Virus record (IMG/VR): IMGVR_UViG_3300027851_000078
Coordinates: 1-34,825 of that record
Length of the DNA: 34,825 nucleotides
Direction: 5' to 3' (one strand)
Source: a virus
A model generated the notes under the pieces. It ran no database searches and was not told where the DNA came from. It saw only the letters and a list, made by a program, of their open reading frames with translations. The stretch's first letter is position 1. Each line of letters starts with the position of its first letter. Both the position numbers and the translations under genes were made by a program. Positions 1-34,825 of the stretch are shown piece by piece.

Positions 1-1
1 A

Positions 2-103
2 AAACTGCGGAAATTGCTGCAAGAGGTGTTGGCAGTTGCCGAGCGGAACGAGCGTGGCGTGGTTACGGACGCAGCCCGCGCAGCCATCACCGAAGCACCC
101 TAG
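2..103 (+). CDS. C-terminal fragment of an unidentified protein (cut by left edge)
   Basis: An open frame enters from the left edge and encodes 33 residues before a TAG. It starts KLRKLLQEVLAVAERNE and ends AARAAITEAP, helical and charged like the small accessory proteins of the rightward arm. GC is enriched at third codon positions. It runs tail to tail with the leftward gene ending at 87 (17-base overlap). I infer it is the end of the rightward operon re-entering on a circular map. It cannot be fused directly to the gene at the right edge because the frames differ. Function unknown. Confidence 0.5.
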   Translation, partial: KLRKLLQEVLAVAERNERGVVTDAARAAITEAP

Positions 104-371
104 CCGCCTCATAGATCAGCGCGGGCAGGCTATCACGCGGTATCACCGCCACCAGCTTGCCCGACACCCACACGCCAATGCCGGATTCATGCGGCGCGTC
201 CGCTTTGCGGTCAACTACGTTGTGGATCGGCGCTAGGCCCTCTCAATCGGATCTAGCGCCCGAAGCACCAGCCCGTCCTGTTTGTGAAAGGTCAGCGATT
301 GCAGCGCCCGCCGCCCGCGCTGACCCGTGCTGTTTGACGGCTTCCACCGCCTCTTGCTGTAACGGCGTCAT
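87..371 (-). pseudogene. Small phage gene, apparently frameshifted twice
   Basis: An ATG at 371 overlaps the stop of the upstream gene (ATGA), and opens with MTPLQQEAVEAVKQHGSARA. That frame soon loses coding character and stops at 243. The neighbouring frame is open from about 316 to 233 with high GC at third positions (RRALQSLTFHKQDGLVLRAL). The first frame then resumes after the stop with coding-like sequence down to 87 (ESGIGVWVSGKLVAVIPRD, ending EAARVLR). The simplest reading is one gene of about 90 residues carrying two compensating indels, near the G-rich stretch at about 305-320 and near 235-245. Alternatives are sequencing errors, or two very small genes. No function recognised. Confidence 0.4.
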
Positions 372-640
372 ACGTTCGGCTTTGCTGCGAAGGTTTCAAA
401 CCCCTGCCCCGATCCGACCGAACAGGACAGGCCATTGGGCAGGGTGATGAACATCGACCATGTGCCGGTATCCCGGCTGCCCCACAATTCGATCACGCTG
501 CCATCGGGGCGCATGGCCATTGCCAGCCGCTCCTCGCCGTAATTGTCGATCAGGGACGCATACGCATCCGCCGTGCCGATGCACTCTTGCGCCCTGGCTG
601 GGGACGCCGCCAAGGCGGTTAGCAGGATCAAGGCTTTCAT
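368..640 (-). CDS. Small secreted protein with signal peptide
   Basis: 90 residues. The N-terminus (MKALILLTALAASPARAQEC) is a classic Sec signal peptide with a likely ARA-Q cleavage. The mature part of about 72 residues has two cysteines (EC near the new N-terminus and LSCSVGS near residue 73) that could form a disulfide, and the motif DGSVIELWGSRDTGTWSMF. The start is supported by AAAGGGA shortly upstream. The TGA overlaps the next ATG. It lies downstream of the Acb2-like gene at the far end of the late operon, where phages often carry accessory cargo. A periplasmic role is inferred; I do not recognise the family. Confidence 0.7.
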   Translation of the reverse strand: MKALILLTALAASPARAQECIGTADAYASLIDNYGEERLAMAMRPDGSVIELWGSRDTGTWSMFITLPNGLSCSVGSGQGFETFAAKPNV

Positions 641-666
641 GGGGGATTCCCTTTTGTGGGGGATGG

Positions 667-688
667 GGGGCGGGAGCTACCCCGCCCC
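667..688 (-). terminator. GC-rich intergenic hairpin
   Basis: Perfect 8-bp stem (667-674 pairs with 681-688, GGGGCGGG/CCCGCCCC) with a 6-base loop, six bases past the stop of the Acb2-like gene. There is no T-run on the minus strand, so it is more likely an mRNA-stabilising or pausing hairpin than a full intrinsic terminator. Confidence 0.4.
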
Positions 689-693
689 GAAGA

Positions 694-882
694 TCAAACG
701 AAGTTGGCCTTCACGGCCCACATTGCGGCCTGTTCGTAGTTGGTCAGAGCGATGGAGCGGTGACGGTTTTCCGGCACGGCTTCGCGCAGATACTCCATCA
801 GTTCCTCGGTGCGCCGCTTGATTTCAGCGACAACTTCGGAACCCGAAGGATTGAAGGCGGGGATGGTGGTTTCATTTGACAT
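694..882 (-). CDS. Acb2/Tad1-like cyclic-nucleotide sponge (anti-CBASS candidate)
   Basis: 62 residues in two predicted helices. The second half, RHRSIALTNYEQAAMWAVKA, fits the pattern I know from the Acb2/Tad1 hairpin family (R-x-x-S-L/I-A-x-T-x-x-E-x-A-x-M-W-A-x-x-A), preceded by a charged helix (EVVAEIKRRTEELMEYLRE). Family members bind cyclic di- and trinucleotide messengers and so block CBASS or Thoeris signalling. That role is inferred here from the pattern alone. The start at 882 is preceded by AGGAAC. Length fits the short hairpin-only members of the family. It lies after the lysis genes. An unrelated two-helix phage protein remains possible. Confidence 0.65.
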   Translation of the reverse strand: MSNETTIPAFNPSGSEVVAEIKRRTEELMEYLREAVPENRHRSIALTNYEQAAMWAVKANFV

Positions 883-1377
883 AGCATGTTCCTAGTCAGC
901 CCATTGACGCTTGGGCGGGCGAAACGGCTTGCCGCCGAATTTGAGAATGTCATGTTAAAGAAATGCGCTTTTGTGGACACGTTGCGCGGGACGTGTTAAC
1001 TTTCGCGGCAATAAGACCCGTTCCGCCTCTCGCAGAAGCGCACCGCTTCGGGTTACTCGTCGCTTGTCACTGCGTAGCGGGGGCGGGCAGCTAGCGCGGG
1101 GCTTGCCGCGAAGTCGGTTGCAAACGGCGGAACCGCCTGCCCGTGGGCGCTATCACGGGAGCCGCTTTCTGGCGGTGGCATGTATGCGACAGCGGGTATC
1201 GGCAGGACGTGCACCCTGACCCCCGCCGTGCGTGTCACCTCCAGAGCGCGGCGACAGGGCAAATTGCAATCCCCGACCGCAGGGGGCCTTGTCTCGAAAA
1301 TGGCGGACGCGTTCTAACCAAGTCGTTGCCCTGCTCACTTGGCAACAGCCCCCGTCCTAATCGGCGGGGGTTTCTTT
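883..1377. other. About 500 bases without a convincing gene
   Basis: Separates the lysis cassette from the Acb2-like gene. A coding-like minus-strand tail is visible at 892-951 (DILKFGGKPFRPPKRQWAD, then TAG). It has no ATG, GTG or TTG start because a TAA lies two codons upstream, so it may be a gene remnant. The rest (about 960-1317) is GC-rich, with short inverted repeats and no frame that looks coding. A plus-strand double hairpin with T-run closes it at 1318-1378. I found no tRNA fold. It could hold a small RNA, a packaging site or decayed sequence. Confidence 0.5.
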
Positions 1378-1378
1378 T
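1318..1378 (+). terminator. Plus-strand tandem hairpin with T-run
   Basis: First hairpin CCAAGT (1318-1323) with ACTTGG (1337-1342). Second hairpin CCCCCG (1349-1354) with CGGGGG (1365-1370), followed at once by TTTCTTTT (1371-1378). This is a good intrinsic terminator for plus-strand transcription although all neighbouring genes are on the minus strand. It either ends rightward transcription that has passed the left edge, protecting the lysis genes from antisense RNA, or forms the 3' end of a small RNA encoded in 960-1378. Confidence 0.7.
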
Positions 1379-1578
1379 CACCAGCACCCCCGCGCCGCGC
1401 CAAATTCCATATGCCCGATCACTGCCGAGAGCGCCGCCGGATCGTTCGCCGAAAGATAATCAATCGACGCGCCCGCCATGCGAACAGGACGCCATCCCGC
1501 GCAGTCATTCGCCACCGGGGCGCAGGACGCCAGCCCGCTTAGCCCGAGCGACAAGATCAACATCTTGGTCAATCGCAT
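1378..1578 (-). CDS. Outer-membrane spanin lipoprotein (o-spanin, Rz1-like)
   Basis: 66 residues. The N-terminus MRLTKMLILSLGLSGLASCA is a lipoprotein signal with a lipobox ending at Cys19 (LASC). The short mature part has cysteines in NDCAGW and at RGCW. It begins inside the 3' end of the i-spanin gene in another frame (74-base overlap), the typical overlapping Rz/Rz1 arrangement. With the inner-membrane partner it would bridge the periplasm and fuse the two membranes in the last step of lysis. Unusually for Rz1-type proteins it is not proline-rich. Identification rests on lipobox, size and position. Confidence 0.75.
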   Translation of the reverse strand: MRLTKMLILSLGLSGLASCAPVANDCAGWRPVRMAGASIDYLSANDPAALSAVIGHMEFGAARGCW

Positions 1579-1738
1579 CCTCTATCCTTTCGCGTGTCTT
1601 GTAGGCTTCCACATCGCCCCGTAGCGCCTCTGTGCGGGCTTCCTGACGCGCTTCCCGCCTTCCCGCTATCCATGCGCCCAGAACGGCCAGAACAAGCGCC
1701 ACAGCGCCTGCTATCCACAGCCTGAACCGTGTCAGCAT
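1505..1738 (-). CDS. Inner-membrane spanin (i-spanin, Rz-like)
   Basis: 77 residues from the ATG at 1738, whose A is shared with the endolysin stop (TGATG). One N-terminal transmembrane helix (about residues 6-24, WIAGAVALVLAVLGAWIAG) is followed by a charged, coiled-coil-prone helix (RREARQEARTEALRGDVEAY). This is the N-in, C-out topology of class II Rz proteins. It is shorter than lambda Rz but within the range of phage i-spanins. It partners the overlapping o-spanin gene to disrupt the outer membrane after peptidoglycan is degraded. Confidence 0.8.
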   Translation of the reverse strand: MLTRFRLWIAGAVALVLAVLGAWIAGRREARQEARTEALRGDVEAYKTRERIEDAIDQDVDLVARAKRAGVLRPGGE

Positions 1739-2397
1739 CAGCGCACACCCTCCGACCACTTGCGGATGCGTTCGCGGGCGATCCAGAGCGCCGCCAACAC
1801 GATCACCGCCGCGAGAACAAGCGCCACAACCTGAGCCGTTCCATCAAGAGCGCCCACAGCAACGACACCGCTGCCCACGCCAGACGCAAGCTGAACCGCA
1901 GAGGCGCGAACGGTCGTGGATTGCGTGACATTGGCGCGGGCCTTCTTTGCGACAGGTTTCAGGAATAGCGCACGTTCGGCTTCGCGGCGGCGTTTCAGGC
2001 CAGACAGAACCTTGCCACCCGCCTTATTCCAAAGCAGGAAAGCATCCGCCGCCCGCGCCTTGTCGCCCGCATTGAAAAACCGCAGCACCGACGATTTGGC
2101 AAACGCCCCCGGCCCAATGTTGTATGCAAGCGAAAGCATCGCCGCCCATTCGTTTTCGTTCACGTCCGCCGTGATCTTGGGCCGGATGGATGCGCCGAAT
2201 TTGTCCAGCGCCTTGGCAAGATATATTTCCGCCTCGTCTTCGGAAATCCGCATTCCGGGCTTGGGGTCGATGCCCACGCCCGCCGCCGCAGTTGTGCCGA
2301 AACCGATGGTCAGCACGCCCACCGCGTCCTTGTATGTTTCGGCGCGAAAGCCCTCGAATTCCTTGATGAGGTCAAGGCCCGCTTTGTTAATGGTCAT
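1738..2397 (-). CDS. GH24 endolysin (T4-lysozyme type) with C-terminal membrane anchor
   Basis: 219 residues from the ATG at 2397, chosen because it overlaps the holin stop as ATGA. The catalytic triad of family 24 muramidases is visible: Glu15, Asp24 and Thr30 with the exact E-x8-D-x5-T spacing (EFEGFRAETYKDAVGVLTIG). The lysozyme domain runs to about residue 150 (NIGPGAFAKSSVL, AFLLWNKAGGK). There is no N-terminal signal or SAR anchor. Instead a Ser/Thr/Ala/Gly-rich linker leads to a hydrophobic stretch and a clear transmembrane segment (VVALVLAAVIVLAALWIA) ending in a basic tail (RERIRKWSEGVR). It cleaves peptidoglycan glycan strands; the C-terminal anchor is unusual and suggests tethered or membrane-gated release. 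Confidence 0.9.
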   Translation of the reverse strand: MTINKAGLDLIKEFEGFRAETYKDAVGVLTIGFGTTAAAGVGIDPKPGMRISEDEAEIYLAKALDKFGASIRPKITADVNENEWAAMLSLAYNIGPGAFAKSSVLRFFNAGDKARAADAFLLWNKAGGKVLSGLKRRREAERALFLKPVAKKARANVTQSTTVRASAVQLASGVGSGVVAVGALDGTAQVVALVLAAVIVLAALWIARERIRKWSEGVR

Positions 2398-2660
2398 TTC
2401 CCCGCCCAATCCTTTGCATAAAAGGCCAGCGCCACCAGCACCAAGCCCGCAAACGCCTTGCTAATCACGCTGACAACCGATTGCCGCACCGTGCGCTTGG
2501 TGTCGCGCCATGCGTCCAGAAGCCCGCGTATTTCGCGCATGTCTTCCGCCGCCGTTTCTTGCTCTAAGCCGAGTTCTTTCAGCACGTCCTTGACGGCCCG
2601 CTTGGCGACACGCTCAAGCAGGGCGTCCAGTTCATCCGGCGACAATTCGGGCATGTTCAC
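2394..2660 (-). CDS. Holin-like protein with one C-terminal transmembrane helix
   Basis: 88 residues. A charged helical N-terminal two thirds (LSPDELDALLERVAKRAVKD) is followed by one membrane helix near the C-terminus (AFAGLVLVALAFYA). This resembles small alphaproteobacterial phage proteins annotated as holin-like. It lies immediately upstream of and overlaps the endolysin, the usual holin position. The GTG at 2660 overlaps the previous stop (GTGA); the ATG at 2654 is the alternative start. Holin function is inferred from context and topology. Confidence 0.6.
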   Translation of the reverse strand: MNMPELSPDELDALLERVAKRAVKDVLKELGLEQETAAEDMREIRGLLDAWRDTKRTVRQSVVSVISKAFAGLVLVALAFYAKDWAGK

Positions 2661-2971
2661 TCCCCCAACTCGATAATGACCAACCCCAGCCCCGCGCTAA
2701 CCTCGCGGAAATGGCCCGCTGGATCGGCGGTTGCGCGAATGTCGATATGCACCACGGCAAGCACGGGCAAAGCCTCGTCGGGCGGGGCGTCCAGAAGCGC
2801 CAGAAAGCCATCGGTGACATTGGCCCGACAGCCCCAGTGCGTTGCGGGTTCTGCGCCGGACGGCGACAGCGGGACGGTGAAGTTCGACACGCCCCACCCC
2901 ATAGACGCGCCGAAAGCGTTGGCAGCGGCAAGGCCAGCGGATGGCACGATCATAACTGCGGATTGCATCAA
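2657..2971 (-). CDS. Hypothetical phage protein between tail fibre and holin
   Basis: 104 residues. Small, hydrophobic and beta-rich in appearance, with no signal peptide, no clear transmembrane helix and no motif I recognise. Notable pieces are NFTVPLSPSGAEPATHWGCR and VLAVVHIDIRATADPAGHF. It overlaps both neighbours by a few bases (ATGA-type at 2968-2971, GTGA at 2657-2660), so it is translated with them. The position between receptor-binding and lysis genes fits a small tail-associated or fibre-accessory protein, but that is position only. Confidence 0.7.
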   Translation of the reverse strand: MMQSAVMIVPSAGLAAANAFGASMGWGVSNFTVPLSPSGAEPATHWGCRANVTDGFLALLDAPPDEALPVLAVVHIDIRATADPAGHFREVSAGLGLVIIELGE

Positions 2972-3753
2972 AATGCCCCCGTGCGAGCGTTTGCGTATGC
3001 CTCGACGGATGCCAGTTCGTTGGCGGTCAGCAGGCGGTTGATGGCGAAAAGGAACGTGAGGACGCCGTTGAAGGGGAGCGAGGTGCCGCCGCGCCGACCG
3101 ATGAAGACCTGCGCGTTGGCGTAGTTGCCCGTGCCTTGGTCTGCAACCGCTTGGTTGTTCTGAACGCCGTTTCTGCGGAGCAGCAATGTGTCCGTGCTGA
3201 TCTTGGATTGCCCCGTCAGTATGGCAGTCTCGGGTGCGGGGAATGAACCGACCACACCCAAAAATACTATTGCCGATCCGCCTGCATCAAACTGATAGTT
3301 TGGACCCGCCGATCCGGGCGCACGAAGGGCAAAACGTGACGGAAGACCGGTCGTGAGTTCAACAACGAGGCCCGCCGCCGCATCCGACAGCTTCCGCACC
3401 CCCGCGACAACCGTAACCTCGTCGGAGTTGCTGAAATCAATCGCCGCCGTTTGCAGCCAATCGTCCACCCCGTCGAACTGGATACCGCGAAAGCCCGCGC
3501 CGATTGTCGTGGTCAGCGGACGGTTGCCCGCCGTGCCTTGGGTCGCGTGATTGCCCAAGCCCGACTTGTCATCCATCCGCGCCACCGATTGCGAGGTTGA
3601 CGTAATCGGCACGGTTGCGCCCGTGTCCTGCCACTGCGTCCCGTAGTCGCTCAGGTCAAACGTAAACCCCCGCGAACCCGCGACCGTGAATAACGTGGCG
3701 GGGTTAAAGCCCACACGCTGGCCCGTGAGGCCAAGTCCAAGATGCAAGCCCAT
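2968..3753 (-). CDS. Tail spike/fibre protein with LamG-like (concanavalin-like) fold
   Basis: 261 residues from the ATG at 3753, just after the previous gene's TAA; earlier in-frame starts read through another gene's sequence. Signature of laminin-G/pentraxin-like domains in phage fibres: SARMDDKSG-type segment (VARMDDKSGLGNHATQ), GIQFDGVDDWL, a VTVVAGV strand, VFIGRRGG and a closing segment NRLLTANELASVEAYAN. Such domains bind glycans, so a role in recognising a host surface polysaccharide is likely. It follows two further fibre-module genes and precedes the lysis cassette. Confidence 0.8.
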   Translation of the reverse strand: MGLHLGLGLTGQRVGFNPATLFTVAGSRGFTFDLSDYGTQWQDTGATVPITSTSQSVARMDDKSGLGNHATQGTAGNRPLTTTIGAGFRGIQFDGVDDWLQTAAIDFSNSDEVTVVAGVRKLSDAAAGLVVELTTGLPSRFALRAPGSAGPNYQFDAGGSAIVFLGVVGSFPAPETAILTGQSKISTDTLLLRRNGVQNNQAVADQGTGNYANAQVFIGRRGGTSLPFNGVLTFLFAINRLLTANELASVEAYANARTGAF

Positions 3754-3755
3754 GG

Positions 3756-4193
3756 TTAGACCCCCGCGTATGCGATAAAGAACGCGTCCAGATCGGTGGC
3801 GGTCTTGCCCTGCGCCGCCCCCATCATGGCCACAAGCGCGTCGGTGCGGTCGATGTAGGACGGTCGCGCCGCCTTGGCCTTCGCCGCAAAACGCTGGCCC
3901 TGTGGCAAAGTGGCGATCAGGCCCAAAACGGGCGCTGGAAGCGTTCCGGCAAGCCAAGCGTCGCCTTCGGCCTCGGTAATCCATGCCTCGGCCACCAGCC
4001 CCGTCAAAAGCTGCGCGAATGACATGGTGGGCGGAACGGGTGTTGCGGGCGTGTCCGCCTCGACCCATGCTTGCCCATCCCAAGCCCAATGCGCGGCGGG
4101 GCGCGGCGGAACGACAGACGCGCCGCCGGGGGCTTCAATCGGATCAATGGCGACGAAGTAGTTGCCGTTCGCGTCAATAAAATGCTGGTTCAT
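3756..4193 (-). CDS. Tail-fibre-associated protein (possible chaperone or connector)
   Basis: 145 residues from the ATG at 4193, which shares a base with the previous stop (TGATG). The N-terminus ([18 protein letters not shown], then AHWAWDGQAWV) resembles the short N-terminal segment common in small proteins next to phage tail fibres. The rest is helical (FAQLLTGLVAEAWITEAEGD), ending FFIAYAGV. Proteins of this size between two fibre genes are often fibre assembly chaperones or tip components. The specific function is not established from the sequence. Confidence 0.6.
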   Translation of the reverse strand: MNQHFIDANGNYFVAIDPIEAPGGASVVPPRPAAHWAWDGQAWVEADTPATPVPPTMSFAQLLTGLVAEAWITEAEGDAWLAGTLPAPVLGLIATLPQGQRFAAKAKAARPSYIDRTDALVAMMGAAQGKTATDLDAFFIAYAGV

Positions 4194-5026
4194 CAGCGCA
4201 ACTCCGCCCAATTTTTCAATGAAGCCGCGCCGTTCACGCGGTAGTAATGGTTGTTGGAAACGATGAACGCGCTGGCAACAAACCCGCCCGCGCTACCGTT
4301 TGTTTGCGAAACCTGCACCCACGTTGCGTTGTCGGTCGAAACCTCAACGGGCCTGCCCGATGCGACCGTGGAGTTGGCGTCGATGTAGACCTGTATCGGC
4401 TTGCCCGTGGTGTTCTGGTAAGAAGTCGAAACGGCGCGGGAACCGATGACGTTCTGCCACGTCTGCGAAATTCCCAATATTTCGGTCCGCACGGGAATGA
4501 CGCCGATCACGGATGCGTCAACCTGCAACTGCAAGCCTGTGCCGTCGCCGCGCCACCCGATACGGATTTTATTGACGCCCATATCGACGCCGCCGCCTTG
4601 CTCGACGGGCGTAAAGCCAAGTTCCGCCTGCACATCGGTGCCGATCACAAGCCCCAAGGTCGTGCGCTGCGCCGCTGCGTCCGCATCATCCACAAGCGCC
4701 CGCCCTGCCGCCGTGAACGTGGCAAGCGCAGCCGTTCCCGCGCCCGTGTAGTAGGGCAAGCGATCCGCCGCAGAGGTTAGCCCCGCAATGGCGGTCAGGT
4801 CCGCGTCATAGGCTTGCACGTTGGTGCCGATGGCTAGGCCAAGGTTGGTCCGCGCATCCGCCGCCGTGCTTGCCCCCGTGCCGCCCGCAACGACAGGACG
4901 GGCTGTATTCGCGTCCGATTCCAAATCTGCGAAAGGGGAATTGAGGTCCGTGGCGTCACTGGTGTCGCCGTTGGTGATCGTGCTGCCCGCTGGCAAGCTA
5001 TACACGCCCGAGCCGTTTCGAGACAT
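4193..5026 (-). CDS. Tail fibre protein with collar repeats
   Basis: 277 residues. The N-terminus [20 protein letters not shown] is typical of phage tail fibres. The middle has repeats of the type found in long-fibre shafts: [20 protein letters not shown] and, later, [19 protein letters not shown], preceded by the [12 protein letters not shown] motif. The C-terminal about 120 residues form a different, beta-rich domain ([20 protein letters not shown], ending LKNWAELR), probably the receptor-facing tip. First gene of the fibre module; the divergent moron promoter lies just beyond its start. Confidence 0.85.
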
Positions 5027-5028
5027 CG

Positions 5029-5057
5029 TGGACTTCCTTCTAAGTATGCGGTATCAT
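5029..5057 (+). promoter_or_regulatory. Sigma70-type promoter for the moron genes
   Basis: TGGACT at 5029-5034 (4 of 6 matches to TTGACA), 17-base spacer, TATCAT at 5052-5057 (5 of 6 matches to TATAAT). Transcription would begin around 5064, about 18 bases before the TTG start at 5082. It points away from the surrounding leftward genes, as expected of an independently expressed moron. Confidence 0.55.
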
Positions 5058-5071
5058 TCGCCCCCTTGGAT

Positions 5072-5076
5072 GGAGG
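5072..5076 (+). promoter_or_regulatory. Ribosome binding site that fixes a TTG start
   Basis: GGAGG at 5072-5076 lies five bases before the TTG at 5082. The in-frame ATGs at 5046 and 5070 have no comparable site, and the TTG start alone gives a canonical lipoprotein signal directly at the N-terminus. Confidence 0.7.
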
Positions 5077-5081
5077 CGGAT

Positions 5082-5276
5082 TTGCGGATATTTGCGTTGG
5101 GACTGCTGTTAATGGGCTGTGCTAGCGAACCTGCGCCACCGCCTGAACCGCGCCCGATAAAGACCGTTCAAGACGCTTGCATGGCTGGCATGGACCTTCT
5201 TTCCAACCCATACGCGAGCGAATGGGAGAAAATGGGAATATACCAAAAGCTGTCGAATTTAGGCTGTTTCAGCTAA
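5082..5276 (+). CDS. Small lipoprotein, moron gene (superinfection-exclusion candidate)
   Basis: 64 residues from a TTG start (see the ribosome binding site at 5072-5076). The N-terminus MRIFALGLLLMGCASEPAPP is a textbook lipoprotein signal with the lipobox ending at Cys13, then a proline-rich spacer and a short helical domain with two more cysteines (QDACMAGMDLL, NLGCFS). Ser after the lipid-bearing cysteine (C-A-S) gives no inner-membrane retention signal, so the outer membrane is likely. It is on the plus strand inside a leftward tail region and visibly AT-richer than its neighbours. Small phage lipoproteins such as T5 Llp block receptors, so superinfection exclusion is a reasonable but unproven guess. 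Confidence 0.75.
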   Translation: MRIFALGLLLMGCASEPAPPPEPRPIKTVQDACMAGMDLLSNPYASEWEKMGIYQKLSNLGCFS

Positions 5277-5286
5277 GGGGCGAGGA

Positions 5287-5496
5287 ATGCCGTTTTTCGG
5301 AGAGACTGCTTCGGTATTGCTGGCGAACCTTCTGACGCTTTCGTTCGTCTGGGGTTGCGTTCAGTTTCACCGCTATGATTACAAAGCGCCGTGGATTGCC
5401 TACGCCGCGTTCTTGTTTCCAGTGTTCTTCTTGGTTGCCGGATTTGTGGCTACTGAGGGCTTACCGCCCCAATTCGACGCGTTAGCGCTTCAGTAA
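5287..5496 (+). CDS. Small two-helix membrane protein, moron gene
   Basis: 69 residues, start ATG at 5287 with GAGGA just upstream, 10 bases after the lipoprotein stop. Two transmembrane segments: about residues 8-25 (SVLLANLLTLSFVWGCVQF) and about 35-55 (WIAYAAFLFPVFFLVAGFVA), separated by a short polar turn (HRYDYKAP). Presumably co-transcribed with the lipoprotein. Its 3' end overlaps the convergent ejection-protein gene by 47 bases. It is AT-richer than flanking genes. Function unknown; with the lipoprotein it could alter the envelope of the lysogen or infected cell. Confidence 0.75.
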   Translation: MPFFGETASVLLANLLTLSFVWGCVQFHRYDYKAPWIAYAAFLFPVFFLVAGFVATEGLPPQFDALALQ

Positions 5497-7009
5497 TCTT
5501 TCGCACCTGATCGGACGCCCCGGGCAAGTTCTTTAGCTTGCCGCCCGCCACCAAGGCGCGGGCAATTTCTGCATTGCGCGAAGACACCGCCTCGGACGCT
5601 TTCCGAAACCCTGCCGAAGTTGCCATGCCAAGCATTGCCCCCGGGACGCCGCCGACACCAAGACCTGCCCCGATCTGGCCCAATTGACCAAGGCCACCCC
5701 CGAGAAGGTTCAGGATTTGCTCCGGCATGGTGCCCTTGACCACGCGCCGCATGGCCGCGATTTCTGCCTCGGAAAAGCCCCGCGACAGTTTCGGGTTGCT
5801 GATGATGCTTTTGAACTGGTTGCGAATACCGCTTGACCCGCCTGACAGGTAATTGTTTTCGCCTGCCTGAATTGCATCGTCCACAAGCTGGCTTTTCGTC
5901 ATGCGCGACCAAATATCCCGCGCCTTGGGGATCAGGTCTTGCAGCGTCTGCACGTCACCCGCGACAACATCATCAGCGCCAAGGTGCTTTACGAAGTCGT
6001 CAAGCCCTTGGATGATTTCGACGCCCGCCCGCGCATCGGTTTTGTTTGCCACGTTGCCAGCCGCAGCGCCCGCTTGCCGCCGCATCTGGTCAAGGCTTTT
6101 GAACGGAAGCGCCGCAGTTGGTTCCGCCGCCATACGGCCCGCCGATTGGTCCATGATCTGGACCGTCCGCGCCGAATTGGGCGTGAGGCTTCCCGGCCCC
6201 GGCAATTCGTCAAAGCCCGTGTTGGTGCGTAGTTTGTCCACAATGGATGATCTGGCACGGTCGAACGCCTCGGGGCGGATTTGCACCCCTGCATCGTCAA
6301 TGGCCTTGTAGGCCGCATTTCCTTGCGCCCTAAGCGCCTCTGACGTTGGCGCGCCTTGGATAGCCCTTCCAACCGCTTGACGCGCCACAAGGCTGTCCGC
6401 AACCTTCTGGATGCCCGCGCCGACCGCAGGGGCAACGGACCCGACCGCGCCGCCCAGCAAAGCGCCAGAAGCGCCCTGAGCCAGCCGATCATCCAGCCCC
6501 TCTCCTTCCATAAAGCCATAGGTGCCGCCCATGCCCGCGCCTGTGGCCGTGGAAGCCGCAATGCGGGGCGCAAGGCCAGCGCCACGGCCAAGGGTGCCTG
6601 CCGCCCCCAAGGGAAGCATTGCGCCCAAGACGGAGCCGCCGATTTCAGCGCCAAGAGCCGTTCCGGGGTTGTCACGCTCAAGCAGCGCCTCTTGGTCGCG
6701 GTAGTGCTTCACGCGGCTATCGTAATCAACACCCGGCAACACGCTTTCAACCGCCGCCGATGCTTCGTCACCGACAAGGCCAAACGTCATGGCCTCGCCC
6801 GCTTTGTTCAGCGCCGACCCGATGCGTTCCCCCGCGTTTTGCGTGTTCGGGTCGTTGTCGCCAAGGAAGAACTCCTTGACCGTCTGCCCCATGCCCTTGC
6901 TTTCGGTCGCCGGGACAAGGCCACGCTTGCGCGCCTCGTCCAGCATGGCCTTCTTGTCGGCGGGAAGAATACCGCGCCGTTCGGCCTCAAGAAATGCGTC
7001 TAGGTTCAT
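5450..7009 (-). CDS. Internal virion (DNA ejection) protein
   Basis: 519 residues. A charged N-terminus (MNLDAFLEAERRGILPADKK) is followed by a long Gly/Ala-rich, hydrophobic middle (about residues 115-195, e.g. GAEIGGSVLGAMLPLGAAG) that looks membrane-active. The C-terminal half is helical and contains a second Gly-rich patch (LLGGGLGQLGQIGAGLGVGG). Size, composition and its place directly after a transglycosylase-containing virion protein match podovirus ejection proteins that form a channel through the envelope for the genome. I do not recognise a catalytic motif. Confidence 0.7.
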   Translation of the reverse strand: MNLDAFLEAERRGILPADKKAMLDEARKRGLVPATESKGMGQTVKEFFLGDNDPNTQNAGERIGSALNKAGEAMTFGLVGDEASAAVESVLPGVDYDSRVKHYRDQEALLERDNPGTALGAEIGGSVLGAMLPLGAAGTLGRGAGLAPRIAASTATGAGMGGTYGFMEGEGLDDRLAQGASGALLGGAVGSVAPAVGAGIQKVADSLVARQAVGRAIQGAPTSEALRAQGNAAYKAIDDAGVQIRPEAFDRARSSIVDKLRTNTGFDELPGPGSLTPNSARTVQIMDQSAGRMAAEPTAALPFKSLDQMRRQAGAAAGNVANKTDARAGVEIIQGLDDFVKHLGADDVVAGDVQTLQDLIPKARDIWSRMTKSQLVDDAIQAGENNYLSGGSSGIRNQFKSIISNPKLSRGFSEAEIAAMRRVVKGTMPEQILNLLGGGLGQLGQIGAGLGVGGVPGAMLGMATSAGFRKASEAVSSRNAEIARALVAGGKLKNLPGASDQVRKITEALTRRIGAVSPQ

Positions 7010-8829
7010 TGGCCAAGCGCCTTCAACAGTTCTTCGTCGGACATTTCGGTGGGGTTCTTGACGGCGGGCGGCGGTGCTGCCGCGTCTGTTCCGCCTTGCG
7101 GCATTTGGTCAGACGCGCCCATAAGGTAGGCTTGGGCTTGTGGCGACAGTTTGCCAAAAACGCTTTCCACAGTGTCCAGAGTGGACAGGATGAGCGGTTT
7201 TGACAGGTTTTGCTCAAGCGCACCGAGTTGCGACCCAAGCAGCGCGATTTCCCGCTCCGTCACCTGACCAAGCCCGCTTGCGCCCGTGGCGCTGGCTTGT
7301 TTCAGCTTCTCCAAGCGATCAAACACAACCATGCCCTTGAGGGTTTCCAACATGCCGCCAACGTCCGCAGCTTCTTGGTTAACGCCCTTTAGGGCATTTC
7401 CAACAATGCCGACCTCGGGAAGATCAAACAGCCCACCGCCGTCTAGCGCTTTGCGGATTTTGCCGCTTGCCTCCAAGACCACATTGCTACGCGTTTCCTC
7501 GTTCACCGCCGCCCCAGCCGCAGCGCGTTCCTGCGCGGCCTTGGCGGCTTCTGCCTCTTGGGCCGCAGGCGATCCGGGGATGGGTTCTTGCGCGACAAGC
7601 AAGCCCTGCTCGTTGTAGACATTGCGGAAGCCCGCAGGCGGGGCGGGATCGGTGCGGTTAACGGTTTGACCGCCGCCAATCGGAGTTGCCTTAACGCCGT
7701 TCGGCCCTTCCTCGACATTGTAGCGCAGCGCCGGATCAAGACCCAAGGCCTTTGCATCCTCGCCCGTGACGATGCGGGATGCAGCGGACGGGGCTTTAGG
7801 CTCTTGGATGACGGCAATCTTGCCGTCTGCGCCCTGTTGATACAGGCCAGCCGTATCCAGCCCCATCGCCGCCTCTTGCTCGTCGGTGAGCGTGGTGAAG
7901 CCCGGTTGCGGATTTTTCAGCGCGTCCAGTTCCAGCCGCGCCCGCTCCATTTCCATCTGCCGCATCGGGTCCATCGCCTGCGTAACCTGACCCATCAGCA
8001 CATTCGCAATCGCCTTGTCGCTTTCCGAGGCGTAGGGGTTGCCTTGGATTTCCGCCAACTGCATGAGAATGGCCGGATTGACGGGCGATTGCCTTTGCGG
8101 CTGCGCAGGAGTGCCGCCAAGCGCCCCCGCGAACTTTTGCGTGTAATCGGCTACCGAAGTGCCAAGCACGTCTTGGCGGTCCATTTTGCCCACGCCCCCG
8201 GGGCCTGCAAACCACGCCTGCGCAGCGCCCTCTGGCCCGTATTGCTGGACGTATTGCCCGAATTGCGCGTCAAAGATTGCATCCTGCAATTGCGGGTTTG
8301 CCAAAAATTCATCCGGCGTCACTTCGCGCCCAAGCGCAGCCTTTGACCACGGGCCGATATTTGCCTCCATGATCTGGTAGCGGCCAAGCGCACGGCCCAA
8401 CTGCGGGTTGGTCGGGCCAACCGCCGCATAGTCGCCAGACCCCGCGCTTTCGATGGAGGCGATAGCGTCACGATACGGGCGCATCGGGGTTTTGCCCAAA
8501 GCCGACATGGTATCATCGGCAACCGCCGCGCCGGGTCCGGGGGCCGGGGCATAGGACGCAGGGGAAGCCCCGCCCATGCTGCTGCTGATCGAACCGAAGA
8601 TATCGGCCCGCTTGGTCTCGTATGCCGCCTTGTTGGCCTCGTCAGCGCGTGTGGTGCGCTTGTCGATGGCCTTGGCCGCAAGCGCCCGCCCGATAGCCGA
8701 AAGCCCCTCACCCACGTTCTGCGGCGTGGACATGTTGGCCCGCAACAGTTCGTTGGCAATGTCGCGCTGCTTTTGGATTTGGTCGTAGGTAAGACCCGTA
8801 TTGCCGCCGAAGATCGTTGGTTGCATCAT
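7006..8829 (-). CDS. Internal virion protein with lytic transglycosylase domain
   Basis: 607 residues. After a helical N-terminus (YDQIQKQRDIANELLRA) lies a goose-type/SLT-like transglycosylase domain at about residues 115-235. It has the catalytic Glu in AIASIESAGSGDYAAVGP, then GRALGRYQIMEANIGPW and AQAWFAGPGGVGKMD. The rest is long and helical and ends AAPPPAVKNPTEMSDEELLKALGQ-like sequence. Such proteins are ejected with the genome and open a hole in peptidoglycan. ATGATG at 8829/8826 overlaps the previous stop; either ATG may be used. It overlaps the next gene by four bases. Confidence 0.85.
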   Translation of the reverse strand: MMQPTIFGGNTGLTYDQIQKQRDIANELLRANMSTPQNVGEGLSAIGRALAAKAIDKRTTRADEANKAAYETKRADIFGSISSSMGGASPASYAPAPGPGAAVADDTMSALGKTPMRPYRDAIASIESAGSGDYAAVGPTNPQLGRALGRYQIMEANIGPWSKAALGREVTPDEFLANPQLQDAIFDAQFGQYVQQYGPEGAAQAWFAGPGGVGKMDRQDVLGTSVADYTQKFAGALGGTPAQPQRQSPVNPAILMQLAEIQGNPYASESDKAIANVLMGQVTQAMDPMRQMEMERARLELDALKNPQPGFTTLTDEQEAAMGLDTAGLYQQGADGKIAVIQEPKAPSAASRIVTGEDAKALGLDPALRYNVEEGPNGVKATPIGGGQTVNRTDPAPPAGFRNVYNEQGLLVAQEPIPGSPAAQEAEAAKAAQERAAAGAAVNEETRSNVVLEASGKIRKALDGGGLFDLPEVGIVGNALKGVNQEAADVGGMLETLKGMVVFDRLEKLKQASATGASGLGQVTEREIALLGSQLGALEQNLSKPLILSTLDTVESVFGKLSPQAQAYLMGASDQMPQGGTDAAAPPPAVKNPTEMSDEELLKALGQ

Positions 8830-9635
8830 CCGAACATCCCCCCGGTAATGCCCGCCGCGCCAAGCCCAAACAGCCCGCCCATCAGCGATTGCCGCTGCGC
8901 CATTTGCTGTTGATAATTGGCCTGCTTCTGCGCGTAATTCTGGTTAATCAGCCCGCCAACATCGGTCGTCGCGGCCCCCTGCGGCTGATACATCGACACA
9001 GACGGATTGCTGACCTGCGAACCGCTCAGCAGCGCCGAAATCTCGTTGATCGGCTGGTTGCGTTGCGCCTGCAATTCGCCAAACGCTTGCCCGCGCCCTT
9101 GCAGCATAAGCTGGTTATAGGCGTCATTCTTGTTCTGCCCAAGCATCGTCATTTCGCGGTTCCACGCCTCGGAACCCGTGGTGATGCCCTGATTTGTCAG
9201 GCGCGTCCGCAAGGCGTCCTCGTCCTGCGCAAAACGCGGGTCAAGCCGTGCGGACCCCAGTTCCATCAGCCGGCCCTCGATGGCCGATGTGTCGGGGTTC
9301 CAAATCTCGCCAAGGTAATCCTTGAGGAAACCCGATTGCGCGGTCCCCGTCTGCGCAAGGTTTAGCTGCGTCTGGTCGTTCTGGCCCTTGATCTGCTGGC
9401 CCATTTGGGAAAGCTGGGTCGTGGCCGTGTATTGCGGGATTTCATACGTTTTCCCCGTATAGGGGTCCGTATAGCTTTGCATCCCGCTTGTCGAATAGGT
9501 CAGCGACCCGTCAGGCGTGACCTGATTGACCATGCCCATGGTGTTGTTGGCGATGGCCGTGCCGATATTGGTTCCCGTCTGCGCCGCAGAGGTTTCCATC
9601 GGATCAGGCGGGGTTGGTGCTTTCGGCTTACCCAC
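8826..9635 (-). CDS. Virion-associated protein of the ejection module
   Basis: 269 residues. Proline-rich start (MGKPKAPTPPDPMETSAAQT), a middle part with YTDPYTGKTYEIPQYTAT, and a Gln/Asn-rich helical region (NKNDAYNQLMLQGRGQAFGE; QNYAQKQANYQQQMAQRQ) ending in a Gly-rich hydrophobic tail (GGLFGLGAAGITGGMFG). This composition is common for the smallest of the three internal proteins in podovirus-like genomes. It follows the acetyltransferase and precedes the transglycosylase protein. Virion location is inferred from position and composition. Confidence 0.7.
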   Translation of the reverse strand: MGKPKAPTPPDPMETSAAQTGTNIGTAIANNTMGMVNQVTPDGSLTYSTSGMQSYTDPYTGKTYEIPQYTATTQLSQMGQQIKGQNDQTQLNLAQTGTAQSGFLKDYLGEIWNPDTSAIEGRLMELGSARLDPRFAQDEDALRTRLTNQGITTGSEAWNREMTMLGQNKNDAYNQLMLQGRGQAFGELQAQRNQPINEISALLSGSQVSNPSVSMYQPQGAATTDVGGLINQNYAQKQANYQQQMAQRQSLMGGLFGLGAAGITGGMFG

Positions 9636-10083
9636 GGGTCAACCTCCTGTGAAAACGTGACGCCCGCCAATCTTCTTTGGTCAGCGTCATGATGATTTCG
9701 GCCTCGTCGCGGCCTCTCAGTCGGGGTATCCGTGTTTCGGTGTAGCCATAGGCCAGACCTATACGGCGCATCCGCGCATTGTGTTCTGACACCTGCATGA
9801 CCGCCAACTGACAGCCCGCAGTTTCAAAGATATATCGGTGCATCGCGTAGAGGATCGGGCGACTAAGCCACCCCGGTTCCCCCGCCGCTGACATGCACAT
9901 TACGCCCGCTTCGGGGTTCCAATCGTGGAACACAACCCCGCCTATCGTGCGATCGGCAAACACCCGCATAGCCACGCAAGCCGACCACCCGCGTTCGCAA
10001 CCCTTGATCCTTTCCGCGACCCACTGGGCCATTGGCTGACTTTCATCAGCGCGGAAAAACTCAAAGCATGTTGGCGATTTCAA
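9628..10083 (-). CDS. GNAT-family N-acetyltransferase-like protein
   Basis: About 151 residues from a TTG at 10083; the in-frame ATG at 10032 is the alternative, and the longer open frame upstream is only a shadow of the nozzle gene. GNAT features: ACVAMRVFADRTIGGVVFHD (substrate and beta-strand region), then a helix (LSRPILYAMHRYIFETAGCQ), then LAVMQVSEHNARMRRIGLAY, matching the N-x-x-x-x-x-x-x-G-F/Y ending, and GYTETRIPRLRGRDEAE. The acetyl-CoA loop is not a perfect Q/R-x-x-G-x-G/A. It overlaps both neighbours, inside the tail/ejection module. Similar enzymes occur at this position in several podovirus-like genomes; the target is unknown. Confidence 0.65.
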   Translation of the reverse strand: MKSPTCFEFFRADESQPMAQWVAERIKGCERGWSACVAMRVFADRTIGGVVFHDWNPEAGVMCMSAAGEPGWLSRPILYAMHRYIFETAGCQLAVMQVSEHNARMRRIGLAYGYTETRIPRLRGRDEAEIIMTLTKEDWRASRFHRRLTRG

Positions 10084-11836
10084 ACCGCAACCTTGTGGCG
10101 AGAACCTCAAAGGCAGGCGTGGCGACTTGGTTGGACGTAACGACGATGGCGGGGGCAATCGAATACCCCTCCGAGCGAACGCCCTTCCACACGGTATAGG
10201 CGTTTTCCGCCGCGCCCTCGCCCCACACAAAGGTTCCCCAGATGCCAGACCCCCACGTCGATCCGCCCTCTTGGTTAAGCGGCGTCGGTGTCGGATAGGT
10301 GCCTAGCGCATAGTCCGAAAAGCACGTCATGGCAAAAGTCGGGCTTGCACTGGCCTTGACCGTCACAGACGCATGATTTGCCACCTTGACCGCCTGCGTC
10401 CCCGCGTCCGTGAATTTCGGAACGTATTTCCCCGTATAGGCAAGCCCCGCGTCATTGCCGCCGATCTGGCCACGCATGACCTTCCCGCCATTGGTGCCGA
10501 AATACAGCCGATCATCCGCCACAGCCCCGCACCGCACATCCCACCCGGTATAGCGGCACCAAGCGCCTGTGCGGGCGTTGGCGATATAGGCAACATCACC
10601 CCGCACACCGATCATCAGAAGCGCCTGAGACTGCCACAGGGTCGGTGTGATGGGGTAAGCCGTCGAACGGTTGGCAACCGCCGCCTTCCATGCGTCTTCG
10701 ATGGGGTAAGACACCGCAACGGCCTGCAATGCAGCGCGGTCTTTCCGCAAAGCCTCCGACACGGGAATAATCCCGTCTTCCGTCAGAATGGCCAGATCAC
10801 CGCCCGCCTTGAAATAGGCGTGTTTGTTCAACGGGCGCGAAATCTCGTAAACGCCCGCCAGCGACCAATCGGAAGCCGACGAAGGATCGTTGCCCTCGTA
10901 AACCGCAATTTCGCCGTTGGACGTGACGAACACCGCCACATCGTCCAAGCCTGACCCGCTATCCAGCGACCAAGACGCGCCAAAGCTAAGGGTTCCGCCG
11001 CGCTTGAACACCGCGCCAAAATCCAATTCGGACGCGGCACCGCCAAGCGATCCAGCGGGAAGATACCAAACCGAAAGCGTGTCTTTCTCGACGAAGAACA
11101 GTCGCGACTTGTGCAGGAACACTTGCGTCAGGGTTGAAGTCGTCACCCCCGTAATCGTGATTGCCGACCCCGCCGCAGATGCGCCATTTGCCAAGGCCGC
11201 GCCCGTGGCAGAGGTAAGGGTTTCGTTATCTTGAAACGGCCCGCCCGTGATAGCGCCAACCCGCAAGACGCCCGCCGTGGCCGAAGTCTGCACGATGGAC
11301 ACGATAACCGCCGTTGCGCCTGACGTGCCGCCCGTGACAGTCTCGCCAACCGCGAAAGCCGTGGTCAGCGCGTCATAGGTGACGTTATTGACCGCCGCGC
11401 CGTTGATTGGGTTGAACCCTGCCCCGTCGAAATAGTGGACAGGATCGGCACCGTTGGCCATCACGAGGAACGCGCCCGCAGGCGTGGCGATCTGCGCCGC
11501 CGACCAATCTCCGCTATCAAGCCCGGTCACGTCCGCGAAGTTCACCCCGCCCGTTGCGATGCGGTCAGCGTCGAATATGCCCGTGGCAGTCGTGGCAAAC
11601 AGGCTGTCAGACGTGGACGAATAGACCATCATCCGCACAACCGCCGCGCCAATGTCGGCATATTCCGCCGAACCACCGCGCAGCCGTGCGCCCTGTGCGG
11701 TCGGGAAGAAATTATCCAGCACTTCCGCTTGGTCACGCCCCGCCGTGGTGATATTGCCCGACTGCACCCATCCCTTGGTGGGGGCCGGAAACATCACATC
11801 ACGGGTTGCCGCTACGCGGATATTCTGCGCCCGCAT
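10061..11836 (-). CDS. Large tail protein, probable beta-propeller nozzle/hub
   Basis: 591 residues from the ATG at 11836, two bases after the adaptor gene's stop. Repeated short beta motifs with Gly-Thr and aromatic residues (YVSS-type strands, SLFATTATGIFDADRIATGG; GDVAYIANARTGAWCRYTGW; DRLYFGTNGGKVMRG) look like propeller blades, as in podovirus nozzle proteins (T7 gp12 / P22 gp10 type). An insert near residues 155-225 is Thr/Ala/Gly-rich (VGETVTGGTSGATAV). It follows an adaptor-like gene, as nozzle genes do. The fold is inferred from pattern and gene order. Confidence 0.7.
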   Translation of the reverse strand: MRAQNIRVAATRDVMFPAPTKGWVQSGNITTAGRDQAEVLDNFFPTAQGARLRGGSAEYADIGAAVVRMMVYSSTSDSLFATTATGIFDADRIATGGVNFADVTGLDSGDWSAAQIATPAGAFLVMANGADPVHYFDGAGFNPINGAAVNNVTYDALTTAFAVGETVTGGTSGATAVIVSIVQTSATAGVLRVGAITGGPFQDNETLTSATGAALANGASAAGSAITITGVTTSTLTQVFLHKSRLFFVEKDTLSVWYLPAGSLGGAASELDFGAVFKRGGTLSFGASWSLDSGSGLDDVAVFVTSNGEIAVYEGNDPSSASDWSLAGVYEISRPLNKHAYFKAGGDLAILTEDGIIPVSEALRKDRAALQAVAVSYPIEDAWKAAVANRSTAYPITPTLWQSQALLMIGVRGDVAYIANARTGAWCRYTGWDVRCGAVADDRLYFGTNGGKVMRGQIGGNDAGLAYTGKYVPKFTDAGTQAVKVANHASVTVKASASPTFAMTCFSDYALGTYPTPTPLNQEGGSTWGSGIWGTFVWGEGAAENAYTVWKGVRSEGYSIAPAIVVTSNQVATPAFEVLATRLRFEIANML

Positions 11837-11838
11837 GG

Positions 11839-12558
11839 TCAAGCACCCGGCGGAATAAAGGCCGGCACGCGGTCGGTCCACTTCATCGGCTTGCCCCGCT
11901 TGAACGACACGGAACGCCGCCCGCGCAGGTCGTTCAGATACCGCCCCAAAAGCAGGTTGAATTCGGTGTATTTGTCCTGAAACGGCAGGCCCTTGCGTTC
12001 ACGCCAGCGCCAGATGGTGCCAACCTCAATCAGCCGATCCGGCAAGATCAGAACATCGGTGGCGCTGGTGAAGGTATCCCCCACAACGCCCGCGTCTGTA
12101 GCCATCCAGTTATTGGACACATACGAAATGATGATTTCGTTACCCGTGTCGGGTGCGCCCTCGAATTCAATCGTGAACGCGCCCTCATAGCCTGCCAGAC
12201 GGAAAAACCGATCCGCCCCCGCTATGCCGCTATCTAGCAATTCCACCCAATCGCCATCGGTCGAAATGGGGATGCCCGCCGCGTCAAGGTTATCGTCATA
12301 GACGGAATAGGGGTTCCGCTGCAAACGGCGGAAGCCAGCGGGGAGGTTGTATGATGCCGCACCCGTCCCGCTGATTGTCGTTTGTGCGCCGATTGGCGAT
12401 GGCCAATCCACACGGTCCAGCAAATCGCTGACGGTCTCGCGCAGGAAGTCGTCGCGGATTTCCACATATTCATCTGCCGTTGCCGTGAGCCACGACGAGG
12501 GCGATTGAATAGAGCAATGCCGCGCTATGCGGTTGAGAACGTCAACGATCAGAGCCAT
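11839..12558 (-). CDS. Head-to-tail adaptor (T7 gp11 / P22 gp4 type)
   Basis: 239 residues. N-terminal helices (MALIVDVLNRIARHCSI) are followed by a helix EIRDDFLRETVSDLLDRVDW, the pattern ASYNLPAGFRRLQRNPYSVY, then EIIISYVSNNWM and a C-terminal helical part with IWRWRERKGLPFQDKYTEFN. This order (helix pair, 'LP.dF.rl', 'YvSn.W', 'WrWre..gl.f') is characteristic of podovirus tail-adaptor or tubular protein A families. The adaptor ring docks under the portal. It sits directly before the nozzle gene. Confidence 0.75.
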   Translation of the reverse strand: MALIVDVLNRIARHCSIQSPSSWLTATADEYVEIRDDFLRETVSDLLDRVDWPSPIGAQTTISGTGAASYNLPAGFRRLQRNPYSVYDDNLDAAGIPISTDGDWVELLDSGIAGADRFFRLAGYEGAFTIEFEGAPDTGNEIIISYVSNNWMATDAGVVGDTFTSATDVLILPDRLIEVGTIWRWRERKGLPFQDKYTEFNLLLGRYLNDLRGRRSVSFKRGKPMKWTDRVPAFIPPGA

Positions 12559-12761
12559 TATTGTGTGAACTCCACTGCATTAAGCAAAATGGCTTCTTCC
12601 ATTTCAGTCATTTGCTGACCTTCGTATGGAATAGAACCATCGGGCCGGATTATGTCTTTTGCTGAGGCCATGTCGCCATCAAACAAGTCCCGCGCCGCAG
12701 TGAAAACCAGAACCCCGTCAACAAAAACAGGGCCTTTCTTGATGTAAACCTTGCGGTCCAT
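12558..12761 (-). CDS. Small hypothetical protein in the head-tail module
   Basis: 67 residues (MDRKVYIKKGPVFVDGVLVF, ending LLNAVEFTQ). A beta-rich start and helical end (TEMEEAILLNAVEF). Its start shares a base with the previous stop (TGATG), and its stop overlaps the adaptor start, so it belongs to the operon. AT-richer than its neighbours. No motif recognised; the position suggests a minor head-tail connector component or an assembly factor. Confidence 0.65.
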   Translation of the reverse strand: MDRKVYIKKGPVFVDGVLVFTAARDLFDGDMASAKDIIRPDGSIPYEGQQMTEMEEAILLNAVEFTQ

Positions 12762-13324
12762 CAGGCGGCTTCCTCTTGCTTTTTCGGACGCCCCGGCCCG
12801 CGCTTTTCGGGCATGTTGGCCGCAAGCATTTCCTCCATAATCGCCATGCGTTCCCGCATATCGGCGATTTCACGGTCTTTCTCGGCCTCGCCCTTGGATG
12901 CAAGGAATTCACCTGCCAATGCGGGCAGCTTGCGGGCGTTCGGGAACGGAAGGCGGGTCAATGCGCCCTCGCCCATGTCCCGCACACCTTCAACGGTGTA
13001 GATGCCCATGTGGCGCAAGTGCGCGACCTGTTCCGGCGAAACGCCAGCCCAAGCGGCCAAGGGTGTTCCATCGACGGGAATATCCTGCCCGCGCTTCCAA
13101 GCTTCGTATTTCGGGGAAATGGTGGCCCAGCGTGCCGCCAGAACCTTGTAGCTGATGCTGTTTGCCCGCGTGTCGTCCACGTTTTCGGGCGGGGTAATGT
13201 CCTTGATGCGGTGCCAAGTGCGGGTGCGCTCGAAAGCCTCGCCAGATGGGGCGATTTCCACCCAGTCAGTCGCTTTTTCGGCGCGGTATTCGGTCTTGAA
13301 GCCAAGGACGATAAATTCTGTCAT
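12761..13324 (-). CDS. Hypothetical head-module protein with AT-hook-like tail
   Basis: 187 residues. The first 75 residues are beta/loop (MTEFIVLGFKTEYRAEKATD; ARTWHRIKDITPPENVDDTR-like segment). A helical central part (AAWAGVSPEQVAHLRHMGIY) looks like a helix-hairpin-helix-type stretch. Then comes a coiled-coil-prone helix (EAEKDREIADMRERMAIMEE). The C-terminus EKRGPGRPKKQEEAA contains the GRP core of an AT-hook with basic flanks, a minor-groove DNA-binding element. It may contact packaged DNA or assist packaging; the function is not known to me. Confidence 0.7.
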   Translation of the reverse strand: MTEFIVLGFKTEYRAEKATDWVEIAPSGEAFERTRTWHRIKDITPPENVDDTRANSISYKVLAARWATISPKYEAWKRGQDIPVDGTPLAAWAGVSPEQVAHLRHMGIYTVEGVRDMGEGALTRLPFPNARKLPALAGEFLASKGEAEKDREIADMRERMAIMEEMLAANMPEKRGPGRPKKQEEAA

Positions 13325-13342
13325 GGGTCCGTCTTTCTACAG

Positions 13343-13377
13343 AGGGAAAAGGAAGAAGGGGGCCATTGCAGCCCCCT
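13343..13377 (-). terminator. Minus-strand intrinsic terminator after the decoration gene
   Basis: Stem AGGGGGC (13357-13363) pairs with GCCCCCT (13371-13377), 7-base loop; on the minus strand it is followed by TTCTTCCTTTT. It lies between the decoration-protein stop (13384) and the next start (13324). Probably attenuates transcription so that capsid proteins are made in excess over connector proteins. Confidence 0.7.
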
Positions 13378-13383
13378 CCGTTG

Positions 13384-13857
13384 TCAGCCCATGTTGGTGA
13401 GCAAGACGATTTTGGCCGATGCATCCACGGCGATGGCGCAGATATGGTCGGTGACAAGCGCCGATACGTCCAAGGTGCCATCCGTGGCCCCAACTGGGGT
13501 CAGGGCGTTGCCGTCTGCGCCAGCGGTCAGTGCCGTGGTCAGGGTCGCGTAGCCCGCGATCTGCACCCAGCAATACTGGCCGTCCGAAGGGGCGGACATG
13601 AAGACGCCAGCGCCCACGTTCGCGCTGTCCGACAGGTCGGACGTAACGGTGGTGGTCTGCCCCGCCGATGCGCCGGAAACTGCCAGCACATAGGCGAAGT
13701 TGCCCGCGACAGCCGCCACGTTGCCCACGCCGTTGTCAAACAAGACGAAGCGATACCGCTTGCCATCGTCCCCGGCGTAGATATCGCCGAGGCCGGGGGT
13801 GTTGCTGCCGATTTCCGAATAGGTTTCGGTCAGGTTTGCGCCGATGAAAGTGCTCAT
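13384..13857 (-). CDS. Capsid decoration/head-fibre-like protein
   Basis: 157 residues, beta-rich and low in charge. Recognisable pattern: GDDGKRYRFVLFDNGVGNVA, AGNFAYVLAVSGASAGQTTT, VTSDLSDSANVGAGVFMSAP and GQYCWVQIAGYATL. This resembles small proteins encoded next to the major capsid gene in podovirus-like phages of alphaproteobacteria, taken to be capsid surface or stabilisation proteins. It is followed by a terminator and separated from the capsid gene by the inserted HNH gene. Assignment rests on pattern and position. Confidence 0.65.
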   Translation of the reverse strand: MSTFIGANLTETYSEIGSNTPGLGDIYAGDDGKRYRFVLFDNGVGNVAAVAGNFAYVLAVSGASAGQTTTVTSDLSDSANVGAGVFMSAPSDGQYCWVQIAGYATLTTALTAGADGNALTPVGATDGTLDVSALVTDHICAIAVDASAKIVLLTNMG

Positions 13858-13885
13858 GGTGGTTTCCTTTAGTGAGGATTGAGGT

Positions 13886-14509
13886 TCAACGGATTGGCTC
13901 CGTCAGGATACGTTCAACCGGCCAGCCTTTACTTGCCCGGCGCGTGATGGTTGCCCGCCCTAGGCCCGTGATCCGCCCCCAATCGCCGTAACTCAGTGTC
14001 TGCCCGTTAAAGGTTAGAAACTTCGTCACGGCTCGGTTGTTGGCTTGTTCTTGCTTGGTCGCCCATCGGCAATTCTCAGGACCATAGCCCTTGTCATTGT
14101 CGATGCGATCAAGCGTCATGCCGGGTTCCGGCTCACCCATGTCTGCGTAAAAATTGGCAAAGTCGCGCCAACGATCACAGACTGTAATGCCGCGTCCGCC
14201 GTAGTCGGCAAAGCGGCTATGGTTGGGGTTTCCGCATCTCTGCGTCATTGCCACCCAATTCTTGTAAACTGCTGTCCGCGCCATGCCGTGCTTAATCGGC
14301 TTTTCGCGCATCATGCAGCCACAGGATCGGGTAAGCCCCCGAGTGAGTGAATGAGCAATTACAACGCGGCCTTCACCGCAATCGCACTTGCACATCCAAG
14401 CCGATCTAGTTGCGCCTGACGGCTCCACGACATTCGCCGCTCGCCACAGGACAACCAGACGCCCAAACCGTTCCCCGGTTAAGTCTTTCGCTTTTCTCTG
14501 GCCAGTCAT
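13886..14509 (-). CDS. Homing endonuclease of the HNH type with zinc-ribbon and NUMOD-like ends
   Basis: 207 residues in three parts. Residues about 8-67 are the N-terminal domain often seen in these proteins (DLTGERFGRLVVLWRA, CKCDCGEGRVV, TRSCGCM), with cysteines that can bind zinc. Residues about 70-155 are the nuclease core (WVAMTQRCGNPNHSRFADYG, GRGITVCDRWRDFANFY, LDRIDNDKGYGPENCRWAT, then EQANN). The C-terminus (TFNGQTLSYGDWGRITGLGR) is a NUMOD/helix-turn-helix DNA-binding segment. It is a free-standing mobile gene between capsid and decoration genes, AT-richer than both, with a palindrome over its start region. It likely cleaves intron- or endonuclease-free relatives at this locus. Confidence 0.85.
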   Translation of the reverse strand: MTGQRKAKDLTGERFGRLVVLWRAANVVEPSGATRSAWMCKCDCGEGRVVIAHSLTRGLTRSCGCMMREKPIKHGMARTAVYKNWVAMTQRCGNPNHSRFADYGGRGITVCDRWRDFANFYADMGEPEPGMTLDRIDNDKGYGPENCRWATKQEQANNRAVTKFLTFNGQTLSYGDWGRITGLGRATITRRASKGWPVERILTEPIR

Positions 14510-14510
14510 T

Positions 14511-14543
14511 TGATCACCCCAAAGTTAACTTATGGAGTGATCA
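14511..14543. repeat. Imperfect palindrome over the homing endonuclease start region
   Basis: TGATCAC (14511-14517) pairs with GTGATCA (14537-14543), and the interior holds a perfect 10-bp palindrome AAGTTAACTT (14522-14531). It begins two bases from the HNH start codon and includes its weak ribosome binding region (GGGGTGAT on the minus strand). In RNA it could sequester the start; in DNA it could be an operator or target-site remnant. Confidence 0.65.
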
Positions 14544-14560
14544 TATTTCCCATCGCCTTG

Positions 14561-14580
14561 CTTATCAAGTGATTGATAAG
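14561..14580. repeat. Perfect inverted repeat directly after the capsid gene
   Basis: CTTATCAA (14561-14568), GTGA loop, TTGATAAG (14573-14580), abutting the capsid stop codon (14581-14583). There is no T-run on the minus strand, so it is not an obvious terminator. It may stabilise the capsid mRNA 3' end or mark the insertion boundary of the HNH gene. Confidence 0.7.
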
Positions 14581-15564
14581 TTAAGCGGCGTCGAACAGGA
14601 TGCCTTGCAAACTTCTTTGCGTGGTAACCAAGTTCCCCATCCAATACATCGGGATAACCACCGCATCTTGGTTCACGGGGGTCTTTTCGCCGTCCATCGT
14701 CCACTGGGCTTCCGAGTGCTGCACCAGTTTCAGATAGTCGGTGTTGAGGAAGTAGGCGCGTTCCCCGGTCGTCGCAAAGTTGGTGTTGTCGTCGAAAATG
14801 ACATCAGCCGACTTATACTTGAGCGAGGTGAAACCGGCCTGCGCCATTTCGCTGTCCGCGTAACGCTGCAACTGCTGCTCGCCCAGTTCAAACAGCGAGT
14901 AGAAGTCATGCGTCATGACGATCAGGTCGGGCTTGTCCGCGCCACGGTTGAGAGCCAACCAAAGCGCGTTCATGTCCGCCTTCATCGCAACGGCATTTGC
15001 AGCCGAAGGCGACGCGGCCGTGTTGGTCCCGGTCATTTCGCGGAACTGGTTGCGCCAGAAGGTCCAGGTTGCCGCGTTGATCCCGCCCACGGTGCCTTGG
15101 CCGTTGGTCTGGATCAGGTTCGACAAGCCGTTGATCTGGTTGGTCAGCGATCCGTCCGAATAGATGTCAACCGAGAAGTTGTTGGCGGCGCTGCGCAGGG
15201 CGTTTTCCTTGCGGGCCTTGACCAGATTGATCATCTGCTCCTTTCCAGCGTTCATGCGCAGTTCACGGCCCGAGGCGGTGACGTGCAGCGCGATCTGCTG
15301 GTAGGGATACTTGACCGTCGAAAGCACGTCAGACGCGCCAGTGTTCAGGCCTTCGTAGCCGACATAACGCTGGTAGGTCGCGTTTTCGGCGTAGTCGATC
15401 TGCTCGGCGATTTCGTAGCCGCCGGAGACGGTTTTGATGTTGCCCTTCTTCTTCATGCGATTCAGAAGCGCGTTGTGGTTGCTCACGTTGTCGGTGACTT
15501 TCCGGCCCCAAGTGCGGTCGGTCGTCGTCACCATTTCCGTGAACACAGACGAGGGAGTAGCCAT
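14581..15564 (-). CDS. Major capsid protein (HK97-fold type)
   Basis: 327 residues. Typical order for this capsid family: N-arm (MATPSSVFTEMVTTTDRTWG), E-loop region with Gly-rich turn (GNIKTVSGGYEIAEQIDYAE), helix QIALHVTASGRELRMNAGKE, the P-domain helix (NLVKARKENALRSAANNFSV), PDLIVMTHDFYSLFELGEQQ, and the late segment NTDYLKLVQHSEAQWTMDGE. Assembles the icosahedral shell on the scaffold encoded just upstream. The ATG at 15564 lies 12 bases after the scaffold stop. Confidence 0.9.
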   Translation of the reverse strand: MATPSSVFTEMVTTTDRTWGRKVTDNVSNHNALLNRMKKKGNIKTVSGGYEIAEQIDYAENATYQRYVGYEGLNTGASDVLSTVKYPYQQIALHVTASGRELRMNAGKEQMINLVKARKENALRSAANNFSVDIYSDGSLTNQINGLSNLIQTNGQGTVGGINAATWTFWRNQFREMTGTNTAASPSAANAVAMKADMNALWLALNRGADKPDLIVMTHDFYSLFELGEQQLQRYADSEMAQAGFTSLKYKSADVIFDDNTNFATTGERAYFLNTDYLKLVQHSEAQWTMDGEKTPVNQDAVVIPMYWMGNLVTTQRSLQGILFDAA

Positions 15565-15576
15565 CGTGTGGTGTCC

Positions 15577-16593
15577 TTATTTGCGTGACGCCCGCTCGTA
15601 GGTGGCCGCGTATGCCTCATCTTCGGACATTTCGCGGGCCTTGCCTGTCGTGCGGCTCGTCACATTGACGGATTTAGCTTTGATTGCGGCCTGTGTGCGT
15701 TCAGGGTCCGGCTGGACAGCGGCTTCAACAGCGGCTTGGGCCTTGGCCTTAAGGTCAGGTCGATACGTTTGCAGGGCGAGGTCGTAGGCACGGGCCAACA
15801 CGTCCTTACCGGAGGCGTCGGGCATGGCTTCGCGGAGTAGCGGGATAACCTTGGGCATGAAGGCTTCAACCTCGCCCCAATGCTCCTGCTGCGCCGCGAA
15901 GGCTTGAACGTCCGAAAGCACACGCTCCTGCTGTGTGACTGCGGACACTTGTTCCCGAATGAACTCGGGATCAGCCGCACGGGAAAGCTGCTGCTTCAAC
16001 GTGCGGATTTCGGTTTGCAGGGACGCGGTATCCTGCGCGGCTTGAGCGTTGCCACCCAAAGCCTGCCGCAGCGCGTCAACCATGCCGTGTTGTTGTGCCA
16101 AGCCGATGAAGGTTTCCAGCGGCTTGGTGCGAAAATCGCCGGAAATCTTGGCCAGCGACAGAACCTCTTGCGCGACCTGTTCGGGCCGCATGTTCATCAG
16201 CGCCGGAATGTCTTTTGCAGCCGATACCAGAACGTCCCGAATGGGCGAAATGCCCTGCACCTGACGGCCCATGTCGGACAGCTTGCGCGACATTTCCCGC
16301 TGCGATGAAAGCACGGCTTCCCGCGCATCTTCCGGAAGTGCGCCCCAGTGCTTGCGCAGGGCCACAGGAACGTCCGTAGGCGCGTCTAGGGCCTCTGGGG
16401 TGGCGTCGGGTGCCGGATCGGCCTCAACGGCTTCCTGCGGGGCGTCTGGGGCCTCTGCGGGTCCGTCTGTCGTGGCCTTGTCGTATGCCGCGCCGTAATC
16501 CGGCTCGGATTCGGTGGTGGAAAGGGCCTCTGCAACCTGTGCCGTGGAATCGGTTTCGGTTACGGGTGCTGGCGCAGCCGTTTCAAAGTCCAT
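15577..16593 (-). CDS. Scaffolding protein
   Basis: 338 residues, acidic and Pro/Ala-rich at the N-terminus (MDFETAAPAPVTETDSTAQV; GPAEAPDAPQEAVEADPAPD), then almost wholly helical and coiled-coil prone (VALRKHWGALPEDAREAVLS; ASLQTEIRTLKQQLSRAADP). The basic C-terminal end (SRTTGKAREMSEDEAYAATY) would contact the capsid protein. Composition, size and position immediately before the major capsid gene are typical of podovirus scaffolds, which guide procapsid assembly and then leave. Confidence 0.85.
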   Translation of the reverse strand: MDFETAAPAPVTETDSTAQVAEALSTTESEPDYGAAYDKATTDGPAEAPDAPQEAVEADPAPDATPEALDAPTDVPVALRKHWGALPEDAREAVLSSQREMSRKLSDMGRQVQGISPIRDVLVSAAKDIPALMNMRPEQVAQEVLSLAKISGDFRTKPLETFIGLAQQHGMVDALRQALGGNAQAAQDTASLQTEIRTLKQQLSRAADPEFIREQVSAVTQQERVLSDVQAFAAQQEHWGEVEAFMPKVIPLLREAMPDASGKDVLARAYDLALQTYRPDLKAKAQAAVEAAVQPDPERTQAAIKAKSVNVTSRTTGKAREMSEDEAYAATYERASRK

Positions 16594-16609
16594 CAGGATT
16601 TCCTTTTGA

Positions 16610-16909
16610 TTACCGTTCTAGGAGGTGGGTTGCGCCGTGCTTGGCCGCAAATTTCGCATTGCGTAGCTTGCCGCTTGTCGGGGATTTAATGTCGCCCGCG
16701 TCTATGCAGTTGTTCTTTTGCAGGTCGTATTGCCGCGCCCTGCGGCCCTCGATCCAAGACCCGTCAATCGGGCTGCGATACCCCGGCAAATCGCCGTAGG
16801 ACATCGGGGTTTGCAGCGGTCGGGCGCGTTCTTCCTCGGTCAGCATGGGCAGGCGCGTGGCCTTGTCCACCATCATGCCCAATTCACGGTCGAACACAAA
16901 AGTGGGCAT
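16610..16909 (-). CDS. Small conserved podovirus protein of the head module
   Basis: 99 residues from the ATG at 16909, which overlaps the previous stop (TAATG); the longer upstream frame is a shadow. N-terminus MPTFVFDRELGMMVDKATRL. The centre carries the pattern PGYRSPIDGSWIEGRRARQY followed by DLQKNNCIDA, seen in small proteins near the portal and scaffold genes of many podoviruses ('SP.dG..I..r...r.dL...gc'). Function unknown; a head assembly role is inferred from location. Confidence 0.75.
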   Translation of the reverse strand: MPTFVFDRELGMMVDKATRLPMLTEEERARPLQTPMSYGDLPGYRSPIDGSWIEGRRARQYDLQKNNCIDAGDIKSPTSGKLRNAKFAAKHGATHLLER

Positions 16910-17157
16910 TACGGATAGGCCACGAGGATGCTGGTCGCGGTCGTTGCAGCCATTACCCGCGTGAAGTTGCCGGGAATAGGTTGGCCGCTTGGGTGGTTGG
17001 CGAAAACAACCGTCGTGTCGGGGGCGTTCAGGCACCGCACCGACACGTTGCCCGTTCCACCGACATAAAGGCCAATGCAGCCCGTCAAATCGGTGCTGTC
17101 CGAAGGAGTGCAAGTGACCCAACGCGACGGCATTGAGCCTTCAAAAGCGACTGGCAT
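16909..17157 (-). CDS. Spike-base-like small protein (resembles RCAP_rcc01079 family)
   Basis: 82 residues, beta-rich. Pattern: SRWVTCTPSDSTDLTGCIGL, YVGGTGNVSVRCLN, DTTVVFANHPSGQPIPGNFT and RVMAATTATSILVAYP. It resembles the small spike-base proteins of Rhodobacter gene transfer agent and related phages (DDS-T-x-L...alYVG..G...v......V.f..v..G..lpv...rV..t.TtA..I). There the protein sits at the base of capsid spikes, and a decorating role here would fit its place between portal and scaffold. The similarity is from memory of the pattern. Confidence 0.6.
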   Translation of the reverse strand: MPVAFEGSMPSRWVTCTPSDSTDLTGCIGLYVGGTGNVSVRCLNAPDTTVVFANHPSGQPIPGNFTRVMAATTATSILVAYP

Positions 17158-17168
17158 GTGATGTTCCC

Positions 17169-19103
17169 TTAGTTCGGACCGATGGCAACGGCGCGTTGCT
17201 GGTCGTCTTCCATTTCGATTTCGACAAGGCGGGCTGCGGCGTCCACTTCGGCCACCTTTTCGTCCAGCCCAAGCTGCCGCTCTTTCAATTGCAGGTCGGC
17301 TTGCTTTAGCTGCACATCCAAGCCTAGCCGCTTCATTTCCAGATCGTATTTGCGGTCTTCGGCCTTGGCCTTGGCGTCCATTTCGGCCTTCATCGCCTCG
17401 GCCTCTGGGTTCGGCGGCGGGCTTTCGGCGGTCTTTTTCGCCATTTCCGCAAATTGATCCAAGGCGTCTTCGGCCTGCTTGCCCAAATTGAATTGACGGG
17501 CGAAAGCGGCATACATTTCCACAATCGGTCCAGCCGCTTGCGGGGCTTGCTGCACAATCGGGGCCATGGTTGAAAAGAATTGCGCGGTGCCTTGCAGGAA
17601 TTCCGACATTTCCTGACGGCCCTTTTGCAGGTCCGCCCGCACGGTGCTGTCGCTTTCCACGTCGATGCGGTAGTGATCCAATGGCTTTTGGATCATCGCC
17701 ATGGCTTCTTGCGGGATTTGCAGGCCCGACAGCTTTTGCAGCGTTTCCGGCGAAAAGTGCTGCGAAATGATTTCCGCCGTCAAGATGAACAATTCCCGCA
17801 CCTGACGCTCAATCATGCGCTGCATCTTGCGAATGCGCAGGCTTCCCCACTGCTGCTTGATGTTTTGCGCCGTGGCGGTTTCGGACGCTTGGCCCTGCCC
17901 CCGGATAATATCCGAAATGCCCGTGATTTCGTAAATCGCCTGCTTGGTTTCCTCGCGCTGGCCGTTCAACTCGCGGATCACCTGAATGATGCGGTCGATG
18001 GGCCACCACATGATGGCCTTATCAAGCCCGCCTTGGGCCATGATGTTTTCCATGTCGGCAAGCATGACAATTTCGCCATCATCCGCCGCCGCCAGACCGT
18101 CCAACGCCTCGCCGGATCCGGCCATAGCGCCCTTGGCCTTCAAAACCTCGGTCAACCCGCGAATACGGCGGGTAATCATGTCCAGTTCTTCGGCGAGGGT
18201 CTTGTAAACCTCATACGGGCATACAGGCGTCATTTTGCCCGTTGCCGTGATCGGCTGGACAGGCTGGGCGCAGGGGAAGAAGCCCTTAAGCCCAAGCGGG
18301 TCGTCTTCGATTTTCACAACCTTGTTGTTGTCCGCGACCACGAAATAGACGCGCCCGCTGTCCTTGCACCAGATTTCCCAGACGCTAACGTCTTCATCTT
18401 CGCCCGTTGCCGTTTCGGGGTCAACTTGCAGGTCGCGCAGTTCTTCGTCTTCGATTTTCTCAAGGTCTTCGTGGGTCAGCGTGTGACGGAACGCGACCCA
18501 CGGAACCTCTTTCCACCGCTTTGACGGACCCATGCGGAAGTCGCGCCAAGACACAACCTCGTATTCCACCCGCTCGTTCGCAATCATGGGCTGCGTCACG
18601 GGCTGGCCCATGTAGTCAACCGCAGGCACGGGCTGGCCCGTCATGGGGTCAACCATCATCACGGGCTGTTGCGTCACGTCAGCGTCGAATTTCACCCGCA
18701 CGATGCCACGGCCCGCAACGAACACGTCCTGTGCCGAGGCTTCAACCTCCGCGTCCATGCGGCTGTCGTCCACCATCGCCAGGATGGCGCGCTCCAGAAT
18801 GTCGGAAACCGTCTTGGCTAGCGGATCGGCGGTGTTGTGCCGGGGCCGAATGTCCGGCTTGCCCGCGCTGTTGTAGATCGACGGGACAATGGTTTCCACG
18901 TTGCTGTGGACGATGTTGTATTCCGGCGCTTGGCCCTCGCCGTCATCGCAGCCCGCAAGGAAAGCGACCTCGGCCTTTTCGGCTGACTTGGCCCATTTGT
19001 CTTCGCGCTTTTCGGACAGACGGATTTTCTCCATCCACTTCGCGCCAATGCGGGCGAGGTCGTCGGCGGTGTATTCCCCGCCTTCGTCGTCCATCTCGTC
19101 CAT
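17169..19103 (-). CDS. Portal protein (podoviral type)
   Basis: 644 residues. Near the N-terminus: YNIVHSNVETIVPSIYNSAG followed by KPDIRPRHNTADPLAKTVSD and ILERAILAMVDDSRMDAEVE, a pattern typical of large podovirus portals. A segment DVFVAGRGIVRVKFDAD and later EVVSWRDFRMGPSKRWKEVP follow. The central stem/crown region includes IYEITGISDIIRGQGQASET. The C-terminal about 100 residues are a charged coiled-coil tail (KAEMDAKAKAEDRKYDLEMK). It forms the dodecameric DNA channel and docks the terminase. The ATG overlaps the TerL stop. Confidence 0.9.
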   Translation of the reverse strand: MDEMDDEGGEYTADDLARIGAKWMEKIRLSEKREDKWAKSAEKAEVAFLAGCDDGEGQAPEYNIVHSNVETIVPSIYNSAGKPDIRPRHNTADPLAKTVSDILERAILAMVDDSRMDAEVEASAQDVFVAGRGIVRVKFDADVTQQPVMMVDPMTGQPVPAVDYMGQPVTQPMIANERVEYEVVSWRDFRMGPSKRWKEVPWVAFRHTLTHEDLEKIEDEELRDLQVDPETATGEDEDVSVWEIWCKDSGRVYFVVADNNKVVKIEDDPLGLKGFFPCAQPVQPITATGKMTPVCPYEVYKTLAEELDMITRRIRGLTEVLKAKGAMAGSGEALDGLAAADDGEIVMLADMENIMAQGGLDKAIMWWPIDRIIQVIRELNGQREETKQAIYEITGISDIIRGQGQASETATAQNIKQQWGSLRIRKMQRMIERQVRELFILTAEIISQHFSPETLQKLSGLQIPQEAMAMIQKPLDHYRIDVESDSTVRADLQKGRQEMSEFLQGTAQFFSTMAPIVQQAPQAAGPIVEMYAAFARQFNLGKQAEDALDQFAEMAKKTAESPPPNPEAEAMKAEMDAKAKAEDRKYDLEMKRLGLDVQLKQADLQLKERQLGLDEKVAEVDAAARLVEIEMEDDQQRAVAIGPN

Positions 19104-20512
19104 CAGCGTTTACCCTTTTTGCGGCGCATCATCGCTTCAACAGCGGAGCGCACGTCCATATTCCCGATCACGCGCCCATCCGGCATGACTTGGTAGGCGA
19201 GTTCGGTCGGCTTCACTTCTTTGGGCTTCGGCGGGATGACTTCACGCCATGCAAGCCCGAGATACCGCCAAGCCGATCCGATGTGTTCGGACCAGTCCTT
19301 GACGGGCGTTTCCCGAAACCGCTTCATTTCTTCGTCGTATTCGCGGCGGTAGTTCTTCAAGCCGTTCATGCCGTGCCGGACGCGCTGCGACCGTGCGTCA
19401 GTGTCATCTTCGGACTGATAGAACACCGCGCTGTTAATGGCCTTGCGGCCCGCTTGCAGGCCATCCATGACGCTAACCATTGGTATGCGCTTGGGCTTCC
19501 TGCCGTGCAGTATCAGCGTGTCAAACCGCGTTCGCTTGCTGCCCCATTCGGTGACAATCACATCGTGCGGAACGTAGTCGATCCCGTTGTAGCCCTGTTC
19601 GTCCAACCACTTGCACCAGTCCTCAAGGTCGTCGCTTTCTGGCACGTAAAGATCAACGACCCGCAGTTCTGGCCCGATGACTTGGAAACACCAAATCGGG
19701 TTATTGTAAGCCTTGCCCAAATCCCAAACGGTATGAACCGGGTGCGCCCGATCAATCGGAAACAGACGCGCCCTGCGGGCTTTCTCCATCCGCGACATTT
19801 CCGCGCCGAAGTAAGCGCCGATCATCGCCCCAGCGAAGCTGCAATCATACTCTTGGTCAAAGAGGGCTTGGCCTAGATCAATGCCGTAAAGGTCTTGGTA
19901 TTCCGCAAGCGCCTCTAGCAAATCATCGGCGGACAGAACGCCCGTTTCCGCCGCAGTGAGGACTTGCGCGAACCACTTATCATTCTTGGCCGCGCGGTCA
20001 TACATCGTCTTGGCGTGATTGTCGCCACGCGGGGTCGTGATGAAAGCGGCGAAGCCCTTGGTTTCGCGGATCATCGGCTGGTGATAAGCCCACGCTGCCG
20101 GATTACTCAGCGCCCATTCCGAATAGGCAATGCCACGCGGGCCTGCGCCAACTGTGCTGTCGTATCGGTCAGACCCGATAAGCTGGAAGGTCGCGCCGTT
20201 CTTGAGTTCAATGAACATGTCATCATCTTGCATCCGCTTGATGATCTGTTCGGGGAACGCCTCAAGAATGCGCCGCTTTCCCGTGTGTCCGTTAACCCCG
20301 TTCCATATGGCCTTGCGGGCCTGCTTTTGCTCGGGGAAGCAGTGCCAATATGTTCCCGGTTGCTTTAGCGCCAATTCGCGCATGGCGTTCAGGACAACCT
20401 CGTCCTTACCTGCGCGGCGATGCCAGATTGCAATCAGGCGGTCATGTTCTCGCTGCACCAGCGCCTTGTGAAAGGCTTGCTGATACCAGCGGACCCGAAA
20501 TTCATGGATCAC
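19103..20512 (-). CDS. terL: Terminase large subunit
   Basis: 469 residues. N-terminal ATPase with Walker A-like IWHRRAGKDEVVL (about residues 30-42), a preceding adenine-binding segment (VRWYQQAFHKAL), ATFQLIGSDRYDSTVGAGPR and Walker B region GIAYSEWALSN (about residues 125-137). The C-terminal nuclease domain shows DQEYDCSFAGAMIGAYFGAE, VHTVWDLGKAYNNPIWCFQV (first acidic residue) and RVVDLYVPESDDLED, with VPHDVIVTEWGSKR later. It translocates and cuts DNA at the portal. Overlaps the TerS-like gene by four bases. Confidence 0.92.
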   Translation of the reverse strand: MIHEFRVRWYQQAFHKALVQREHDRLIAIWHRRAGKDEVVLNAMRELALKQPGTYWHCFPEQKQARKAIWNGVNGHTGKRRILEAFPEQIIKRMQDDDMFIELKNGATFQLIGSDRYDSTVGAGPRGIAYSEWALSNPAAWAYHQPMIRETKGFAAFITTPRGDNHAKTMYDRAAKNDKWFAQVLTAAETGVLSADDLLEALAEYQDLYGIDLGQALFDQEYDCSFAGAMIGAYFGAEMSRMEKARRARLFPIDRAHPVHTVWDLGKAYNNPIWCFQVIGPELRVVDLYVPESDDLEDWCKWLDEQGYNGIDYVPHDVIVTEWGSKRTRFDTLILHGRKPKRIPMVSVMDGLQAGRKAINSAVFYQSEDDTDARSQRVRHGMNGLKNYRREYDEEMKRFRETPVKDWSEHIGSAWRYLGLAWREVIPPKPKEVKPTELAYQVMPDGRVIGNMDVRSAVEAMMRRKKGKR

Positions 20513-20751
20513 TTGCGGGTTTCGTAAACGGTCTGAAAGACGATTGATCCGTCTTCGCCCGTGCCGGAATGCTCAATGGCCTTGAGGCGCGGGATAACCC
20601 TGTCAAGCAGCGTTTCAATGCTCTTGATCTGGCCCGCCGTCAGAAATTCTTGATCCGCTAAGGCATTATCCTGCAAGCGGTTTACAAGCTGACTGGTCTT
20701 GATCTTGTCGCGGATGTCTTTGGCGTGAGCGCCATTGATACGTGCGGCCAT
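20509..20751 (-). CDS. Probable terminase small subunit
   Basis: 80 residues from the ATG at 20751, preceded by AAAGGA. Helical, with AHAKDIRDKIKTSQLVNRLQ, then LADQEFLTAGQIKSIETLLD and RVIPRLKAIEHSGTGEDGSI. It resembles short TerS-like proteins that precede TerL in podovirus-like genomes ('v..rI.t.qLv.rL...a.g....t..Qi.a...LL.k.lP.L.'). It would recognise the packaging site. First gene after the putative late promoter at 20890-20917, with a leader of about 130 bases. Confidence 0.65.
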   Translation of the reverse strand: MAARINGAHAKDIRDKIKTSQLVNRLQDNALADQEFLTAGQIKSIETLLDRVIPRLKAIEHSGTGEDGSIVFQTVYETRK

Positions 20752-20824
20752 GTTGTGATCCTTTCGGCGTTGCGACACGGCGAAGGGTGAAGGTCGGTGA
20801 TGTTTGGGCAATGCTTACGCACAT

Positions 20825-20849
20825 GGGTTGCCGCTATTTCAGGCAACCC
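20825..20849 (-). promoter_or_regulatory. Stable hairpin in the leader of the packaging/late transcript
   Basis: GGGTTGCC (20825-20832) and GGCAACCC (20842-20849) form a perfect 8-bp stem with a 9-base loop. On the minus strand it lies about 35-60 bases downstream of the expected transcription start, has no T-run, and is preceded by GGCGGTCAGTGCG (revcomp of about 20851-20863). A position this early in the transcript fits an antiterminator recruitment or pause element. Confidence 0.5.
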
Positions 20850-20889
20850 GCGCACTGACCGCCGCAGGGCTGGTGCAATGTCTGACGCA

Positions 20890-20917
20890 ACTATACCAGA
20901 AATTGCGCGACAATCAA
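20890..20917 (-). promoter_or_regulatory. Strong leftward promoter, probable late/packaging promoter
   Basis: On the minus strand TTGATT (20917-20912; 4 of 6), 16-base spacer ending TGG (extended -10), TATAGT (20895-20890; 5 of 6). The -35 overlaps the end of the preceding gene. Start expected near 20883. It would drive TerS-like, TerL and all virion genes. Confidence 0.6.
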
Positions 20918-21144
20918 GCGGCGGGGTGTTTGGCCTTGCGAGGCACACGAGGAATGTGCGGCGGGGCTTCAATCAGGAATGAAACCACCCCTGCAAAGTC
21001 CGTAATTTTTAACAGCGTCATGCCTTTGCGGTTGTATGCCTCGTAATAGTCCATGAAGCGGCTGTAGCTTGCGGACATTGCTTGTTGCTCCTGCAATGCC
21101 TGCGACATCATTGCGCTTGCCGCGTTGTTGAACATCGGATTCAT
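20914..21144 (-). CDS. Small hypothetical protein before the packaging genes
   Basis: 76 residues from the ATG at 21144 (TGATG with the NusG-like stop; a GTG three bases earlier is possible). A Met/Gln-rich helical first half (NNAASAMMSQALQEQQAMSA), then YSRFMDYYEAYNRKGMTLLK, and a basic, proline-rich tail (EAPPHIPRVPRKAKHPAA). No family recognised. Translationally coupled to the NusG-like gene, so it may belong to the same regulatory function. Its end contains the -35 of the late promoter. Confidence 0.65.
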   Translation of the reverse strand: MNPMFNNAASAMMSQALQEQQAMSASYSRFMDYYEAYNRKGMTLLKITDFAGVVSFLIEAPPHIPRVPRKAKHPAA

Positions 21145-21662
21145 CACGCCACCGCCCTTCTCGCTACCAGCGGGTCTAGCCTAACCCGTGTCGCCTGCCC
21201 CAGTATATCCAATTCTGCCACGACAATGGGATGATCTGTCCCCTCGGCAACCGCCTTGAACCGCGCCAACATGCCCATGAACGGCCCTGCGATTATCTGC
21301 AAACAATCGCCCTCGCTGTATTCGTCCACCCTCTGGCCTGCTTCAATCTGCGCCATGCGTTCGGCATAATCGGCCTCCACCCGAGCAATGAAGCGATGCA
21401 CCAAGCGGGCGTTGCCCTCGCCTATGCCCATGGTGGTTCGGATCAGCTTCGTATCCTTCAGGTCGTGCCATTGCGCGGGCGTGGCCTCAATGAACACGTA
21501 GTTTGGCAAGAACGGCTTGACCACGGGATCGGGGCGGCGGCGCTTGCCTTGGCGGATCATATCGACGCGGCGCGGAACGTGGCAGGTGATGCCAAGGGCT
21601 TCGCATTCCTCTTGCGCGTCGAACTCTTTGCCCGTGCGGACGTAAGCGGCCCATAGCGTCAT
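21144..21662 (-). CDS. NusG/RfaH-like transcription elongation or antitermination factor
   Basis: 172 residues. The N-terminal part matches the NGN domain: WAAYVRTGKEFDAQEECEAL, then GITCHVPRRVDMIRQGKRRR (where host NusG has 'vP.e...e.r.g'), PVVKPFLPNYVFIEATPAQW (the 'fpGYvfv' strand) and DLKDTKLIRTTMG. After a helical linker (residues about 85-112) a KOW motif follows: EYSEGDCLQIIAGPFMGMLA, then VVAELDILGQATRVRLDPL. The protein would bind RNA polymerase and suppress pausing or termination. It is encoded between replication genes and the late promoter, the position of a late-gene regulator. Confidence 0.85.
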   Translation of the reverse strand: MTLWAAYVRTGKEFDAQEECEALGITCHVPRRVDMIRQGKRRRPDPVVKPFLPNYVFIEATPAQWHDLKDTKLIRTTMGIGEGNARLVHRFIARVEADYAERMAQIEAGQRVDEYSEGDCLQIIAGPFMGMLARFKAVAEGTDHPIVVAELDILGQATRVRLDPLVARRAVA

Positions 21663-21844
21663 GCGTTGCCCCCTTTGAAATATGCGAGTTGCCGCAGTTC
21701 GTTGGTGCGTATGCGGGCGGTGTCTAAGATCACAAAGCGGCCCTTGCTTTCGATAAAACGCCCGATGATGTGCGACCCGTCACGCATGAAGGCGATGACC
21801 TTTGCGCCCTTGGTCATGCTTGTATGGCCTGCGCGGGGCTTCAT
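21659..21844 (-). CDS. Small basic protein with Sm-like/beta-barrel pattern
   Basis: 61 residues from the ATG at 21844 (ATGA overlap with the previous stop). Sequence: MKPRAGHTSMTKGAKVIAFM, then RDGSHIIGRFIESKGRFVIL, DTARIRTNELRQLAYFKG. The run of alternating hydrophobic strands around 'DG..I.G.f......f.iL......i....i..l.y' resembles an Sm/KOW-type small barrel that binds RNA. Directly upstream of, and overlapping, the NusG-like gene; a joint role in transcription is a guess. It could also be any small beta-barrel protein. Confidence 0.7.
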   Translation of the reverse strand: MKPRAGHTSMTKGAKVIAFMRDGSHIIGRFIESKGRFVILDTARIRTNELRQLAYFKGGNA

Positions 21845-22152
21845 GCGTTGCCCCCTTTGGCGAAAGCCTCTGCGGCAAACAGGGCGCGGGCTTCGGCCTG
21901 CCCTGCTGGGGTCAGGTGCCATGTGGACGGCTCGCCATTGCCTGCGGGTCGGCGGGTTGCGGCGCTTCCCACGCGGGCCAGTGACCACAGGGCCAGCGTG
22001 ACTGCATCGGGATCGGCCTTTAGCTTGCGGGCAATTTCATGCGCGGTCCACGGCAAGAACATCTTGCGGCCTTCGGGCCAGACTGACGCGACCGACAGGA
22101 TTTCGTCGTTCTGTGCCTCGTAAACCGTTTCGGGTGTGTCGGCGCGGTTCAT
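21841..22152 (-). CDS. Winged-helix-like small protein
   Basis: 103 residues from the ATG at 22152 (ATGA overlap); the longer upstream frame is a shadow. The core FLPWTAHEIARKLKADPDAV followed by TLALWSLARVGSAATRRPAG and STWHLTPAGQAEARALFAAE reads as a winged helix-turn-helix (helix, recognition helix, wing 'R......W.LT..G...a'). Likely binds DNA. Part of the overlapping gene string from primase to the NusG-like gene. Confidence 0.65.
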   Translation of the reverse strand: MNRADTPETVYEAQNDEILSVASVWPEGRKMFLPWTAHEIARKLKADPDAVTLALWSLARVGSAATRRPAGNGEPSTWHLTPAGQAEARALFAAEAFAKGGNA

Positions 22153-22352
22153 GCAGTCACCCGATCGACATAAGCCTTCGCGCCCTCGACGGACGTAAAG
22201 CCCACGCTCATCAATTCCCGCTCGGTGCCTTCCATGCGCCACAGGCGGATGCCCACGGTGGGGTGCTTGGTGATGCAAAACGTCCGCCCCATGGTGACGC
22301 CAACCCATGTTTCAGCGCCCGTGCGGTCAGTGCCGCGTGGTTCCCAAATCAT
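22149..22352 (-). CDS. Small hypothetical protein after the primase
   Basis: 67 residues (MIWEPRGTDRTGAETWVGVT; GRTFCITKHPTVGIRLWRME; ending VEGAKAYVDRVTA). Alternating short strands with a final helix; the ending 'G.f.S.e.Ak.yvd.' is common in small phage proteins. Coupled by ATGA overlaps to both neighbours. No function assigned. Confidence 0.65.
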   Translation of the reverse strand: MIWEPRGTDRTGAETWVGVTMGRTFCITKHPTVGIRLWRMEGTERELMSVGFTSVEGAKAYVDRVTA

Positions 22353-23284
22353 GCCTTGGCCTTTCTGCGATAAATGTCATTCCAATCCTCGCCAGCGATT
22401 TGCGGGATATGGACGGTTACGGTGATCTGCTTTGATGCGAGGCGGCGGGCGAGTTCATACGCTGCCGCCTGCCCCGTGAAATTCGCGTCATTGTCGCCAA
22501 ATATCGCCACCTCGTCGCAGCCTTCGGGCGGTATCCACTTGGCAAGCATCGTTGCGTTAAGCGCAGCCCACACAGGCAGCTTGTGAATTGCGCCCGCGCT
22601 CATGGCGGTTTCGATGCCCTCGGCAATGCCAAGCGCCCCGCCGTTGAAGTCTGTCAGGCGAACGCAAGACCCATCAGGGACAGGCCCCGGCATCAGCTTA
22701 CGCGGCGATGCCATTTCAGCCTTTGCCAGACCATCGGCCCGCAGAAATGTCCGGTGCATCGTCACCGCCTGACCATCAGGGCCAGACACAAGCGCGACCA
22801 TGCATGGCTTGACCCCTCCGTCACCGTCCCGCAGCGCAGCCCCAAAGCGCAGCGCCTTGGGATAGACGGGTTCGCCAAGCCCCCTTGCGGTCAGGTATTT
22901 GTCGGCAAGGTCTCCCGCCTGCATTGGCTTGGTCTCGGCCCATACGGCGCGAAGCACTTGGCGGCGCTCGTCATCCGTCATGTCGGGCCGCTTCAAAGCA
23001 TCAGGCCGCAGGTTTCCGATCAGTTCGTCAATCTGCCGCGCTACCTCGGCAAAGGGCTTGCCCGTGAAGCCTTGGGCCAGCTTCATCCCGTCACCTGCGC
23101 CGCACTGGTTGCAGACGTAAGTTCCGCGCCCGTCCTTGTTATCCCAACGAAAGCGATCCTCGCCCCCGCACATCGGGCAAGGGCCGTGCTTGTCGCGCAA
23201 TGCCATCTCAGGGACGCCAAGGGCTAGCAAGATGCCCCGCCATTTGCCCTTAGCTACGTTGGTGGTTTTGTCGTGGAAGGTCAT
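22349..23284 (-). CDS. DNA primase with zinc ribbon and Toprim domain
   Basis: 311 residues. The N-terminal zinc ribbon has CPMCGGEDRFRWDN and YVCNQCGAGDG (four cysteines, about residues 36-63), the P4-alpha-type primase zinc domain. The Toprim region follows with GIAEGIETAMSAGA (acidic Glu of the first motif) and DEVAIFGDNDANFTGQ (DxD motif), ending QIAGEDWNDIYR. It lacks a fused helicase domain; the helicase is the separate overlapping gene upstream. Makes RNA primers for phage DNA replication. Confidence 0.9.
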   Translation of the reverse strand: MTFHDKTTNVAKGKWRGILLALGVPEMALRDKHGPCPMCGGEDRFRWDNKDGRGTYVCNQCGAGDGMKLAQGFTGKPFAEVARQIDELIGNLRPDALKRPDMTDDERRQVLRAVWAETKPMQAGDLADKYLTARGLGEPVYPKALRFGAALRDGDGGVKPCMVALVSGPDGQAVTMHRTFLRADGLAKAEMASPRKLMPGPVPDGSCVRLTDFNGGALGIAEGIETAMSAGAIHKLPVWAALNATMLAKWIPPEGCDEVAIFGDNDANFTGQAAAYELARRLASKQITVTVHIPQIAGEDWNDIYRRKAKA

Positions 23285-24759
23285 TGCTGACCCCGCTTAG
23301 CTTCTTGCTGCTTGGCATAGGCAATGCGGCGGCTTCTCTCATAATTGAGGAAGGCTTGATCCGGCTCGCGCGGCGTATCGCGCAGACCCTTGGGCCATAC
23401 GCCATACTTGCCCCTGTAAAGCGCCTTAGCCAGCTTTCCGCCACGCACACGCGACCGATCAACATGCAGCGCCATGGACCAGAAGGCTTGCTTATCGGCC
23501 ATCGTCGGCAGGACGCGCCGCCCCGTCAGTTCGACCAGTTCACCGTCTGCCGTTTCGACACCCGCAACAGGCTTCCGCTCATGGCCGCACGTTGGGCATT
23601 TAAGCCCCGTGTGAAGGGTAGCGCATACGCTGCAAGGCTTGGGCAGGGCTTCGGCCTTGGGCTTGCGCTCCTGCTTACCCTTGGCCGTGCTATCAAGCGT
23701 GGTGTGCTTAATGTCAGTCACCAGCCCCAAGCGGATGGAGTTTCCGGCATGGTCTAGGATCAGGCAATCTTCGGTGCCGGCATTAACGCGAAGCCCGCGA
23801 CCGATCTTCTGAACATGCAGGATTTCGGATTGCGTAGGGGCGGCGTCGATGATGCAGGACACGGGCAAATCGACGCCCGTTGTCATGGTGCGGACGGAGC
23901 AAATCACCCGCACTTCGCCCTTGCGAAACTGTCGGTTGAGGTGTTCGCGCTCCACAATGTCGGTGTTGGCGTCGACGTATCCAGCCGACACCCCAGCGCG
24001 AAGAAAGCCCGCTTGCAGTTGGGATGCATGGGCGCGGTTGACGGCAAAGCAAAGCGTGGGGCGGTTCTCGCCTTTCCCTAGCCACGTTTCGACAACCGAC
24101 CCGACAAGCTGGGCGGTTCCCATAACCTCGGCCAAGCCCGCCTCGGCATAGTCGCCCGCAACCGTCTTGACGCCCGACAGGTTCGGCACGTCAGGCGCAT
24201 AGGCGGAAAACTTGGACAGGTATCCCGCCTCGATCAGTTCCCCGATGGTGACGGGGATAACCAGATCCTGCCAGCGCAAGCCCATGCCCTTTGCCCAAGG
24301 CGTTGCAGACAATCCGACGAAGTAAATGTCGGGCCGCTCGTCCATCAGCTTTTCGACAGCCTCGGAACGGATGTGGCATTCGTCCACCAGCACCAGCGCA
24401 GCCGATGGGATTTCGCGGCGGGCAAGGGTCTGGACCGATGCCACCTGAACAGGTGCAAGGCGATCCGTGCGCGGGTGGTTCGCCTGCATAACGCCTATGC
24501 CAGCAATACCCTCAGCCTCGAAGGCTTCAACGGTCTGGTTAATCAGGCTGATAGCCGGTGCCGTGAAGATGACACGGTTTCCCTTGGCTTGGGCTGCTTC
24601 GATGATTTTCGCAGCGACAAGGGTTTTTCCGAAGCCTGTAGGCCCTTGGACAACTACCCGCTTGTTTCCCTGTGCCAGAGAAGCGCGAAGCATCTGGATA
24701 GCGTTTTCCTGATGCGGACGGAGTGCCTTGGGGGAAGGCTTGGCGAACATATCAAGCAT
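23281..24759 (-). CDS. Superfamily 2 DEAD/DEAH-type helicase
   Basis: 492 residues. All main motifs are visible: RPHQENAIQML, Walker A GPTGFGKTLVA (about residues 39-49), TAPAISL, Walker B LVLVDECHI (DECH), motif III GLSATPWAKG, and in the second domain TLCFAVNRAHA, TMTTGVDLP and motif VI QKIGRGLRV. The C-terminus holds a zinc-binding knuckle (CSVC and CPTC). It resembles phage replicative/repair helicases of the SSL2/RecQ-like group found beside primases. The ATG at 24759 is used here; an ATG at 24750 is possible. Overlaps the upstream gene by eight bases. Confidence 0.9.
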   Translation of the reverse strand: MLDMFAKPSPKALRPHQENAIQMLRASLAQGNKRVVVQGPTGFGKTLVAAKIIEAAQAKGNRVIFTAPAISLINQTVEAFEAEGIAGIGVMQANHPRTDRLAPVQVASVQTLARREIPSAALVLVDECHIRSEAVEKLMDERPDIYFVGLSATPWAKGMGLRWQDLVIPVTIGELIEAGYLSKFSAYAPDVPNLSGVKTVAGDYAEAGLAEVMGTAQLVGSVVETWLGKGENRPTLCFAVNRAHASQLQAGFLRAGVSAGYVDANTDIVEREHLNRQFRKGEVRVICSVRTMTTGVDLPVSCIIDAAPTQSEILHVQKIGRGLRVNAGTEDCLILDHAGNSIRLGLVTDIKHTTLDSTAKGKQERKPKAEALPKPCSVCATLHTGLKCPTCGHERKPVAGVETADGELVELTGRRVLPTMADKQAFWSMALHVDRSRVRGGKLAKALYRGKYGVWPKGLRDTPREPDQAFLNYERSRRIAYAKQQEAKRGQQ

Positions 24760-25243
24760 GGGTGCGACCCCCTGCGATTACCCGCAATCTGGCTTGGGCT
24801 TCTTTGGGTCCAACGTCAGTAAGACAGTGGGACATTTTGTCCCGCCCATACCGGGACATTTTTGGTTGATCTACCGGGACATTTTGCAGAAATTTTCCGA
24901 CCCAATCCGCGCCGCAAAACGCGCAAAGCGTCCAAACGTCAACCGTGTATTGAGTAGCCTTACCATGCCCACCCTTGATGCTTGAGACGGCCCGAAGCAC
25001 GTCCAGATCACGGAGCAATGCGAAAGTGCGCGATACGGCCTTGACCGAAACGCCCGTCTTTTTCGCGATCTGCTCTCGGCTTGGGTGGATAAAGCCTTTA
25101 GGCCCATTCCGATGGTGGAACCACACGTTGACCAAAGCCATGGTCACATCGCGTTCAGATTTCGAGAAAGCGCCGTTCTTGATGCAATCCCGAACAACAC
25201 GGCGAAATGCAGCCTCTTGGCTGTCCTTGAAGGATGCCGTCAT
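24752..25243 (-). CDS. Winged-helix replication-initiation-like protein
   Basis: 163 residues. Helical start (DSQEAAFRRVVRDCIKNGAF), then SKSERDVTMALVNVWFHHRN and a helix-turn-helix PSREQIAKKTGVSVKAVSRT with FALLRDLDVLRAVSSIKGGH as the wing region. It resembles the N-terminal DNA-binding domain of phage replication initiators (DnaD/RepA-like). The C-terminal part is polar and ends RVIAGGRTHA. It heads the replication gene string with helicase and primase; the ATG overlaps the stop of the 24-codon ORF upstream. Confidence 0.7.
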   Translation of the reverse strand: MTASFKDSQEAAFRRVVRDCIKNGAFSKSERDVTMALVNVWFHHRNGPKGFIHPSREQIAKKTGVSVKAVSRTFALLRDLDVLRAVSSIKGGHGKATQYTVDVWTLCAFCGADWVGKFLQNVPVDQPKMSRYGRDKMSHCLTDVGPKEAQARLRVIAGGRTHA

Positions 25244-25314
25244 GACAGCACCCGTTCACAAATGTTCACGATTGAAGAAACCGACAGAATCGGTATATTA
25301 GCCTCAACGGGCAT
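25240..25314 (-). CDS. 24-residue leader ORF coupled to the replication initiator
   Basis: ATG at 25314 with a perfect AGGAGG (25322-25327) seven bases upstream, encoding MPVEANIPILSVSSIVNICE, then RVLS and a TGA that overlaps the ATG of the next gene (ATGA). The hydrophobic peptide has no known family. The strong ribosome site and coupling suggest it sets translation of the replication gene, or acts as a small membrane-seeking peptide. The coding strand includes two GTTCAC direct repeats (plus strand 25254-25259 and 25264-25269). Confidence 0.65.
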   Translation of the reverse strand: MPVEANIPILSVSSIVNICERVLS

Positions 25315-25347
25315 AGTCCGGCCTCCTGTGACGGGCGGTTATGTCAA

Positions 25348-25382
25348 GGGCCGTAGTGGTGTTGGTAGCACCGTTGCGGCCC
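25348..25382 (-). promoter_or_regulatory. Compound hairpin at the 5' end of the replication transcript
   Basis: Outer stem GGGCCG (25348-25353) with CGGCCC (25377-25382), 4/4 internal loop, inner stem GGTG/CACC. It starts about where the promoter at 25389-25417 would initiate, so it would cap the RNA 5' end ahead of the leader ORF. Confidence 0.5.
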
Positions 25383-25388
25383 GCTTCA

Positions 25389-25417
25389 TTTCTAGCACAA
25401 AAACACCATTGAATCAA
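25389..25417 (-). promoter_or_regulatory. Leftward promoter for the replication genes
   Basis: Minus strand TTGATT (25417-25412), 17-base spacer, TAGAAA (25394-25389) with an extended -10 TGC directly before it. Four of six matches in each box. It lies in the 125-base gap after the VRR-NUC gene. Confidence 0.5.
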
Positions 25418-25428
25418 ATGATTAGGGG

Positions 25429-25779
25429 TCATGCGACACCCCACGCGGCCAGCCGCTCGTCCACATCGGCAATGCTGCGAACGATGCCCACGCGATAGCC
25501 CAAAGCCCGCAGGCGGTCATGCACGGCCCGCTGCGCGTCAGTCGGGTATCCGCCTTCGGCCTTCACCTCGAAGAACAGCGGGCCAACGTGCGAAGGGGCC
25601 ATGATGATAAGATCAGGCCAGCCGACAACCATTCCCGCCAGTTTGGCTTGGCCGATTTCGCGGGCTATGTCTTTGCCGCTCTTATTGATCTCGTTCTTGG
25701 AGTGGTGGACGATCCAAGCGGGATATTGCGCCCGCAGGTATTTGACGATTGCGCGCTGGATCGGGGCTTCTTTTCTCAT
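25429..25779 (-). CDS. VRR-NUC domain nuclease
   Basis: 116 residues. Matches the VRR-NUC fold, a PD-(D/E)XK nuclease used for branched DNA: an early helix (EAPIQRAIVKYLRAQYPAWI), KNEINKSGKD, the catalytic set GWPDLIIMAP (Asp), GPLFFEVKAEGG (E-x-K) and TDAQRAVHDRLRALGYRVGI followed by VRSIADVDERL. Length is normal for stand-alone phage VRR-NUC proteins, thought to resolve replication or recombination intermediates. The ATG overlaps the previous stop (ATGA). Confidence 0.9.
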   Translation of the reverse strand: MRKEAPIQRAIVKYLRAQYPAWIVHHSKNEINKSGKDIAREIGQAKLAGMVVGWPDLIIMAPSHVGPLFFEVKAEGGYPTDAQRAVHDRLRALGYRVGIVRSIADVDERLAAWGVA

Positions 25780-25970
25780 GCCCGCCCCCGCTCGAGGATC
25801 AGGTGCTTGGCAAGGTAGCGGTCAGCGGCTGCGCGGTTGCGGTTGTTTACGCGCTCGGCTCTGCGCTTGAGGTCGATGGAAGCACGATGCCCAGAGACTT
25901 CGCCCGTGTTTGCAGGGCGGCTATCTCGCCCGCGAATGGCGACCGATAGCCAACGGCGAAGCGATGCCAC
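25776..25970 (-). CDS. Possible small basic protein, start uncertain
   Basis: The frame ending at 25776 has a coding-like final third (KRRAERVNNRNRAAADRYLA, then KHLILERGRA), and its TGA overlaps the VRR-NUC ATG, the junction style used all over this arm. No ATG, GTG or TTG occurs in that stretch; the nearest usable start is a GTG at 25970, inside the preceding 63-residue gene in another frame. Either a long overlap, a rare start codon or a frameshift from the preceding gene is needed. Basic helical tail; function unknown. Confidence 0.4.
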   Translation of the reverse strand: MASLRRWLSVAIRGRDSRPANTGEVSGHRASIDLKRRAERVNNRNRAAADRYLAKHLILERGRA

Positions 25971-26038
25971 CCAACCAGTTCCTGTGCGGGCAGCTTGGCG
26001 ATTGCGGCCAGCTTCTGCGCTTGTTCCTGCGGGTCCAT
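25847..26038 (-). CDS. Small hypothetical protein upstream of the VRR-NUC gene
   Basis: 63 residues from the ATG at 26038, preceded by AGGTGA. MDPQEQAQKLAAIAKLPAQE is helical, followed by GWHRFAVGYRSPFAGEIAAL and a Ser-rich end (PSTSSAEPSA). No family recognised. First gene of the leftward string after the Cro-like gene's terminator; its upstream region (26058-26090) can form a 7-bp stem GGCCGAG/CTCGGCC. Confidence 0.6.
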   Translation of the reverse strand: MDPQEQAQKLAAIAKLPAQELVGWHRFAVGYRSPFAGEIAALQTRAKSLGIVLPSTSSAEPSA

Positions 26039-26132
26039 GCGTCACCTGAATAAAGTTGGCCGAGACGGGTGTGGCTTCACCGCCTCGGCCAGTAACCGCG
26101 CCCAACAGGGAGGAATTAGCGCGGATGTCAGG

Positions 26133-26151
26133 AAAAACCGAAGTCATTCGG
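26133..26151 (-). terminator. Short intrinsic terminator at the end of the Cro-like gene
   Basis: CCGAA (minus, 26151-26147) and TTCGG (26142-26138) with a 4-base loop, followed by TTTTT (26137-26133). The stop codon of the Cro-like gene lies in the loop region. The short stem makes it weak. Confidence 0.5.
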
Positions 26152-26395
26152 CTGCCCCTTGAATTTTGGGTTGCGATGTGCCATATTTCTTGGCAGGGGC
26201 TTTCCAGATGAACGCCTCAGGAGGGCAATAAATCCCATGGCGTTCACAGAGTTCTTTCAGGGGGAAATACCAAAGGCCGGAAAACTGGCCAGACGATTTG
26301 GCATGTCGAATAGCGCGATCCGTCCAGCCCAAGCCGTTCTTGAGCGTGTCTGGCGTGATGGCGTCAATGATGCGGGAGGCGTGATTGTTGGTCAT
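26144..26395 (-). CDS. Cro-like DNA-binding protein
   Basis: 83 residues from the ATG at 26395. Sequence NNHASRIIDAITPDTLKNGL, then GWTDRAIRHAKSSGQFSGLW and YFPLKELCERHGIYCPPEAF: a helix-turn-helix of the type found in Cro analogues of alphaproteobacterial phages and prophages. Divergent from the repressor gene, with an operator at 26406-26422 only 11 bases upstream of the start. No ribosome binding site is visible, so a leaderless message is possible. Terminates in a short hairpin. It could alternatively be an excisionase-like or other small regulator. Confidence 0.7.
   Translation of the reverse strand: MTNNHASRIIDAITPDTLKNGLGWTDRAIRHAKSSGQFSGLWYFPLKELCERHGIYCPPEAFIWKAPAKKYGTSQPKIQGAAE
26179..26195. 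promoter_or_regulatory. Operator-like site 1
   Basis: TGCCATATTTCTTGGCA, one mismatch from the inverted repeat TGCCAA-N5-TTGGCA shared with three other sites. It lies inside the 3' end of the Cro-like gene, so it may be a secondary or chance site. Confidence 0.5.
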
Positions 26396-26405
26396 AACGG
26401 CACCA

Positions 26406-26422
26406 TGCCAAATTACTTGGCA
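26406..26422. promoter_or_regulatory. Operator 2 between Cro-like and repressor genes
   Basis: TGCCAAATTACTTGGCA, perfect inverted repeat TGCCAA-N5-TTGGCA in the divergent intergenic region. Repressor bound here would cover the start region of the Cro-like gene. Confidence 0.8.
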
Positions 26423-26482
26423 CGGGTCAAGACAAACGATCCACCATTGCCGCAAATAATTTGTCACGGCACAACAGATGGT

Positions 26483-26752
26483 ATGGACCTAGATGAAAAA
26501 CCCTTTGGCGATATCGCCGCCCGTCTCCGCTGGCATCGCCAGTTGGAAGGACTTGAACAAAAAGAATATGCCGAGACCGCCGGGTTAAAGCGGTCTCAGC
26601 TCTCTAACTGGGAATCGGGTGACTATCGCTTGTCGCTCGACGGTGCCCGCGCCTTGCGGAAAACATACGGGTTATCGTTGGACTTCCTGTTTGAAGGCAT
26701 AGACGATGCGTTACCTATGACCCTTAGGGTAGCTTGGCGCGACAAGCCTTGA
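26483..26752 (+). CDS. CI-like repressor (XRE-family helix-turn-helix)
   Basis: 89 residues from the ATG at 26483; longer in-frame starts run through the operator. HTH region: FGDIAARLRWHRQLEGLEQK, EYAETAGLKRSQLSNWESGD, YRLSLDGARALRKTYGLSLD, then FLFEGIDDALP. This is the classic XRE domain (Q-x-x-x-A-x-x-x-G-x-x-x-x-x-x-x-x-x-E-x-G). There is no C-terminal peptidase domain, so induction by RecA-stimulated self-cleavage is not expected. Four similar 17-bp operators surround it, two on the side of the rightward operon. It most likely maintains lysogeny. Confidence 0.85.
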   Translation: MDLDEKPFGDIAARLRWHRQLEGLEQKEYAETAGLKRSQLSNWESGDYRLSLDGARALRKTYGLSLDFLFEGIDDALPMTLRVAWRDKP

Positions 26753-26783
26753 GTTAGAGCATCCAAAAAATCTATCGTGAAAG

Positions 26784-26806
26784 AGGAGGTCCGAGCGGCC
26801 TCCTTT
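26784..26806 (+). terminator. Terminator-like hairpin after the repressor gene
   Basis: AGGAGG (26784-26789) pairs with CCTCCT (26799-26804), 9-base loop, followed by TTTAG. Short T-run, so weak. It lies 32 bases past the repressor stop and would separate the repressor message from the rightward operon. Confidence 0.55.
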
Positions 26807-26907
26807 AGCGTTTCAAGCCTGTCCAAAATTTACCCCTATATCCAAAAGAATAGGGAATCATCTACTGCGGCAGCCGGATTCGTCAAGCGGCATAAGCCAA
26901 AAAGACA

Positions 26908-26924
26908 TTCCAAGAAATTTGGCA
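26908..26924. promoter_or_regulatory. Operator 3
   Basis: TTCCAAGAAATTTGGCA, the reverse complement of TGCCAAATTTCTTGGAA, one arm with a mismatch. Its centre is 31 bases, about three helical turns, from operator 4, suited to cooperative repressor binding. Confidence 0.75.
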
Positions 26925-26932
26925 AATAGTTC

Positions 26933-26961
26933 TTGCCGTGCCAAACTTCTTGGCGTAAAGT
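26933..26961 (+). promoter_or_regulatory. Rightward (PR-like) early promoter
   Basis: TTGCCG at 26933-26938, spacer of exactly 17 bases that is operator 4, TAAAGT at 26956-26961. Four of six matches in each box. Start expected near 26968, 15 bases ahead of the GGAGG of the first rightward gene. Confidence 0.65.
26939..26955. promoter_or_regulatory. Operator 4 inside the rightward promoter
   Basis: TGCCAAACTTCTTGGCG fills the spacer between the -35 and -10 boxes, so bound repressor would exclude RNA polymerase. Confidence 0.8.
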
Positions 26962-26992
26962 CACTTCATAGCCCAACGGCATGGAGGACGAC

Positions 26993-27286
26993 ATGACCCA
27001 CTACTTCACCCGGACGATCTGCTTCCAAGACCTGAACGACTTCGAGACGGACGCCGACTTTTCCGCCGACGACGAAGGCAACGTATCGCTTGAAGCCTGC
27101 CAGCTTGGCGGCATGAAGCTGACCGCCACCCAGATCGCCGAAATCATGGGGCGCGCGCAATTCGACGCGCAAGAGGCATCCGCGCAAGACTGGTGGGTTG
27201 CCGATGGTTGGGCCGAAGCCGAGCAGGACTACGCCGATGGCCTTGGCGATTACCGTTACGAGATGTCGCGGGAGGCCGCGGAATGA
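26993..27286 (+). CDS. First rightward gene, acidic hypothetical protein
   Basis: 97 residues. The ATG at 26993 is chosen because GGAGG (26983-26987) lies five bases before it; the ATG at 26981 overlaps that site. Very acidic: FQDLNDFETDADFSADDEGN, then MKLTATQIAEIMGRAQFDAQ and DWWVADGWAEAEQDYADGLG. No known domain. As the first gene behind the repressor-controlled promoter it would be made immediately on infection or induction; strongly acidic early proteins are often DNA mimics or inhibitors of host factors, but nothing here proves that. Confidence 0.75.
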   Translation: MTHYFTRTICFQDLNDFETDADFSADDEGNVSLEACQLGGMKLTATQIAEIMGRAQFDAQEASAQDWWVADGWAEAEQDYADGLGDYRYEMSREAAE

Positions 27287-27489
27287 GCCTCTCAACCAAC
27301 ATCCTGAACATCACCGGCGCAACTGTGCAGCACTGCGGTGGCGGCGAATTTCACCAGCCCTTTGACTGCGTAAACGTCATCACGGGCGGGGGATACGTTG
27401 CCCTGTTTCTGCCCGCTGGCACGGGTCAATCCGTTGCCGATGCGATCAACGCGGCAATCTCGCCCGCCATGGCGGAGGCCGCAGAATGA
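27283..27489 (+). CDS. Small hypothetical early protein
   Basis: 68 residues from the ATG at 27283 (ATGA overlap). MSLSTNILNITGATVQHCGG, then GEFHQPFDCVNVITGGGYVA and LFLPAGTGQSVADAINAAIS. Beta-rich with a helical end. The pattern occurs in small phage early proteins but I assign no function. Coupled to both neighbours. Confidence 0.7.
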   Translation: MSLSTNILNITGATVQHCGGGEFHQPFDCVNVITGGGYVALFLPAGTGQSVADAINAAISPAMAEAAE

Positions 27490-27668
27490 CCGAGCGTCAA
27501 GCACTCCACACCGCCGAGGCATGGCTGGCCGATTTCGACAACGCCATTGAGCGCGCCATTGTGCGCCCCGATCCCGCCAAGCCGAACAAGGGCAACATCC
27601 GCAAGTCCATCATCGGCATCGGCATGTTGGGCCTTGTCCTGACCGCAACCGTCATTTTCGCAGGATAA
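27486..27668 (+). CDS. Small tail-anchored membrane protein
   Basis: 60 residues. A helical N-terminal part (TERQALHTAEAWLADFDNAI), a basic stretch (PAKPNKGNIRKS) and a C-terminal transmembrane helix of about 18 residues (IIGIGMLGLVLTATVIFAG), with the N-terminus in the cytoplasm. ATGA overlap with the previous gene. Role unknown; it sits right before the recombination genes. Confidence 0.7.
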   Translation: MTERQALHTAEAWLADFDNAIERAIVRPDPAKPNKGNIRKSIIGIGMLGLVLTATVIFAG

Positions 27669-27672
27669 CACC

Positions 27673-28398
27673 ATGGCCGAACTTGCCCGCATCGAACCCG
27701 CCGCGCCCGTCGAAATCGCCTCGCCCATGATTGCGATGATTGAGCGTGTCGCCATGGACCCCAACGCCAGCATTGAAAAGCTGGAACGCATGTTGGACAT
27801 GCGCGACCGCTTGCAGGCGGAAACCGCCAAGGCCGCTTTTGCATCCGCATTCGCCGCCGCGTCTGCCGAGTTTCCGTCCATCCCGCTCAATGGCCGGGGC
27901 GACAAGAACAAGGCTTACGCGCTTCTTAAGGACATCATCGGCGGCACTCGCCCGATCCTGTCCCGCTATGGCTTGGCGCTTTCCTTTGGCGTTGAAAGCC
28001 ACCCCGACCGCGTGATCGTCACCGCCGAATTGATGCACGTCGCGGGCTATTCCAAGACCACCAGCATTGAACTGCCCAAGGATAACAGCGGCAGCAAGAA
28101 CGCCGTGCAGGCCGTTGGATCGTCGCAGACCTACGGGCAACGCTACACCGCACAAGCTATTCTTGGCCTGTCCCTTGGCGACGACACCGAAGATGATGGC
28201 AAGGCGGCTGGAAATGCCAGCATCACCGCAGACGAGTATTTCACGCTTCGCAATTTGCTGGACGAGGCCGAAGCCGACGAAGCCAAATTCTGTCAATACC
28301 TCAAGGTCAATAACCTTGAAGAACTGCCAAGCCGCATGTTTGCCAATGCCGTTTCCGCGCTTCGCAACAAGATCAAAGCCAAGAAGGCGGTGCAGTGA
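27673..28398 (+). CDS. erf: ERF-family single-strand annealing protein
   Basis: 241 residues, preceded by AGGATAA. Conserved ERF pattern: FASAFAAASAEFPSIPLNGR, GDKNKAYALLKDIIGGTRPI, LSRYGLALSF, VIVTAELMHVAGYSKTTSIE and AVQAVGSSQTYGQRYTAQAI, with LGLSLGDDTEDDG at the end of the core. Acts with the exonuclease and SSB encoded downstream in RecA-independent homologous recombination. The C-terminal helical tail (ITADEYFTLRNLLDEAEADE) is typical of these proteins. Confidence 0.92.
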   Translation: MAELARIEPAAPVEIASPMIAMIERVAMDPNASIEKLERMLDMRDRLQAETAKAAFASAFAAASAEFPSIPLNGRGDKNKAYALLKDIIGGTRPILSRYGLALSFGVESHPDRVIVTAELMHVAGYSKTTSIELPKDNSGSKNAVQAVGSSQTYGQRYTAQAILGLSLGDDTEDDGKAAGNASITADEYFTLRNLLDEAEADEAKFCQYLKVNNLEELPSRMFANAVSALRNKIKAKKAVQ

Positions 28399-29024
28399 TG
28401 GAACAGCACTCGCCGGAATGGTTCGCCGCCCGCTTGGGTAAGGTCACAGGTTCCCGTGTTGCCGACCTCATGGCTAAGACCAAATCGGGCTACAGCACCA
28501 GCCGCGCCAACTACATGGCCGAACTGATCTGCGAACGCCTGACGGGCCAGCAAGGGGAGCGCTTCGCCAATGCCGCTATGGCATGGGGGACCGAGACGGA
28601 GCCGCAAGCCCGCGCCGCGTATGAATTCCTGACAGACCGCGCCGTGACAGAAACGGGCTTTGTCCTGCACCCCACGCTTGCCGACTTCGGCGCATCGCCT
28701 GACGGTCTGGTGGGCGAGGATGGGTTGCTGGAAATCAAATGCCCAAACACCGCCACGCACATTGAAACGCTACTCAATGAAGCGGTGCCGGGGAAATACA
28801 TCACCCAAATGCAGGCGCAAATGGCTTGCACAGGCCGCGCTTGGTGCGACTTCGTTTCGTTCGATCCGCGCCTTCCCGGCGATCTGCAACTGTGGGTCAA
28901 GCGCGTTGATCGTGACGCCGCTTTCATCACCGAAATGGAAAGCGAAACCCGCGCTTTCCTGACCGAACTTGACGCGAAGGTTGAAGCCTTGCGCACCCGC
29001 TACAGCATGGAGAAAGCAGCATAA
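28398..29024 (+). CDS. YqaJ/lambda-type exonuclease
   Basis: 208 residues from the ATG at 28398 (a GTG at 28395 is possible; the ERF stop overlaps). Motifs: [20 protein letters not shown] (start of YqaJ domain), [37 protein letters not shown] (the D...E-x-K catalytic centre) and [13 protein letters not shown]. Digests 5' ends of double-stranded DNA so that the ERF protein can load. Forms an operon with it and SSB. Confidence 0.93.
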
Positions 29025-29503
29025 TGGCCGGATCGGTTAACAAAGTCATCATCGTTGGCAACCTTGGCCGCGATCCCGAAGTGCGCAGCTTCCCCAACGG
29101 CGGGAAGGTTGTGAACCTGCGCATCGCTACAAGCGAGACGTGGCGCGACAAGGCCAGCGGCGAACGCAAGGAACGCACCGAATGGCATAGCGTGGCGATC
29201 TTCAATGAAAACCTCGCCAAGATTGCCGAGCAATATCTGCGCAAGGGTTCGACGGTCTATCTTGAGGGCCAGCTTGAAACCCGCAAATGGCAGGACCAGA
29301 GCGGCGCGGACAAATACACGACCGAGGTTGTGTTGCGGGCGTTCAAGGGCGAACTGACGTTGCTTGGCGGCAAGGCCGATGGCGACAGCGGCGGCTATGA
29401 CCAAAGCCCCGAAGGCCACGGAAAGCAGTCGGGCTATGGCGCGGGCGGACGCCCCGGCAACGACATGGATGATGAAATTCCGTTCGCCGCGAGCGTGCTG
29501 TGA
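29024..29503 (+). CDS. ssb: Single-stranded DNA-binding protein
   Basis: 159 residues. OB fold with SSB signatures: [80 protein letters not shown]. Then a Gly-rich linker and an acidic tip (NDMDDEIPF) followed by five extra residues (AASVL), which is slightly unusual since the acidic tip normally ends the protein. TAATG overlap with the exonuclease gene. Confidence 0.95.
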
Positions 29504-30024
29504 TGCAGGACATGATCCGTTGCCGCTGGCAGGGGGCGGTGCTTATCCCCGTTGGCCACTACGCCTTGAAAGCGGCGGGCGAAATGATGGCTGAGGGCGA
29601 TACCGTCCTTGTGACCATCGACCACCCGCGCAGCATGAACAGCCATCGCCATCAGTGGGCCGAAATCAAGGGCGCATGGCATCACCTGCCCGAAGCCGTC
29701 CAGATGCAGCCGTGGGCCGCAACGCCGGAAACCCTGCGCAAACACGCGCTTATCGTGACGGGCTATCGCAACGTCGAAACCGTGGACGCTGGCACAAAAG
29801 CCGCCGCCGAACGTGTGGCCGCGCTTCTCAGCCGCCACGCCACCGCCGCGCATGGATACGCCATCACGCAAGCCCGTGGGCCTGTGGTGACGTGCTGGAC
29901 GCCGGAAAGCCAATCCGTCCGGGCTATGGGCGGCAAGCGGTTTCAGGAAAGCAAAACCGCCGTCTTGAACTGGATTGCGGATCAAATCGGCACGACCGCC
30001 GAACAACTGGAGAAAGCAGCATGA
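29503..30024 (+). CDS. Conserved phage protein of the recombination operon (NinB-like?)
   Basis: 173 residues from the ATG at 29503 (TGATG overlap). AALKAAGEMMAEGD-like start region, then VTIDHPRSMNSHRHQWAEIK, PETLRKHALIVTGYRN, AATAAHGYAITQARGPVVTC-like segment and RAMGGKRFQESKTAVLNWIA. The R-S/N-x-x-H/Q-x-x-W pattern and the context resemble NinB-type recombination accessory proteins, but the similarity is weak. It is safest called a conserved phage protein between SSB and GapR. Confidence 0.6.
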   Translation: MQDMIRCRWQGAVLIPVGHYALKAAGEMMAEGDTVLVTIDHPRSMNSHRHQWAEIKGAWHHLPEAVQMQPWAATPETLRKHALIVTGYRNVETVDAGTKAAAERVAALLSRHATAAHGYAITQARGPVVTCWTPESQSVRAMGGKRFQESKTAVLNWIADQIGTTAEQLEKAA

Positions 30025-30257
30025 CCGACAATGTAACCGCCGCCGAACTGCGGCAATTCGTGGAGCAGATCGAACAGCTTGACGCCGAAAAGCGCGACCT
30101 GTCCGAAACCCGCAAGGAGTGCTTGGCCGAGGCCAAAGCGCGCGGCTACGACACGAAGGTGTTGCTTAAGGTCGTGGCCCTGCGCCGCCGCAAGCCCGAC
30201 GAGATTGCCGAGGAAGAAGCGGTGATCGAAATGTATCGCGCCGCGTTGGGCATGTGA
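30021..30257 (+). CDS. GapR-like DNA-binding protein (DUF2312)
   Basis: 78 residues. Nearly the canonical DUF2312 sequence: NVTAAELRQFVEQIEQLDAE, KRDLSETRKECLAEAKARGY, DTKVLLKVVALRRRKPDEIA, EEEAVIEMYRAALGM. Host GapR tracks overtwisted DNA in front of polymerases and aids replication in alphaproteobacteria. A phage copy beside recombination genes may manage supercoiling of phage DNA or compete with the host protein. Strong marker for an alphaproteobacterial host. ATGA overlap with the previous gene. Confidence 0.92.
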   Translation: MTDNVTAAELRQFVEQIEQLDAEKRDLSETRKECLAEAKARGYDTKVLLKVVALRRRKPDEIAEEEAVIEMYRAALGM

Positions 30258-30607
30258 TGAACGCCCGCGCCGGAAACCTCGCAGGCAAGCCGCCTTTGGG
30301 TCTCAAACAGCCCAAGGCCAAGCCCGATCCTGCCTACCTGGCGCGGGTGCGGGAATTGCCCTGCTGCGTCTGTGATGCCTTCGGGGAATTGCAGCAATCG
30401 GCAACCGCCGCGCACCACCCCATTCATGGCCGATTTTCGCAACACCGGGTGCCTGACCGCATGGCAATCCCGCTTTGCGAAGGCCACCACCAAGGCTTGC
30501 GCGACAAGAGCAAGGTCGCGCTGCACTCGCACCCGACAGAGTGGAAATCGCGCTACGGGTTCGACCACGAATACATCGCCGCCACGCAAGACAAGCTGGG
30601 AGTTTGA
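30257..30607 (+). CDS. Ref/DUF968-like HNH recombination nuclease
   Basis: 116 residues from the ATG at 30257 (a GTG at 30254 is possible). Zinc and HNH features: RVRELPCCVCDAFGELQQSA, TAAHHPIHGRFSQHRVPDRM, AIPLCEGHHQGLRDKSKVAL and HPTEWKSRYGFDHEYIAATQ. The C-x-x-C, AHH and CxxHH set fits Ref-like and related DUF968 nucleases found in phage recombination regions, which cut DNA at sites set by RecA. The last pattern (W...YG.d.e.i..t) is shared with them. Confidence 0.8.
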   Translation: MNARAGNLAGKPPLGLKQPKAKPDPAYLARVRELPCCVCDAFGELQQSATAAHHPIHGRFSQHRVPDRMAIPLCEGHHQGLRDKSKVALHSHPTEWKSRYGFDHEYIAATQDKLGV

Positions 30608-30608
30608 A

Positions 30609-30806
30609 ATGACCATTCACCGCGTCACCGCCCCCACATGGCCCGAGGTCTGCGACCAACTGGACGCGCTTACCGCACGGCTGGACGAGGACCGCATATC
30701 CTACCGCATCCACGCCGATGCGCCCGCCAAGACGGCGATTGTGACGGAGCTATCCCCCGCCGCCGCCTACCTGACCGAAGCCGCCAAGCGGCGCAATGGA
30801 GTGTGA
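30609..30806 (+). CDS. Small hypothetical early protein
   Basis: 65 residues from the ATG at 30609. MTIHRVTAPTWPEVCDQLDA, LTARLDEDRISYRIHADAPA, KTAIVTELSPAAAYLTEAAK. Alternating helix and strand; no family recognised. Between the HNH nuclease and a zinc-ribbon gene; accessory early gene. Confidence 0.65.
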   Translation: MTIHRVTAPTWPEVCDQLDALTARLDEDRISYRIHADAPAKTAIVTELSPAAAYLTEAAKRRNGV

Positions 30807-30807
30807 C

Positions 30808-31227
30808 ATGATGAATGAACCTGTTGACCTGACCGCCATTACCACGCCGTTCGGGCTGCTGGACGTGGCCACGCAAAGGGCGCTTAAGGCGCATGGCGGG
30901 CCGTATGAGGTTTACGTGAGGGAGGGATGGGTTGAAGCCGCCGCTTCGTGGGGCAAATCTCTGACCTACCGCGTCCGCCCCGCGCCTGTAGAGCCGCCAA
31001 AGCCGCGTGCGATCAGTTTGCGTGCCTGCCCGATGTGCGGGGCAGAAGCGCACCCTGAGGAAGATACTGGTCCGGTCCTTCGCAGTGAAAACATGATCGA
31101 CCCGAACGACGGCGAAGACTTGGGTGCGGTTGGATACGTCGTCAGGTGCATAACTTGCGGCACGACAGTAGCAGGTGAATTTCTGCCCGATACGGTCGCG
31201 CTTTGGAATGGGGAGGTGCTGGAATGA
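30808..31227 (+). CDS. Lar-like zinc-ribbon protein
   Basis: 139 residues; the ATG at 30808 is chosen for GGAG seven bases before it. N-terminal half: DVATQRALKAHGGPYEVYVR and GWVEAAASWGKSLTYRVRPA. C-terminal half is a zinc ribbon: LRACPMCGAEAHPEEDTGPV with VRCITCGTTVAGEFLPDTVA followed by LWN. This ending (CPxCG ... C..CG......A...WN) is that of Lar-type proteins, which in Rac prophage modulate type I restriction. The N-terminal domain is not part of classic Lar. Restriction alleviation is possible but unproven. Confidence 0.7.
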   Translation: MMNEPVDLTAITTPFGLLDVATQRALKAHGGPYEVYVREGWVEAAASWGKSLTYRVRPAPVEPPKPRAISLRACPMCGAEAHPEEDTGPVLRSENMIDPNDGEDLGAVGYVVRCITCGTTVAGEFLPDTVALWNGEVLE

Positions 31228-31397
31228 AGCCCCTCGCCATCATGACCACCGCCGCCGCCTTCGCGCTTGCGCTGATGCTGGCCTCGCCCGTCGCAGCATA
31301 CGCGCCAACCGACACGCCGCGCCCCAAGCCAAGGCCGCCGATGGTGTGCTGGATCAATCAGGATACGGGCGCAACGGAATGTGAGGTGCGGGGATGA
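31224..31397 (+). CDS. Small secreted protein
   Basis: 57 residues from the ATG at 31224 (ATGA overlap). Signal peptide: MKPLAIMTTAAAFALALMLA with cleavage near SPVAAYA. The mature part is short and proline-rich (DTPRPKPRPPMVCWINQDTG), with two cysteines (MVC, TEC). No family recognised; periplasmic. Confidence 0.65.
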   Translation: MKPLAIMTTAAAFALALMLASPVAAYAPTDTPRPKPRPPMVCWINQDTGATECEVRG

Positions 31398-31639
31398 AAA
31401 CGCTTTTTGGACAAGACCGCATTGACCACATCGCAGAGCAGCGCAAGCGGGCGGGCGTCATGCTGTCGCAATTGGCGACAAAGCTGGCCATGCAGCTGTC
31501 TTACGTTGAGGTTTACGATCTGATGATCGGGGCCATTGAAGATCGTGCGCTGTGCAGCGTGGAGGAAATTAAAGAAAGGTCAGCTGCCGTGACCGCAAAC
31601 TGCGGCAGCGTCAAGCGCATCGGTGAGGCCACCCCATGA
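31394..31639 (+). CDS. Small hypothetical early protein
   Basis: 81 residues (MKTLFGQDRIDHIAEQRKRA; LATKLAMQLSYVEVYDLMIG; ending VKRIGEATP). Mostly helical. Overlaps both neighbours by four bases (ATGA). No function assigned. Confidence 0.65.
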   Translation: MKTLFGQDRIDHIAEQRKRAGVMLSQLATKLAMQLSYVEVYDLMIGAIEDRALCSVEEIKERSAAVTANCGSVKRIGEATP

Positions 31640-32070
31640 GCCGCATGGTTGGCCTCGTCCTTGTCGGCACGGTGATCTTCTGGGGCGCTGTTGGCGTCTC
31701 CTGCGCCCGCGCCGAAACCATCACCCACGATACAGGCGGATCGGTGAAAACCCGCGCTGACGCAATCGCAACACAGCGTGACCCGGTGCGGATCGAAGGC
31801 ATCTGCTACAGCGCCTGCACCATGCACCTCGGCGCGCCGGATGTATGCGTGACCCGCAATGCGCGGTTGGGCTTCCACGGACCTAGCACACGGTCCGGCC
31901 TGCCCCTGCCCCGCAGCGAATGGGAGCGCGTGTCAAAGCAAATGGCGGACCACTACCCGCCGAAACTGCGCCTGTGGTTTTTGACCGTGGGGCGCGAGAA
32001 CACAGGGGCCGTGCGGGTGATCCGTGGGGCCGAATTGATCAACATGGGCGTGAAGGAGTGCCGGAAGTGA
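31636..32070 (+). CDS. Secreted ClpP/crotonase-like protein (COG3904-like)
   Basis: 144 residues. Signal peptide: SRMVGLVLVGTVIFWGAVGV with cleavage near CARAET. The mature domain holds VRIEGICYSACTMHLGAPDV (Ser in SAC as the likely nucleophile), CVTRNARLGFHGPSTRSG (His of a catalytic pair) and a C-terminal helix ending LINMGVKECRK. This resembles periplasmic ClpP-fold proteins grouped as COG3904. A secreted serine-hydrolase-like protein among early cytoplasmic genes is unusual. Whether it is active cannot be told. Confidence 0.65.
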   Translation: MSRMVGLVLVGTVIFWGAVGVSCARAETITHDTGGSVKTRADAIATQRDPVRIEGICYSACTMHLGAPDVCVTRNARLGFHGPSTRSGLPLPRSEWERVSKQMADHYPPKLRLWFLTVGRENTGAVRVIRGAELINMGVKECRK

Positions 32071-32372
32071 GTGACGATGACCTGATCCGGCGCGGGGATG
32101 CGAAAGCGGCCTGCCAAACAGTTGCTGACGAAGCAAAGTCGTATCGCATCCTGCAGATGACAATGGGCGCGAATACGTGCCGTGACGCCATCAACGACCT
32201 GCCTGCCGACTTCCGCACCGACATTGCCGATGCGTTGGCGGCTGCGGCTTCCCCTCTTATGGACATGGCTATGTGGACTGAAAGCGCCGAAGACACCGAA
32301 ATGGTAATCGTGTCAGTCGGGACTGTGCGCCGTATCCGCTCCGCGCTTGCCGCATGGGAGGCCCGCAAATGA
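32067..32372 (+). CDS. Hypothetical accessory protein A (AAWEARK end)
   Basis: 101 residues from a GTG at 32067 overlapping the previous stop (GTGA). SDDDLIRRGDAKAACQTVAD at the start, then FRTDIADALAAAASPLMDMA and RRIRSALAAWEARK at the end. The first motif (DDLIRRGDA) is common in small phage accessory proteins that carry the same kind of tail. Its last 27 bases and the following start are repeated in the next gene junction. Confidence 0.7.
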   Translation: MSDDDLIRRGDAKAACQTVADEAKSYRILQMTMGANTCRDAINDLPADFRTDIADALAAAASPLMDMAMWTESAEDTEMVIVSVGTVRRIRSALAAWEARK

Positions 32373-32374
32373 CC
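32346..32374 (+). repeat. 29-bp direct repeat, copy 1
   Basis: Identical to 32564-32592. It encodes the last residues LAAWEARK, a GGGAGG ribosome site inside the coding end, and the ATGA junction with the next start. Confidence 0.9.
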
Positions 32375-32590
32375 AAAAGCCCGCAGGACATGCTGCGCGA
32401 GATGTGCGCCGACAAGATGGGCTATCCGTTTGCAGTGCTGCACGCGATTTATGCGCTGGACAGGGCAGATGCGTTGGCTGCTGCGCTGCGTGAGGCCATC
32501 ACATGGGACGGACAGGACGACGAAGGCGTCGACGCAGTTTGGCTGCATGACGCCACCGCCGCACTTGCCGCATGGGAGGCCCGCAAATGA
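32369..32590 (+). CDS. Hypothetical accessory protein B (AAWEARK end)
   Basis: 73 residues from the ATG at 32369. MTKSPQDMLREMCADKMGYP, then VLHAIYALDRADALAAALRE and LHDATAALAAWEARK. The same C-terminus as the previous protein. Helical. Probable function unknown; belongs to a run of short, modular phage genes. Confidence 0.7.
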   Translation: MTKSPQDMLREMCADKMGYPFAVLHAIYALDRADALAAALREAITWDGQDDEGVDAVWLHDATAALAAWEARK

Positions 32591-32592
32591 CC
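32564..32592 (+). repeat. 29-bp direct repeat, copy 2
   Basis: Second copy of 32346-32374, 218 bases further on, at the same gene-junction position. Confidence 0.9.
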
Positions 32593-32844
32593 GACATACC
32601 CAAAGAGCTCATCAAAAAAGAGGTGCTGGTATCGTGCCTTTCATGCGGCCAAACGACAGAAACTTTTGTTTCGCGCCGAGAGTCTGGCGGTCTCTACGGG
32701 ACCACGGGATGCCCCAAGTGCAGCAACACAGCCTACACCAACAATCTGCGCGGGCTTTGGTCTTTCATGCGGGCCGCAGCAAATGAGATAGCCCAACTAA
32801 AATTGGCCATGGTGGCCTTGCAGGATGATGGAGAAGACAGATGA
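32587..32844 (+). CDS. Zinc-ribbon accessory protein
   Basis: 85 residues from the ATG at 32587 (ATGA overlap). SCLSCGQTTETFVSR and TGCPKCSNTAYTN provide two CxxC pairs for zinc. A helical tail LWSFMRAAANEIAQLKLAMV follows. No known family. Contains a nucleic-acid-binding-type ribbon, so a regulatory role is possible. Confidence 0.65.
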   Translation: MTDIPKELIKKEVLVSCLSCGQTTETFVSRRESGGLYGTTGCPKCSNTAYTNNLRGLWSFMRAAANEIAQLKLAMVALQDDGEDR

Positions 32845-33215
32845 CCGACGTATCCAAAGAGGCGGTGGACGCGCTGTTGCGGGGCGTGACGGAGGGGCCT
32901 TGGACCATTGAATACGCAGGCGGGACAATATGCCTAATGATGGGCGAAAAATGCCAGATGTGTAGCGAAGCCTATTATCCTTGGGTTCCTGACAACGAGC
33001 ATGATTGGGTCTTCATCGCCGCCGCCCGTGAACTGGTCCCCGCCCTCCGCGCCGCGCTGGACGAGGCAGAGGCCCGCGCTGTGAAAGCCGAGGCCGAGCG
33101 TGACGCCGCCAACGCGCTGCTGCGTGATGGTCTGTTGTCCGTCCAGACATGGCGCAATGAACCGATTGTGAACTGGGCCGAAACCGTAGCCGCACACTTG
33201 GGAGCCAAGCCATGA
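32841..33215 (+). CDS. Ead/Ea22-like accessory protein
   Basis: 124 residues. Patterns shared with many phage accessory proteins: VDALLRGVTEGPWTIEYAGG, VFIAAARELVPALRAALDEA and a coiled-coil stretch VKAEAERDAANALLRDGL. Such proteins are encoded in early regions of many phages; the function is not settled. Overlaps both neighbours by four bases. Confidence 0.7.
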   Translation: MTDVSKEAVDALLRGVTEGPWTIEYAGGTICLMMGEKCQMCSEAYYPWVPDNEHDWVFIAAARELVPALRAALDEAEARAVKAEAERDAANALLRDGLLSVQTWRNEPIVNWAETVAAHLGAKP

Positions 33216-33625
33216 CCGACAAATTCCAAGCCTTACTTGATGACGCAGACCGCATCGCCGCCACTGACCTTTACCCTGCGCGGTGCCGCAGGGTTATAGC
33301 CGATCTTGCTGCTGCACTGCGGGAGCAGTCTTTGGACTTGGAAGATAGCCGCAAATACGCCTTGGCGCTTGGGGAGGAACTTAAGGCTCGCGCCGAAAAA
33401 ACAGACAAACTCCTACTTTTGGCGAACAGCATGGACGTTGATTTTGAAAGCTATGCCAAGGCGCATCCCGCCGCGCTGCGCGTCACTGGACCCAACAGTG
33501 ACGGGGAATATTGGCTTCACATCAAAGCGGACGGCCGTTCCGGCGGCATCAACCTTGGCAATCAGCACGGGTCAATCTGCAAGCGGATTTTGGACGCAGT
33601 ATCGGAAACGGGAGCGAAGAAATGA
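33212..33625 (+). CDS. Hypothetical accessory protein C
   Basis: 137 residues. Helical start (MTDKFQALLDDADRIAATDL; VIADLAAALREQSLDLEDSR), then a coiled-coil-like part and a beta-like end with EYWLHIKADGRSGGINLGNQ. No family recognised. In the coupled gene string (ATGA overlaps). Confidence 0.65.
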   Translation: MTDKFQALLDDADRIAATDLYPARCRRVIADLAAALREQSLDLEDSRKYALALGEELKARAEKTDKLLLLANSMDVDFESYAKAHPAALRVTGPNSDGEYWLHIKADGRSGGINLGNQHGSICKRILDAVSETGAKK

Positions 33626-34473
33626 CCGAAGCAAAAGTTAAACAGCTTGATTGGCATAACTTCGACGCTTGGACGCATTGGGCCGAAGCCGTGTGCGGCA
33701 CCTATCACGTCGAAGAACGCAACGGCTGGTGGCAGGTCGAATTGCGCGTTGGCGGTTTGGTTCATGTTGTTGCCGTAACAGACGATACGCTGCCCGCTGA
33801 CCTCGAAGCCGCCCAAGCCGCAGCGCAAGCCGACAACACCGCCCGCATCCTCGCCGCGCTGGAACCCGCCGCGCTAACACCAAACCCCGTTGATGACAGC
33901 CAAACCGCCGATCCTGCCGTCAACGAGCTGGACGACGATCTGTATGACCTTCTCAACAAAGACATTGCACCACCCAACGAGAAGCTGCGTCAAATGTATG
34001 CCGACTATCGCAAGGCGATTGATAGTGGGCGATTGATTGTAGACGCACCCCTGCGCCACGCTGAACGCATTGAACGGTGGAGTAAGGATAAGCAGGTCAA
34101 CGCCATGTTTCGGGAACCAACCGCGCCCGACCTGTCCGACCCCGTGACCGTCCACGCCAACATGCTGCGCGGGACCATCGCCAAGCCGACCGTGGAGCAG
34201 ATCATCCACCTGTATGGCGTGGATGTGCTGGCAAAGGCGCTGGCCCCTGTGATCGTGCGGGAGGCCGCGCTAACACCAACCGCCGTTGATGCCAGCCATC
34301 CCGCCGATCCTGCCGTCAACGCGCCCGACACCGCCGCGATCCGCCACAGCTTCGACGGACACGGCTGGTTGTATCTGGACGCCGGAAGCGGGTCCGACTG
34401 GATCGAACGTGGCATGGCCTACCCCGATGCTGAAATGCTCTACGAGAAAGGAGCCGCCGATGACCGCGCCTGA
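33622..34473 (+). CDS. Modular accessory protein with a repeated linker
   Basis: 283 residues from the ATG at 33622. Three segments are joined by two near-identical linkers: an N-terminal part (DWHNFDAWTHWAEAVCGTYH), a helical middle (IAPPNEKLRQMYADYRKAID; TVEQIIHLYGVDVLAKALAP) and a C-terminal part (HSFDGHGWLYLDAGSGSDWI). The linkers are ALTPNPVDDSQTADPAVN and ALTPTAVDASHPADPAVN. Looks built by joining small domains used as separate genes elsewhere in this arm. Function unknown. Confidence 0.65.
   Translation: MTEAKVKQLDWHNFDAWTHWAEAVCGTYHVEERNGWWQVELRVGGLVHVVAVTDDTLPADLEAAQAAAQADNTARILAALEPAALTPNPVDDSQTADPAVNELDDDLYDLLNKDIAPPNEKLRQMYADYRKAIDSGRLIVDAPLRHAERIERWSKDKQVNAMFREPTAPDLSDPVTVHANMLRGTIAKPTVEQIIHLYGVDVLAKALAPVIVREAALTPTAVDASHPADPAVNAPDTAAIRHSFDGHGWLYLDAGSGSDWIERGMAYPDAEMLYEKGAADDRA
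33868..33925 (+). repeat. 58-bp imperfect direct repeat, copy 1
   Basis: Encodes the first AALTP...DPAVN linker of the 283-residue protein; most bases match 34264-34321. Confidence 0.85.
34264..34321 (+). repeat. 58-bp imperfect direct repeat, copy 2
   Basis: Second linker copy, 396 bases after the first, so the reading frame is kept. Confidence 0.85.
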
Positions 34474-34825
34474 CCTCACCCTTCGCGTTGTAATGGTGTC
34501 TGCGGACATCACCGACGACATTGACGCTGGCCTTAACCTCAACGCCGAGCCGACCGTCATCCTGCAAGGCAGCTTAGAAGCCGTGAAATCCGCCGCAAAG
34601 CTGTTCGGTGAACAAGTAGCGATCACCCGCGCCCCGCTTGCCGAGGCGCTGGCGGTGCCGGAAGTGGCGGCGCTGGTGGATGCGGCAGAAGGTCTGTCCG
34701 CAATCCTCGACAAGCACGAGACAAAAGGGCCTTTGCCGGACATTGCGATGATGCTCTGCTGGTTGGCCGCGCAGAATGTCCGCGCCGCCCTCCGCGCCAT
34801 CGGGGAGGGCGGCGCGGACATTCTG
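34460..34825 (+). CDS. Accessory protein, truncated by the right edge
   Basis: 122 codons to the edge with no stop. The ATG at 34460 has AAAGGAG before it and overlaps the previous gene by 14 bases. MTAPDLTLRVVMVSADITDD, then VILQGSLEAVKSAAKLFGEQ (lid-like strand-helix), PEVAALVDAAEGLSAILDKH and LCWLAAQNVRAALRAIGEGG. The last about 18 codons lie in the fold-back repeat, so the final residues (GGADIL) may not be genuine. Resembles small phage accessory proteins; no function assigned. Confidence 0.6.
   Translation, partial: MTAPDLTLRVVMVSADITDDIDAGLNLNAEPTVILQGSLEAVKSAAKLFGEQVAITRAPLAEALAVPEVAALVDAAEGLSAILDKHETKGPLPDIAMMLCWLAAQNVRAALRAIGEGGADIL
34772..34825. repeat. Perfect 22-bp inverted repeat ending at the last base
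   Basis: Bases 34772-34793 are the exact reverse complement of 34804-34825, with a 10-base centre. The left arm is coding sequence (AQNVRAAL), so the right arm is most simply a fold-back (inversion chimera) at a contig end. A biological terminal hairpin is a less likely alternative. Confidence 0.9.

Follow-up and report, generated by a model that had tools for sequence, protein, structure and literature searches.

A compact Acb2-type candidate nucleotide sponge encoded beside the lysis genes of a probable alphaproteobacterial phage

Introduction

Proteins of the Acb2/Tad1 family sequester the nucleotides with which bacterial immune systems raise the alarm. A first-pass annotation of the viral record IMGVR_UViG_3300027851_000078 (IMG/VR), of which we analyzed positions 1 to 34,825 (hereafter the window, 34,825 nucleotides), attributed such an activity to a reading frame for only 62 residues. 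This raises three questions: whether so short a frame is a gene at all, whether its product belongs to the Acb2/Tad1 family, and which member of the family, and hence which class of signal, it would correspond to. The features of the window used below are the following:

694..882, minus strand: candidate Acb2-type sponge gene, 62 aa, ATG start, MSNETTIPAFNPSGSEVVAEIKRRTEELMEYLREAVPENRHRSIALTNYEQAAMWAVKANFV; Acb2/Tad1 hairpin domain at residues 11-61
883..897, minus strand: putative ribosome-binding site region, read from the sequence, AGGAAC before the ATG
1738..2409, minus strand: phage lysozyme/endolysin, upstream of the sponge gene; PF00959, 134 bits; phrog_7
1505..1759, minus strand: Rz-like spanin, upstream of the sponge gene; phrog_1026 (lysis), E 7e-8
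368..640, minus strand: 90-aa protein that appears to carry a signal peptide, downstream of the sponge gene; phrog_25396, E 5e-21, function unknown
about 90-371, minus strand: broken or remnant reading frame beyond the signal-peptide protein, open but for one in-frame TGA
26525-26689, plus strand: HTH_3 repressor-like domain; the replication and structural genes are on the other strand

Results and discussion

A short gene under purifying selection

The frame described by the first-pass annotation is present on the minus strand, and the pattern reported in its product is exact (R40..SIALT..E50.A.MWA..A59). Its length of 62 aa and the longer open reading frames that overlap it on the opposite strand would suit a chance frame with a fortuitous motif. 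Scans recovered relatives at 58 viral and 8 bacterial-genome loci, dozens of them intact. Compared with six viral relatives from among the nearest, the frame has a dN of 0.10-0.18 and a dS of 0.7-2.4, some of the dS values being saturated, and substitutions relative to the nearest viral relatives fall mostly at third codon positions. An AGGA-type ribosome-binding site is found at equal spacing ahead of the gene in most of the nine relatives inspected. Since relatives occur in both viral and bacterial-genome loci, dN lies far below dS and the ribosome-binding site is kept, the frame is a real gene under purifying selection. The chance reading, to which we give a negligible probability, is refuted by this selection together with the family match presented below (E 3.5e-13).

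Assignment to the Acb2/Tad1 family

A Pfam search matched the protein to PF24729 (Acb2_Tad1_hairpin) over profile positions 3-57 of 58, with a score of 50 bits where the curated cut-off is 27 bits, which bears out the family proposed at first pass. The positive control of this search, T4 Acb2 (Vs.4), scores 71 bits, and no PF24729 match was obtained in 14 control genomes. The profile finds exactly one match within the viral record, and it matches all 48 relatives in our alignment of the subfamily (A1). Other searches point the same way at lower significance: a profile-profile comparison of the subfamily with T4-type Acb2 gives E 1.4e-5 and a probability of 80% over 26 columns, covering the second helix only, and 9ptq ('Acb2 homolog 43'), T4 Vs.4 and four distinct Tad1 sequences appear together in a profile search of the PDB, each of them below threshold (E 0.26-0.76). 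Whether the PDB was searched with the single sequence or with the profile, Acb2/Tad1 entries came up only below threshold and were outranked by unrelated or designed helical proteins. No NCBIfam model matches the 62-aa protein. Taken as sequence evidence, the PF24729 match is decisive in placing the protein in the Acb2/Tad1 family; the predicted structure agrees with this assignment but is no proof of it, because helical hairpins are common.

An Acb2-type hairpin in the predicted structure

The AlphaFold2 monomer model, built on the A1 alignment, consists of two helices (residues 16-35 and 40-61) and no strands, with a mean pLDDT of 95.2 and a pTM of 0.78. Residues 1-15 are non-helical in this model; in Acb2, a short N-terminal helix precedes the two long ones. 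A Foldseek search against the PDB returns CbTad1 (7uav) at ranks 1 and 3, with E above 1, and VIA-align gives it a Z of 4.7 over residues 20-62, amid many unrelated helical hairpins; the corresponding fold alignment pairs model residues 20-62 with chain residues 67-112. Acb2 entries are missing from the Foldseek and VIA-align lists for the monomer, which is not evidence against an Acb2 type. Because helical hairpins are so common, both lists are uninformative beyond the presence of CbTad1 near the top.

The Acb2 proteins of Pseudomonas phage PaMx33 and of T4 (Vs.4; PDB 8h2j/8ixz set, 7uq2) share with the 62-aa protein the two-helix hairpin without a beta-sheet, an N-terminal aromatic residue (Y11/Y8 vs F10) and the hairpin threonine (T74/T68 vs T47). 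R67 of PaMx33 Acb2 corresponds to R40, and T4 Acb2 has the same MWA..A.F end. They differ in length (88-94 aa vs 62 aa), the helices and the N-terminal linker being shorter here, in carrying Tyr where the 62-aa protein has Phe and, for T4, in lacking the Arg; pairwise identity is low. The same layout is found in 9ptq (76 aa, six chains), a compact hairpin to which residues 11-59 align without gaps (chain residues 9-57) and which has the P-x-x-R-x-x-S turn and the Thr in common, although the sequence match is weak (E 0.28); a limited literature search found no paper naming this entry. Tad1 (PDB 7uav, 8kbg) has a similar C-terminal helical hairpin (SRENACALT..E.ALMW vs NRHRSIALT..E.AAMW) but is about 125 aa long and begins with a four-stranded beta-sheet (PMC12043709), neither of which applies to the 62-aa protein.

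Because the Tad1 beta-sheet is absent from the model, we class the protein as Acb2-type and do not file it as Tad1. The first-pass annotation had wondered about a 'divergent, hairpin-only variant': the hairpin without beta-sheet holds, whereas 'divergent variant' overstates the case, since the Acb2 fold is already a helical hairpin and the structure of a compact homologue, 9ptq, has been solved. The protein is thus a compact Acb2-type member with a layout already known from 9ptq.

Retention of ligand-site residues

We aligned A1 with T4-type Acb2 (A2), PaMx33 Acb2, and the 9ptq and CbTad1 segments taken from HMMER output. F10 shares a column with Y8 of T4 and Y11 of PaMx33, a conservative Tyr to Phe change, and T47 aligns with T68 of T4. 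R40 lies seven residues before T47, a spacing equal to that of R67 and T74 in PaMx33 Acb2 and found also in CbTad1 and 9ptq; T4 Acb2 has Asp at this position, and we take R67 of PaMx33 Acb2 to contribute to trinucleotide binding. Conservation is nearly complete in counts that are partly biased, the peptides used to find the relatives having themselves contained residues of the motif: the aromatic is Phe, and never Tyr, in all 47 relatives of the compact subfamily that have the position, T47 is kept in 47 of the 48 sampled relatives, and R40 is invariant (48/48). The N-terminal linker has about 3 residues fewer than that of T4 and PaMx33 Acb2, so that the equivalence of K22 with K23/K26 depends on a gap. 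By this alignment, three key Acb2 positions are retained, namely F10 (Tyr8/Tyr11), R40 (PaMx33 Arg67) and T47 (T4 Thr68).

These residues bear on the choice between the two sponge types. A Tad1-like sponge for the Thoeris signals (gcADPR or cADPR isomers) would fit with a PF24729 profile that spans both Acb2 and Tad1, with CbTad1 being the top Foldseek match (E above 1), and with the R-x6-T pair that CbTad1 shares. Yet F82 and N92 of CbTad1, which we presume to be gcADPR contacts, are not retained: F82 falls in a loop that is missing from the 62-aa protein and N92 falls at R42. As the N-terminal beta-sheet of Tad1 is missing too, gcADPR binding appears less likely, and we hold the Thoeris reading to be quite improbable. 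For the Acb2 positions, mutational data exist: in T4 Acb2, Y8A is binding-deficient and abolishes function, and T68M reduces binding (PMC12657230).

Gene neighbourhood and hosts

A DUF6127 protein, the lysozyme, the Rz-like spanin and a small lipoprotein-like ORF precede the sponge gene in its minus-strand block, which continues with the signal-peptide protein and the TGA-interrupted frame. The lysis genes, the secreted protein and the remnant gene are all where the first-pass annotation had put them. Its further statement that the end of a lysis module is a typical place for such cargo fares less well: the gene does sit beside lysis genes here, but within 2.5 kb of related sponge genes (64 loci) a lysozyme of this type is found near only 2, the signal-peptide protein near 2 (L006 and L009), the portal near 2 and a TerL of this type near 8. 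Since neighbours vary in this way among related loci, the lysis-module position is no constant. At L016, L021, L022, L040, L047, L048 and L058, the Acb2-type gene often adjoins a terminase large subunit or portal gene, which suggests a second favoured cargo site within late genes.

Other genes of the record encode terminase, a tail fibre and a major head protein, together with a primase, a helicase and a recombination set. Weak relatives of the portal (25-30% identity) occur in Myxococcus Mx8/Mx9, Ruegeria, Rhizobium and other phages. A podovirus-like phage is plausible, and so is a temperate life style, given the HTH_3 repressor-like domain; a tyrosine integrase was not found in the viral record, which may be a fragment. 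Seven of the eight genome loci lie in alphaproteobacteria (Roseivivax, Croceicoccus, two Novosphingobium, Hoeflea, Marinosulfonomonas and Amaricoccus) and the remaining one in an unplaced Pseudomonadota genome; the hosts of the phage are probably alphaproteobacteria.

In a set of 296 Roseivivax-family genomes, PF24729 genes occur in 11 and CD-NTase (SMODS) matches in 29. The PF24729 carriers show no enrichment of CD-NTases (2/11 vs 27/285, Fisher p=0.29, a weak test), and this co-occurrence speaks neither for nor against an anti-CBASS role, because prophage carriers represent only part of the phages' host range. One genome of this family (G050, contig 14) carries two PF24729 genes (L112 and L121) about 96 kb apart.

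The lack of association with host CD-NTases and the frequent location of relatives in late gene blocks, with the TerL and portal neighbours counted above, would also be compatible with a hairpin recruited elsewhere, for instance as a small packaging or lysis accessory factor among the late genes that no longer binds immune nucleotides. However, mobile anti-defence cargo would account for the unfixed neighbourhood more readily than a structural role would, and conservation extends to the positions that in T4 Acb2 are tied to ligand binding. We therefore regard recruitment to another function as very unlikely.

Proposed function and significance

The reading that we favour, and consider very probable, is that of a compact, oligomeric Acb2-type sponge that sequesters the cyclic oligonucleotides of CBASS-like host defences. 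We infer that its two antiparallel helices (16-35 and 40-61) would assemble into a hexamer, as in solved Acb2, and that this hexamer would hold, without cutting them, the cyclic oligonucleotide signals made by CBASS-like CD-NTases during infection; cA3 from type III CRISPR might be bound too. The anti-CBASS effect would follow from the host effector staying off, which would keep the cell alive until phage have been produced.

Such a protein would leave existing knowledge of sponge proteins unchanged. The only part that might surprise is its ligand range: the Phe that replaces the pocket Tyr and the short linker, both conserved in a subfamily that may be widespread among alphaproteobacterial phages, would allow a signal set unlike that of known Acb2, for example cyclic trinucleotides only, or an unrecognised alphaproteobacterial defence signal. 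We consider this rather unlikely. The protein offers a minimal, easily expressed scaffold with which to assign individual signals to the parts of Acb2 that bind them.

The analysis also delineates a group of very small putative sponges of the Acb2 type, carried by alphaproteobacterial phages and prophages, whose best matches in an annotated phage collection are still labelled 'hypothetical protein'. Finally, the sponge weakly matches positions 254-282 (E 0.04) of phrog_717, a family of phage proteins with 289 positions and no assigned function; the match sits at the C-terminus of this family, of which a member may possibly be a fusion carrying the same hairpin.
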